DNA of 64,000 nt, taken from Arenicola marina (lineage: Eukaryota > Annelida > Polychaeta > Arenicolidae). Made by a program: the position numbers and the translations under genes. Under the pieces are notes generated by a model. It saw nothing but the letters and a program-made list of their open reading frames with translations. It had not been told where the DNA came from and did not search any database. Within the stretch, counting starts at the first letter, position 1; every line of letters starts with the position of its first letter. The DNA is taken from NCBI GenBank assembly GCA_964019135.1, contig OZ025258.1, positions 27,956,186 through 28,020,185 of the forward strand, written 5' to 3'. Of this stretch, positions 1 through 64,000 are shown piece after piece.

Positions 1-112
1 ATGAACATGCCAGGGCCGGCGATTAGGTGACCGGGTGAGGATACGAAGCCAGGACCTAGTGAACTGCGGTATAGTGCGCTAACCGCTACACCAGGGTGGC
101 CCCTCAGGTCTC
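1..112 (-). repeat. tRNA-derived SINE, antisense, left part
   Basis: Read on the minus strand, the stretch has a pol III A-box-like TGGTGTAGCGGTTAGCGC followed about 35 bases later by a weak B-box-like sequence (GGCTTCGTATCC). The same sequence in the opposite orientation starts at about 366, with a better B box. It ends just beside exon 8 of the P450 gene and runs off the left edge of the window. It is a dispersed SINE, not a working tRNA, because no cloverleaf can be completed. Confidence 0.6.
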
Positions 113-116
113 TTAC

Positions 117-3100
117 CACGTGATGTTGGGCAGTTCGCGTCCCGCGAGCAGTTCATCCACTTCCTGTTGAGCCTTCTTCTGATAGGCTGGGTGTCTGGCC
201 ATGTGGTACAGCGTCCAGCTGACGCCGCTCGCCGTCGTGTCGTGACCTAGACAGGTAAATAGCTTATGTATCACTCAAAGGGATAGTCTTTCCTTCAGTT
301 TGAGATTTGTCAGTATATTAATTTCACGTATGTTTGATTCTACTTCATGTCCTACAAAGCTATAGGGGGCCTCCCTGGTGTAGTGGTTAGCGCACTAGAC
401 CGCAGATCAATAGGTCCTGGGTTCGAATCCGGGCTCGGGCACCTAATCTGGGGCATGTTTCATTCCTTCATCCTTCATCGTCTCGGGAGGTTCCTTGGCC
501 CAATTTAGCCTGTATGTGCACAAAAGTGGCCTAAAACACCAACATTCCATTCCTACAAAGCTATAAAACCATATATCTAACCCACATAGAACATCACACT
601 TGTTCTGTTTAAATTTCTGATAATGAGTCCTTGCTTGCAAAACGTTCTTCCCAATATTTGTTCTGAGTATGGTTTGCGGCTTGGACTTCACCTTCAAAGA
701 GGAAGGTGTCAACTTCCTGCCGTATTTCTACGTCTGTTAGCCCTCTGCCCTCGTCATCGCGCGCCAACAGTAAGATATCCAGGAAGTCTTTGCAAGCGTT
801 GGACGGCTTTTCGGTCATAGCTTTTTTCTTCCAGTAAAGTGAAAAAAAATACAATATGAGCTTCATGATTCATTGTGTAGAAGATACCGGTATGCACTTT
901 AACGTCTTCCGTTGAACCAAAATGCCAATGTAGATAATTACAGATAACCCGGTGAGTAGGAAACGATAAAAGGATCGTTATTCGGAACAAAATTCAGAAG
1001 GAATTTATTTTGAACCCTTTGAATATATATAAATGCCCTTTGAACTTATTACATGGTTCACCAAAGATATGTATTTGTCAATAATAACAATGTACTATTA
1101 TTACTGACCACATTTAATTAGTTTAGTTTATTTATAATGGCATAATGTTACGTGTCAATATACAAGTCCTACTTGTATATGAGGTTGGAACCTACAAGCG
1201 TCTCCTTCCGCTTCTTGATGATGTCGTCGGCCACTCTGTGAACATAGTCACAATGGCTTTGGAACTGGCGACCATGTGTCGTTCTGTGGTAAATCCGGTC
1301 GCTGAGGCCAACAATTGAGCTGCAATAAAGTGGAGAATCATGAACCCGTTATGCCTTGACAACAGGGGATCAATAGTCCAGTACAATAATTTATTCTACC
1401 ATTAATCATTATGATCATTATGATGATATGATGTTGCGTCTACCAGTTATCATATACCCAGGAGCTGTATTCCCAGGTCCTGATGCTGCGACAAGTCTAA
1501 GATAATCTGGACGCCAAGTCAACCAAACCATTGACGATTGAAGTTAATTAGATTTTGCAACACGTGTTTATCATACATACAATCCTCTCTTTACAATGAG
1601 TTTGGCCAATGCAGTCACAGCCATGACGTAAGGGTGTTCCACTCTGCAACGAAAAAGTAACATGGATTTCGGCACTCTTGTACGTTTGGAATATATATAT
1701 ATATATCCATATAATTTCAAGCAATCGGAAGTAATTTCAAATGTTATCGCATTGAAAATACCGTCAAATATATAATCATGATTAGATAAGCCACCTACCC
1801 TTGTCGCTGGACATCCTCGTCGCTGGAGAATGCGCATCTGAGGATGACCTGGAGTGTACAGAGGCTGACTGGCTGGAAGACCTCGACACTCTGACACGAG
1901 GCGCTGGCCGCTCGAAGGTTACTCTGGACCAAGAGAGAGACACAATCATTATTTCTTTCCATTAAATGAGGCATAACAGAGATCGTATAGTACCTTACAT
2001 AATCTCCGGTTATAATGCCAGTTGGTGAGGGGGGACGAGGGTGGGGGGGGGACTTCATGCCCCTAATAGCGATTGAAAATTATATTACCTTGAATTGCGC
2101 TTATGGAGATCGCGAGTTCATCACGCGGAACACGTTGGCCGACTACACATATCACATATGCTATGTGCATACATTAAGCTATATAGCTATATAGTATATA
2201 CTAGGACTGCCCAAATATCCCTTACCACCAGTATATCCGCGGCTGCGTTGTTGACATCAATGTAAGGCTTTAGGACTTCGAAATGGAAGGCGGGGGTGAG
2301 CAACTTCCGGTTTCGGAACCACACAGGTCCGGAACTCAGCAGCAATCCGTTACCTACATATAACACAGAAATACAAATCATTATTGCAAACAATACAAAT
2401 TGGTTATTAATATCATAGTGGTGAGGTCTACTTTGTCGGGTTGCCTTGCTATGGACATCTGCCACTACGCGATCCTATTCACCAGATGGCGACACTGTTC
2501 GCCTTTAATTCCATTAAGGATCTCTCAGAATTGCTCTAACCAGTGAACGATCAGCCCGCCTGCAGCCTACGGTGGGTGGCAACGGTCCTTATTTGGAACC
2601 AGTCGTTGCCATGACTACATCATTTGAATAGTTGGGTGCATGCAATAGCGGACTGACTTGGCTTTTGCTATTCAGTAGTGAAATTGGTTTGAGCACAGAG
2701 TAGTCAATATGTGCTTGTACTTTTCCATCTTTGCCTGTACATTTTTTATATTTCAATATTCCAGTGCCATTCTGGAATACAATAATCGGTTGAATGTGTC
2801 AATTAACCTCACATCGCCACACTCGGAAAAGCCAAGGTAGAAAATATAAGTAGCCACCTTGTATGTGATGTATGTCTACGCTCTTGATCGAGGTGTAAGC
2901 TTCGAGTTACTGAACTGCAAAAGTGCGCAAAGACGATCAGGCATACCTAGCCACGGTTTCATGAAGCCGTATCCGCCCCTCGAGAAGGTCTTCATCTCGG
3001 TGTGTTTGATGACCTCCTTGATGGTATCTGGGTGACATGCTACGGCTGTCGGCCTCAGGGGCCCCAACCAGAACTTGTACATCTTGCCACGAGATACAAG

Positions 3101-3864
3101 GTTCTCCTGGGTAAATTTAATTCCAACTTCTCCCACACCAGGGAACTGTGGGGGGAAATCATCCATATAGTATTGCTAGAATCCGTGTTCCGTACGTACC
3201 ATGCAGCCGTGCATGTCCGGCTAATGATCCTCAGGTGACAGGATTATAAACCTGGATGAGGACTGCATCCAGATTGGTATCTAAACTTAGAAGTATTTGG
3301 TAATAACACTAAAATACTTCTCCATTTCGGGATATGACAATAGTCTGGGCCCGTTTGATGGATATTATCGATGGATGAATTACTATTAAATAACATGCGT
3401 TTTATTATCTAAAGCTGTTGATAGATGCATTATGATTAAGATAAGATAACATTTTATTTTACGTCGGTAGAAAGGATTAAAAGGGTAATATTAGCACTTG
3501 CGCGCTATTAGCCGACAATGACATCCGGATGAAACGTTATGGTTTGGCTTATTTACAATGGATGCTAGTGATTAACGTTGTGTCAAGTATCAATTAGATA
3601 CCACGTTATTTATTATTTAAGGCTATTGTAAGAAGTTTCTGCGAAACGAACGGATTTAGTTTAATTTTTGCTCACCTGGTGCAAGTTTCCATAGAGCCAG
3701 TGCCTGGGCAGACCCGGTAACTTGTCAATCTGTTTGCCAATCCGTCGCAACAGCGTCATCCATTTCGAGAACTGGATTCCGTAGTAGAGGAGTGGGATGA
3801 GGAGGAGGGAGACTGTGACGGTCCTTCGATCCAGCGCCGGCTCCACCAACGCCCACACCGCCAT
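117..3864 (-). CDS. CYP4: CYP4F-like cytochrome P450, gene 1 (partial, exons 1-8)
   Basis: Microsomal P450 of family 4 (likely fatty-acid or eicosanoid omega-hydroxylase; substrate unknown). Coding exons by GT-AG rules and phase: 3676-3864, 2947-3145, 2226-2353, 1799-1923, 1581-1643, 1196-1319, 692-827 and 117-246. Together they encode 364 residues, and the remaining 3' exons with ExxR and the haem cysteine lie beyond the left edge. Visible family features are a membrane anchor near residues 17-30, the [14 protein letters not shown] segment, [18 protein letters not shown] in exon 3, and the I-helix EGHDTTASG spanning exons 7/8. The Glu in that motif is the one that binds haem covalently in many CYP4s. 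All phases join without a stop. The lengths of exons 3, 4, 5, 6 and 8 equal those of the second CYP4 gene, so the two are tandem duplicates. I saw no disabling change in the part present. Confidence 0.9.
366..550 (+). repeat. tRNA-derived SINE in P450 intron 7
   Basis: Starts with TGGTGTAGTGGTTAGCGC (A box), then GGTTCGAATCC (B box) at about 418-428. The tail contains a GCCCAATTTAG...GTGGCCTAAAA core that recurs in the SINE at 13408. It lies in the intron between exons 7 and 8 of CYP4 gene 1 and is the inverted counterpart of the copy at 1-112. Confidence 0.65.
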
Positions 3865-4129
3865 CTGGTGAGTGACAGGGGATTGTCTTTAAATTGGAAC
3901 TAAACTTTACAAACGTATCTATCAAAGTATCTAAACTTCACCACACCGGCCACTTCACGATATTTAGTCTATAAGTATATAATGTTTCTTACATGGTTAC
4001 TTTAAGTTTGGTTTCATATAACTGTTTTCGCAATGTGCACGGTCCGGTGCAAGACTGAGTAAAGGAGTACCAGAAGTGTGACTAAATCGATAGATACACC
4101 TTGCCGGTAGAAAGATAAACATAGATCGG

Positions 4130-5532
4130 CTATGGACCATAAATAGCCCGGATGAGACCCACGCATAGCCCGGGTGTACCCACACATAGCCCGGGTGTGG
4201 CCCACACATAGCCCGGGCGTGGCCCACACACAGCCCGGGTGTGGCCCACACATAGCCCGAGTGTGGCCCACATATAGCCCGGGCGTGGCCCACACATAGC
4301 CCGGGCGTGGCCCACACATAGCCCGGGCGTGCACCACACATAGCCCGGGTGTGGACCACACATAGCCCGAGTGTGGAACACACATAGACCGGGTGTGGAC
4401 TACACATAGCTCCGGTGTGGCCCACACATAGCCCAGGCGTGGCCCACACATAGCCCGGGCGTGGCCCACACATAGCCCGGGTGTCGCCCACACATAGCCC
4501 GGGTGTCGCCCACACATAGCCCGAGCGTGGATCACACATAGCCCGGGTGTGGGCCACACATAGCTCGGGTGTGGATCACACATAACCCGGGTTTGGCCCA
4601 CACATAGCCCAGATGTGGCCCACACATAGCCCGGGTATGGACCACACATAGCCCGGGCGTGGACCGCACGTAGCCCAGGTGTGGACCACACATAGCCCGG
4701 GGGTGGCCCACACATAGCCCGGGTGTGGCCCACACATAGCCCGGGTGTGGCCCACACATAGACCGGGTGTGGCCCACACATAGCCCGGGTGTGGCCTACA
4801 CATAGCCCGGGCGTGGACCACACATAGCCCGGGTGTGGCCCACACATAGACCGGGTGTGGACCACACATAAACCGGGCGTGGATCACACATAGCCCGGGT
4901 GTGGGCCACACATAAACCGGGCGTGGATCACACATAGCCCGGTCGTGGCCCACACATAACCCGGGCGTGGACCACACATAACCCGGGTGTGGCCCACACA
5001 TAGCCCGGGTGTCGCCCACACATAGCCCGGGTGTCGCCCTCACATAACCCGGGCGTGGATCACACATAGCCCTGGTGTGGACCACACATAGCCCTGGTGT
5101 GGACCACACATAGCCCTGGTGTGGACCACACATAGACCGGGTGTGGCCCACACATAGCCCAGATGTGGACCACACATAACCCGGGCGTGGACCACACATA
5201 GCCCGGTCGTGGCCCACATATAGCCCGGTCGTGGACCACATATAGCCCGGGTGTGGCCCAAACATAGCCCGGTCGTGGACCACATATAATCTGGTCGTGG
5301 CCCACACATAATCCGGGCGTGGACCACACATAGCCCGGGTGTGGCCCAAACATAGCCCGGGCGTGGGTGTCGCCCACACATAGCCCGGGTGTCGCCCACA
5401 CATAGCCCGAGCGTGGATCACACATAGCCCGGGTGTGGCCCACACATAGACCGGGTGTGGCCCACACATAGCCCGGGTGTGGCCCAAACATAGCCCGGGC
5501 GTGGGCCACACATAGCCCGGGTGTGGCCCACA
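4130..5532. repeat. 22-bp minisatellite, about 63 units
   Basis: Tandem array with the plus-strand consensus CACACATAGCCCGGGTGTGG plus CC, 22 bp. Units vary at a few positions (GTGTGG/GCGTGG/GTGTCG). Because 22 is not a multiple of three and the unit lacks minus-strand stops, the array produces long open frames on the minus strand with a 22-residue period (MCGPHPGYVWATPGLCVG...). These are not genes. The array begins about 270 bp upstream of the ATG of CYP4 gene 1 and ends directly at a SINE. Confidence 0.95.
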
Positions 5533-5797
5533 CGTCGCTTGGTTGGTTGGTTATTCAGAACGCTTTAACCACTTTTGGTCATACCGCGTCATTGAAAGAA
5601 GGGAGGGAGAGTGGAGCCATGTCTCCGTGGGTAACCCCGTACTCTTTGCGAATAGAGACATGGGATCTTTATCCTGCGACCAGACAGACATGGCCACAGC
5701 AGGGCTCGAACCACCGATCCACGCGCCGTTAGGCTCTCAGGTGACCAGAACACTCAATGCGAGCGCTCTAACCCACTGAGCCATCGCGCCGGCCCCC
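5533..5797 (-). repeat. tRNA-derived SINE, about 265 bp
   Basis: On the minus strand it begins with a tRNA-like 5' half (GATGGCTCAGTGGGTTAGAG, A box) followed by GGTTCGAGCCC (B box) and a tRNA-unrelated tail. A second copy in the same orientation lies at 54745-55010 with the same order of parts, so this is a dispersed family. Confidence 0.75.
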
Positions 5798-5907
5798 ACA
5801 TATCTGTGGTCTTACCAGATTGTTTGTGCTGTATGTGTTTAATGCCTTATTTCCAGTGGCGTCTGTTTGGGCGCCGTACCCATTTTGTGCGCACCAGGGA
5901 GTCGGTA

Positions 5908-5970
5908 TTCAGTAGCCCTAAAAAAACCCAGGCTTCACTACCGCTCGGCCAGGGTCCTGAAATGCGGGAT
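5908..5970. mobile_element. Decayed TAGCCCT palindromic element
   Basis: TAGCCCTAAAAAAACCCAGG followed by a CTACCGCTCGG loop and CCAGGGTCCTGAAA resembles the 57-bp palindromic element at 18274-18330, but the right arm is degraded. It looks like an older copy of the same family. Confidence 0.4.
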
Positions 5971-6552
5971 GCAGGTCCTTAGCTATTGGAACACGCTCCA
6001 CTCTAATCTCACCAGTATCAATTTGTGGGTAATTATCGCGTCCAATCCTTATTATATTTTAATTCTACAAACCTTAAAGCAGTCATTTACCTAAATTTGG
6101 TGTCTTTACGCAGCTGCTGATGCCCAAAATACCGGCGATATTCCACAATTCGTTCCTAACAGTTTCGCAGCAAGATGAAGCTGGTTCATGTATGTGAATG
6201 TTGTTCATGTACTGTGCCAGACCTCAGTTGATCCGGGCCTGGCTTGCTAAGCCAAGCGCGTTGGAATAACTCGTACGTCACGCACACGATGGAGCCACTG
6301 TATGCTCACTGTCACGTGTGTGAATTGAGACTTCAATGTATATTTCAATGTATTGTATATTGCATAGTCTTTGTAGAGTATTGGTAGATGTTATGGGATG
6401 AGTTGTGGCATATGTTAGTGTCGGGTGTCATGGTATGGTGAGTGTTTGAGATGTTCAAGTATGGCAGGATACTTTGAAAAAGGTGTCGATGTGTGGTTCT
6501 GTGACGGGTGAGATGCTGTATAAATAGCTGGGGCAAATGGATGTGCCAGGCA

Positions 6553-7388
6553 GATGAGGGCTGAGTGCTGAGGGCTGAGTGCCGAGGGCTGAGTGCTGAG
6601 TGCTGAGGGCTGAGTGCCGAGGGCTGCGTGCCGAGGGCTGAGTGCCGAGGGCTGAGTGCCGAGGGCTGAGGGCTGAGTGCCGAGGGCTGAGGGCTGAGTG
6701 CCGAGGGCTGAGTGCCGAGGGCTGCGTGCCGAGGGCTGAGTGCCGAGGGCTGAGTGCCGAGGGCTGAGTGCGTGAGGGCTGAGTGCTGAGGGCTGAGTGC
6801 GAGAGGATTGAGTGCGAGAGGGCTGAGTGCCGAGGGCTGAGTGCGTGAGGGCTGAGTGCTGAGGGCTGAGTGCGAGAGGACTGAGTGCTAGAGGGCTGAG
6901 TGCCGAGGGCTGAGTGCGCGAGGGCTGAGTGCGAGAGGGCTTAGTGCCGAGGGCTGAGTGCCGAGGGTTGAGTACCGAGGGCTGAGTGCCAGAGGGCTGA
7001 GTGCGAGAGGGCTGAGTACCGAGGGCTGAGTGCCGAGGGCTGAGTGCTGAGAGCTGAGTGCTGAGGGCTGAGTGCCGAGGGCTGAGTGCCGTGGGCTGAG
7101 TGCTGAGGGCTGAGTGCCGAGGGCTGAGTGCCGTGGGCTGAGTGCTGAGGGCTGAGGGCTGGGTGCGTGAGGGCTAAGTACGAGATGGCTGAGGGCTGAG
7201 TGCGTGAGGGCTAAGTGCGAGATGGCTGAGTGCTGAGGGCTGAGTGCCGAGGGCTGAGTGCTGAGTGCTGAGGGCTGAGTGCCGAGGGCTGAGTGCGTGA
7301 GGGCTGAGTGCGAGAGGGCTGAGGGCCGAGGGTTGAGTGCGAGGGGGCTGAGTGCGAGGGGGTTTAGTGCCGAGGGCTGAGTGCTAGC
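6553..7388. repeat. 14-bp minisatellite (GAGGGCTGAGTGCC)
   Basis: About 60 irregular units of GAGGGCTGAGTGCC with variants GAGTGCGAGAG, GAGTGCTGAG and GAGTGCGTGAG. Lengths vary from 7 to 15 bp, so the array is interrupted and probably old or mutable. It lies between the two P450 genes and has no neighbouring exon that I can find. Confidence 0.9.
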
Positions 7389-10150
7389 TTGTATGTTTAT
7401 ATGACTTATTATTTAAAGATTTGCTATGTTCAATCGGTATGCTTGCATGCTTGCCAGTGTAATGCGCGATTCCTGCATATATGTATATATATTGATGGGT
7501 ATGATGTATGAGTATGAATGTAAATATGATCATTGGTATATGTGTTTTTACTTGTAGTTGTGAAGGTGCAGTCTCCTACGAATAAACATGATGACTTCAC
7601 ACATATGTCTCCTGTCTTTCCCCACACAACGTGACACTCACCCAGAGTTCTGAGATTGGGGCTCCTAGACTGATAGATGAGCAAGCGACCGGCTATATTA
7701 GCAAGCGACCCATTGGTCTAAATCAAAAATATACACGTTTCTTGTCGATTCTTGTCGACTTCTGTGTCAATTCTGACCCGAAGGCAGTGGAAAAATAACT
7801 GCTCCCCATTTTTGTCGAGACTTGTTGGGAGCATGAAAGTTTAGAAGGGTCAAGGACATACGACAATTTCAAAACATTAGTGACATGAATAATTTGCTAT
7901 ATAGTGATTGATGTCAACATAGTTGTGGGAGAAATAAACAATGAAATTTAATTGAAGGTCGTATTTTCTGCGTGGATGGGGAGCGTTCATTTTCGCATAC
8001 ACTTTTTAAATTAAATTACAGTTTCTGTGCCCCCATCTAGTGAAGTTAGTATATTTCATGATATACTTTGGATTATGAGTACTTTTAATTACTACGCTAA
8101 TTTAGAAATTGGCCCATGCAGTCTGACCAGAGAAAGAATTTTCTTTGTGCTTATAGGGGTTGAGTCAGCCGAACACGTTTAATTAGGATAAAATCTTATC
8201 TTCATCTTAACTAGAATAATTTGGCGCCGCTTGTGCGAACTATTTCTCTCAGCGAATACATCTTACCCGGTGATTATCACGCCGTTGATCAACAGGTAAG
8301 TAGTTCGGAAGCGGCGGAAGTTGTATTTGAATTTTATGTTTAAAGTCACCGTAATTAATGGACGATCACGTACACTACCTGGCAATTGCTTATATTGTGC
8401 CTGCTTGCATAAATAAAACGATATTGATATACTAGTTTATAGGCATTTATGACATTGTGGAACCTGCAGCGATGAGTGAAGTGATGCCACCTAGTGAGAT
8501 CTCTTGGAGACGGAGTTGACCCGGTCTTGTGAGGCCCGTCGGGATATTTACATTTCGTCACTACTACATGTGGCTATGCCACAAACCAGCGACAGATACG
8601 CGATCGCTTATGAATACATTACGTAAGTAGTCCTGTAAGGAGTAGGTCGTCGCTATATTGTGTAATAATAGCCCGGTAAGTAGGTCGTCGCTATATGTTT
8701 AGTCAACCGCATTCGTGCACGGTCCGGCCTTCATTTTGAGAGGGGTAGTCCTACGTGGTTGATTTAGGTAGGATGCTTCTCAATGGCTGAAAACATCTGT
8801 GTTGAATAGGTTACCCGGCCCCACCCTCGGACAGGTGAGCCAACCGAGGTAGTCACGGATATTTTTGTGTAAGTGAATGGTTAAAATGATATTATTAATT
8901 ATGGTCCTGCCAATCACCACTCTTCAATGTTGGAATTGGTCTTTGTGTATTAATTGCAATAGTTATTTGTTCATATTGTAAGTAATTATACACACAGCGT
9001 GACCCAAGCATGAAGTAGAGGACTTCGCCACGGCAGAATTCAGATCTGAGTGTCTTACAGGGGCGGATCCAGGGGGGAGGGGGGGGGGATTCCCGGGGGT
9101 CCGGTCCCTCCCCTCTTTAGGAAGAATACCGTTGTTCAATGCAACATTTAGGCCATCTGAGGCGTGCCCCCATCCCATTTTGCGGAAGAAGACTCAATCA
9201 CCAGTGAACTGAAATTGGAAAACTGGTGGACCCCCGGTCGCATTTTTTATAAGACCCCCCGCCCGCCCCCCCCCCCCCCCCCCCCCACCGATTGCAAGGT
9301 TTCTGTGGTTCATCCTTTGGTCGCTATGTCTCACAAGTTCCTTGGCTGATTTATCATATCATGTGTTTAGCCATTGCTAGTGCCCAGTCGGGTTAGCCCA
9401 AGCGGCCGGTGCGTCGTTCGAACCCCACCTGTGCAAATATATATGTGCTTGCAGGATAAAGCTGGGCGGTTCCTCGTGGAGACATGGCTCCTCTTTACCT
9501 TGACCCTTCCCATTGTCGCGATATGACCTACATATCTTCAAGGCGTTCTATTTGAAGTGTTGGTGCCACGATATTGTTTAGTTCGAAGTGAACTAAAGTG
9601 TGTATTCAATATACAAGTGTACACATGTGCTTCCATAACGGGTTCCAGTATATTCTATGAAATCATTAAAACGCATTCATCAAAGTAGCAAAACTGAGGT
9701 CCGGTCCAGAAGCATTAGGAACTCTATAATGTTACAATTAAGATTGATATGAGAGCTTTAACACTGTACAGGTAGATTTGTGCTTCTGACGTCATTTTTC
9801 TCCCTCTTCAAATTCAGCTAGGAAGGTACAGGCATTCATTTAGAATATTGCTGCTTTTTTTGGCGTGACACCTAACTGTTTAAAGTGAAATACCGGCCCT
9901 ATATCATTTACATTTCCAGTTAATCTATAGGGAATTAGCTAAACATTACACAAAAAGTAATGCTTTTAAATCATACATTAGTGTAGTTCCAAGCACTTTT
10001 GCACGACCACCCAACTTGCCATGGGCACCCGGGGGTGGGGGGGGGGGGGGGGCCTCAACGCGCCGATGATGACGTCACCGGCGATGAAGCGACCAGTAGG
10101 TTCAGACGACTACTTTTACCGGAAGCTATAATATCGAAGCGATTTAATTA
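7389..10150. other. Intergenic stretch without a supported gene
   Basis: Mostly AT-rich single-copy-looking DNA between the two CYP4 genes. It includes a short duplicated GTAGGTCGTCGCTATAT segment (about 8640-8695), a C-homopolymer run at 9256-9285 and a G-rich run at 9070-9090. A tRNA-like SINE piece (GGGTTAGCCCAAGCGGCCGG ... GTTCGAACCCC) lies at about 9388-9430, with a tail to about 9590. Short open frames here show no codon pattern or recognisable domain. Confidence 0.6.
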
Positions 10151-10194
10151 CCTTAAGAGTTTTTACGCGCATTGTACTTCAGAATGTTTACAAT

Positions 10195-10404
10195 ATGGCG
10201 AAGCAAGAACAAACTACTGGCGTGTCGGACGATGAAGTTGAAGAAAACACCGAATTTACACCAACTGATTATGAAATCGGGTATCAGTTTGAACCCGTAG
10301 GGTCGTTGACGCATCGCGTGGTCAGTGAAGCCGTGTTGCATTGGAAGTTAGGCCGGGGGGGGGGGGGGGGAGGAGTCAGGGGTTCATCGTCATCGTTGGC
10401 GTAA
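10195..10404 (+). other. Short open frame inside a dispersed repeat
   Basis: Sixty-nine codons, MAKQEQTTGVSDDEVEEN..., ending in a glycine run coded by a G homopolymer. I do not recognise it. Its last third (about 10295-10410) recurs inverted at about 25835-25910 within intron 1 of the XRCC1-N gene, so the sequence is repetitive and may be a piece of a transposon gene. There is no splice or neighbour evidence that it is expressed. Confidence 0.3.
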
Positions 10405-10409
10405 AGCAA

Positions 10410-10790
10410 TATACTTACATGCGCCATCTTAGATTTTTTACATTTTAGAATCAAGACTAAAAGTATCTGAAAATTATGAGGCATGTATGTTTTATATCTC
10501 TAAGAGTCTGTGAAACAAAAATTTCAACATAAAACTGCGCGGTTTATTTTTATCGCGCGCGGACGTGATAGCGAACCGCGGTCGACATCACACACAAAAT
10601 ACCGAACGGCGAACAGGCGCGCAGGGATATAAAGCCGGCCACCAACTTCTGCTCCGGTGACCAAATTGCTTCCCTCCGGATAGCCAACAGGCTTTCAGGC
10701 TTTATATTCAAGACAGAATATACTTATTTGACATAGGGAAGAGGTTGGTAATACAAACAATTACGGAATATATTGCTTTAAACTTGATAC
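10410..10790 (+). repeat. Dispersed about 380-bp repeat, copy A
   Basis: From CTTACATGCGCCATCTTAG through the CG-rich segment (ATCGCGCGCGGACGT, CGAACAGGCGCGC, GGCCACCAACT) to GAAGAGGTTGGTA, it matches the reverse complement of 20860-21230 almost base for base with scattered differences. The CpG-rich core resembles a promoter fragment. Copy B lies directly upstream of the XRCC1-N gene. Confidence 0.7.
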
Positions 10791-11555
10791 AGCTGATGTC
10801 TTAGAAACCCACTATCTCTGAAGGGTGTATGGACAGGACGGCCGTACTACCATAACGGCCGTATGGGTTAGGGCGAAAATCAGTGTTTTATACTGTTGAT
10901 GTGCGATTTTCTCGATGATGGTTTCTTTTTAAACAGAACGATTAACTTTTATATTACATTGCAGCCGCCCGGTTTTTTCTTCCAAGCCAACAAACCAACC
11001 CTTTCCCAGATTGCCCCCGGAATAAATAATTTCATGTCACAGACAACAATAACATATAATATGCATACATTTATTATAGCGTTTTGAACAAAAAGTATTG
11101 TAATTGATACATGTATGTACTCTCCTTCCACCCAATGCTAACAATTATTGATTCTCTCATCTAAATCAAGCAATAATCCTGATAAGTGATACGGTAGGAA
11201 GACTTGATCGAGACACGAGGGATCATCCTAGATCGTTCGATATGACCAGTTAATAACGATAGCAGAAATAACTTTTCATCGTCAATTTATCCTTCATGCA
11301 GTTTCCTTATTAAAGATAAACGCCTCTCACGGATAGAAGAATTGAAGAGAAGTACGTGGAACAGCGTCCTATATCTGTCCGTCTGCCCTTTTTCTTTATT
11401 GCTGTTCAGAAAAAAAACATAATACCAAGTCCTACAGCCGTTCAACGTTACCAAACCGCCAAAAGGCCATATATTACTGCGCTTACTGCTCTTCAATCAA
11501 GCAGTCGAAACGCATATTCCCGTGCTTTACTGTTGTGCCGGAATCCTGAATATCC

Positions 11556-14500
11556 CTAGGTGGACGCCGTCCTGGGAAGGAGGAACAGTCGGATGCCATT
11601 CTTGGCTCTGTTGACCAGTTCCGGTGACGCCTCGACTTTGTGACGCTTGTCGACAGCCATGCTGAAGCTACAACATGTTATAAATACACTACACTGCCAA
11701 CACGGCATGTCGTTAAAGCCGTTATTGACACTCGTAGCCTGTCATAATACACCCAGCGTCTTGGTATGTCGATAAAACCGTTGTTGACATCCATAGTCTG
11801 ATATAATACACCCAGCGTCTTGGAATGTCGTTAAAGCCGTCATTGACACTTATAGCCTGACATAATACACAATTATCTAGGCTATAGTCCGACATATTTA
11901 TTTACGCTGATAGGGGCAAGCGAACTTACATTGGCAACGCAAGGAAAAATTAGGAGATGGGAACGAATACGGAGCGGCTGTCAGTTGCGACTGGTTTGCT
12001 TACCTCTTTAAAACCTTCGCCACCACAGCCTTTACTTCATGCATGGCGAAGTTTTGACCAATACAGTTCCTGGTGGAAGAAAGCAAAAGCATTTAATAAG
12101 CAGAAAATATTTCCCGCAAGAGTATCAACCATCTCCATATGGAACCTTAGTATTGACTCTACTTCTACACCGTTGTACCAGACCTACGCTCAAATGTGCC
12201 TCAACAATAACCCGTTTATTAGACTGAATTGATTCAATAAGAACCATAGCTGCCCGTGGTGTTAAATACTTCCTCTAATCGAGCGCCTATGTCAAAACAT
12301 GATTGTAATACCTTGAATACCATTCCTTTGAATATACCAAACTGAATTTAATCGTATTCGTCCATAAACATGTAACAGCAGGCGATTCGTTCTTAAGAAC
12401 CATCGTCCTTGAGGAAACCCTGTTATTTTTTGCCTTTGATTCATCGTCTCTGTCATACCAACACAGATGCACATTCGAATGCCATGTACAATATTGCAGA
12501 CTTCTTCAAATAAATAAACCTTATAAGAAAACAGAAAAATACATTTGTTCATAGCTTACCGGGATCCAGCAGAGAAAGGAACGAAAGCATACGGATCCAT
12601 CTTCTCCACATTTTCGGGTGAAAATCGCATCGGGCGAAATTCCTGCGAGTGAAAACATATCTAAGATACGACAGGATCAGAAGGATAAGGAAAACAACAT
12701 TAATATTATGGTATATAAGGTAAATTGTATAGTTTATAATCATAAACAGATGATTTGATTTTATTTAAATCAGGGGCATCTGATGTCCAGTTTGCGGCAC
12801 GCGAGACCGAGACACAAGTGCTGCCATCTATCGAGTGTCGCTACACTTACGTTGTGGTCCTCGCCCCAAACGTGAGGGTTATGATGCAGACCGTAGATGT
12901 CTAGGTCGATGTTGGTTCCTGGTAGCAACTCAACGCCCATGTACGTGACCGGCTTGGCCAGCTCTCGCCCTATGAAGGGCACCGGCGGCAGGATTCTCAT
13001 AGACTCCTTGATGAACATGGTCAGAAAGGGAAGCTCCTTCAAATCCTCCCTGACAAATAATAAACGATATCTTTTTTTTTTTTTCATTCGAACAACATGT
13101 TTTGTGTCTCTTGTGAATGTTTTTCACGGGTTGCGTTGATGACGAAACAATCCGGAATACTAATGCGACGAAATACCACTACCACAGAAATAAGAAAAAT
13201 ATTTTATCTTGTATTATATTGATTATTATTTGATAACCGTCTCGGACTCAGACGATAGCACGAAGCGTCACAGAGCGAATGTTGACGTCAGCGCATTCGA
13301 AAGCACGCCATCTAGCTAGCACAGAAAAAATTAACAGTTTTGGGCATTTTTTGTTAGAAGCCCGTATTTGCACACGTTGAACTGCACCAAACTATGTCTT
13401 ATCGGGACCCTCTCTAGCTCAGCTGGTAAACACGTTGAGCTGCCGATGGGTTCGAACCCTGGCGCCTGCAACTGGGGCAATATTCATCCCACCCCATGTC
13501 ATTGTCCTACGACGTTTCTTGCCCCAATTTAAACTTCATGTGGACAGACTCGGCCTTAAAGTTGCATGTCGAGCTCTTTCCCGCCAAAACTAGGCCCAGG
13601 CGAAATTTTGTTTCGGTTTCGATGTGGCAAACGTGTCTTCCCCGGGATACCACAGAACTCTGTCGCGGCACTGCTACTTAAAACAAAGCATCGCTAAGCA
13701 CACAAACTGCTGACGTTTACCACTAAGTTGAAAACTTATGGTAAATTGATATCACGGGCAAGGCTAAGAGACTCTATTTGGCAGTCTGGCATGGGTGGAG
13801 TACAGACAAAAGAAATGTTGAATGACTCACGGACTGATTCTTATTTGTATTTTGACCTCTTTAGTTTTGGGCGGGAAAGAGCTCGATATGCAACTTTAAT
13901 CACCAACAGGCCATTTTCAACATTTGTCTTTACCATTGCAAGTCCGTGAATTCTCTGTCTTTGAGGAGTGCGTCCACCTCGGCCCTGGCAGTCACCTGAT
14001 GATCCGGGTACTTCGCCAGGTGGTAGAGGCACCACGCGATGGCGCTAGCCGTTGTGTCGTGACCTTCACAAGGACATTTTTATAACATGAGGAAATTGTG
14101 ATCGGATAAAGCGCAAACATATGTTATGTGATTATAGCGGGTAGCTTCAACGTCACTAAAATTGCTTTTTTCGTTAATAAAAACCTATATCTAATAAACG
14201 TAGAATACCATCGCTGGTTCAGATAGCCAGATATTACCCTCAAACAGGAAGGTGTCGACCTCCTGTCGTATCTCCAGCTCCGTCAGCCCCTGGCCCGCCT
14301 CGTCCCGAGCCAGGAGCAAGATGTCCAGGAAGTCCTTGTAGCGACGCTCAGATCCCGCCGCCTGATTGGTTAAATCATTGGCCATGAGAGGCACCGCTAG
14401 ACCATCAGTGTCAATGCCCCTCTCACCCCAACTGTGTATCGCAGCTTTAGGGTTGACGAAAATGTGTGCTAATTGTCTTCAAGCCAATAGATGTGACCTA

Positions 14501-17500
14501 GACCTATGAACACATTCAATACTGCATTCTAGAAGTTTAGAAACTCCGAAATGTCCGAAAATGTATCCTAAATGCATCGAAATATATCCATAGGCACAGG
14601 AAATAAATAACTAGCTGTTAGCAATTATTACTTTCGACACGATGTCTTTTTTTTATGCCCAATACATCTTATTGACGTGGTAAAGGGATGCTTGACAAAT
14701 ATTCATTATGTTAATGCGTACATGTATATCCAAATAGCATAAATAATACACACAAATGGGAGGATATTCCTACCAGTGCTTTCTTTCGTTCGTGAATGAT
14801 ATCATAGGCAACTTTGTGGACATAGTCACAATAGCCAAAGAACTTCCATCCATTTGGAGTTAGTCGGTATAGGATATCAAACCAAAGGTAGGGCTTACTG
14901 CAAATATACAAAAATGCCTTGGCTACTGCACACCACTTCGGCATAACAGAAGCACGAACAACAGGGTTTACACTCGACGGCGTATGCATGCGCGCCCAGC
15001 GCCTCAGCATAGCGAGATATGGCAGTAAACAGTTTAGCATTGAAATAAAACACGTTCCGAAATGAGCCTTTTAAAGCTTAATATTGAGGCCAGTTTGGGG
15101 ATTAAAGGTTTAACGGTTTGCAAGCCAAGCACCAGCAGTGCAGCCAGAGCCGTGGTTACAAATCTGCAAGACAACAATATAATACTTACAAATACCGATC
15201 TATCAGCAGGGAAGCCAGAGATGAGACCGCTTTTACGTAAGGGTTCGCATCCCTGTATGCAAAACAAGAGTCAAACTGAACTCACCAGATAAATTTCGTA
15301 CGTAGTACGCAACGATTTAGTCCAACGATACGATTTAGTCCAACGATTATATATATATGAATGAAAACTTTATAATTGCGATACAACTTTACTGCAGCTC
15401 TATTGGCGCCATATGTGCCTTGGGTGCTATGTTATTCAAGAAAGACACAACTATTTCCGAAACAGCTGCCACTTCAGGGAGCTAATTATAATTCACCCCT
15501 GAGATTGAACGTCTTCCTGAGATGAGAACGAACAGCGAAGGATGATGTTCAGAGTGCAGAGGCTGACTGGGTTGTAGATCTCCACGCTCATGTCTTCCGC
15601 CGCCAAGCGCTGAAGCTTCTCCTGCAACACGTTATACATCCATGAAACCAATCCCATCCAAGCTTAAAACGTATGGCAATCGTTGCGCTTCACAATGTAA
15701 CATATAGTACATAATAGTAGCCATATGAGATAAATGTTTCATTTTTTTAAGGGAAATAACACTGTGTTAAAATGTGTATGGAAGTGATAATTAATACAAC
15801 TACCCTATGTACTGCTACCCTATGTACTGTTACCATATGTACTGTTACCCTATGTACTGTTACCCTATGTAATGCTACCTATGTACTGTTACCCTGTGCA
15901 ATGTTACTCTGTACTGTTACCTTATATAATTCTACCCTATGTAGTGTTACCCTGTGTCATGCTACTCTATGTACTAATACCTTTTGTATTGTTACCATAT
16001 GTACTGTTACCCTGTTTAATGTTACTATATGTACTGCTACCCTATGTATTGCTACGCCTTGTACTGTTACCCTGTGCAATGTTACTCTATGTACTGTTAC
16101 CCTGTGTAATGCTACTCTATGTACTAATACCTTTTGTATTGTTACCATATGTACTGTTATCCTGTTTAATGTTACCCTATGTAATGCTACCCCTTGTACT
16201 GTTACCCTATGTACTGTTACCCCATGTAATGCTACTCTATGTATACTGTTACCCTGTGTAATGTTACTGTGTAATGTTACTCTATTTACTGTTACCTATG
16301 TAATTCTACCCTATGTACTGTTACCCGATGTAATGCTACTCTATCTACTGTTACCTATGTAATTTTACCCTATGTACTGATACCCTATGTAATGCTACCT
16401 ATGTACTAATACCTTTGATATTGTTACCATATGTACTGTTACCCTGTTTAATGTTACCCCTTGTACTGTTACCCTATGTACTGTTACCCTATGTACTGTT
16501 ACCCCATGTAATGCTACTCTATGTATACTGTTACCCTGTGTAATGTTACTGTGTAATGTTACTCTATTTACTGTTACCTATGTAATTCTACCCTATGTAC
16601 TGTTACCCGATGTAATGCTACTCTATCTACTGTTACCTATGTAATTTTACCCTATGTACTGATACCCTATGTCATGCTACCCTATGTACTGTTACCCTAT
16701 GTAATGCTACTCTATGTACTGTTACCTTATGTAATGCTACCTATGTACTGTTACCCTATGTAATACTACCTATATACTGTTACCCTATGTAATGCTACCC
16801 TATGTAATGCTACTCTATATACTGTTACCTTGTGTAATGTTACCCTATGTAATGTTATTCTATGTACTGTTACCCTATGTAATGCTACCTTATGTACTGT
16901 TACCCTATGTAATGCTACCTATATACTGTTACCCTGTGTAACCCTATGCAGTGTTAATTACCCTACACCCACCACTAGGATGTCAGCAGCTTCATTGTAG
17001 ACTTTGGTGTATGGCTTCAGCACCTCAAAGTGGAAGGCTGGAGTCAACAGACGGCGATTTCTGTACCAAGTCTTCCCGCCAGCTAGCAGTAAGCCTCGAC
17101 CTGGACACACACCACAATACAAAATACAATATACCAGTAGAAAATACAAAATACAATACAAAAGCAATGGATCTATATATATTTTACATCTCAAATCATA
17201 GCAAGTGTCAGTTCATCACAACATGCACAATAACGATGCATACGATCATATGCAACGATAATGGCCATACTGTAATATAAATCCAAGCTTATTTCTAATA
17301 CTCGATCACTCTATGGATAATTATTACAATGTCCATTAGGCCAACATGCTTGAATGGAGCCGCATTGACTCCACACTGTCACACCTAGCCATGGCAGCAG
17401 TGGTGTATATCCAGCCAAGCCAGATAACTGCTTCAATTCAGCTTCTTTGGTAAAGAACTTAAAGCTGTCGGGGTGGAAGGCCACCAAACAGGGCTGTATG

Positions 17501-18083
17501 GGACCAAACCAGAACCGTGAGAGGGGACTGTAGTCACGAGCCAGGTCTGCAGAGAAGTGTAGCTGTGGTTCGCCGGTACCTGGGTGCTGATGGAAAATGA
17601 TAAGGCATGGACTTGTTTACTTTGATGTCAAGCAAGCATGGTGATTATACATACAGATCTTTTTAAGATTTCCTTTGAGAGTTTAATAATTAAAAAGATA
17701 AATTGATAATTATGTAGTACTGTTATGTCAGGATATTTATTGTCATAATAAAAGTGAAATTATTACTTACAAAAACAATAATGTAAAATTAAACCAAGCA
17801 TATTATGACCTGCGTATTTATCTAATATTCACAATATTATATACATATCTATAAATATAAATAACAATGTCCCGCAACATTGGTTGGCAAAATACCTAAA
17901 TCTTACCTGATGTAAATTTCCATAGAGCCAATGATTTGGTAACCCTGGAAACTTGTTAATCTGTTTTCCTATTGCTTGAAGCTTGACAAAAGATCTCAAA
18001 ACTTTGTAGCCATAATAGATGACTGGGATGCATACAATCGCAGCAACCGCAGCCTTCTGTCGCAAAGGCAATGAAAAGCTCAT
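11556..18083 (-). CDS. CYP4: CYP4F-like cytochrome P450, gene 2 (complete)
   Basis: Complete 512-aa microsomal P450 of family 4, probable fatty-acid omega-hydroxylase. Exons: 17907-18083, 17385-17586, 16973-17100, 15497-15621, 14774-14972, 14238-14361, 13934-14063, 12851-13049, 12560-12642, 12004-12069 and 11556-11661; every junction is GT-AG and phases agree. Features seen: N-terminal anchor (about 11-28), [14 protein letters not shown] (46-59), I-helix EGHDTTAS from Glu318 (CYP4 haem-linking Glu), ExxR at Glu377-Arg380, and haem loop FSAGSRNCIGQ with Cys458. Length is typical of CYP4. Exon 14774-14972 equals exons 5 and 6 of gene 1 fused, with 12 extra bases between them. The acceptors at 14972 and 14361 are weak, so those borders are less certain. 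Intron 3 is almost filled by a minisatellite. A likely poly(A) signal (TTTATT on plus) is at 11395-11400. Confidence 0.93.
11697..11875. repeat. Three tandem copies of a ~62-bp unit in P450 intron 10
   Basis: Unit core TGTCGTTAAAGCCGTTATTG ... CATAATACACCCAGCGTCTTGG repeated three times with substitutions. It starts about 35 bases upstream (in gene sense) of the last acceptor of CYP4 gene 2 at 11661. Confidence 0.75.
13408..13590 (+). repeat. tRNA-derived SINE in P450 intron 7
   Basis: TCTCTAGCTCAGCTGGTAAA (A box) and GGTTCGAACCC (B box, about 13449-13459) are followed by a tail with CCCAATTTAAACTTCATGTGG, like the tail of the SINE at 366. The downstream piece TTAAAGTTGCATGTCGAGCT recurs inverted at about 13865-13900, giving a weak hairpin in the same intron. 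Confidence 0.65.
15775..16965. repeat. ~15-bp minisatellite filling P450 intron 3
   Basis: Array of TACCCTATGTACTGT / TACCCTATGTAATGC units, about 80 copies, with a longer internal duplication (about 16170-16370 repeated near 16470-16670). On the minus strand (gene sense) the array starts within a few bases of the exon 3 donor at 16973 and takes up nearly the whole intron to about 150 bp before exon 4. It generates plus-strand open frames of repetitive [10 protein letters not shown]-type peptide, which are not genes. Confidence 0.93.
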
Positions 18084-18270
18084 TGCTCAGCCTACATATA
18101 TCAAGAAGACAAAAGCTGTTATTACTATGTGAGAATTTATGACATGACATTTCTCAAGACGGTGGCATCCACAGCATATACAAAACATACTGTGGGGCCC
18201 TCTACCCATCCCTCACCCCCCTATAGCTCCACTGATTTAATTACTGTAACTGTACCAGAGACTGTCAGCG
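18084..18270. promoter_or_regulatory. 5' flank of CYP4 gene 2
   Basis: Region upstream of the ATG at 18083 (minus sense). It may hold the promoter or a 5' UTR exon, but I can point to no TATA box or initiator with confidence. Confidence 0.25.
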
Positions 18271-18273
18271 GTA

Positions 18274-18330
18274 TAGCCCTGAAGAACCCAGGCCTTGCTA
18301 CTCCTCGGTAGCCAGGGTTCTTCAGGGCTA
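18274..18330. mobile_element. 57-bp palindromic element, 9-bp target duplication
   Basis: TAGCCCTGAAGAACCC at the left end and its complement GGGTTCTTCAGGGCTA at the right end enclose a 25-base loop. It is flanked by TCAGCGGTA (18265-18273) and TCAGCGGTG (18331-18339), a 9-bp duplication with one mismatch. The terminal TAGCCCTG is shared with the elements at 21528 and 37345 and the partial one at 63957. Confidence 0.7.
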
Positions 18331-18339
18331 TCAGCGGTG

Positions 18340-20520
18340 TAGCAATAGGGTCCCTTTACCCAGCCACATATGGGCCTGAATCACTAATCACACACTTCTA
18401 TCATCCCCTCAAATTGTCCAGCAGTCAACAGGACCACAGTCAAAGTGCGCCTACTAGTATCGCTGGTGACGGATAGGCCTAAATAATTTGCAAGTAAGTA
18501 AGAAACTGTCAGACTGTCACTGTCACAAGTTTTAGATCAAATGTACAAACACAGGCACAGTAAATCGACTGATACAGAGGGAGGAGGGGATCTGCACTGC
18601 CTACTAATAAATGATTTGGACATATGTGCAAACGATTTGGACATATGTGCCAATGATTTAAACATAGGTGCAAATAATATGGACAGATGCGCGAATATTT
18701 GAACATACAAGCTGCCCGACGTCTAGCGTTCATTGTAATAAGCGAAAGAAATAACAGTATGAGAGTATTTTGCTTTATATGTCAAATAGTAGCAGGCAGA
18801 AGGTAGACATTGGGCAGAAATAACATCGAGAATCATATTGACATAAATTGAGACCGGGAGCTACGGAATAACGGGATATATATGTTAAGGATATTTAAAC
18901 CCTGTGCAATTATTGTGCATCCAGTACAGAATACTCAAATTGCAGCTAAAGCACGATATAAACGAATATCAGTCCAGTAAAACTAAGGCCCAAGCTCATA
19001 CATTGATTAAAAAAAAAAAGGTTGATTGAGTTAAGAAAGGGGCTGTTTCCCGTCCGTTGTTCGTCATTTAACGTATTACGTACTACTACTTTCAGTGGAT
19101 AAAATCTGCCTGACGTCCTGGTTGGTCTATAGAATTGACGTGTAGACCGCTTAACTATACTGTAAAATTGGATCAAAGATCAAATCAATTCAAATAGGCA
19201 AGGTTCCCCGGGCAGAGTTCGTTCTCTTGCTACTAATGGGAAGTTGTGGACGAGAGACAGTACGGGATTTGTTTGTTTTGATGACGGTTCGTGCGATAAG
19301 GCGTTGGGAGAAATATTCTTACTGTTGGCACCAAGCCAGGTAGCCCGCCGCAGGCATGGTCACCATGCGCGATAAGCACCCAAAAGCGATATTATGCCGC
19401 GGGATAAGGTGATAAGCACCCAGCGGTTGTGTTGACACATGCGATAACTTTGATAAATCTAAGAGCGACGGCTGGATATTAATAGGTTCAAGGTGGCTGC
19501 TGGTGCCAATGGGCTCTTGCATGCCACAACAGCCTCATTTTATTAGTATAAATGTGCAAATACTAAAATAATACATTAAATTTCGCTTTGGCTTGCCATA
19601 GTGTGTTATTGAAAATAAACTGGAAGTTATATCTCGTAATGGCCGAAATGGTGAGGATTGCGCGTAGTGTTTCACCTTGGAAGCGGAAAGAATGCTTGTG
19701 TCGTGATGTATAAACTGATAAATGAGTTGCGAATACAGTTATTTGGCTGAAAAGGAAGATGAAATAAGACTTATCCAGGAATCAGATTATGGCATTGAGG
19801 GGATGAGACGAAGGCGGTAAGAGGTGGATTTGGGGGTTTGAAGCAAGGAGGGGTAGGCGAGCAGCGGGCTGAGTTGGACACCTTCTTGTTTATTAGTAGG
19901 CGGTGTCGACCCCCACCTCCCCACCCTCTGTGTCAGTCGATTTACTGCGCCTGTGTGTACAAGGTCAAAGGGCGGGGTGTCACGTTTGATCGCATTGCTC
20001 ATAGATAAAGTAAGTATGTACTTCATCGCTCAATCGATGACTATCTCTCAAATGACAAAGGATATCTATGCTACAGATCTGCCAATACCTTGTAAGCTTA
20101 TTAAATCAAGCAGAACACCAAGATAATGCTATTTTGTTGAGGCGACAATTGAGGCTATTCGATACTACGGAAACCTGCAGAAACCAGTATGAGACACGCA
20201 ACTGTCACACGCACAGCTGGTAAATTGTTGGTTGGGGGCGGGGGTCAATGGCGCATATCGAGAAATGCAGTAGCGCATCTCAGTAAATAATGTAAGGATC
20301 TTCGCGATAACGATTCAAAAAAATTGCCAACAGATAATCACAAATCTCAAAGAATTCAAGGACGCGGGGAGATCGGAAGAGGTATTTCCGCCTCTCCAAT
20401 TAATTAGCACATTTTTACATAACGTACTATAGTATAGATGCCTGAAAACTTTGACCTAGAAGTGAAAATAAGTTTGAAAATTGATTGATCGACCCACAGC
20501 ATAAGGTAATGTCTGGTGTA
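18340..20520. other. Intergenic stretch without a supported gene
   Basis: Divergent space between CYP4 gene 2 (-) and the XRCC1-N gene (+). It contains two copies of the motif CACAGGCACAGTAAATCGAC or a close variant (about 18550-18570 on plus; about 19930-19955 inverted). A tandem AAACGATTTGGACATATGTG-like patch lies at 18610-18690. No open frame shows recognisable homology. Confidence 0.55.
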
Positions 20521-20835
20521 GTGGTTTTATGTGGCATTTCGGCCCTGTGATCGGAAGTCTGCGGCTTCTCGCCTCGGTCAGGGCAGCCGGAAAAGTTTCG
20601 TAATAATAGTATAATAATCACAATAAAAAGCCAAAGATGCTTAGGTTAGTGAATGGGTTCACGCCTAGTTTATCAGTATCGGATATCGCCGGTGGTATTT
20701 ATAAGTGGACGCGTTTACTATAGTGACTGCACTGCGAGAATATTCCTTTGCAGCCCAGGAGCCCGGGTTCGCGCCTCGGTCAGGGCGTCGATCGTCTTCC
20801 CGGGATGTTCCTTTGCTCAGCTTAATCCACTCTTG
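20521..20835. repeat. tRNA-like repeat fragments
   Basis: Contains TGTCTGGTGTAGTGG (A-box-like) near 20512-20527 and twice a CGCCTCGGTCAGGGC segment (about 20568-20582 and 20773-20787), the second after a GGTTCG B-box-like start. Probably decayed SINE material just upstream of repeat copy B. The boundaries are uncertain. Confidence 0.3.
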
Positions 20836-20859
20836 GCGTAAAGCACGGACCATTTAAAG

Positions 20860-21235
20860 TGATATATTCTGTAATTTTTTGTACTACCAACCTCTTCTCC
20901 ATGTCAAATAATTATATTATGTCTTGAATCTAAATCCTGATAGCATGTGGGCTATTCGGAAAGAAACAAAATTGTTCACCGGAGCAGGAGTTGGTGGCCG
21001 GCGTTATATATGTGCGCGCCTGTTCGCTGTTCGGTATCAAGGTCTGTGTGATGTCTACCGCGGTTCACTAGGACGTCCGCGCGCGATACAAAAAAAACGC
21101 GCAGTTTTATGTTGAAATTGTTCTTTTACAGACTCAAAGAGATTTAAAACATATGCATCATAATTTTGATATACTTTTAGTCTTGATTCTAAAATGTTAA
21201 TAATCTAAGTTGGCGCATGTAAGTAGGCTGCTTTA
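20860..21235 (-). repeat. Dispersed about 380-bp repeat, copy B
   Basis: Inverted counterpart of 10410-10790. It contains the CG-rich core GGACGTCCGCGCGCGATAC and the flanks ACCAACCTCTTCTCCATGTC and GATTCTAAAATGTTAA. It ends about 180 bp before the start codon of the XRCC1-N gene, so it may include that gene's promoter or 5' UTR. Confidence 0.7.
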
Positions 21236-21415
21236 AAGTAATGGCATACGGTGGAGTATATTTGATCAAATGTTCGTTTCGGCGGAGATAGCTTATGCTA
21301 GCATATCAAGAGCTCTTGCATAACATAAATAGACGGGGATTCGCGCGAAAAGTGTGCCCGAAACCTGGGACATTTGTGTTCATGAACAGCTATATTCGTT
21401 AAAAATAAAGTTAAA

Positions 21416-24400
21416 ATGCCGCTGGTTGGCATTACACATATTGTTTCATTCAGTTCACAGGTAAAGTAACACAAATTGACAGTACGTGTTCCACGTCACA
21501 TTAACTCAGTCCCTCAGGCCTTGGGCTTAGCCCTGATACATGACTCTCATACCGTCATACGCGCTGGTACCCGACGCGCGAGAGAGTCATGAAGTACAAC
21601 CCGCATGAGACCAGGAATTGGTGGGGGTGTTTGTGCATCATGTAGCTATTTGCCCTTATCACTAGATACCCTACCACCAAAAGTGATGGAAAGTAATTCC
21701 ACAAGTGTTAAACTTTTCTTTCGTGGCTTCACATTCAATGTCAGTCTTTTATACATGCACTAAATAGCAAGTTTACGCAAACTCGCTCCGTCACTTTGAG
21801 AATCTCGCAACGGAAGATAAGCCAAAATGGCGGAGCGAGTGTCGAGAAAAATGTGTTGTTTATGGCAGTAATGACACTTTTTTAAATCCCCCCAGCGAAT
21901 ATAAGACAACGAAAGAAAAGTTCAACAATTGTGGAATTACCTTTTATCGCTTTGGAAGGTAGACGATTTATTGATAAGGGCAAAAGCCTATAAGATGCAC
22001 AAACACCCCCACCAATTCCTGGCCTCATGTGGGGTGCACTTCATGGCTCTCTCGCGCGTCGGGTACCAGCGCGTATAAGCAGCCATGTATCAGGGCTACT
22101 CAGGCCTCACCTTTTTTTAATGCAGCTTCCATAAATCTCGCCCCCGCACAGGGGGTTGCAGCCACCAGGCCACAGGCGCCGCAGATCGACTGACACAGGC
22201 CGCGGGGAGGGGGGGGGGGTGTACAGACAGTGACCCAGACAGTTCACTGTTTATCTCCAATAAGGCAATATGGCTGAAGCAGTCACGCGCTGCTTGTTTA
22301 TACATGAAATCTAAACAACAAAATAATTTGCAATACCCAGATTTACAATCGTGGCGCGTAACTGCACGTGCATTGCTTGAAAATGGCACAGGTAGCTATC
22401 GGCGTAGTGCTAAATCACCCTGGCCACTGTTGTACAGTTGTAATACACAACAGTGGCCAGGGTCATTTAGCACTACTATCGGCGATGCTCTTTGTGCTTG
22501 CAGGTTTCCTTATAAATTAAAGGACCAGCAACAGGCTGTTCGGCTCTCTTTAACTAATGGAAATTATACCTTTTGTCTCCTATATCTACTGGCTACGGAA
22601 AGAGTAACATCTTCGCCTTATTCCCCTTCGTCATGGACAAGGTGAATGTGTTCAGTGGGCGTTTAGTATATGCATGTCCTACTCCTGGAGGGAGGGAGGG
22701 GTGTTACTACATATGTAACCCCCCATGGTGGAATAGGCACTCGCGTCTAACCGGATCCACATCACACACACGTAGCCCTGACCGAATGGCATAACAGCCA
22801 AGTCGCTCTCACCAACCCCTACCATAGGTTGAGGAGGAGAGGGGGGATGGTGGTTGCGGTTGGTTGAGCCACGAGGGGATTAGTCTGCGCCTCAGAGATT
22901 GGACTGTCTGTTGTTGCTGTTCGCACCGTCTTGCCAGTGACCCTGAATCTATTGTGGAGTTCTTTTCAATGGTTTTGTATGTGTGATTGAGTGGCAATTA
23001 GGCACAGAAAGATAACTGAAATTTATAGAGATTTATTCAACTTAAAATGACCTGCAGTGCTACTATAACGAAACCACTAATGCTACTGCTACTACTACTA
23101 CTATATATATACTACTTTGAATCCGCATCTGGAGCTGGGTCTTGGAAAGGATGGGCAACGGGGTGGTCGTCTGGGCAGATCATGCGCGCAGGTGGACACT
23201 TACTTCCTAGCAAGCAAGTTAACGTCATATATTGGCTGTGTGCAAATTCTGTGTTATCCATGCTCATTACAGGGCCAGAAGAGGTTCCCCAAAAGTATGT
23301 CGTGCTCATATTACACCAAAAATTAGCAATGGGCACGTTTTTTTGGGCCAGGTTTGGTATCCTGCTCGGGATCTGCAATATGTGACAGGGAACTTCTGGG
23401 GGGTGCTGTCAGGGATATGCCTATCCCAATGAAATGCCCGGCCTGTTCATATTTGGTGCACTAGGGGCACTGGAACCAACCTACTCTCATCACCTTTCAA
23501 TCAGCCACCATCTTCTCCCAAATGTCCCATGCTGTTTTGAATGGGGCATATCAGCATACCAATAGCTGGGCATGCACCCATATCTCGTTGTAAGAAGTGT
23601 TGGGCGGTTTACTGATGTGTAATATGCATACTCGGGTTACTCCATGGGTTATACCGAGCTACCAAGAAATCTGCCCAGTGTGCAAAATCCACATTGTCCA
23701 TGCTCATTACGGGGGGAGCCTGAAGAGATTCCCTAAGAAGCCTAGCCTACACCCCCCCCCCCCCAACTACCCAGCCACCTCCCAATCGTCGAGACGCAGA
23801 CTAATCCTCTCGCTCGCGGCTCGACCACCACCCCCTTTTCCCCCCTCTGCCCCCCCACCCCCCTTAAATCCTTCAGCCGTTATGCCATTCGGCCATTATG
23901 AGTATACACCCTAGAAGCGACCCCACACACAATACCCGACCCCCTCTGCTTCACATACACCTGGGAAGAAACTTTTTTTCACCGACGACTTTGTGGCAGG
24001 AATGGCAGGTCTGTAATTGACCCCTCACAAATAAATCCGGATAAAATATGGTCACTGGTGCCAGAAGGCTAGGTGAATTTAGGGGGACTCCAGGAACATA
24101 AATAAGTCATTCTGATAAAAAATAGAATTTTTCTACATATTTACTTACCAAGATAAATTTTACCCTTATTAGGTCTCTTACCACTTTGACATACATGCCA
24201 GTACCACAAAGTAGTATGATACAGTATGATACCTACTATGTGACCTAGGGTGTCATAGGTCATTTGACATCAATCAAATGCTTGTAGCATGATCCTGATG
24301 TATCAACATTTTTTCAAACATTGAGTGCATTGCATGTTACATGGTCCAATCTTTTCAAAAAATGTAGGCACAAAATAAATAAGTAGGCCTCATGAAAAAA

Positions 24401-27400
24401 AGTAAGAGAGTTAGAAGAACATGAAAAAAAGGAGTGAAAAAGTAGGAAAGTAAGGATCAATCGCAGGCTGGGAATGGATACTGATGTCATTTGTGTTAGA
24501 GCAACATATGGATAGTCTGAAAACTGGGGGGGGGGGAGTGACTTACTGTTATAGTTAGAACATATAACAGTTTGAATCCTGGCAGTGGCTCCTTAATATA
24601 ACAATTTTTTTTTGAGTGGAGGGGGGGACAAGTTAATATCAAGTAGGACAAGTAAAATTTGAAAGTACTTGTCCTACAGGACAAGTCCATGTTAGGAGTT
24701 AGTGCCAAGCCCTGTTGCATTTTATGTTTTGTTAAAGGTTCTGTGGTTATGACAATATCAGCTTAATCGTTTGTCAAAGTAGCAGATTGCTCTGTTCCAT
24801 TCCAGTACCTTGCCCACCCAGTGGAAAAATTTTGCATGCACATAGTTATAGAAACAGCATCATTCACTTGGTGGTGCTTCATGCACATTGTTACAAAGTC
24901 AGTTGAGATCACACTTTCTTGTCATGAGCAACACCATTTTGTATTTTGTCATTCTTCACCACTGGCTGGGTGGTGTTTCGTATATATAGTGTGTCAATGG
25001 CATGGTGAACAGAGCACCACCAAAAGAATGGTATGCTTTTGATGACTGAATATATGCATACCTCAAGTAACTTCTGAAGTAACTTCCTGAGTAGCGTAGG
25101 AGTGATAGAAAATAGTTATTAGGGATCACTAGGTGATGGTTATTATGATAAACATCAATGGAATTCTATTATCTACATAAATGGTCCTCCATATATATCT
25201 ATTAGCAGGTTTCACCAGGCCTGTCTCTAAGATTATTGGGTGCTGTTAACACCAGGCAGCATTTGCCATATTTGCAGCATTGCATAGTATATTATCTCGT
25301 ACAGGGCATATCAAATAAGGTGGGACAAAAAAATCCCTGACATGGCAAGCCAAGACAATAAATCGAAGTACTTTCTTTCCACCAGGTCAGTAAATTGCAT
25401 AAGGATTTTGGAAAGGTACATATTTCGTCAGAAAGTTATAAACTGTGCACCCTATATGTGATAATATGCCATACAATGCCGCAAATACAGCAAATGCTAT
25501 CTGGCTCTAAACCCTGCTAAGAGGTCATATCAGAAATTTCTCAGTTATATGTATTTTTGCAATACATTTCTGGAACTAAAACTCAAAAAAGTGCTCTTAA
25601 GACCAATCTCAACATACCTGGAGAATAAATTTAGTTTGTATACCAGATAATATATAATATTGTAAGGTACTGACTGATCCAATGTCATGTAACTTCGATT
25701 AGTAGACATGAGCTTTAACTGAGGCTAACTATAGCTTAGCCCACAATCGTTACAGGCTACACTGAAGCACCATAATTAGTCAAACTTGTAAGATGTATTG
25801 TATGGGCCGGCTGGAAAAGACAAGTACCCGGCAAACGATGACGATGGACCCCTGACTCCACTCCCGTACTAATGCATCACGGCTTCACTGACCATGCGAT
25901 GCGTCAACGGCCTGTACAAACAATGCCTAATTCGCGGGGTGTTAAGCCGGTGCCGCTGAAGCTGTGCCACGAGTACCTATCAAGAGAACACACATCCGTC
26001 AATTCTTACGGCCTTTTAACATTAGCACAGGAAGCAACTTGCTACCCTAAGAAATTGGTCAAGTCTTTTGGGATCCTTCCATTGCAATGCTTTATCTGTT
26101 GTCTACATTCACAAATCGATCTTTTCCACAACATAACTGTTTACAACCGCGGTGTCATGCACCCAGTGCTTCAAAGCGCGGGCAAATCTCACGCCAAAGG
26201 TGCGACTTATACACCGGTGCGACTTATATACGGCTCAAGTCTCAATATTTCTCAAAATCGGCGGGTGCGACTTACCCCTGCGAAAAAAGAATAGGAGTTT
26301 TCAACTGAACCAAGTTGTTAGTTTTCAATTGAAAACTAATATTAGTTTTCAACTAGTTTCCACATGAAGAATTTATCTTGCAATTAAATGAGTATAAAAC
26401 TAACTGCTGAGTTTTCAACTACCAGATGGGCCCTTGGATGTGCTATTTATAGCTGCTGCTCATGAAACGTGGTCCCAGTTAGTTTTCAGTAAAGAACTAA
26501 CTACGCACCATGCACTAGCTCAAAAGTTACTGTATATATATATATACATTTGTACACTAGCTAGGTGCAGACATACAGAAACACAAAGTGGAGCTTTAAG
26601 GTTTTTATTCACAGAATGAAACAGCCACTGGGTGCAGGTAAACTGGTATTCACCTATAACTTCATTTGACTATCATGTGATGTATTTGAAGGATCTTGCC
26701 AGCATGTAATATTCCAATGCATGTATCAGCCTTGTGTAGCCTGGAACCTAAAATAAGAAATACACGTTCATACAGTCTTGGTTTACATCAACAAATTAAG
26801 ACCACTAATAGGAACATCTGCATCAATGTTAAAAAATTAATGGCTATCTACTATAAGAGACTATTGCAATAACAGAAAACCCATATGAATATATAGACTT
26901 AAAGCAACATCTTATTTCTAACTATAGCAAGGCATAGGGCAGCAAGTGGAAACTTACCCGAACTGTGTCCTTGCATGCATTGTTCACTTGCTTGGATCTA
27001 ATGCTAGGTGAAATAAACTCTTGTAATATATATAAATTATATGTTTTCGCTTCTGATGATTCATGTACAGCACAGGTTGATTCAGCATAGAGTTCAAGCT
27101 TAGAACCCTCTTATGCAGGTCCACCCCTAAGCAGCACTGGAGACTTGCCTGGCTGCTTGCTGGCTTGGCTTCTTTACAGGAAATCTGTACAGCAACCGTA
27201 GAACATGACCATCATGCTAGTATATGAGTCCCAGTCTACCACCAGGAGAGGGACATATCCTACAACTGCAGCCATTAATTCACAAGCTGAATGGGTCATA
27301 AAAGTAACCAGGCTGCTGGCCTCTCTAAAATGTACAGACTCTATAGATCCTATAGGCCCACTGTAATGCATATGTGGCAGAAGCTGCAGGCACTGTATAT

Positions 27401-29242
27401 AAGGTGGCAGACAGAGCTGAGCCCAGAAACCATAAAGTATAAGATTTCAACTAGTTTCTCACTGGCCTAGCTTGTAAAAGTGAGTTTTCAACTAGTTTTT
27501 CACTGACCCAAAGTCATAAAAGTTAGTTTTCAACTAGTTTTTAACTGGTAATCCACTTGCTTAGAAAAGGAAGATCTTTATGGCCATATATTAATATGCT
27601 ATCATGAAAATAATTTGACTTTTCAGGATTCCAAATATCCGGCTGAAAACTTGCTCAGTGGAGCAAAATGGCTGAGTGGAGACAAAACTGGGCATCTGGA
27701 GATCACGCTTCAGTTACAGCGGGCCTGTGTCATCTCTCATATGGACATAGGTCAGTGGCTAGGTGCTCTTGAAATCGTTACCTACACCATTGAATGTCCT
27801 ACTGCAGAGGTCCCTGCCTTATATAGTCCCTCCATTGTATGTTATGCAATCTTTCCGAGCTGGCAGAACAGAAGTCGTATAACGCAGGGACCACTGTACT
27901 ACTTCTACTTCTGGAATCAGCAATGCTAAACGCTAGAATTTTTGCTATTTATATTGTAGATTTATCTGATTGTCCTGCACTAATGCTTTGTGTCTTGTAC
28001 TTTTTAGGTAGAGGTACATACTTAATGAATTGTCTGTGTCTATTGTAGGGGTGCACAATGTCTTTACGGTGCAGGTGTTGGCCGGCAGCTCCTTGTGGCC
28101 CCAGGGTCAGACCTACGTCACATTCTTACCGTCTACCATCTACATGACTCCCCATGAATGCAGACAGGGCAGAAACAAGAACTCTATTAAGATGTTCTCC
28201 AGCGGTAAGTGAAGAAGGCAACTTTAATAACATGATTGTACTGTGTGATGATATGTGTTATATTTACTGCTTACCCAGTGCACCAATTAACAACAGACCC
28301 GATCAATGAATGACAGATCATAATTCTCATCAATGGAAGTTTGTTTAAAATGTTCTATGTATATTATCTCACATGCTCTGTGATTTATTTCACACTATGT
28401 TATTGTTGCCGGACTGTGTGGAAATATTTCCCTTTCGCGTTTTGAAATGCAGACAAGTTTTGTGAAGACGCTCGGACGCAGAAATGGGACAGATTAAGGA
28501 TAGTATGCACGCAGCCCTTTGCCAAGAGTTTATTTCACACTATGTTATTGTTGCCGGACTGTGTTGAATATTTCCCTTTCGCGTTTTGAAATGCAGACAA
28601 GTTTTGTGAAGACGCTCGGACGCAGAAATGGGACAGATTAAGGATAGTATGCACGCAGCCCTTTGCCAAGAGTTCCCAGTTTGGTTTGTCCCTGTTCAAT
28701 GTGACGGAGAATACCGCTGATGACAACCGATCAGAGTCGTCACCAAAGTCTGGTGACAAGCTTTCTCCTGGAAGACCTCTTCCCGCCCCTCTCAATGACA
28801 AGAAATCAACCTCTGACATTCAACAGCATTTCTTCGGGAGCAAACTGTTTGGGTGAGGACTAGTTTGGGATACAACTTATTATATTTAAGTTCCATTATA
28901 TACTCAAATATTAGATACCCGGTACTTCTTGTGCCGATTTTTACTCTATTAAAACCCTAACTCAAACTTTTGTGGATTTTGTTTATATAGTGAAATTAAT
29001 TTTTGCGCTTGAAATTGACACAGATGTCAGCTGTTCGTCATATGGACGATTTGCCTTGTTTCAAAAGTAGCATGCCTATCGGTTTATGGAACGTCATACC
29101 CATGGGCTCATACTATAGGACAATCCTATGACGGTACACGATAGTGCATGACAATATATATATATAGCATTGTACTATTGTCTATAAACGACTTTGGTAG
29201 GCCACTGTAACGACCGATGTCCTTGATCAAGATTGTAGCTAC

Positions 29243-29282
<40 letters not shown>

Positions 29283-32200
29283 TTATAAGCCTGTAGCTAC
29301 ATAATACAGCTACAAAATAAATAATAATAATGCTTTGTTTGCAGGAGTTCTGCCGCGAGTCAGTTTAAGACTCAGTTACTCGATGAAGTCAGCAGTCCCG
29401 AGGCAAGACTCAGCACCCAGAAGTCTCTGCCTCGCAGTGCGCAGCTGCTCTTGGCAGCCGCGAGTAAGACCCCTCGTTACAAGGCGCCCAGCGAGTGGAC
29501 TCCGGGGAGCCAGAAGCTCCAGTCTTCCCCGGTGTTACCGGACCGCATCAGTCCCATGAACTCACCCCACCCGCCGGGACCAGACCCCACTGAGGGGATA
29601 AAACCGCACTCTGTCAAAACCAATGATGGCTTTTCTCCCCCATCTCGTCTCTGCAAAGATCAAACATCGCCGTCGGCGAAGAGATCGGCCAGGAAGAAAC
29701 CTCGATTCAGTGTGAGTGGATTGCTCCTTTCTTAAATGATTGACCTCTACTGCCTTTGATAATACGTAAAGGGATTTATCAGATCTGACAGACTTCATAA
29801 TGCAAGGCTCTCCTGAGAAATATGATAAATTAAAATCTAGTATAAAATGCAAGTATACACGTGGTTCTTATTGAATAAATGCAAAATAAAATGTATAATT
29901 CTTATTGAATAAATGCAAAATGTATAATTCTTATTAATTAAATGCAAAATGTATGATTCTTATTGAATAAATGCAAAATGTATAACTCTTATTGAATAAA
30001 TGCAACATATATCATTGTTATGTAATTAATTCAACAGGTATGGTAAGCAATAACTTATATTATAACATATACTATATGTACATGATGGCCATCTCTTGGT
30101 TAGCCACTCAGTCATAGAACTGCCTGCTCTGCTCCTCCTAAAATTGTATGTCGGGTTGAATCGCCTGGACCCTGGATAGAGACATTTATCGCCTCTTCGA
30201 CTAATCTTCATCGCCCTAGCTCGTTTGACAGGTGTATGTGTTCTACATTGCAGTTTGGAATAATCCTCATCGCCCTAGCTCATTTGACAGGTGTATGTGT
30301 TCTACATTGCAGTTTGGAATAATCCTCATCGCCCTAGCTCGTTTGACAGGTGTATGTGTTCTACATTGCAGTTTGGAATAATCCTCATCGCTCTAACTCG
30401 TTTGACAGGTGTATGTGTTCTGCATTGCAGTTTGGAATAATCCTCATCGCCCTAGCTCGTTTGACAGGTGTATGTAATCTACATTGCAGTTTGGAATAAT
30501 CCTCATCGCCCTAACTCATTTGACAGGTGTATGTGTTCTACATTGCAGTTTGGAATAATCCTCCTCGCCCTAGCTCAGTTGACAGGTGTATGTGTTCTAC
30601 ATTGCAGTTTGGAATAATCCTCCTCGCTCTAGCTCATTTGACAGGTGTATGTGTTCTACATTGCAGTTTGGAATAATCCTCATCGCTCTAACTCGTTTGA
30701 CAGGTGTATGTGTTCTGCATTGCAGTTTGGAATAATCCTCATCGCCCTAGCTCGTTTGACAGGTGTATGTAATCTACATTGCAGTTTGGAATAATCCTCA
30801 TCGCCCTAACTCATTTGACAGGTGTATGTGTTCTACATTGCAGTTTGGAATAATCCTCCTCGCTCTAGCTCATTTGACAGGTGTATGTGTTCTACATTGC
30901 AGTTTGGAATAATCCTCCTCGCTCTAGCTCATTTGACAGGTGTATGTGTTCTACATTGCAGTTTGGAATAATCCTCCTCGCCCTAGCTCATTTGACGGTA
31001 TGTGTTATACATTGCAGTTTGAAGAAGAAGTCGCTGCCTTCCTGCGTAACATCGATGTCACGAAGCTGGATATGGAGACCTTCACCTTCGCGGGTAAGAC
31101 AGTTTCAACCTCAAATGTAAAACTTGCCTGGCATCAATTTATATTATGGGTGATCTGTTCTATGGTGTAGTGCAATATATAGTTTTATATTGCTTTTCCG
31201 CCTTAATGAAGTTTTTTTTTGCTAATTTTAGTGTCTTGATTTATGTATTTGAGAAATAGCGTTGGCGCTATTTATTGCCTGTTTGAACCCACTCCTCCGT
31301 GTTTTTTTTCAGATCTTCGGCATCGCTTCGAGAAGATAAAGTTCAGAAAGTTATCTAAAGAAGAGAGGAAGGTGTTCTTCCGCATGGCTCAGGAGCGCGT
31401 TGCACAGGCGTTCGACAACGACACTAACTCCGCGGGCCGCAATGGCCACGTGGCTGGCAAGGTCACGCACACTCAAGGTCACATACCTGGTAACAACACA
31501 TACAGTCAAGATCAAGATCACGTGGATAAGAAGGTTATACCGAAGCAAGGTGCCGGCGGTGATAAGGTCACGCATGGACTAGGTAAAGCGGTGAGCCAGA
31601 GCCCCGTTGTGGTCGCTACACCGCTGAACGGTCAGACACAATCCCAGAAACCAGCCACCCCGCCCAGTGCCTTGCACGAGAACCCGGGGCCAGCGGAAAA
31701 ACAGACTGCCAAGGAACAGACAAGTAAAGACAAGGAGGCAGACAATATCTTAAAGGAAAGAACTTTGAAGAAGTTGGAAGAAGTCTTGCAAAAGAAAAAG
31801 AAAAAGAAGAAACGTGGAACCTCAATAGGAGGGAGTCAAAATGATACCAGTGACTCAATATCTGAAAGCGTCTTCTCAGAGGCCGAGAATGTGCTCAACG
31901 GAAGCATAGCCCTCAGGAATGAAAGCCAAAGGAGGAGTATAGTGGAGAAAACTGATCTAGCATTAGGAAAGAAAAAAAAGTCCATTAATACAAAGTCCTC
32001 TTCTCAGAAGACGAGCCCCATGCCAGGCGCTGATGCAAAGGGAAATGACAGTAACGTGACACTGAATCTGTCGGGGACTCCAGGTCGGGTTCATAGACAT
32101 AAAGCCAGTAAAGGCGAAGCAGTGACAGGACATACGCAGGAAATATTGAGGAAGGTGGAAGTCAGAAATACAATGGAGGCCAACCACTCAATCCAAGGCA

Positions 32201-33810
32201 ACAGTGCGGCGCAAAGAAACACTTCAATCAGAACTGCCATGTCTATGAAAAGTCCAAACAGAAATGGTGGTCTGGCGCCAGGCCAGAATGTGAATGGAAG
32301 CGTCGTGGGAACAAGTGGCGAGTTTGTGGTCGGGAAACGGAAAGACTTAGGCGGGGCGAGGAACGCGGTCGGGACTGCAAGCCGAGATTCAGTCGTCGGG
32401 CAAGAGAACAGGAATAATATGCCAGAACAAGGAAGGAATCCTAATCTACATAGTGGCACGCCGTCGGGGAAAACCGCCAGCGGGAAACTTATCGTGGTGA
32501 GAGGTAAAAATATCAGAACAACAGACGTTGGGGAACACAATTATGCGATGGAGGAGGGTGAATTTTTACGACAGAGGACTCTGATGAAAATTCAAGGTAA
32601 AATTCACGCCATGAGGCCGCAGGGTGCGAGTGTCGACTTTAAGGGGACCACGGGGAGTCCATCCAGGAATCTGGATCGCGATCCCGGCGGCATGAGGTCG
32701 GCCAGTGCCTACGGCGGGTCGCCTGGTGCCGTCAGCGGCAGCCGGAAGAGGAAACGGGATCCGGAACTGGATCTTTACGGCTGCAAGGGACGTAGTCCGC
32801 CAAGGTCAGTGACCTGCACTCGTGAGAAAACTGCGATTGGGGGAGATTCGATTATGAAATATTTTACTATCGTTTTCTCACTTTGTTAGCGTCTGCCTCG
32901 TACTATCGTTTAAGCGCGCTATTAGAGTTTGCCTATTTTATGGTACGTGAATAATTGGGAGAACGATAATGTAATTTTTTTAGTTTTTCAATGATATACT
33001 AGAGCGTGTACATTCTGGGTATCATCCGATATCAGTTTGTATCTATTTCATTGCGTTTCCTTGTTTTAGTGCTGAGACGGAAGCCCGGAATACTGGTGAC
33101 GTGGCCTGCCCGTTGTGTGGAGGTGAGTGGAATCCCCACTGAAATACTTTCTTGGTGGAAACATTGTCGCGTCGATCCATCATTGTATATACACAAATGA
33201 AAACCATTCCGAAGAAAGCATTACCATTTCGTTCGATTTTAAAATAGTAAAATAATAAGAATACTCACCTATTGCCCTAACGGTTTCTCACATGACTGCA
33301 CCACGTGTTAACCCCCCACTCTCCGCCACGCTAACCCACACCCCGACCCCTGGGCGTCGTCATTAAATTGTATGTTCTCATGTCCCTGGTCCTCAAGTGG
33401 TTCGGTCGGTCGGCAGAAGAAAAAAAAAACACGCACAAGAAACACAATTTCACAACGATGCCCTAAAGCAATGATTTCGCTCCTTTTCAGGTCGCTTTCC
33501 GGACACCCAGATCGAGTTCCACGCCGCGTTGTGTGGGACCGAAGCCTTCCCTGCACTGGGGACCCAGCTAGGGAGCGGGGCGGACCCTGCGGACGTGGCC
33601 TCCCCCTCCTCCTACACCTCCCCCTCGTCATACACTTCCCCCTTGTCATACACCACCCCCGGCTACTCCTCCGTGGTGGCCCCATCGGACACGGGAGAGA
33701 AAGGGGAGTGTCCTATCTGCGGGGTCCACTTCCCCGTCCCCGTCTTGCCGCTTCACGCGGACACCTGCGCAGGGATGCAGGATTCGTTCCAAGGCGACAA
33801 CGGCTGGTGA
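21416..33810 (+). CDS. XNDC1-like: XRCC1 N-terminal domain protein with two UBZ4 fingers
   Basis: Nine coding exons: 21416-21460, 27627-27750, 28049-28204, 28597-28852, 29345-29711, 31018-31093, 31313-32804, 33070-33122 and 33491-33810. All are GT-AG and in phase, giving 962 aa. Exon 1 encodes MPLVGITHIVSFSSQ, matching the 15-residue first exon of human XRCC1, which ends at the same point. Residues 1 to about 150 form an XRCC1_N domain (AENLLSG, HMDIG, KWDRLRIVCTQPF), which in XRCC1 binds DNA polymerase beta and nicked DNA. An FF pair at about 187-188 sits where XRCC1 has its REV1-binding FF. Next come a basic nuclear-signal-like patch (KRSARKKPRF), a charged helical module (about 317-375), a long low-complexity Lys/Ser/Asn-rich region with a poly-Lys tract, and two C-x2-C-x11-H-x3-C fingers (852-871, 930-949) like RAD18 UBZ4. 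No BRCT domain is present, so this is not XRCC1 itself. Probable role: ubiquitin-directed DNA repair (inference). Confidence 0.9.
21528..22098. mobile_element. Mutator-like MITE, about 570 bp, in intron 1
   Basis: Long terminal inverted repeats of about 145 bp: left TAGCCCTGATACATG... through GGAATTGGTGGGGGTGTTTG, with the right arm its complement. They enclose about 290 bp without a gene. CTCAGGCCT stands on both sides (21513-21521 and 22099-22107), a perfect 9-bp duplication if the left end is taken at 21522. Long inverted repeats with 9-bp duplications are typical of MULE-type elements; no transposase is present. Confidence 0.75.
22405..22475. mobile_element. 71-bp palindromic element with exact 9-bp duplication
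   Basis: A near-perfect hairpin: left arm TAGTGCTAAATCACCCTGG... and right arm its complement with one mismatch in about 29 bases, around a loop of about 12 bases. It is flanked on both sides by CTATCGGCG (22396-22404 and 22476-22484). Intron 1 of the XRCC1-N gene. Confidence 0.75.
22690..23920. mobile_element. Possible foldback element, ends uncertain
   Basis: The segment around 22780-22900 (GACCGAATGGCATAACAGCC ... GGATTAGTCTGCGCCTC) recurs inverted at about 23790-23905 (GACGCAGACTAATCCTCTCG ... GCCGTTATGCCATTCGG). The arms are of equal length and similar spacing, enclosing about 0.9 kb without recognisable coding. This is consistent with a non-autonomous inverted-repeat element, but I cannot fix its ends or a target duplication. 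Confidence 0.4.
23925..26280. other. Intron 1 interior of the XRCC1-N gene
   Basis: AT-rich intronic DNA with no exon signal that joins in phase. The only repeat noticed is at about 25835-25910, which is homologous (inverted) to 10295-10410. The rest shows nothing I can name. Confidence 0.5.
26285..27545. repeat. Cluster of AGTTTTCAACTAGTTT motifs in intron 1
   Basis: The words AGTTTTCAACTAGTTT or close forms (AGTTTTCAATTGAAAACTAA, GAGTTTTCAACT) occur about nine times in two patches, 26285-26420 and 27445-27545, separated by about 1 kb. Several copies are self-complementary (AACTAGTT, TTTTCAATTGAAAA). The downstream patch ends about 80 bp before exon 2 of the XRCC1-N gene. Confidence 0.5.
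28386..28673 (+). repeat. Tandem duplication of acceptor and half of exon 4
   Basis: The segment from TTATTTCACACTATGTTATT through the acceptor ATGCAG and 77 bases of coding sequence to TTTGCCAAGAG occurs twice, at about 28386-28530 and 28531-28673, with only two differences (GTGTGGAAATA versus GTGTTGAATA). Only the second copy continues into the complete exon 28597-28852. The first has an acceptor and exon start but no donor, and reading through it meets a stop (TTT TGA) shortly before the second acceptor. Confidence 0.9.
29850..30012. repeat. 29-bp tandem repeat in intron 5
   Basis: About five copies of TTCTTATTGAATAAATGCAA plus AATGTATAA, one with an 8-base difference. AT-rich, in intron 5 of the XRCC1-N gene, upstream of the 59-bp array. 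Confidence 0.8.
30205..31017 (+). repeat. 59-bp minisatellite built on the exon 6 acceptor
   Basis: About 13.5 units of GTTTGACAGGTGTATGTGTT / CTACATTGCAGTTTGGAATA / ATCCTCATCGCCCTAGCTC. The last, partial unit is the real splice acceptor: ATACATTGCAG at 31007-31017, then exon 6 starting TTTGAAGAAG at 31018. Every unit therefore carries a pyrimidine-poor but exact TACATTGCAG/TTTG junction. A five-unit (295-bp) higher-order copy is visible: the variants TTCTGCATTGCAG and GTATGTAATCTACATT recur 295 bp apart. Confidence 0.95.
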
Positions 33811-33840
33811 CACGTCCTGAGGATGGTTTGCGGCACTGGT

Positions 33841-34038
33841 CTGACGTCACTGCTGGGTTATGGTGACGTCACTGCCTTATTTTGGTGACGTCGCTGCTGG
33901 ATTTTGGATGACATAACCGCTCGATTCTGATGACGTCACCGCTGAATCATGGTGACGTCACTGCTGGATTTTGATGAAGTCACTGTTGGACTTTGATCAC
34001 GTCATTGTTATACTTTGATGACGTCACTCCTGGATTGT
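33841..34038. repeat. 22-bp TGACGTCA minisatellite in the 3' UTR
   Basis: Nine tandem units of TGACGTCACTGCTGGATTTT plus GG follow about 30 bp after the stop codon of the XRCC1-N gene. Five units keep the palindrome TGACGTCA, the full CREB/ATF site; the others have one to three changes. The sequence at the stop (GGTGACACGTCCTG) itself resembles a unit. Confidence 0.85.
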
Positions 34039-34599
34039 CACTGTCATATGCGGCAATGAAAGCATCAATGCTTAAGTCTGTATTTAGTCGTTGTGATGCC
34101 ACTGCAGCATTGAATTACGTAATGGTAGCCTTATAATCCTGTTCCTGGTACTATGTATGAAGGATGAATTATCAAGATCTGACCGATCTTAAATTTAGAT
34201 GAAAGGAATGAGCTGGTTCATGCTGAAGTCGTTTATAAATGAACCAACCCTCCGAGGTATAAAGATACGAATAAATTGTTCAGTAGTTGATCTTAGCAGT
34301 TCTTACTAATATGAGAAGTGCAATGTTGTGACAATGTATGATTTGTAGTGGCGTTAGGCGATAAATATTAGTTACTGTTGGCACCGGTTACTGTGATCAT
34401 GTAAGGCTCTGTCGATAGACTTTATAATAGAGTAAATAGTACGAAACTAAAACTGGGCACAGTAGTTCTTAGAGAAATGAGTACCAAAGTCATATATTTG
34501 TATTTCTTCTCCAAAATAGTTTAAATAAAATTGAAATCATATGATACTAAGCTAGTGACGAGGTATGTGTATTACAAGGCTAGAACACGTTTCTTGTGA

Positions 34600-34605
34600 A
34601 ATAAA
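34600..34605 (+). terminator. Probable poly(A) signal of the XRCC1-N gene
   Basis: AATAAA in TGTGAAATAAAGAAACAAAG, about 790 bp after the stop codon. Earlier AATAAA copies at about 34268 and 34525 are alternatives. Confidence 0.45.
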
Positions 34606-35578
34606 GAAACAAAGAAAAACACGTGTTGGGGAATGCTTTAAATCTTGAATAAGAATTCAGTTTATACATGAGTAGGAATTGGGTAGATGGCCTCGCTATG
34701 CTGTCATCAGATCTGCAGAACACTACTATCTTTGTTTTAACTCTCGTTTGAGTCTCCTATAATTGTTGGGCGATAACGCGACATGGAGAAAACATTTATT
34801 TCAACATTTATTTCTTCCGACATTTAACAGCAGTCCTTGATTCAGCATGGCTCCCGTATGACTCACGGCTGGCATTTACTACAATAAGCAATGCCTGATA
34901 TGTAACGGACTATTGATTCAGATCTTCGGCGACGTGGACGGTAAATACAAATCCTACGAATAAAAAGTCTGATCATCAACAATTCTGTGACGTTTAGTGT
35001 TGTAAACCCTAATACGACAGAAGACTGGTGTATCCATGTAATGTCACTTGACCTATTCTCAGTATGAAACGCGGGAAAGCCACGGGATAGCGTCGGATTC
35101 GATGTCACCCTCCCCCTCCCCCCACAACATACACAGAGTTGATCGCAAGCGGGAACCATTCTTTCCATGTAACCCTGGTTTTTTTTCACGATTTCTTGGA
35201 AGATTCACCCCTCACCATCAGAATAAAGACGTCGAATTCAAACCATTTGTTATGTCACACAGAAAGCAAGCTCCGTATTCTGGTTGACTGCACAGACATT
35301 TAAGACATTCGTTTGTCACCGCTTTACATGAGACAGTCTGAATTAACAGCCGGATCCAACCTCAATATGTACACGCCTACCGCCTGATGTGGCCTTTGTC
35401 GCTGCATCGGCTCTTAATCTAAATGTCCGTTACTCGCTGAGGTCATTTTTCCTTCAACGTCTACGAAATTAACGCATATTTGTCGACGGTTTGATCCCAA
35501 CGTGTCACTTCCAGTGATATACGGGCAAGTGGGCAAAATGAAATTACATTGCTTGCGTGTCTGCCTCGCGTTGCCATG
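34606..35578. other. Convergent intergenic region
   Basis: Lies between the 3' ends of the XRCC1-N gene (+) and the first ankyrin gene (-). I see no gene, only a short C-rich tract near 35107-35122. Confidence 0.5.
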
Positions 35579-36214
35579 TCAACGCCAGCCGTCGAAATGC
35601 TCTTTGACGGCCCCGGTGGCGCAGTCTCTCGCCGTTTGGCCCTTGGCGTTACGAGCCTGCAGGTCGGCGCCGCGCTCCGCCAGGTGGCGCACACTGGCAA
35701 TGTTGCCATGAGCCGCGGCCACGTGTAGCGGCGTATTGCCCCCCGCGTCCTGCAGTGAAATGTCGTCTGGTTTACCGGCCTCCTCCAGTAAGTAGCGCAG
35801 GACGTCCACGTTGCCAGACATTCGGCTGTTAATGGAGAGCGCCGCGATGTGGACCGGGTACCTGCCTCGCCAGTCCTGTGCGCTCACATCGGCGCCGTGC
35901 GGAACCAACAAACGCGCGGCCACCACATTGTTTTGGCGGGCAGCCCGGTGAAGGGTGGTCTCCCCGTCCCGACTGGAGGAGTTGGGGTCCGCCCCGTGCT
36001 GCAGCATCAACTCCACCATGGCCATCTTATTGGCCGCCAGGGCCGTGTGTAGCGGGATGTGGACACTCCGGTTACAGGAGAAGAGACAATCCGATGTGTA
36101 ATCTTCATTGATGAGGTCCGCAGCGCCCTCACCGGCCTCTTCCAAAATCATCCGCACACCTCTGACGTCATTGTTGCCAACCGCCTGACGTAATGGTGAC
36201 GTAGCGTTGCCCAT
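35579..36214 (-). CDS. N-myristoylated ankyrin-repeat protein A
   Basis: Single-exon frame of 211 aa. The N-terminus MGNATS has Gly2 and Ser6, a good N-myristoylation signal, so membrane attachment is likely. Ankyrin repeats: a degenerate first repeat (about 6-35), then HIPLHTALAANKMAMVELML (about 52-71), DGETTLHRAARQNNVVAARL (about 83-102), YPVHIAALSINS (about 118-129) and NTPLHVAAAHGNIASVRHLA (about 159-178). Between repeats 1 and 2 is the shared segment NEDYTSDC, also found in the other three ankyrin genes of this window (x-DY-x2-DC). No partner domain is visible; the role is probably a protein-binding scaffold. Closest relative here is protein B at 48084. The start is set by the conserved MGN and by the lack of upstream similarity. 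Function unknown. Confidence 0.85.
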   Translation of the reverse strand: MGNATSPLRQAVGNNDVRGVRMILEEAGEGAADLINEDYTSDCLFSCNRSVHIPLHTALAANKMAMVELMLQHGADPNSSSRDGETTLHRAARQNNVVAARLLVPHGADVSAQDWRGRYPVHIAALSINSRMSGNVDVLRYLLEEAGKPDDISLQDAGGNTPLHVAAAHGNIASVRHLAERGADLQARNAKGQTARDCATGAVKEHFDGWR

Positions 36215-36989
36215 GGTGACGTGTCAGTTTATACTCAACTAGGATGATCGTTAAAGATCGGTCATTCAAATAGTTGTCACCCTTTTAGCTGAAATGGAAG
36301 ACAAAAATACCCGTAAAAATCATGGAATTTAAACGTTATTGAATGAAGGACATATAGTCTATATATCAACCAATGCGGGAACATTTATCAGGTGAGTCGT
36401 TTCGTTGGGAACGTTCTGATGCATAAGCCTAAAATGGCTGTCAAAAAGTCTCTATATATAGACTGTATAATGTTATAAAATACGCCATCAACAGCTTTAA
36501 CACCAATGGCGGGTAAGTGTGATTTATAATGATATGCCACCACACCTTGTGCAGGTCTAGATGCAGACCGAATCCTATACATAATTCACATATTACGGCA
36601 CACTAGAGAAAATGAAAAACACATTCTCTTCTATTTAAATATTGGTTATTCCAAGACGTCCTATATTATACGACTCATTGTTATGGACGACCATGTTTTG
36701 TTTGCCACTGTTTGCAAGAACGTTCAAGTTTGATCACCTGTCGATCTCGCCCGAGAACCTTAAAATTTATTGTCACGGCTATTGACTGTGTCAATTATAT
36801 TGCCTGGCGCTTCGTAAACTCACGGTATTGAGACACAGTTGCCACGTACATTACACGAACGTATCGCAAGATAGGCTTAGCATTAGAATTTTACATAATG
36901 CTCGTCACATTACATTGGTTACTTACTAAGTTAGTGTGTTGTTGGCATCCGTCCGTCTGCGAAAGACGATGGATTTGCAGCTTTGTTTG

Positions 36990-38310
36990 GTTTAAGTTAT
37001 ACGATTCGTAACGCGGCATTTACGCTTATGGCTGAATAAGCCTATCTGTGATCGACAGAGCTTACCGCAGTCATCGCAATGGTGACCTGTCGATAGATCC
37101 TGGTTTGTGCTCGCTGGTGGACGCCTAGATTGGCGTTTTAAGTCCAGTTTCACAAACCAAAGCCCGTCGTGGTGGGCTATTCCGTCCCGCACGTCACGTG
37201 CCCATCCCCTCTTTTGGGATGCCAGATCCTCCCAAGAATCTGGATCAATGCCGAAAGCCTTCATGTCCCGCTTACAAACATCCTTAAACCTAAGCTTTGG
37301 CCGTCCAGTTGGCCTTTTGCCGTCGACGAGTTCACCGTATAGCATAGCCCTGACGCATGGCCCTCACGACCTCAACCCTAACGGGGGTGTAAGGGTCATG
37401 CCATACACATGGTCAAAAAAGTAACATTGCATCACCCAGCTCGCTTCAATGAATGATTGTCGATTATGACGGGGAACCTACCTCTCCTAATCGCCTCAAC
37501 CCTCTTCTTTAGACATTACTTGGACCATAGGATGCATTCATTTTAAAGTTTGCTCTCTACTTCTTGCACATCAATGATATTTTCGTCGGTCGTTAACGGT
37601 TTCCCTCTCTGCCGCTTCAAATTTTCCTAGGCAGTTGCCGCGGCTCGTTTGTTGACATCAGGCAATACACCCGAAAGCTTCCGCATGGCGGCGCCACTAA
37701 GTTTGTTTGTGTGTCTATAGTCGTGTGTGCGTTTTTGACGAAACTAGCGGCGCCGCCATGCGGATGATGTCGGTTCTATAGCATGGTAAAATTTGAAGCG
37801 TCAGAGCGGAAAGCCGTTAACAACCGATGAAAATATAGTTGATGTGCAAGTAATAGAGAGCAAACTTTAAACTGAATGCATCCTAGGGTCCAAGTAATGT
37901 CTAAAGAAGAGGGTCGAGGCGATTTAGAGCGGAAGGCTCGTTGTCATAATCGACAATCATTCATCGAAGTGAGCTTGGTTATGCATTACTACTTTTTTAA
38001 CCATGTGTATTGCTTGACCCTTCTGCCTATCAGCTTGTTGTCAGAAGGGTCAAGTTCACTGGGCTACGTATAGCACATCCTTAGGAATGCGCTCATCTTG
38101 CATACGATGAACGTTCCCAAGCCAACGTAGACGACTTTGCTTCACAAGAGCAAGAATGCTTGGTAGGTTGGCCCTGGCTAACACTTCAGCATTCGTGACC
38201 TTGTCTTGCCAAGATATGCCTAAAATGTTTCGCAGGCAACGAAAATGGAAGTTATTCAATTTACTTTCTTGGTTACTTACACAGGCCACATAAACGTCCC
38301 GATGAAGCAT
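36990..38310 (-). mobile_element. LINE 3' fragment split by a DNA transposon
   Basis: Two minus-strand pieces form one non-LTR retrotransposon C-terminus. 38076-38310 encodes NNFHFRCLRNILGISWQDKV...RLRWLGNVHRM...RIPKD, and 36992-37345 continues with LYGELVDGKRPTGRPKLRFK...SWEDLASQ and a C-terminal CDDCGKLC...HKRKC zinc-finger-like end. Such sequences follow the reverse transcriptase in many LINEs. The 5' part is missing, as in most LINE copies. The break between the pieces is the 722-bp inverted-repeat element at 37345-38066. Confidence 0.85.
37345..38066. mobile_element. Mutator-like MITE, 722 bp, inserted in the LINE
   Basis: Terminal inverted repeats of about 320 bp, from TAGCCCTGACGCATGG at the left to AAGTTCACTGGGCTA at the right, meeting at a short centre near 37690-37750 flanked by CATGGCGGCGCC. 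The 9-bp target duplication CGTATAGCA is at 37336-37344 and 38067-38075. Removing the element restores the LINE reading frame around the junction. No transposase is encoded. Long inverted repeats plus a 9-bp duplication suggest the MULE superfamily. Confidence 0.85.
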
Positions 38311-38547
38311 ATATGTAAGCCATCTCGTAAATACTTTTTCGGATTTACAGATCCAACATATAGGTTCTTACTAGCCCTGTTTATAGCTTCCAGGCTTGTC
38401 CGCTCGCAAGCGGCCCGTCAGATTTTTCCCGCATTAACAGCCATGAACAGGACTAGGTTCTTACTAGACCGTTATAAGCTTACATACTACCTTAGGGTTT
38501 ATATATCCAACTTATATAGACCGATACAGGTAGTGGGTGCCTCCGTA

Positions 38548-38705
38548 GCCTAATAACACAGGGGCCTGAAACACCAGCCCAACACGAGGATCGGGGGCCT
38601 TATCTAGTACCCGATACAAGGAAGTATGTTTCCTTGTATCAGGTTCTATACTAGCTAAGGACGACCCCGTGTTGGGCTCGCGTTTCAAGCGCCTGAGGTA
38701 ATAAC
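38548..38705. mobile_element. Palindromic foldback element, about 155 bp
   Basis: CCTAATAACACAGGGGCCTG...AGCCCAACACGAGG at the left pairs with CCCCGTGTTGGGCT...CGCCTGAGGTAATAACG at the right. An inner pair, GATACAAGGAA / TTCCTTGTATC, forms the tip. It is a hairpin-type non-autonomous element; the target duplication is unclear. Confidence 0.5.
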
Positions 38706-39707
38706 GCTGCTTTAACGGCACCTGCTACTTTTGTCTGGGTCTCACCGGACCAATATATAAGCATAGGCCTCTTGTATTTAACGCTCGGGATGTATACTCG
38801 GTTCGTGACAAACCGACAGGACATAAAAGTGTGACCGACCGAATGAGATTCGTTTTAACCGCTGCTAATTCCGGGAGTTTGTAGGTATATACGGCATATT
38901 TAACAATGCAATTTAACTGACCTATATTACTGTAAGACGATTGGAAAGAAACATTGAATCACTTACGCTCGATCAGCATGAGATTACTGATACTATTTAA
39001 AGCCGAACGCGAAACTGCAGTCAGAGTTGCCTCTTCTAGCAAGCATATATAATTACCTGCAAGCACCTGTCTAGACACCAGATCCGCCACTGTGTTTATG
39101 TTACTTAGTTCTGTTGGGAGGGGAGACAACATATATCGCGACCATCTGACAGGTATTTTTGTCCCACCCGGAGGGCACGTGGTGGATATATATGTCACCC
39201 CTCTTCGAACAGAAGTAAAGTATCCTCGCGAATCGGCTGGTCTATATAGAACATGCATACAGCATCAGCATCAAGCATCAGTGAGCACCGTGTTAAGATT
39301 GGCTGGGCGTCATATGTTCCTTACACACCGGGCCTATATTTTACACACTGATTTACGCGTATCTGAGCTGTGGTATGAACCTGTCGCCATTCGCCGTCGA
39401 CAAAGTCAGTTAGTTGGAAGCCATACACAGCCTTTGGCGAGCCGGGCTAAATTTTACTGAACTGAAAGGGTGTAGATATATCTACCCACCTGTTCCGCCA
39501 GTAACGGTTACATTTGGTATTCCCTCGGGTCAAGTCTCGGTCTGCGCCACTGACTCCTCCTTCGTACGTCAGCCACGCAGTCAGTCCGTACACTACATGG
39601 AGGCGGCGGGCCTATTTTGTAAATTAAAATAGCCTCCCGCGGTCTCCTTTATGAGAGAGGCGGCAGCTATATGTCAAACCCCTTTACGATGGCCTACCTA
39701 CTGTGGC
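38706..39707. other. Intergenic stretch without a supported gene
   Basis: No domain or coding pattern. Short frames on both strands overlap one another and share no family resemblance. Confidence 0.5.
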
Positions 39708-39963
39708 CCAAAAGTACAATCTAGAGGCGTGGCGTTTACTGACTGCGGCGTGGCGTTTACTGACTGCGGCGTGGCGTTTACTGACTGCGGCGTGGCGTTT
39801 ACTGACTGCGGCGTGGCGTAAGCACATACAGGCAGCAACGCCACGCCGCCAGATTGTACTTTTGGGGCGTTAAAAGTGGCAGCGTGGCGCTGCTGTCTGT
39901 ATGTGCAAACGCCACGCCGCAGTCAGTAAACGCCACGCCGCTAGATTGTACTTTTGGGCCACA
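39708..39963. mobile_element. Foldback element with nested tandem repeats
   Basis: Outer arms CTGTGGCCCAAAAGTACAAT and its complement ATTGTACTTTTGGGCCACAG lie at 39708-39727 and 39944-39963. Inside the left arm are five tandem copies of a 21-bp unit (GGCGTGGCGTTTACTGACTGC); inside the right arm are complementary copies (GCAGTCAGTAAACGCCACGC). TACCTAC stands at both edges (a 7-8 bp duplication), which would fit an hAT-like insertion. Confidence 0.55.
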
Positions 39964-42920
39964 GTACCTACCGTCACGTTTAATCAGACAGTTGAGTTGA
40001 GTCTCCCGCTATATATACGTAACTGTATAAATCTTGAGGATTTTGCTGGTCGGCACGGCGCGCTCGCTATCATGAAAGCAGCCAGTCTTGTCGTGGTAAC
40101 CTTACAGCGTCATGCAACCTGGCCTTTCACTTTATATTACGGTCCGGTAGGGTGCGCTGGCTGCCGTTGTACCAGCTTGACTGAATGTTTGTAGTATGTA
40201 GATGGGTCGAGCGGTGTGCAGACCTATTATTATGCATCTATATAGCGCAGCCAGTCAGGGCATCCCATGGCTGGATCACCCCCACACCCCCTCCACCCTC
40301 CCCCCACACACACACCCGGTGCTGGACCACGTGGCGCGACAAACTGTATGCTGACGCCAAAAAGTCGTCTATGATGTTAATGAACTACTTATATTTATCT
40401 ATATCAAATATATGCATATTTACACAGAAGCTATTATATATATATAACAGTCTGCAACACGTGCACAATATATTACATATCTGAGGCCTACGTATACATA
40501 CATGTTTTTGCGATATCATGAAGGCCCGCCCGCCCGTTTGGAGCGGTAGTCTATATACCGTTGTGCCTCGCCACACATGATATCAACTTTTCCTTGTCCG
40601 TCATAAGGAATGGTCGGATACATGTGTGATAGGCTACAAGCGGTGAGGCGCGCATCAAACACTACAGTGGTGAGCATAAGTATAAGTATGTATATCATGG
40701 CAGTATACCTCACTGACCAGGGGTGGATCCAGAGGGTAGGATTTTGACGGGGTGGAGGTGGTGATGTTTAAGGGCATATGTTTGTAATGTGCCCCCCCCC
40801 CCCCGCCCCCTCCCCAACTCCCCTCCTCGTCGTTACCCTAAAAGTAGATGGTATATAGTTGCAAAAACGGTAAAAAGAGGGAAGGGGCGACATGTGACAC
40901 CTCTTGAAAACTCACCTGCCAGATGACCGACATGGGAAATAACTAGGCTACATCAGCTTGTCCTCAATCCGGAATTCATCTTGGAGAGAAAACGACGCAG
41001 ATTTAGGCCAGCCATGCAGTTAGACCATTTCATGGCCTGTCCGACACTATAGGACTCTTCACCATACTCTTCATGCGGCTCCACTGCACGTTGTCCCGTT
41101 CCCCACCTGTGTGACGAGTGTTGTAAGGCCTGCTATCCGTCGGACCTCGGGAGTCGGACGGATGCAAGGGAAGTGACAGAACAGTCAGCGATTCCCAGGC
41201 ACTGCACTGCTTCCTGCTGGATGAGGATACTAGCTACTACTGCTCAGTTGGCATATACATCGTCAGTACCTCGTGAGCCAAGCGGAAGTGACGACTAGCT
41301 AGGCGTCATGGAAGCATTCGATTCCCGTGCGGCGTACTAAGCCAGGCAGGGGGGGTTGGGGGTGTGGGGGGGGGGGGGGGGAGGTAGCATTGCCTAGTTC
41401 TGACATCTGCCGCTCATGGCGAGTGATCCATCGATCTATATCCATGCATGCGGGCCCTATACAGATGGCGCATATCTTTGGTAGGTATATCCGTGCGGTA
41501 ACCCGAGTACGCACATTACGCATCGGTATACCGGCCGACACTTCTTTCACCCGGTTATGAGTGCGCGCGCATCCATTCGGTATGCCGATGTGCCCCGTTC
41601 AAAACAGCTCGGGACATTCGGGAGAAGATAGCGGCTGATTGAAAGGTGATGAGAGTAGGTTGGTTCCAGAGCCCCAACGTGCACCGGATGTGAACGGTGT
41701 GTGCATTTCATTGTAATAGGCTTATCCCTATCGGCACACCCGGAAGTTCCCTGTCACGTGTTGCGGGTCCCGGGCGGGATACCGAGCCTGGCCCAAAGAA
41801 ATGCGCCCAGAGACAGAAGCGGTCAACCAGTTCGGCCTTGACTATTCTCTGTCGGTCGGGGGCTGCATGTGGCCTACTGTAGAAACCAGGCCGCGGGGCT
41901 GTCATAAATGGTAATGGTGACTGCTTTATTGACACTCGTAAAGTGAGCACGCATACACGTTATGTAGACCTATGCCGTATATGAAAACCACAGGTAGGCC
42001 TACTGTGCATGGTCTGTCCCCCTCATTGGCCCACCTATCAAATAACACAGCGCGGAGATAACCGGTCGAATAATATTGATTTGTCTGACTGATACAAGTC
42101 AGTCATGCGCAACAGACGCGAAATCAATAATTTGGTGTTTGAGGCTACGTTGACGCACACATGGCTTATACGGGCAGGCCACATTAACCTGGTTGTGACG
42201 GGAACAAGCTAACAGTAAACAGTTCTTGGCCATAAGGATAATGAACACTGAGGCAAATATTATAGCGAAACCCACTCGTAGGCCTATCTTGGAATGCCCG
42301 AATACAGGTTTAATAATCTTGCCAGGAATCAGCCTCAGCTAATCCTCACAGACTGCTATAGAAGTCATGAAATCTGTTTACGGCCGAGTAATGCAATAAT
42401 GCGAATATTGGTCGGGGGGGGGGGTTAATGACGAACCCTGTTTTAGCAACCTATCCCTGTACATTTTGGTGTGATGTAGGCATATATGCACGAATCGATC
42501 CCAAAAGTAAGACGTTTGATTTCACCAAAAAATTCTGTAAGTGGCCATATATAATAAAGATTTTTTCATAAAGTTGATTTTGTATGCCCCTATACATAAT
42601 AATATGCAAACATAAAGGCATTGTTTATTAATAATATGTATATCGGAACAAGGTCGGATCCGGGCGGGGGGGAGGGGGGGGTGCAGGGGGTCGTTTTTCA
42701 ACGCAAAATTTAGGCCATCTGCCCCACCCCCCTATTTTTTTTATAGAGGAACGCTATCTGAGGCGGCGTGGACCCCCCTCCCCCTCCCCGGTTGCAAGTT
42801 TTCAGTGTAAAAAATGTGGCACCCCCGGTCCGGTCGCAATTTTGTTGAAAGCCGCCCCCCATCCTGCGGAGTGATTTCAAAGTACAAGCTGCTATATATA
42901 TATGAGGAGAAGAGTCAAAA
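39964..42920. other. Intergenic stretch without a supported gene
   Basis: Contains homopolymer G or C runs (40791-40805, 41363-41380, 42415-42424), TA-rich patches and a G-rich, C-rich stretch at 42664-42790. I see no exon, RNA gene or terminal-repeat element that I can support. Confidence 0.5.
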
Positions 42921-42924
42921 ACTG

Positions 42925-43182
42925 TCACTGCTGGGCTCGCGCTAGGATATTTTTTTCATTAGCCAATTTGGCTAATCCATGGAAAAACATTAGCCAAAAT
43001 TAGCCAAATATTTATTGAGGATTTTCTGGTTCCATTTGTTGAAAAAAACATGAATAAAAAGGTGTTTGTAGTTGAAATTTTATATTCGCCATTTTGGCGA
43101 GTGTCCAGGAAGTTCTTATCGCCAAATCCCGAATTTTCTCGCCAAATGGCTATTGGCGAATGCTAACGCGAGCCCAGCACTG
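42925..43182. mobile_element. Inverted-repeat element next to the ETFBKMT 3' end
   Basis: TGCTGGGCTCGCGCTAG at about 42929 and CTAACGCGAGCCCAGCA at about 43164 are inverted copies. Between them are multiple short ATTAGCCAAAATTAGCCAAAT and TTCGCCATTTTGGCGA palindromes. Likely a small non-autonomous element; no clear target duplication. Confidence 0.45.
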
Positions 43183-43269
43183 TATTTATTCGTTGACATT
43201 CATCTCTCCCAACGTGTTAACAGTAGTATCAAGAGTGAACGTCAGGTTTACAGTGATACAACACTTTAT

Positions 43270-46200
43270 TTACATCTTTTCTCCGAACGTCCAAACATAA
43301 CCCTGGGTCAGTCCGTTATTTTCCAGACGGGCATGTTCCGGTAATTCGTATTGCGCGAGTAAAGATAACTGCTTCGTCAACGGATTTTTTAGAAAATAAA
43401 TCCTTCCTGGGTCGCCAATCAGAACGCGTTTCCCTTTTTGATGCAATTGCTTCATCCACTGGAATACTCTATTGGTAAACGACTCGTCGTAAAACATGTC
43501 GCCAAGAAAGACAACGTCCCATTGGTCATCTAACTGACCAATCAAATCGCTTGTTTCCGTTTCAATGTTTACTTTGTTGAGACCGGCATTTAAACGAGCC
43601 GCCACCGCCGCAACTGGAAAAACAAGTGTTTATTACAATGATTGTGTTTTTAATAGTAGGCCTATATGGTTATTGAAACCCTTATTAACGGCTCAGATGA
43701 CCACGTTTGATAAACTGATGCCGGATCGGATGTCATAAGATCTCCGAAGAAGGGTGGAGCAAAAATCTTACGACAGGGGGCGTTAGGGGATGGACAGGTT
43801 TCGGACCCCTGAATTCGCCAAAGATATACCAGCAATGCCCGATAACTAACATAAACTGCATGGCTACATGCTTCTGCACGTATATGTGGTTATGTAAAAG
43901 TAGATGCGATCTCGGTGTGAATATTCTAAGATATTTATAGAGGTGCTTAAATGTTGTAAACTGGAGCGGCTGGAACTAACCACACACCCTGGTTCTACGA
44001 ACCTTTACATATATCGTTGGCTACAGCTCGCTGAGCTCCCTTTATCGATGCTGCTACAGCACTCGCTCCACACCCTGAACCAACATCCAACACCACCTTG
44101 CCAGAGACCGTACTCGGATTGTCCAAGACATACCTACAACATATTTATCAGGGTTTAAAACAGCAATTTTGTATTTAAGAGTGCATGGAGCCCGGGTTGG
44201 GGGGGGGGGATTAATAGAATGCTGGCTTTGGGACGGTTCGGCAGTGAAGCCCCCCCCCCACACCAGCATTTCCATTGACCCACTCTAATGTGACCGCTCC
44301 ATGCAGACCCGCTTCGTTATTTATCCAGCAAACCCGTCCGCTCTATAAACGCAAATGTTTGCTCCCCCGCCCCACCGGTCGCAATTTTTTTAATATCTTT
44401 TTCATCATAAATGTCCGCCCTCTCAGACATCACCTGATCACGGGCACCCCCACCCTGGTGTCTACCTGGTGAGGGCCTGTCTGCCTGGGGAGGGTCTGTC
44501 TACCCGGTCAGGGCCTGTCTACCCGGTCAGGGCCTGTCTACCCGGTCAGGGCCTGTCTGCCTGGTGAGGGCCTGTCTACCCGGTGAGGGCCTGTCTACCC
44601 GGTGAGGACCTGTTTGCCTGTTGAGGGCCTGTCTGCCTGGTGAGGGCATGTCTGCCTGGTGAGGGCCTGTCTACCCGGTCAGGGCCTGTCTGCCTGGTGA
44701 GGGCCTGTCTACCCGGTCAGGGCCTGTCTGCCTGTTGAGGGCCTGTCTACCCGGTCAGGGCCCGTCTACCCGGTCAGGGCCTGTCTACCCGGTCAGGGCC
44801 TGTCTACCCGGTCAGGGCCTGTCTACCCGGTCAGGGCCTGTCTACCCGGTCAGGGCCTGTCTACCCGGTCAGGGCCTGTCTGCCTGTTGAGGGCCTGTCT
44901 ACCCGGTCAGGGCCTGTCTACCCGGTCAGGGCCTGTCTACCCGGTCAGGGCCTGTCTGCCTGTTGAGGGCCTGTCTACCCGGTCAGGGCCTACCCACCTG
45001 GTCAGGGCCTGTCTGCCTGTTGAGGGCCTGTCTACCCGGTCAGGGCCTGTCTACCCGGTCATGGCCTGTCTACCCGGTCAGGGCCTGTCTACCCGATCAG
45101 AGCCTGTCTACCCGGTCAGGGCCTGTCTGCCTGGTGAGGGCCTGCCTACCCGGTCAGGGCCTGTCTGCCTGTTGAGGGCCTGTCTACCCGGTCAGGGCCT
45201 GTCTACCCGGTCAGGGCCTGTCTACCCGGTCAGGGCCTGTCTGCCTGTTGAGGGCCTGTCTACCCGGTCAGGGCCTGTCTACCCGGTCAGGGCCTGTCTG
45301 CCTGTTGATGGCCTGTCTACCCGGTCAGGGCCTGTCTACCCGGTCAGGGCCTGTCTGCCTGGTGAGGGCCTGTCTACCCGGTCAGGGCCTGTCTGCCTGT
45401 TGAGGGCCTGTCTACCCGGTCAAGGCCTGTCTACCCGGTCAGGGCCTGTCTACCCGGTCAAGGCCTGTCTACCCGGTCAGGGCCTGTTTACCCGGTCAGG
45501 GCCTGGCTACCCGGTCAGGGCCTGTCTACCCGGTCAGGGCCTGTCTACCCGGTCATGGCCTGTCTACCCGGTCAGGGCCTGTCTACCCGGTCAGGGCCTG
45601 TCTGCCTGGTCAGGGCCTGTCTACCCGGTCAGGGCCTGTCTACCCGGTCAGGGCCTGTCTACCCGGTCAGGGCCTGTCTACCCGGTCAGGGCCTGTCTAC
45701 CCGGTCAGGGCCTGTCTACCCGGTCATGGCCTGTCTACCCGGTCAGGGCCTGTCTACCCGGTCAGGGCCTGTCTGCCCGGTCAGGGCCTGTCTACCCGGT
45801 CAGGGCCTGTCTACCTGTTGAGGGCCTGTCTACCCGGTCAGGGCCTGTCTGCCTGGTGAGGGCCTGTCTACCCGGTCAGGGCCTGTCTACGCGGTCAGGG
45901 CCTGTCTACCCGGTCAGGGCCTGTCTGCCTGGTCAGGGCCTGTCTACCCGGTCAGGGCCTGTCTACCCGGTCAGGGCCTGTCTACCCGGTCAGGGCCTGT
46001 CTACCCGGTCAGGGCCTGTCTACCCGGTCAGGGCCTGTCTACCCGGTCAGGGCCTGTCTACCCGGTCATGGCCTGTCTACCCGGTCAGGGCCTGTCTACC
46101 CGGTCAGGGCCTGTCTACCCGGTCAGGGCCTGTCTGCCTGGTGAGGGCCTGTCTACCCGGTCAGGGCCTGTCTACCCGGTCAGGGCCTGTCTACCCGGTC

Positions 46201-47179
46201 AGGGCCTGTCTACCCGGTCAGGGCCTGTCTGCCTGGTCAGGGCCTGTCTACCCGGTCAGGGCCTGTCTACCCGGCCAGGGCCTGTCTACCCGGTCAGGGC
46301 CTGTCTACCCGGTCAGGGCCTGTCTACCCGGCCAGGGCCTGTCTACCCGGTCAGGGCCTGTCTACCTGGTCAGGGCCTGTCTACCCGGTCAGGGCCTGTC
46401 TACCCGGTCAGGGCCTGTCTACCCGGTCAGGGCCTGTCTACCCGGTCAGGGCCTGTCTACCCGGTCAGGGCCTGTCTGCCTGGTGAGGGCCTGTCTACCC
46501 GGTCAGGGCCTGTCTGCCTGGTGAGGGCCTGTCTACCCGGTCAGGGCCTGTCTACCCGGTCATGGCCTGTCTACCCGGTCAGGGCCTGTCTACCCGGTCA
46601 GGGCCTGTCTACCCGGTCAGGGCCTACCCACCTGGTCAGCGCTTGGCCACCTGGCCAGTAGAAGGCCCAGAACGGATCCTCCACCAAACAATCCTCCTCT
46701 CGGGCGTGCCACAGGGAGCAGCTAGGGGTCAGCAGGTGCAACGGAATCTCGGGCGTAAGGTGCCTAATCGTCACTTCCGTTTCGCTCACGATGTATTGAG
46801 CAATATCCTCGTCGGAACTCAACGGCGATGTCCCGTTATTGTGAAAGTAGGACCGAGACCGCCTGAGCGCGCGTAACGGCCAAAGCCAGGCAGCGCGTGT
46901 GTTACCGCTAGTCGCTATGCGAGCGAGCTCTGTGTTCTTGCGGTAGACAGAAAACGACCGATCGAAGTTCAACTTAAAATGGTGTTTCACGATGCTCGGT
47001 TTCAGAATACGTGCTTCACGTACTAGCTTGCCCACCACGAGCGAAGCCCGTCCACATTTAGATGCGACTTGACTTGCAAATATCATTATAGTGGAGGCAT
47101 GGAAGAAGTCGATCAGTGCAGATCGGTAGAGGCTAAAGCAAGCTACTAGCACTTGACCGCTGAAAAGCAGCTCGAGCAC
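43270..47179 (-). CDS. ETFBKMT: ETFB lysine methyltransferase (METTL20)
   Basis: Mitochondrial seven-beta-strand methyltransferase that trimethylates lysines of the electron-transfer flavoprotein beta subunit. Three coding exons: 46632 to up to 47179, 44009-44133 and 43270-43613. Exon 1 ends LTPEIPLHLLTPSC...DPFWAFYWPGGQALTR. Exon 2 gives YVLDNPSTVSGK and the SAM-binding motif I VLDVGSGCGASAVAA with the acidic ANDI post-I. Exon 3 has WDVVFLGDMFYDE (the DxxY motif of this methyltransferase group) and VLIGDPGR. All align with human ETFBKMT. Phases join exactly (AG+G; T+TT). From 47179 the protein is 338 aa. An internal Met at 47086 would give 307 aa and a basic, acid-poor leader typical of a mitochondrial signal; human has 262, so that start is more likely. 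The stop TAA overlaps AATAAA, a possible very early poly(A) signal. Intron 1 is nearly all minisatellite. Confidence 0.92.
44450..46639 (-). repeat. 19-bp minisatellite continuous with a splice donor
   Basis: About 115 tandem units; in gene sense CTGACCGGGTAGACAGGCC, with variants containing CAACAGGCAGACA and CACCAGGCAGACA. The unit nearest exon 1 is CTGACCAGGTGGGTAGGCC (46621-46639), and its AG/GTGGGT is the exon 1 donor of ETFBKMT. An exact copy of that 19-mer lies at 44987-45005, 1634 bp = 86 units away. The plus strand is open in all frames for long stretches (19-residue peptide ACLPGQGLSTRSGPVYPVR); these frames are not genes. Confidence 0.95.
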
Positions 47180-47313
47180 TGTGTTCTGCTAGATCGCTAT
47201 CCAGGTTTATTGCATATCGGGCGGTGAAAGCACAGATCACTGCCGAAAAGGATGTCTGCCTTTTCCCAATACGAAGGGCGTCAAAGACAGAGCGGGGGAG
47301 GTGGAGATCGAGT

Positions 47314-47344
<31 letters not shown>

Positions 47345-48050
47345 GGGGTAGCGTGCGTTAGGTCGTTATTTAACGGCGCTGCTATTTTAGCACTTCTGCG
47401 ACTATTATATTCTGAGCATTCATACATTTAGTGCAGAAAGGACGCGCTAAAACTAATTAAGAATCGTAGCCACCCACATTTACCTTTCTGTCTATACTTG
47501 GTGGGATCACTAAAAAAAAATACACGCTTTCATTATTATAAGAGGTGTATACACACAATACTGCGAAGGCTCCAAAGATTGAAACTGGTTGGAAGGGGTC
47601 ATTGCTTGGGTATGAAGTGTACATTTTCGCTTTTGTTTTAACTGAATTCACACAAAAAAATCGGCTGGCTCATTCATTTATTAGCCCCATATATGAGGTG
47701 TTAAATACTAATATATGGTGTCGTGCATCTTTGGACCTTCTTGGTTTCGGCTGTAGACTGTAAAATATTCGCTGTCACGGTTTGTTCATTGATGTACATG
47801 AACCCAACACTTTTTATCCGTGCTTGATTTCCTTATGAACAAAGCTAATTGTATCTTGAAAGAGTCTACGGAGCTCACAATGGCACGAACAGGAACTGAT
47901 TTCCTGGAACACATACACATATGCGTTGGCTGTTTTCTATGCTGTTTTCGTCACTTCGGCTCCGATTTGTCCATTCTGCCGGATCATACAAACACGTTCG
48001 GAAGCCTTCGTGCTTGGCCACAAGCGGCTACCATGCACGCATGAGGCAGC
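47180..48050. other. 5' flank of ETFBKMT and spacer to ankyrin gene B
   Basis: Holds a GT microsatellite running into a G homopolymer (about 47312-47349). The ETFBKMT promoter should lie near 47180-47310, but I see no clear core element. Confidence 0.4.
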
Positions 48051-48086
48051 ACATGATGTCATCATGACGTCATCGTGACGTCATCA
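48051..48086 (-). repeat. TGACGTCA triplicate starting at a stop codon
   Basis: In gene sense the stop TGA of ankyrin gene B is directly followed by TGACGTCACGATGACGTCAT and GATGACATCATG, three units of 11 bp around the CRE palindrome TGACGTCA (the third has one change). The array forms the first 33 bases of the 3' UTR. Confidence 0.75.
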
Positions 48087-48728
48087 CGGATTCAGATTCA
48101 GTAGATACTCCTTCGTGTCCCCTTTAGCGACATCTACCGGCGTCTTGCCCTGGCTGTTGGTGACCTTGACCTCTGCGCCGTGCTCCAGGAAATACCTCAC
48201 CGCCGCCAGGTTGTCCTGCTTGGCCGCCAGGTGGAGCGCGGTGTTTCCATCGGCGTCCGCCAGGTGCACGTCGGAAGCCTTCCCGACATCCTCCAGGATG
48301 TATTTCAAGATGTCCACGTTCTTCGCGGCCCTGACGTAGATGGACGCCGCGGCGCTGTGCAGCGCGTGACGTCCGTTGTTATCCGTAGCGCTCACGTCGC
48401 CGCCATGCTTGACGACTGCGCGCGCCGCCCGGATGTTGTTAATCCTGGCGGCGTGGTGCAGCGCCGTCTCGCCGTCCGGCATCGCCGCAGTGTTGGGATC
48501 CCCGCCGTTCTGGAGCAATATATCCAAGATGGCGTGCTTCCCGCCGGCTACAGCGGTGTGTACGGGTGAGTAGACGTTCCGGTTGCATGAATCCAGAAGG
48601 CAGTCGGCGGAGTAGTCCTCGTTGATGAGATCAGGGGCGCCTTCTCCCGCATCCGCCACGATCTGCCGGACTTTGTCCGTGTCGTTGTGTCGCATGGCGA
48701 ACCGCAGCGGGGACGACGTGTTGCCCAT
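48084..48728 (-). CDS. N-myristoylated ankyrin-repeat protein B
   Basis: Single-exon frame, 214 aa, N-terminus MGNTSS (Gly2, Ser6: myristoylation signal). Aligns with protein A along its whole length: AGEGAPDLINEDYSADC, then ankyrin repeats YSPVHTAVAGGKHAILDILL (about 53-72), DGETALHHAARINNIRAARA (about 85-104), RHALHSAAASIY (about 119-130) and NTALHLAAKQDNLAAVRYFL (about 161-180). The conserved DY-x2-DC segment sits between repeats 1 and 2. Like A it has no catalytic or membrane-spanning domain. It is closer to A than to C and D (shared LINEDY and DGET), implying a duplication before other genes came between them. Function unknown; a membrane-tethered scaffold is plausible. Confidence 0.85.
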   Translation of the reverse strand: MGNTSSPLRFAMRHNDTDKVRQIVADAGEGAPDLINEDYSADCLLDSCNRNVYSPVHTAVAGGKHAILDILLQNGGDPNTAAMPDGETALHHAARINNIRAARAVVKHGGDVSATDNNGRHALHSAAASIYVRAAKNVDILKYILEDVGKASDVHLADADGNTALHLAAKQDNLAAVRYFLEHGAEVKVTNSQGKTPVDVAKGDTKEYLLNLNP

Positions 48729-50124
48729 GGCAACGTGCTCAGTGCGTGGGGTGGGGTGGGCAGGCTGGCTGGGTGGAGGGGCGTCTTACACTACTGCCCG
48801 TTGTGCACTGACATGGGACTCAACCAGGCACTGAGACGGGAACCTCCTGGGACATAGAAAAAATATATCTGTGTCAAACAATCGCCATTTGTCGGGATCG
48901 AATCTGGATCTATTGAAGTAGGGACCTACGTCAGCTCGAATTATCCAGAGGGAGGAGTGTCTCGAGAGATTGGGAAACCCGGGTCATTCCTGCCTGGTCG
49001 ACGTGATATGACGATATAATATTAGGTAAAGTCCTTGTTAAACCAGCCAACAAAATATGCCATATATATATATATACTACTTCAAACAATTTCGTCAGTA
49101 TTTGGTAAAAATACAGCGTTCCCCAGTGTTGGGTTTGTGTCACCGCTGTTATATCGTCAGGGTCACTCTGCCTTAGACTGACTCCGCAAGCGGAGCTCGT
49201 GTAGCGCCACCGTGCGGGGAGCTTGCGTCAAGGTGCCAACAGTCGTTATGAGGGTCAAAGTGGAGGGTTGCGTTATGATTCAACAGGGACCCTGGGGGGG
49301 TTGGGGGTGGGGGGAGAGGGGGCATACCAACCACTCATGTGCAACGCACACACGCACATACAGACACACAGCCCAGCCACTCTTTGGCCCAGCCACACAG
49401 GCCGCACAACGACCTACTTTGATCGGGTGGCGAGTCGAAAGGCCAGAGGCGAGAGAGAGAATACAACACAGGTGGCGAGGCTGAGGCGCCGAGACACCAC
49501 ATTGCTATTTGGCATGCAGCTCTCGGTGCTTCTGATTATCGCACCGTCACCCGATCATAGGCCGACAGGGATAAATTATACGAGATCTCATAGGAGCCCT
49601 TTGGCCGAGATCTGCAAATAGGCAGCTGTAACGCGTGAAATACATGTTACCAGAAGCCGAGTGGGTGGGCCGCAGGCGCAGAGGAGACACCGGATGTGGA
49701 CGCTGGTGACTGGCAGAAGCAGACGACACCAAACACTGCACCAGTTTTCTTCTCGACGACGTGTCCAAGGGCGTCTGTATGACGTATCAAGCCGCGCATT
49801 TACGTGGTAGGTAGATAGGTTCGCCGTGTTGGGTGAAATTATTCCATTTTATCTCAATGCACTTATCTATTTATATGAGCAATGTATTGATCGCCAGAAG
49901 CCCTACCGATGGTATTATGCTAGTCTCTATATATATATCCGTAACTTTTCTGGTGTTTCTCGAATAACATCTAGGCATGAACGTGTGCCAGGATTGGTCA
50001 GGATGCGAGGGCGTCAGATATCACACTACAAGACCCTGGGTGGGTACATGTATGGCAGACCCAAGCCAAATTCAACGAACGCGAGCTCCATAGCAACTAG
50101 AGCGGATCGATAATTCACTGTAGA

Positions 50125-50163
<39 letters not shown>

Positions 50164-51255
50164 CTGTGTATACCCCCGTCGGTTACGCTTAGTCACGATA
50201 TATGTAGGTACTACATATAGACAGGTATGGCTTTACTCAGGCACACTGCCAGTGACATGTTTGCCTTTCTGCAGCGCCTCACCGAGCAGTGAATCCACTT
50301 TGTATGTGGCCCGCTTTAATATACGTGTATATACATCATAGCATGTTTACCGGCCGTTATTAAGCCGTAAATTGTGCACGTAGAGATATATAGTTTCGTG
50401 TTGTCCTTGTGAACTTTATGTGACGATCAAGCCCACTGACCCATCATATAATATAAAATCGATCTGTACGTATTAACCTACTTACACATATAACGATGTG
50501 CATCAACCTTTATTGACCCATATAAAGATGTGTATGCCTATATGGACCTGCTTACCGCCATATATACGATCTGTATAGACCTACTTACCCATAAAGTCAA
50601 AACAGGTAGGACTATTGCACAGCTTCTGAAATGTGGGTAATGCTTACAGAATCACCGTTGCATGAAGTGGGTTAGTTTATACATTGCATGGGCTTAAAAG
50701 GAATGTTGTCTTTTTGTGTTGGCTGGTGTGTGCACACGAGGCCTAAAATAGGTCACAAAGTGGGTTTAATCTATTGTAAGTACTTTAAAATTATGTGTTT
50801 GGACTTTATTTGCTCTATGATTGTCAGAAAAATATCCGTGTGACTGCATGCGCCTGACGATATAGGGGTGTTTTAGTTAAGTAGCACATAGTATTTCAAG
50901 TATTTTTTGCACGAATAAAGGTACAGACCCATATATGTTGTTATTATGAAAACAATGGTGGTAATCGTGTAGCTTCAATATCAAAACCGTGGTAATTATG
51001 TAATTATATAATAAATGTAATAGTATGTAATAAAATGTAATACACAGATCTACATGTCCAGTTATCAAGCTCGTGATTATAATTGTGCAGGTGGTTGTTA
51101 TGTTCTAAAATATTTCAGTTATCGATTTAAAAAGTTAATTACATCTATTTATATGAAAGCTTTATATAGGCCTATTGTAATTGAGATATGAGTCGGTTTT
51201 AATGCCCTAGCGCGTATAGCGCATGCCTTTCATACTTCCATGGTTGATGGCCGAG
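48729..51255. other. Intergenic stretch without a supported gene
   Basis: Between ankyrin gene B (-) and the element at 51256. Includes G-rich (49291-49321), TA (50125-50160) and AT-rich DNA. No recognisable exon. Confidence 0.5.
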
Positions 51256-51838
51256 CATTATAACGCAAAAAAAAAGTCAAAGTCACAAATGCCGTAGACT
51301 CACGTTTCGGCCCATATTTTCTACGAATTTGTCGCGATCGCTCTAAAATTCACTGACGTGAGAAAGCAACACCGTGCAATTTTTATGATACCAAACTTAC
51401 GTGTGTACTGCGAGGTTATCCTTTTTTAAGACACAAACAACTGACACTCCAGTGACAGCAGACACTTTGTCGCAAATAGACTAAATCACAGACAACGAAA
51501 AGGCCCCAAAGTTGCCATGGCGCGCGTGGCTGGTGCAAATATAGAGCATCTATTGTTCAGAGCACGTTCGGCGCCATGGCAACTACGTCAGCTTATGACG
51601 TGTGCTTTAGTATGTTTACGAAACTGCGTTTGCTGCCAATGGAGTGATAGCATGAAGAAATATTGGTTGTGCCTTAAAAAAAGATAACCGCGCAGTACAC
51701 ACGTAAGTTTGTTATCATTAAACTTGCACGGTGTTACTTTCTCACGTCAGTGAATTTCAAAGCGATCGCGGCAAATTCACGGAAAATATGGGCCGAAACG
51801 TGAGACTACGGCATTTTATGACTTTGATTTTGTTTTTA
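51256..51838. mobile_element. Non-autonomous element with ~175-bp inverted repeats
   Basis: Left arm (AAAGTCAAAGTC...ATGCCGTAG.CTCACGTTTCGG...AATTCACTGACGTGAGAAAG...CTTACGTGTGTACTGCG) is matched inverted by the right arm ending GACTTTGATTTTGTTTTTA. The centre is a second palindrome around GGCGCCATGGCAAC. GGCCGAG occurs directly outside both ends (51249-51255, 51839-51845), a 7-bp candidate duplication. No coding capacity. Confidence 0.65.
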
Positions 51839-51845
51839 GGCCGAG

Positions 51846-52600
51846 GGCTGCTACAGGTTGATGAAGGGCTAATAAACTGTCTAACGCCATGCAAAAATCG
51901 CGGTATTACTATTATTACGAGTTGAGTTTAAGTTCGAGTTTACCTCACATGTGCTCGGCGTTATTAACATGTATCCTTGCCTCGTTAATGGCATACAACG
52001 TTCGAAGTAAAATGTTTAGCGCTTACAAGCCGTCCCAGATCTTGTGTCTCCAGTCGCCCTTTTCACGCCCGTATAAGTAAATATCGGTATATCGTGACTA
52101 AGAAACGGCACGTGTAGCTAGGCGGCTAGGCAAGCCATTTAAATAAATAACCACAATTATTTTGTACGTGACGTCATGTTTCATTGTTCTACGCCATGTA
52201 ACTATGGCAACGATTATCTGTGGTTTGGGTCAGATTACAGGATTTTAGCGGCCTTCAGTTTTAATGGCCAGTGTACTAGTTAACACGACCATAAACTCGT
52301 AATGATTTCTATTGTTAATAGAGTATTTGGTAAATAGATCCACTATGAAATATCCATATATATATTTGTATAATAATTTCAGCTAAATGTGTAAATATAT
52401 GGTGCACTGAGGTTAAACTGATATGTATAACTCTAGTTTGTTGCTGTTCGTACACACGCTGCCCGTCTTAAGACTGCGGCTATATTCGTATTGACGATAG
52501 CTGCCCTCGTTAACGTAACTTTTTTGCTTTTCAGCTTTTCATAATGAGGACAGCCATTGAACGAATGTGAGCCATTGATGCCACTTGTCACCCACGTCTT
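51846..52600. other. Intergenic stretch upstream of ankyrin gene C
   Basis: AT-rich; no gene seen. Confidence 0.45.
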
Positions 52601-52604
52601 TCAC

Positions 52605-52770
52605 CACTTGTCGCCGACGTCACCTGTCACCTGTCCCCGACGTCAACTGTCGTCAACCATCTGTCACCGACGTCACCAATCACCTGTCACCGACGTCATC
52701 TGTCACCGACGTCACCGACGTCACCTTTCATCAACGTCACCGACGTCACCATCGACTGACGTCACCTCCC
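52605..52770 (+). promoter_or_regulatory. Tandem ACGTCA motifs upstream of ankyrin gene C
   Basis: Eight GACGTCA half-palindromes, usually in the setting TGTCACCGACGTCACC, lie in about 165 bp ending 75 bp before the ATG. This could be a CREB/ATF-type control region or simply a short minisatellite. A TATA-like CATATATAC is at about 52808-52816, close to the start codon. Confidence 0.5.
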
Positions 52771-52843
52771 AAAGACTGCACGAACGTCTGCCGTCATCAC
52801 CCAGCGACATATATACACACACAACGACACCAAGCGAACAGCC

Positions 52844-53533
52844 ATGGGAAACGCACCCAGTAACCTTCACAACGCCATCTGGCGGAACGACGTGGCGGAG
52901 GTGCGGCGCATCCTGGAGAAGGCGGGCGACAAGGCCGGCCGCATGGTGGACGAGGACTACTCCCAGGACTGCCTCTTCCGGTCCTGCTTCCGCAACGACT
53001 ACAACGCCATGTACGACGCCGTGATGAAGAACCGGAAAGAGATCGTCCAGATCATGATCGCCAACGGCGCCAGCGTCCACGCGTCGGGCAAGTACGGCGA
53101 GACGTGCCTGCACCGCTCGGCCAGGAATAACCACGTGGACCTCGCCAAGATACTCGTCGAGGCCGGCTGTGACGTCAAATCTACGGACGACCAGGGTCAT
53201 TACGTCACGCACGCGTGCGGCATGACGATCTTCGACACGACGCCCACGCTGCGGTGGTTTCTGCTGGAGGCGGCCAGCAAGGAGGACGTGGACCTGAGGG
53301 ACTTCACGGGCCGCACGGCCCTCCACGAGGCCGCCCACTGGGGCAACTACGAGGTCTGCAGGACCCTCCTCGAGATGGGCGCCGACGTGAACGCTGCCAG
53401 TAATGAGGGCAACGTGCCGCTGCACGGGCGTGGCGCCACCGACCGACCCAACATCTGGAAACTCCTCGTCGACAATGGCGCTGACGTCACAATTACAAAT
53501 AAGAAGGGGATCAAACCTAAACAACGAAACTAA
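52844..53533 (+). CDS. N-myristoylated ankyrin-repeat protein C
   Basis: Single-exon frame, 229 aa, N-terminus MGNAPS (myristoylation signal). GC-rich coding with strong third-position C/G, unlike the AT-rich flanks. Segment VDEDYSQDC (about 36-44) then ankyrin repeats: YNAMYDAVMKNRKEIVQIMI (about 53-72), YGETCLHRSARNNHVDLAKI (about 84-103), a longer linker repeat with TPTLRWFLLEAASKEDVD, RTALHEAAHWGNYEVCRTLL (about 164-183) and PLHGRGATDRPNIWKLL (about 197-213). It shares SGKYGET and AGCDV...TDDQG with protein D, so C and D form a pair on the plus strand. Function unknown. Confidence 0.87.
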   Translation: MGNAPSNLHNAIWRNDVAEVRRILEKAGDKAGRMVDEDYSQDCLFRSCFRNDYNAMYDAVMKNRKEIVQIMIANGASVHASGKYGETCLHRSARNNHVDLAKILVEAGCDVKSTDDQGHYVTHACGMTIFDTTPTLRWFLLEAASKEDVDLRDFTGRTALHEAAHWGNYEVCRTLLEMGADVNAASNEGNVPLHGRGATDRPNIWKLLVDNGADVTITNKKGIKPKQRN

Positions 53534-54604
53534 GGGGTAGTGCTCGATATACTGCACTTGCGTTTATGCGCGATCATCAATGAGTCACTGAAGACAGCGT
53601 AAAAGCAATATATATACAGAATGTTATGTTTATACTGATCATGACAACTGTGCTTTATCTTGGGCTCGATCAAATTGATGACATATGCATCGTGTACAAT
53701 TGACAACAATTAGCAGCAACTAACGAGCTGTGCTTGATTTTGTTTTTTTGTACTATAATTATAAATTGTACAATATATGCACAATAGAATGCTTTCTGCA
53801 ATTAGAATTTAGAATGACAAGCGCAACTGACCTAAAATCAGTTTGACAAGAACAGACGTCCAACCAGCAAACCTATATTAACTTTTTTTTAACCTCAATC
53901 TACCAACTGCATTTGTGACATATGTATCTTTATACGAGGGCGTTCTTTAGCTATAATTTAATGCATATCGATGAGATCTTGGCGACCTGACTGACAACCT
54001 CCATTTATGACTGAGACTGTATATGTATAACGTGTTTGAGTCCCCAGTCCCCAGTCCCAAGTGATAGACTGGTCCCAGTGATGCTTCTCCGCCTAGCTTC
54101 GTTTCAATGGCAGGTTTTTTCCACACCACAAAACAAGTTTACAGAAGTTGCTTGCCAGAGATAAAACTGTTACATAATAAAGCGTTCATCGAAAAGCCTG
54201 CGTCCTAGTGTTATTCATTGGCACTATCACATGCAATAGCAACATGCTTCTAATGTGACCTGAATTTCGATAAGCACGGGTGTTTTTTCATATCTATTGT
54301 TGGCATATATACAGTGAAATACTGGTTCCGGTTTATTACCAATAGGAAGACACGGGTTTGCGTGTGAGACTTTGTAGGTAGAACCACCAACACTGTTTGG
54401 AAGAAGTAGATGGTTTGTTTGTGTTTTAAAGATATTGAAGATTCATTTGCAACGGTTAAACGATTGAATTTCATTGTTTCTGTTATGATCCGGGGCAACC
54501 AAAATAGGCTGGTGGGTAGTGCGTTTGCCTTTCAACGACAGTAGACGTCTATATATATAGATTTCATGTGCCTAAAACTCCCAACATTTCGCTTCATTGC
54601 TGAC
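53534..54604. other. Spacer after ankyrin gene C
   Basis: AT-rich 3' flank. No gene or further P450 exon found when reading the minus strand for CYP4 exon 4. Confidence 0.5.
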
Positions 54605-54727
54605 CACCAGAATGTCTGCGCATGCGTTGCTCACGTCCGTGTAGGACTTTAGGACATCAAGGTGAAAGGCGGGCGTTAGCAACCTCCGGTTCCGGGACCA
54701 CAAGGCGCCGTGGGTTAACAGTATCCC
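54605..54727 (-). pseudogene. Orphan CYP4 exon 3 relic
   Basis: Minus-strand translation [20 protein letters not shown] then [21 protein letters not shown] matches exon 3 of the two CYP4 genes, with GT (GTCAGC) at the donor position. The left border is 5 bases shorter than the homologous 128-nt exon, so with the usual acceptor it would not join a phase-1 exon 2 in frame. No exon 2 or 4 was found nearby, and a SINE abuts the upstream side. It is best read as a leftover of a third, lost CYP4 copy, 36 kb from the intact ones. Confidence 0.75.
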
Positions 54728-54744
54728 CTATACAATGGAGACGC

Positions 54745-55010
54745 CGGGAAGCAAGTGTTTGGATTGGTTGCTGTATATTCAGGACGCTTTAACCACCTTT
54801 GGTCATATCGCATCAAAGGCAGAAGGAAAGGAGAGTGGAGCCCTGTCCCCGGGGGGTAACCCCCTACTCTGTGCGGAGAAGGACACTGGATCTTTATCTT
54901 GCGACCACACGGATATGGTCACAGCGGGGCGCGAACCATCGATCCACGTGCCGTTAAGCTCTCAGGTGGCCAGAGCGCTCAATGCGAACGCTCTAACCCA
55001 TCTCATTTTA
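54745..55010 (-). repeat. tRNA-derived SINE, second copy
   Basis: Same family and orientation as 5533-5797: TCAGGACGCTTTAACCACCT ... GGGCGCGAACCATCGATCC (B box inverted) ... GCTCTAACCC (A box inverted). It is truncated at the tRNA 5' end after CTCTAACCCATC. Confidence 0.75.
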
Positions 55011-56211
55011 CCAACCATGCATAAGTCAATGTCCGAGTCAAAGAGATTATGTTATTGGCGTGTGTGATTGCCACACGCAGGATGGGGAGATGGTTAGCCC
55101 AGAACTCTAGGCTGTCTGTGGGTGGAGACAGCCTATTGTAGTATTCTATGGTCAAATTGAGATTTGGAAGGTCATTTCATGGGGATTTGGCTTTGGCGAA
55201 ATGTAACTCATTCGCCTGTTGCTGTGGAAACAGTTTATAGTAAAAAAGATTTTATAATAAAGAATCCATAATTTCTGACAAGTAACGGCTAATCATAAAA
55301 TATTTCCCAAGAAATTGATATAAAAACAGATGCTTTCATTGACCCAGTCCCCTGATCTTTAAACAGAAAGCTGTCAGTAAGCCAATCAGCATGACGAAAG
55401 TTATGACATTGCACTTGTGGTCGCGCATTAGAGTCAATTTTCGTGATATTGGCCATACATGGCTTCTAATGCCAGGCAAATACTTGCAAGAGATTACTTG
55501 GTCTAGCAGTGCGACGCGCAACATCTCAGCCGTCACTACGATACATGCGGAGTTTGGAGGATCGTGTCGAATGCAAAGAGCAAATCTCGTACGAACCGAT
55601 CCAACGTTAATCCAGTACATAATATTCGACTTCGTGAACAATAACATACAAAATAGCACTCTCCGCCTTCGACTCCGCTAGGGGGCTGCGTGATATGGCG
55701 GTCTAGTGCGGATGAACGGAGCCCCACCTAGCGGAATGGAGCTTGTGAAGATAGGCCTGACGTTTGGTTTAAGCTTGACAGGCTAAACGTTTTAGGCGAT
55801 GAATTGGTCGTCCTAATTATATATGCATGCTTTGAACGATTTGAGTGAACTTGAATCTTTTCTGTTTTCAGATAATCTACCCCGGTGAAGGCGGTGAATG
55901 TGTCCGATACAGCCACTTTGTCAAGAGAAGCAGACAACTAATTTGCCGATGCTGAAGTTTAGAACGACCCTAAGTCGACTCAGGACAAGTGTGATCTGCT
56001 CAAGGGGATTGTTAGGCCTTCTCGCTGCAATGACTGAGACAACGTGGTTACGTGCGTGTGACGTCACATGTTATTAAGCTGTATCATCCTTACTAGCATA
56101 TCTCCGCCAAGAAACAACCGTCAAATGATGTTGGGAACATTATGAAACTGGGCTTAAAAGGATGAGTATTTCGTTCATCAATTGACTAGCGCTTAACGTT
56201 ACCCACAGACA
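55011..56211. other. Spacer before ankyrin gene D
   Basis: No gene supported. An inverted pair CTCCGCCTTCGACTCCGCTA / TAGCGGAATGGAG lies near 55661-55742, perhaps a small palindromic insertion. The 5' UTR of gene D probably lies in its right end. Confidence 0.45.
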
Positions 56212-56922
56212 ATGGGCAACTGTCCCAGCGCGCTACGAGCCGCCATCTTGGATAGAAACATACAAGAGGTGGAGCGGCTGCTCAGCAAGGGGGACATCAG
56301 CCCTGCCGAGCTGATGAACAACGACTACGCCCAGGATTGTATCATGGAAGCCTGGAAGAAGGCCCCGGGGAACGCCTTTTACTACGCCGTGAGCCACAAC
56401 ACGGTGGAGATTGCCAAGGTCATGATTGACAGAGGCGCGGACTTGCATTCCAGCGGTAAGTACGGGGAGACCGTCCTGCACTGCGCCGTCCGCAACGGAT
56501 ACTTCACCATGGCCAGAGTGCTGGTGGACGCCGGATGTGACGTCACGGCTACCGACGACCAGGGCCGGTGCGTCATTCACGCATGCGCAATGGCGTTTTG
56601 CGATACATCGGCTATCTTACGCTGGCTTATGACGGATGTGTTCAAGAGCCTCGAAGACGTGAATGCGCGAGACTTTCACGCGAGAACGCCACTGCACGAG
56701 GCCGCGCAGAAGGGGAATCTCGAGGTGTGCCAGGCCTTGGTGGAGTTGGGGGCGGACGTGAAGGCGACGAGCCGGAGTGGGAACACCCCGCTACACGAGG
56801 CCGGAGCCCGAGTCCGACCGTCCATCTGGAATCTGCTCGTGACACACGGAGCGAATGTCAACGCGGAGAACGCGTACGGCGAGAGACCCAGGCAGGCCAA
56901 CAGAGGGCGCCCCTCGCCTTGA
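56212..56922 (+). CDS. N-myristoylated ankyrin-repeat protein D
   Basis: Single-exon frame, 236 aa, N-terminus MGNCPS: myristoylation signal plus Cys4, which could be palmitoylated. Contains NNDYAQDC (about 37-44), then ankyrin repeats NAFYYAVSHNTVEIAKVMI (about 55-73), GETVLHCAVRNGYFTMARVL (about 86-105), a longer repeat with SAILRWLMTDVFKSLEDVN, RTPLHEAAQKGNLEVCQALV (about 165-184) and TPLHEAGARVRPSIWNLLVT (about 197-216). Paired with protein C by sequence. The last 13 codons (ERPRQANRGRPSP, stop) are the first unit of a 50-bp minisatellite that continues for eight more units past the stop, so the C-terminus may change in length between alleles. Confidence 0.87.
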   Translation: MGNCPSALRAAILDRNIQEVERLLSKGDISPAELMNNDYAQDCIMEAWKKAPGNAFYYAVSHNTVEIAKVMIDRGADLHSSGKYGETVLHCAVRNGYFTMARVLVDAGCDVTATDDQGRCVIHACAMAFCDTSAILRWLMTDVFKSLEDVNARDFHARTPLHEAAQKGNLEVCQALVELGADVKATSRSGNTPLHEAGARVRPSIWNLLVTHGANVNAENAYGERPRQANRGRPSP

Positions 56923-57318
56923 CGAGCGGCGAGAGATCCAGGCAGGCCAACAGAGGGCGCCCCTCGCCTTGACGAGCGGCGAGAGACCCAGGCAGGCCAA
57001 CAGAGGGCGCCCCTCGCCTTGACGAGCGGCGAGAGACCCAGGCAGGCCAACAGAGGGCGCCCCTCGCCTTGACGAGCGGCGAGAGACCCAGGCAGGCCAA
57101 CAGAGGGCGCCCCTCGCCTTGACGAGCGGCGAGAGATCCAGGCAGGCCAACAGAGGGCGCCCCTCGCCTTGACGAGCGGCGAGAGACCCAGGCAGGCCAA
57201 CAGAGGGCGCCCCTCGCCTTGACGAGCGGCGAGAGATCCAGGCAGGCCAACAGAGGGCGCCCCTCGCCTTGACGAGCGGCGGGAGATCCAGGCAGGCGAG
57301 GAGAGGGCGCCCCTCGCC
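56876..57318 (+). repeat. 50-bp minisatellite spanning a stop codon
   Basis: Nine units of AGGCAGGCCAACAGAGGGCG / CCCCTCGCCTTGACGAGCGG / CGAGAGACCC, nearly identical except for CC/TC and a divergent ninth unit. The first unit encodes the C-terminus and TGA stop of ankyrin protein D. The minus strand is open through the array (ARGALCWPAW... peptides), which is an artefact. Each unit holds CCAACAGAGGGCGC, 13 of 14 matches to the CTCF core CCASYAGRKGGCRS. Confidence 0.93.
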
Positions 57319-60300
57319 TTGACGAACCATCTAACGGCGACTCAGATGGGTGGAGACTTAAAACGGGTGATTCGCTGGTCCTCTGGTTCCTCGCCATTGC
57401 CGTGAGATGATACGGTCAATAGTTTAAGCGTTGTTCCCAAAGCAACCAACCCACAAACCTCATCTATCGTCAGACATTCCTGTCTGGTGTAACCACAATA
57501 TTCGCACAATGTTTGAGATATATCGCCCGATTTGTGGTAATGTCACCATTGAAATGCCAAAGAATCCTGTAATACGTTCACTGATCGGGTGTTAGCTAGC
57601 AGGCCGGTGAACTCATGGCTTTATAACCCCGGCTCTGTCAGCAAGAGAGTCGAACGAGAGAGAACGAAACCTTGCATAAAGAGTCGCGTTAATTAACTCT
57701 CATGACCTCATTATTCCTATCCCGGCGATGCCGTGGCTTCGCATGATGGTAATGAATGAGGTCGATAATATGTGATTTCTAGTTGCCGGTTGAGAATGCC
57801 GCGTTAAATCATAACGCGACACAATCAACACTTAAAGCTGTTCATGCAGCGATTGTTCACCAAAAAGAACACCTGCGTGTGCCTATTTTATGACTCTCAG
57901 CAGGTGATATTGGAATCTGAATGTTAGCTGATTAAGAAGAGCCTGCATTGTCCGATTTTTTTGGCATTGTAAAGGACAATTAGAGATGCATAAACGAAGG
58001 TAGCTTAAAGTGAACAAAGTGAAAAGGTATTTTAATGTTATGAGCTAGTTATTCTTATATTACCAAGCAGTTTCCATACATGTATATATATTGGGGGTAT
58101 GCATTATACATGTGTTTTATAATAACGAAGACGGCCGAGTTGCATTTGATGAAATCATTTGTGTTCTGTAGGAGTAGTAGCCTCATCGAAGCATACCACA
58201 CAGACCATAATTATAGAGACCATCAATATATATGAACTGTTTATAAGGTGCTACAATGAGAAATGGCTCAAGAAATCCGAAATATTTAATTAGTTGTTCA
58301 TATTCACGGTCGGTCTTATTTAAAGGAATGTCAGATTCCGCTCAAATGACAAACTGCAGCGATGTCCAAATGTTGATGAACGCCACATTTTGCCAAACGA
58401 AATAGCTATCATTCGAAAGTCGCGAATGAAATTAACATTGTTTTTGGCAGTCTCGATATGTGATTACAAAGTCGCTACATTCAGAGCAATTCCCAAACTG
58501 TATAGTTCGGCCAGGCTCGTGTCTGCACTTTCGTGGAAAATTTATTATTCATCTGCGTTATTACCGTTGGTTTCTCGTGGGTGATATCAAGGTTAGGAGG
58601 TATTCGCGATTGCAAACCTGTGGAAATAATTGATGTTTTAACGACAAAACCCAACAACGAAATGCACCAGTCTGACAAAAATGTATTAATTGACTGCATA
58701 CTACATATATATGTGCATTTATATAATCAGAACATATAACATATCATTTTCAATTAAAACATTTATTTCAACATAAGGAGACATCAAAAGAGGATGTTTA
58801 ACCGTTAATGTTCATGATGACGTTCTCAGAGGAATGAATCTGTATTCGATGGGCTTTATTTGTTTTTTTTGTTTTAAACTTTATTTATTTTGTGAGGTTT
58901 TCAACAGCGATTGCACATGTGAATGATCACCTCGAACATTACTGTTGCCACCTTGTTGCCTTAACTCAGTGTATATCTATCGCATCATGCCTGTTGGACA
59001 AATAAATCCTAAGCTAGTGAATTGTGAACAGGAGCATGCCGTTTTGCCGTGAATCAATTTTATTGCTCAGTACTCTTTATCAGAATGTGTTAATTGGTAC
59101 TACACATCAATTTGATACGTTACGTTTACAGGAAAAGGTAGCGTTGTTCAAAATGCCTACTCCAGCAAAACAGCACGATCGCGTATCATGGTCGTACTAT
59201 AACGGATTGTTTGTATTTTGCCATTTTTACCCAATATGGTTAGCTTTTCGGCATATAATAATACAACGGCAAAAACCGTTCGTGATCCGTTGTGGTCAAC
59301 CTCTAATAACTTAACGTGGAGCAAGGGTGTTCACGAATGATCCGTTGACCATGTCAGAACTGTGTCCGTCACCATATGATAACCTGTCCGGCGGTGATAA
59401 TCTATCCAGCCACGCTTCTTTCATGCCAGTATAACTAACCAGAACCCTATATTAACCCTAACCCTGGCCCTAACCCAGGCCCTAACCCAGGCCCTAGCCT
59501 AACCCTAAACCTAACATACATGCCCTCTTTACATCACATGCCCATTTGCTGCGCATGCGCACTCGTCAGCCTGACACTTATGACGCCGGAAGGTTATCAG
59601 CCTACACCGGCCCCACGTTTCACCGAATGCAAAGTGCGGCCCGTAACTACAGATACGGTCAACTAAAGATGGCGGAAGAAGGTCTGACAGGGGAGGTCCA
59701 GTTTTCAGTGTCGATTTTTTTAAATTCTCATTGTCGAATGTCGATTTTTCACGACGTTTCGTGTGACTTTTTGGCTAAATTCAGGGTCGTTTTGTATAAA
59801 ATCTGTGTCGATGTCGCTTTTTCAGATCCTCGGTCTCGGAATTTGGGGGTCAATGTCGAATGTCGATGTTTCAAAGAGCTCTGTGTCGCGCGTGCCGCCA
59901 TTGACCCTTATCCAGACCCCTATGTTTGTTGAGCTCTCGTGGTTTACATCCCGCTTTTAACATTCTTTACGCCATGCCGCCCGTCAGATAAGTGTACGTT
60001 TTACATTCCCGCTCCCTTAATCCCCCCCCGCCCCCAAGCCCCGGCTCGACCCGTTACGACCTTTTGAGTACCGCCTCACTGCAATACATTTGGGCAGTTG
60101 CACACATTTAGTTGTACCATTTCCCTACATTAGTTCAGGCCTACATTAAATTACACGACGCGTCACGGCCAAATGAAAAGGAGAGAAATGTAAGGCTTGT
60201 TACACCCAGAAGCTTTTCAGTAGGAGTCGTTCACTTGTGACGGCCTCGGGCACCCTGGGTGTAAAAAAAAGGACATTAAGGAAGAAACGTGGAGAATGTC

Positions 60301-62385
60301 GCCAACTCGGCCCAGATGTGAAAAGCCGCGACGTCGCTGATACGAGGAGTGATACCCCGCTGTCATCATCTGGCGTTGACGTGTGACGGCACTGTTTTGA
60401 AAGGCAGGTATCTGCATGCATCCTGCTTGGTACCAGTCTTGTCACCCCCAGCTGACCTGAAGCGGCAAGCTGTGACAGAATGTTGCCAAGGGGTTGCTCC
60501 TCCACCTTCACGCATGACCTTACTCGACCTAATACCAGGTCACTGTTCACTCGCTCACTCACCGCGTGTAACTGCGACCCGAATGAAAGGTATCTGCATG
60601 GCCAGCTCTGTCTCTCGCATCTAATACTGCGCACAACTTCTATCTTCCCCGTCTGGCGGCAGTATGTAGATAGAGAAGCCACACGGTACTATAGGCAGGG
60701 AACATTGTATGAAACGGGTCTTCAAGTTCGTGTAGCAGAAATATCGGCCTTACCTACCTGTAAGGTAAGTCGAACTAATATCATATAAGATTTACACGAA
60801 ATCCGTTGCAATGTTAAATCAGGAATAGATGCCCAGTAAGCATAACAACACATCTTTTTCCAGGGTATTAGCCAAAATTTTGCCTGGTAAAAAAAGTTTT
60901 CAGTGTACACACACAACATGGCGCCAGCCGATCAGGTCGCATTTCGAGCTAGCATATTACAATTCTATAAGCGAAAGTAGTTCTCCATGTTGTGCGCTAT
61001 GATTTTCTTGAAAGCCTAGGCAGTTTTGGGGCGGGTAAACAGCACCTCAATGCCCGCCAAATTGAAAATCTGCCCGCCAAAATTAAAGCTGCCCGCCCAT
61101 CTGGCGGTTTAAAAAAAAAAAAAAAAATCATGTGACGATAAAAAGGTGCTGGTTTGGCATATTTTTTGTTTTCGCAATGAAGCATTGTAAAAATGGGTAT
61201 GTCAGTTAAAGCTACATGTGGAGCTGACCGTTGCAACGGCTGTACCAAAATAAACATAAACAGGAAATGTTACCTTTGACCACAAGCAGTGTCAACGGCC
61301 ACCGCCAAAGAAAAAGTGGCGCTCCGGACGCTTCTATTGTCTCATATAATTTAGCGCTTTGGCCCCCTGTCGGTGGCACCGGTAAACGACTTGTTTACAC
61401 ACGTTTATGACGTTTCAAATCAGCACAAGTTTTCATTTTTGTGGCGGACAATTCATGAATTTGAAATGTTTTGCTCATTGGCAGATAATTGGTGAGCGAT
61501 ATGGTAGGTATTTATTGTCTGTTATGAACCTTAAGGCCTTAGGTTTGTGTTCTTATACGCAAATTTGGCATTTAAAAACAGCGAAACAACTCCACATGCA
61601 ACTTTAAATGGAATTTTGAAGTCCTTAATTGGGAGTGTTAAAGTAAATTGTTCTGCCTGCCTTTGCATCGCGTGTATTGTTATATTATATCATCAAAATT
61701 TGTAAATCGGCGCGTTTCATTGCCATTTACCATCACAATGCACATGAGAATGCATACATTTTCATGGAGATCTTTTAACATTTAGATCAAATAAAGACAT
61801 TTAAAACCGCCGACGGTTTTATATATAAGATATAGAACCGCCTTGAGACGTGCCGAGTATAATTAAGCCGGGCCGACCGAATTAATCCTGTCAACACTTA
61901 ATCGGAACAAATGTGAAATAAATGCTGCTTGTTGGTCCATATCATACGTAACGGTCATAGATTTTAAAACGGGATTAATCGACAGTATCATACTTCAACG
62001 CGTCTTTTTTAATTACTGTTTTAATCCATTACACCTCGATGTTATTTTAGCAGTAACCACGTCAAGTTTTATCTTCATTTGGGGAACCTAATTGCTAAAA
62101 AGCGTGCTCCGTGTAAAAAAAACTGTTTATGGAGGTTTATCTATGTTTGGCCAAATATTGCCTCTAACAGTTTTCTGTAAATACTGTATAGTGTACATTG
62201 ATCTCAGAATAAATGTTTTAGTGTTTCGATTTCTGACTGACAAAAATAACGGGCTGTCCTCATACATGCGGCTCAGTATCAATTTACAATCGGATTCAAT
62301 TGTGGAGATATCCACAATTGACGGATGGACAGCTTAGCCGTAGATAATCGTCAAGTCCCCTGAGGTTCCTTTGCCTCTATCCCAT
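57319..62385. other. Gene-poor right region
   Basis: I find no supported gene. Contents: AT-rich DNA, repeated TGTCGATTTTT words at 59710-59880, short GCCCGCCAAAATT repeats at 61030-61100 and homopolymer runs. The open frames seen are short and repeat-free but without recognisable domains. Confidence 0.5.
59444..59515. repeat. Short interstitial telomere-like tract
   Basis: About a dozen degenerate CCCTAA-type units (AACCCTAACCCTGGCCCTAA, CCCTAACCCAGG, AACCCTAAACCTAAC). Too short and too imperfect to be a telomere; probably an internal telomere-like repeat. Confidence 0.6.
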
Positions 62386-62478
62386 GCACAGGCACAGTAA
62401 ATCGACTGACACAGAGGGGGGGGGGGGGGGTCCCCCCCGCCCCCCTTCTATGTCAGTCGATTTACTGTGCCTGTGATC
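62386..62478. mobile_element. Palindrome CACAGGCACAGTAAATCGAC with G/C core
   Basis: CACAGGCACAGTAAATCGAC plus TGACACAGA at the left pairs with its complement ending GTCGATTTACTGTGCCTGTG. A G-run facing a C-run forms the centre. Single arms of the same sequence occur at about 18550 (+) and 19930 (inverted), and a diverged one near 22170, so it is a dispersed family. Confidence 0.6.
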
Positions 62479-63955
62479 CCTGTGATTCTTTTGTCTCCGC
62501 CCCCCTCACCCCCCACCACCACCCACATGCCGAAGTGACTCAAGCCCGTGCGTTGTTGATATAAGCAGGCATTGCCGTGGTGTGTGTGAACTAAGTAAGG
62601 CCCTATCTCGGAGGGGTCCACTTAGTCTGGGGTTCACAGACCTGTGCTACCACATATGACTACCTGAAGCAACCGTGCGACTGTGGCCCATCTCTCAGCC
62701 TGTCACGATGGATCTACTACCGTATCGGTCGGCGGTGGCGGGCATGACGACTGCGTCGAGGAAACTCAAAGCTGGTCAAGTAACCCTATCACATGCTGAT
62801 ATCTGAGAGGTCAAAAGACCGTGATATTTCGATATAATGAGAAAGACAGAAGACAGAAGGAGAAACAGAGAGAGTGAGTGATCGAGAGAGAAAATGGGAG
62901 GGGGGAGATATGGAGAGAAGTAGAGAGGAAGAAAAGGAGAGATAGCGACATGTGGTACAAAGCGTGAAAGAGGCGTGGCTAGGGTGCCGCTTCAGTGTGT
63001 TTATAGACTGCATGCTTGAATCATCTTAATTACCCCTACACCAGGTCACGTAGCGTGTGTCTATATTTACCCACGATGTTGTATATTGTATACATGGGCA
63101 CAAATGGCAACAAACGGCAATCGTGACTTTTGAATCGTAAATGTTGATGAGCCGTCCTATCCATTTTCACTTGCCTTCTTTTTTAGTCCTTGATAACTTG
63201 TATGGTCATCTGAGGTATACCGTTTCAGGCATAGTTCGTGCCCCTTGGAGGAGCAAACAAAAATCTGAAGGTGAAAGAGACCCCCTCCCCCAATCCAACG
63301 CGCTCACACATAATGGTATTGTCTATATATGAGCTATAATGACCACTATATCGATGACATATATATCCTACGATAATGCAGGGCGCCTTATCAAGATAAA
63401 TGTGCTGCATGACTACAATGAAGCCAAAAGTCAATTCAGTGAATTGATCAGTATGTGTAACGCATGTTGAACTCATTGCTCTAATTTCTTTTTCTATCGG
63501 TCTCCTTGAATGCTATGTATGTATCTTCAAATATATGGCTAGCCCGACCCATCCTGCGAACTTCCGCTAAAACTCCGTCACTAAAATAATAAAAAAATCC
63601 GATGTATTTACACATGAAGATGAGTCCATCGAGTGCTCCCTTTGACTGACCCACGTGTACACTCTCCCGGCAGAGGGCGCTCGTTTCTCACATCACACCA
63701 ATTAACCGTCAACCGCACGGTTGACCTCAACGGTGCTGGGGTCACGTATGGTTTTAGAGGGCTGTTTCGGTTGCATTTTTTTTTCTCAAAAGAACACGGG
63801 GTCAAAGAATGAATTCGTTCGTTACCGAACCAGTAGCGCAGTAAATGCTAAACAGTGTTGTATTTGACGCCGATCTTCTTCGATCATAGATTAATTTTCA
63901 ATTTTCGCGTGTAAAGGATAATTCTGATGGTTAAATATCACATGGGGCACAGGGT
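62479..63955. other. Right-end stretch without a supported gene
   Basis: Includes a purine-rich (GA) tract at 62838-62945. No gene seen. Confidence 0.45.
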
Positions 63956-63956
63956 A

Positions 63957-64000
63957 GCCCTGTAACATGGCCCACCGGCCGCAGGGCCGACCGGAGGGCC
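63957..64000 (+). mobile_element. Left end of a TAGCCCTG element, cut by window edge
   Basis: TAGCCCTGTAACATGGCCC resembles the left end of the 722-bp element (TAGCCCTGACGCATGGCCC), 16 of 19 bases. The rest lies outside the window. Confidence 0.45.

Follow-up and report, generated by a model that had tools for sequence, protein, structure and literature searches.

Does the minisatellite that occupies most of the first intron of this gene descend from the splice donor at which it begins, or did it arise inside the intron and come to lie beside the donor by chance? The locus lies in a window of 64,000 nucleotides, by which we mean the whole stretch of annelid DNA that was analysed, and it belongs to a methyltransferase-like gene at 43270-47086 that we take to be ETFBKMT. 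Exon 2 gives a Pfam match to PrmA (1.7e-4, 21.6 bits, just below the cut-off of 22) and the last exon one to Methyltransf_31 (0.008, 16.3 bits, below the cut-off); exon 1 itself gives no Pfam match. The joined peptide is weakly matched across the exon junction by PDB entry 3bzb (E 4.8e-5), and the two exons that were queried each occur at a single place in the 867-Mb genome. The 3' end of exon 1, ...TGG CCA GGT GGC CAA GCG CTG ACC AG, ends at 46632, and exon 2 continues it in frame from 44133 as AG/G TAT GTC TTG GAC AAT (R-Y-V-L-D-N). The repeat unit opens with CTGACCAG, the 8 nt that close exon 1.

The whole donor unit (46639-46621, minus strand) reads CTGACCAGGTGGGTAGGCC. Counted in register from this unit, the array comprises 115 units, the final one degenerate, and TRF calls it at 44459-46625 with a period of 19 and 114.1 copies. 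It accounts for 2173 of the 2498 bases (87%) of intron 1. Sixty-seven units are exactly CTGACCGGGTAGACAGGCC, which shares 15 of its 19 positions with the donor unit. This is more than chance would give: of the 123,488 19-mers that the two strands of the window hold outside the array, just one matches the consensus unit at 14/19 and none at 15/19 or more. A preliminary description of this DNA had proposed that the donor-containing 19-mer is the first of about 115 units filling 87% of the intron, that ordinary units match it at 15 of 19 positions, and that the splice donor is itself a repeat unit; re-derivation of the coordinates, with TRF and a table of the units in register, bears this out. 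The features discussed here are collected in the table.

Table. Features of the window. Positions are those of the whole stretch, and a slash marks an exon-intron boundary.
Feature	Position	Strand	Remarks
Coding exon 1 of the ETFBKMT-like methyltransferase gene	46632..47086	minus	Open frame with ...DPFWAFYWPGGQALT(R); proposed ATG at 47086
Intron 1 of the ETFBKMT-like gene	44134..46631 (2498 nt)	minus	Donor CAG/GTGGGT and acceptor TTGTAG/GTATGTC, predicted to preserve the frame
Donor-containing first unit, CTGACCAG/GTGGGTAGGCC	46621..46639	minus	Donor CAG/GTGGGT; intron start 46631
Minisatellite of 115 units in 19-bp register, consensus CTGACCGGGTAGACAGGCC	44455..46639	minus	TRF score 3564 and unit table
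Exact copy of the donor unit, with a perfect decoy donor	44987..45005	minus	86 units downstream, (46639-45005)/19 = 86
Exonic 19-mer CTGGCCAGGTGGCCAAGCG (codons of WPGGQA)	46640..46658	minus	14/19 to the donor unit; possible seed of the first slippage, not significant
Remainder of the ETFBKMT-like gene, introns included	43270..44133	minus	Exon 2 from 44133 (YVLDNPSTVSGKVVLDVGSGCGAS...) and a later exon, stop at 43270
59-bp unit x 13.9, apparent acceptor-spanning array	30202..31021	plus	Ends on acceptor TTATACATTGCAG/TTTGAAGAAG...; read by eye
Putative exon (FEEEVAAFLRNIDVTKLDMETFTFAG) following the acceptor-spanning array	31018..31093	plus	Donor GTAAGA at 31094
15-bp array occupying much of a P450 intron	15801..16940	minus	Begins ~30 nt past the donor at 16972

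The same description had pointed to a 19/19 copy of the donor unit at 45005-44987, exactly 86 units away, and this was recovered on re-derivation. On a donor matrix of human type the copy scores 10.0 bits, the same as the true donor, and splicing there would add 1634 nt, which leaves a remainder of 2 modulo 3 and would shift the frame, as had been stated. The many donor-like GGGTAG sites that had also been claimed are present, but as donors they are weak, the 82 array sites that read CGGGTAGAC scoring only 2.4 bits on this matrix. AGGT is kept in register by 4 of the 114 other units, and the bases of the donor unit at columns 11 (G) and 14 (T) are found in one of these 114, which is the copy at 45005; column 7, an exonic base of the donor unit, is usually different in the array units. 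The units fall into 25 types in a patterned arrangement. Their divergence from the consensus grows toward the 3' end of the array, away from the donor (rho 0.29, P 0.002), units averaging 0.4-0.7 differences over blocks one to four (15 units each), 1.2-1.5 over the next three and 2.4 over the last 9 units, and this gradient fits growth at the donor end and ageing at the far end. The 19 nt of exon that precede the donor unit (46658-46640) also resemble it, but a likeness of 14/19 arises under synonymous recoding with P = 0.07, so that these bases are no good evidence of a still earlier unit and we have lowered their role as a seed to a possible one.

Splice sites of other genes in this genome show the same arrangement. 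When the genome was searched for three donor words in tandem, the matches listed fell in four arrays on contig 1. These arrays were fetched in part; all three of the 5' edges that are visible begin at coding exon ends, for which there are Pfam matches, and the fourth array fills the whole fetched stretch. Since the three arrays were found via their donors, they demonstrate the phenomenon, not its frequency. In an AASS-like gene a 41-bp unit, present 138 times, consists of the last 33 exonic nt followed by GTGAGTCC, and the first 5.7 kb of the intron contain 116 exact copies of AAGGTGAGT. The unit in an ALDH1L-like gene is 39 bp long with 19 exonic nt, the host frame being free of stops over the 1310 bases checked, and that in the third gene, which has a Lustrin-type cysteine-rich Pfam match below the cut-off, is 34 bp long with few exonic bases. 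Further along the ALDH1L-like gene a 28-bp unit repeats another exon end; two more exons have arrays within ~20 nt (donors read by eye) and the KREPIG exon has none, with Pfam backing for the three exons. In an ALDH9-like gene the repeat of an exon end has a unit of 48 bp, and a 67-bp unit whose first copy lies outside the fetched DNA encodes the end of another exon of this gene. In a further aldehyde dehydrogenase (L057) it is the acceptor that has been copied, as a 41-bp unit in an interrupted array, and in a pair of ALDH paralogues the array lengths differ. Several arrays of other genes start 4-32 nt past the donor and have no exon sequence in the unit. Two arrays (L066 and L067) have flanks that are not recognisable as coding by eye and were excluded from the counts. 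The ETFBKMT array had been put forward as an unusually clear case, a judgement that does not stand, as the AASS-like, ALDH1L-like and ALDH9-like units carry longer pieces of exon and the array is not isolated in the genome.

Judging from the sequences, we infer that the RNA of such introns would be spliced from the first, exon-proximal donor. The AASS exons that flank the array align without gaps to human-type AASS, as do the corresponding ALDH1L exons to 10-formyltetrahydrofolate dehydrogenase. The ALDH9-like flanking exons match the aldehyde dehydrogenase profile without a break, 139 residues covering 136 positions, and the peptides of the exons that flank the P450 array, when joined, cover profile positions 84-158 with 75 residues over 75 (E 8.9e-13). 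This continuity of the protein across four introns supports use of the first donor. Exons 1 and 2 of the ETFBKMT-like gene join in frame as ...LT(R)YVLDN.

The frequency of such arrays was estimated from a sample drawn without regard to arrays, which consisted of 13 loci of the Pfam aldehyde dehydrogenase family. One locus (L059) has no assigned donor, leaving 12 donors, and another (L058) was omitted from the acceptor sample, leaving 12 as well; donors were assigned by eye, and some are weak (L054/L055, L057, L062). By a rule that counts arrays of at least 4 copies starting -60 to +40 nt from the donor, a range that was set after seeing examples, there is an array at 4 of the 12 donors (L051, L052, L056 and L063), or at 3 of 9 when recent paralogue pairs are counted once. 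These four arrays start 4 to 20 nt after the donor. The same -60 to +40 test finds an array at 2 of the 12 acceptors (1 of 9 with paralogues counted once) and misses the interrupted array of L057. The base rate for donors is 1.9% of positions in 126 kb not chosen for arrays, the window included, and 3.1% of positions away from the exon in ten of the ALDH loci; against these rates the excess at the sampled donors has a P of 6e-5 to 2e-3. None of the 12 sampled donors has units with exon bases in them; inspection by eye shows such units at one acceptor (L057). Splice-site arrays are thus frequent in this genome.

The data do not show that donors are special beyond the general abundance of minisatellites. 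Among 34 unselected arrays there is no average enrichment of donors (3.2 bits versus 3.4 for reversed units, Wilcoxon P 0.59), and at least 7 bits on the donor matrix are reached by 8 of the 34 arrays versus 4 when reversed, 2.7 being expected from shuffled units. Triplets of AGGTRAGT have 12,072 matches genome-wide versus 5,424 for the reversed word, and the control words, two anagrams and their reversals, have 4,446, 3,434, 7,685 and 6,262. The donor word is thus the highest of the six, at 1.6 to 3.5 times the others, though these counts are of matches rather than arrays and are dominated by long arrays, and its excess is a hint only. A comparison of arrays per Mb on contig 1 (P 0.009, by-eye count) was discarded, since the matches listed first favour words that occur in long arrays.

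For the ETFBKMT array itself, we consider it very probable that it grew by tandem duplication of a segment at the boundary of exon 1 and intron 1. Replication slippage or unequal exchange would have placed a second copy of a segment of 19 nt (8 exonic, 11 intronic, with the donor among them) next to the first, and this copy would then have expanded into a minisatellite of 2.2 kb. Such growth could be tolerated if the splicing machinery stayed with the exon-proximal donor, and with that donor kept in use each further copy would be intronic and therefore free to drift. The first unit would be held by selection on its coding bases and its donor, and the other units would have been homogenised to the weak-donor version (CGGGTAGAC), with one exact copy left at 45005 that could be either a relic or the product of a later conversion. 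Taken alone, the ETFBKMT locus might be read differently, because 8 exonic nt alone are involved and column 7 usually differs, so that an intronic array abutting a donor would look much the same. An ordinary minisatellite born inside the intron, with its 15/19 likeness to the donor unit partly due to chance, would be in keeping with the abundance of arrays in this genome, which make up 12% of the window and, in five stretches of 10 kb at fixed positions, 2-53% of the DNA. It would also agree with the arrays of other genes that begin just past a donor without exon sequence and with the lack of mean donor enrichment in the unselected arrays, and the absence of exon bases from the units at the 12 sampled donors speaks against the duplication that we prefer. 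We nevertheless regard this origin as unlikely, as the donor unit matches at 15/19 in perfect register at the very edge of the array, no 19-mer elsewhere in the window reaches 15/19, the array contains a 19/19 copy of the donor unit, and at other genes the units are clearly derived from the exon.

The direction of copying could also be reversed, with an older array from one of whose units the splice site and the exon end were captured, and the resemblance of the upstream exonic 19-mer to the unit (14/19) would suit such a history. That resemblance is, however, attainable by codon constraint, and the exonic half of the unit encodes part of the segment WPGGQAL, which aligns weakly to a distant, methyltransferase-like PDB protein, so that the exon is the likelier source; we hold a capture from the array to be highly improbable. 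Nearly as improbable, to our mind, is an array with a function, for example as a platform of decoys that bind U1 or as an intronic enhancer that tunes the splicing of ETFBKMT. The persistence of a perfect donor copy at 45005 and the retention of 116 exact AAGGTGAGT in the AASS intron could be taken in this sense, but the 82 sites of the ETFBKMT array are weak, as drift would leave them, and splicing at the perfect decoy would put the message out of frame. Assemblies are known to be prone to error at tandem arrays, where repeats may be collapsed or expanded. An artefact of this kind is scarcely credible here, though, as the array lies within a contig of 43 Mb, has unique flanks and is patterned in its unit types, and the relation of the donor to the repeat is independent of the copy number. 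A duplication that started at the donor accordingly remains the reading that we prefer.

The name mirage was coined in amphioxus Adh3 for tandem repeats that cross an exon-intron boundary; as far as the available portions of these papers go, such repeats also occur in the globins BflGb6 and BflGb9, in PGBD5 and, as cited there, in troponin C, and combine regular splicing with instability of length (PMC3087553, PMC3902484). The kinship with amphioxus Adh genes that the preliminary description had drawn is upheld by these papers. In structure, as read from its sequence, the ETFBKMT array is a mirage minisatellite, since its unit spans the exon-intron boundary with 8 exonic and 11 intronic nt and recurs at 15/19 in the same register, and of its units the outermost holds what would be the genuine splice site, the others being intronic. 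The host is not a cephalochordate, a difference that is taxonomic and not structural; its mitochondrial gene order is annelid, and the array is therefore of a known type but in a new phylum. The 19-bp unit falls within the range of 10-72 bp given for amphioxus Adh3 in the portions available (PMC3087553, PMC3902484), whereas its 115 copies compare with 6 and 3 in two BflGb6 haplotypes described there, and in this annelid mirage-type arrays are present at several genes among the few examined. No report of splice-site-spanning minisatellites outside amphioxus, annelids included, was found in a search of titles and the beginnings of abstracts, which lay mostly outside subscription journals.

Two other systems resemble this array in part. 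Earthworm metallothionein genes have minisatellites in intron 1 with monomers of 25-216 bp; they share with the ETFBKMT array an annelid host, a first intron and monomers of minisatellite length, but unlike its unit they are not described as spanning a splice site in the part of the report available (PMC12783039). In the abalone gene TSSK1 there is an intronic minisatellite that is not placed on a splice site in the part of the source at hand. Introns can also be gained when tandem genomic duplication of AGGT makes a new intron from exon sequence, according to the portion of the work available (PMC3443670), and there, as in the ETFBKMT array, a segment that contains AG/GT is duplicated in tandem at an exon. 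An intron gained in this way begins with a repeat of the start of the downstream exon, whereas here GTGGGTAGGCC and GTATGTCTTGG agree by eye at 4/11, and this points to the lengthening of an intron already present, not to the making of a new one.

Mirages have so far come from a handful of amphioxus genes in the sources available, and their occurrence at several genes of an annelid suggests a recurrent route of intron growth, and possibly of intron origin. Units that derive from exons reveal the direction and the relative age of minisatellite growth. Nature has set up a test of how the spliceosome chooses its donor in the AASS-like intron, where a strong 5' splice site is present in 116 exact copies that are equal in strength and differ in position alone. 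It is possible, though we hold the idea tentatively and with the balance somewhat against it, that in this annelid lineage splice sites, and above all donors, are preferred seeds genome-wide. A sizeable share of exon ends would then have been copied into, or have seeded, arrays in the adjoining intron, giving introns with at least 100 identical donors of which the first alone is used, and arrays in frame, such as that of ALDH1L, could yield proteins of variable length if a later donor were chosen.

The mitochondrial contig of the host is 15,942 bases long, and its cox1 match contains TGA in frame 13 times, in keeping with a code that reads TGA as tryptophan. From open frames and ARAGORN the gene order is cox1-cox2-atp8-cox3-nad6-cob-atp6-nad5-nad4L-nad4-rrnS-rrnL-nad1-nad3-nad2 on one strand, with a gap between trnR and trnH; the protein labels were read from the frames, and atp8 and the two rRNA genes were placed from the gaps between tRNAs. 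Two tRNAs that ARAGORN reports on the opposite strand, second copies of Ile and Val, were taken as false. In the available parts of the literature the annelid pattern places nad6 and cob behind cox3, has atp6 lying between cob and nad5, exchanges the places of nad5 and nad4L/nad4, and puts nad3 between nad1 and nad2. In leeches a single strand carries all the genes, and the control region is flanked by trnR and trnH, as it is in other clitellates (PMC2639372, PMC4866719). It is this annelid order that places a phenomenon of amphioxus in another phylum. A search for the GFP family, intended as a sign of amphioxus, gave no match in the host and none in the control genomes either, and so has no bearing on the identity of the host.

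Two other arrays of the window lie at or near splice sites. One, at 15801-16940, lies in an intron of a P450 gene, presumably CYP4-like, and its 15-bp unit may be intronic throughout. The other appears to span an acceptor. Its putative exon has no Pfam match, the support for coding being an open frame and splice signals, and the 59-bp unit itself carries TTCTACATTGCAG/TTTGGAA.

Two closely similar aldehyde dehydrogenase (ALDH) genes lie about 27 kb apart in the host genome and carry corresponding arrays of unequal length. The first gene (DNA pieces L051/L060/L054) has 12.4 copies of a 15-bp array and at least 55 of a 25-bp array, versus 24.4 and 14.9 copies, respectively, in the second (L052/L061/L055), making the pair ready material for a study of array growth. 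In L052, between positions 700 and 1100, two copies of an exon end resembling ALDH (HHAGWAQIMDREMSEFQSVG together with a donor) are spaced roughly 165 bp apart, and a 25-bp array begins at the second of the two donors. A Pfam search with this exon end HHAGWAQIMDREMSEFQSVG alone gave no match. The doubled exon end and its array are possibly an early-stage mirage, a minisatellite whose unit spans an exon-intron boundary.

The unit of the 39-bp array in the ALDH1L-like gene has a length divisible by three, and no stop codons were found in the host frame across the 1310 bases checked. Use of a later donor could add a repeated 13-residue block to the protein. Among 77 myosin matches, many short exons sit within open frames whose lengths range from several hundred up to 1760 residues; matches 4 kb apart were assigned one frame of 1401 residues. 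These long frames suggest that the introns between the exons contain stop-free arrays. Five myosin head matches, spaced roughly 1 kb apart, fall inside profile positions 89–154 and four near positions 590–640; these repeated exons look like clusters of mutually exclusive exons.

Besides the apparent acceptor, the 59-bp unit in the window contains a donor-like CAGGTGTAT, so that every unit resembles a miniature exon bearing both splice signals. At the start of exon 2 of the ETFBKMT-like gene (window 44133, minus strand), TAG|GTATGT combines an acceptor with a donor-like sequence immediately after it, scoring 8.2 bits on a human-type donor matrix. Four open frames in the window are alike; ankyrin matches were examined for two, both positive.

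Locations of the genes, arrays and open frames
Feature	Location	Strand	Remark
ALDH gene, L051/L060/L054	G000:C1 (host contig), about 51.20 Mb		
ALDH gene, L052/L061/L055	G000:C1, about 51.23 Mb		
39-bp array, ALDH1L-like gene	L045 5765 to L046 1308		
Recurring myosin head exons	G000:C4 (host contig), about 367.8–384.6 kb		
59-bp array	window 30202–31021	+	array end falls on apparent splice acceptor
MGN... open frame	window 35582–36223	-	
MGN... open frame	window 48087–48785	-	matches ankyrin repeats
MGN... open frame	window 52760–53530	+	
MGN... open frame	window 56197–56919	+	matches ankyrin repeats
50-bp array	window 56877–57325		at 3' end of 56197–56919 (+) open frame
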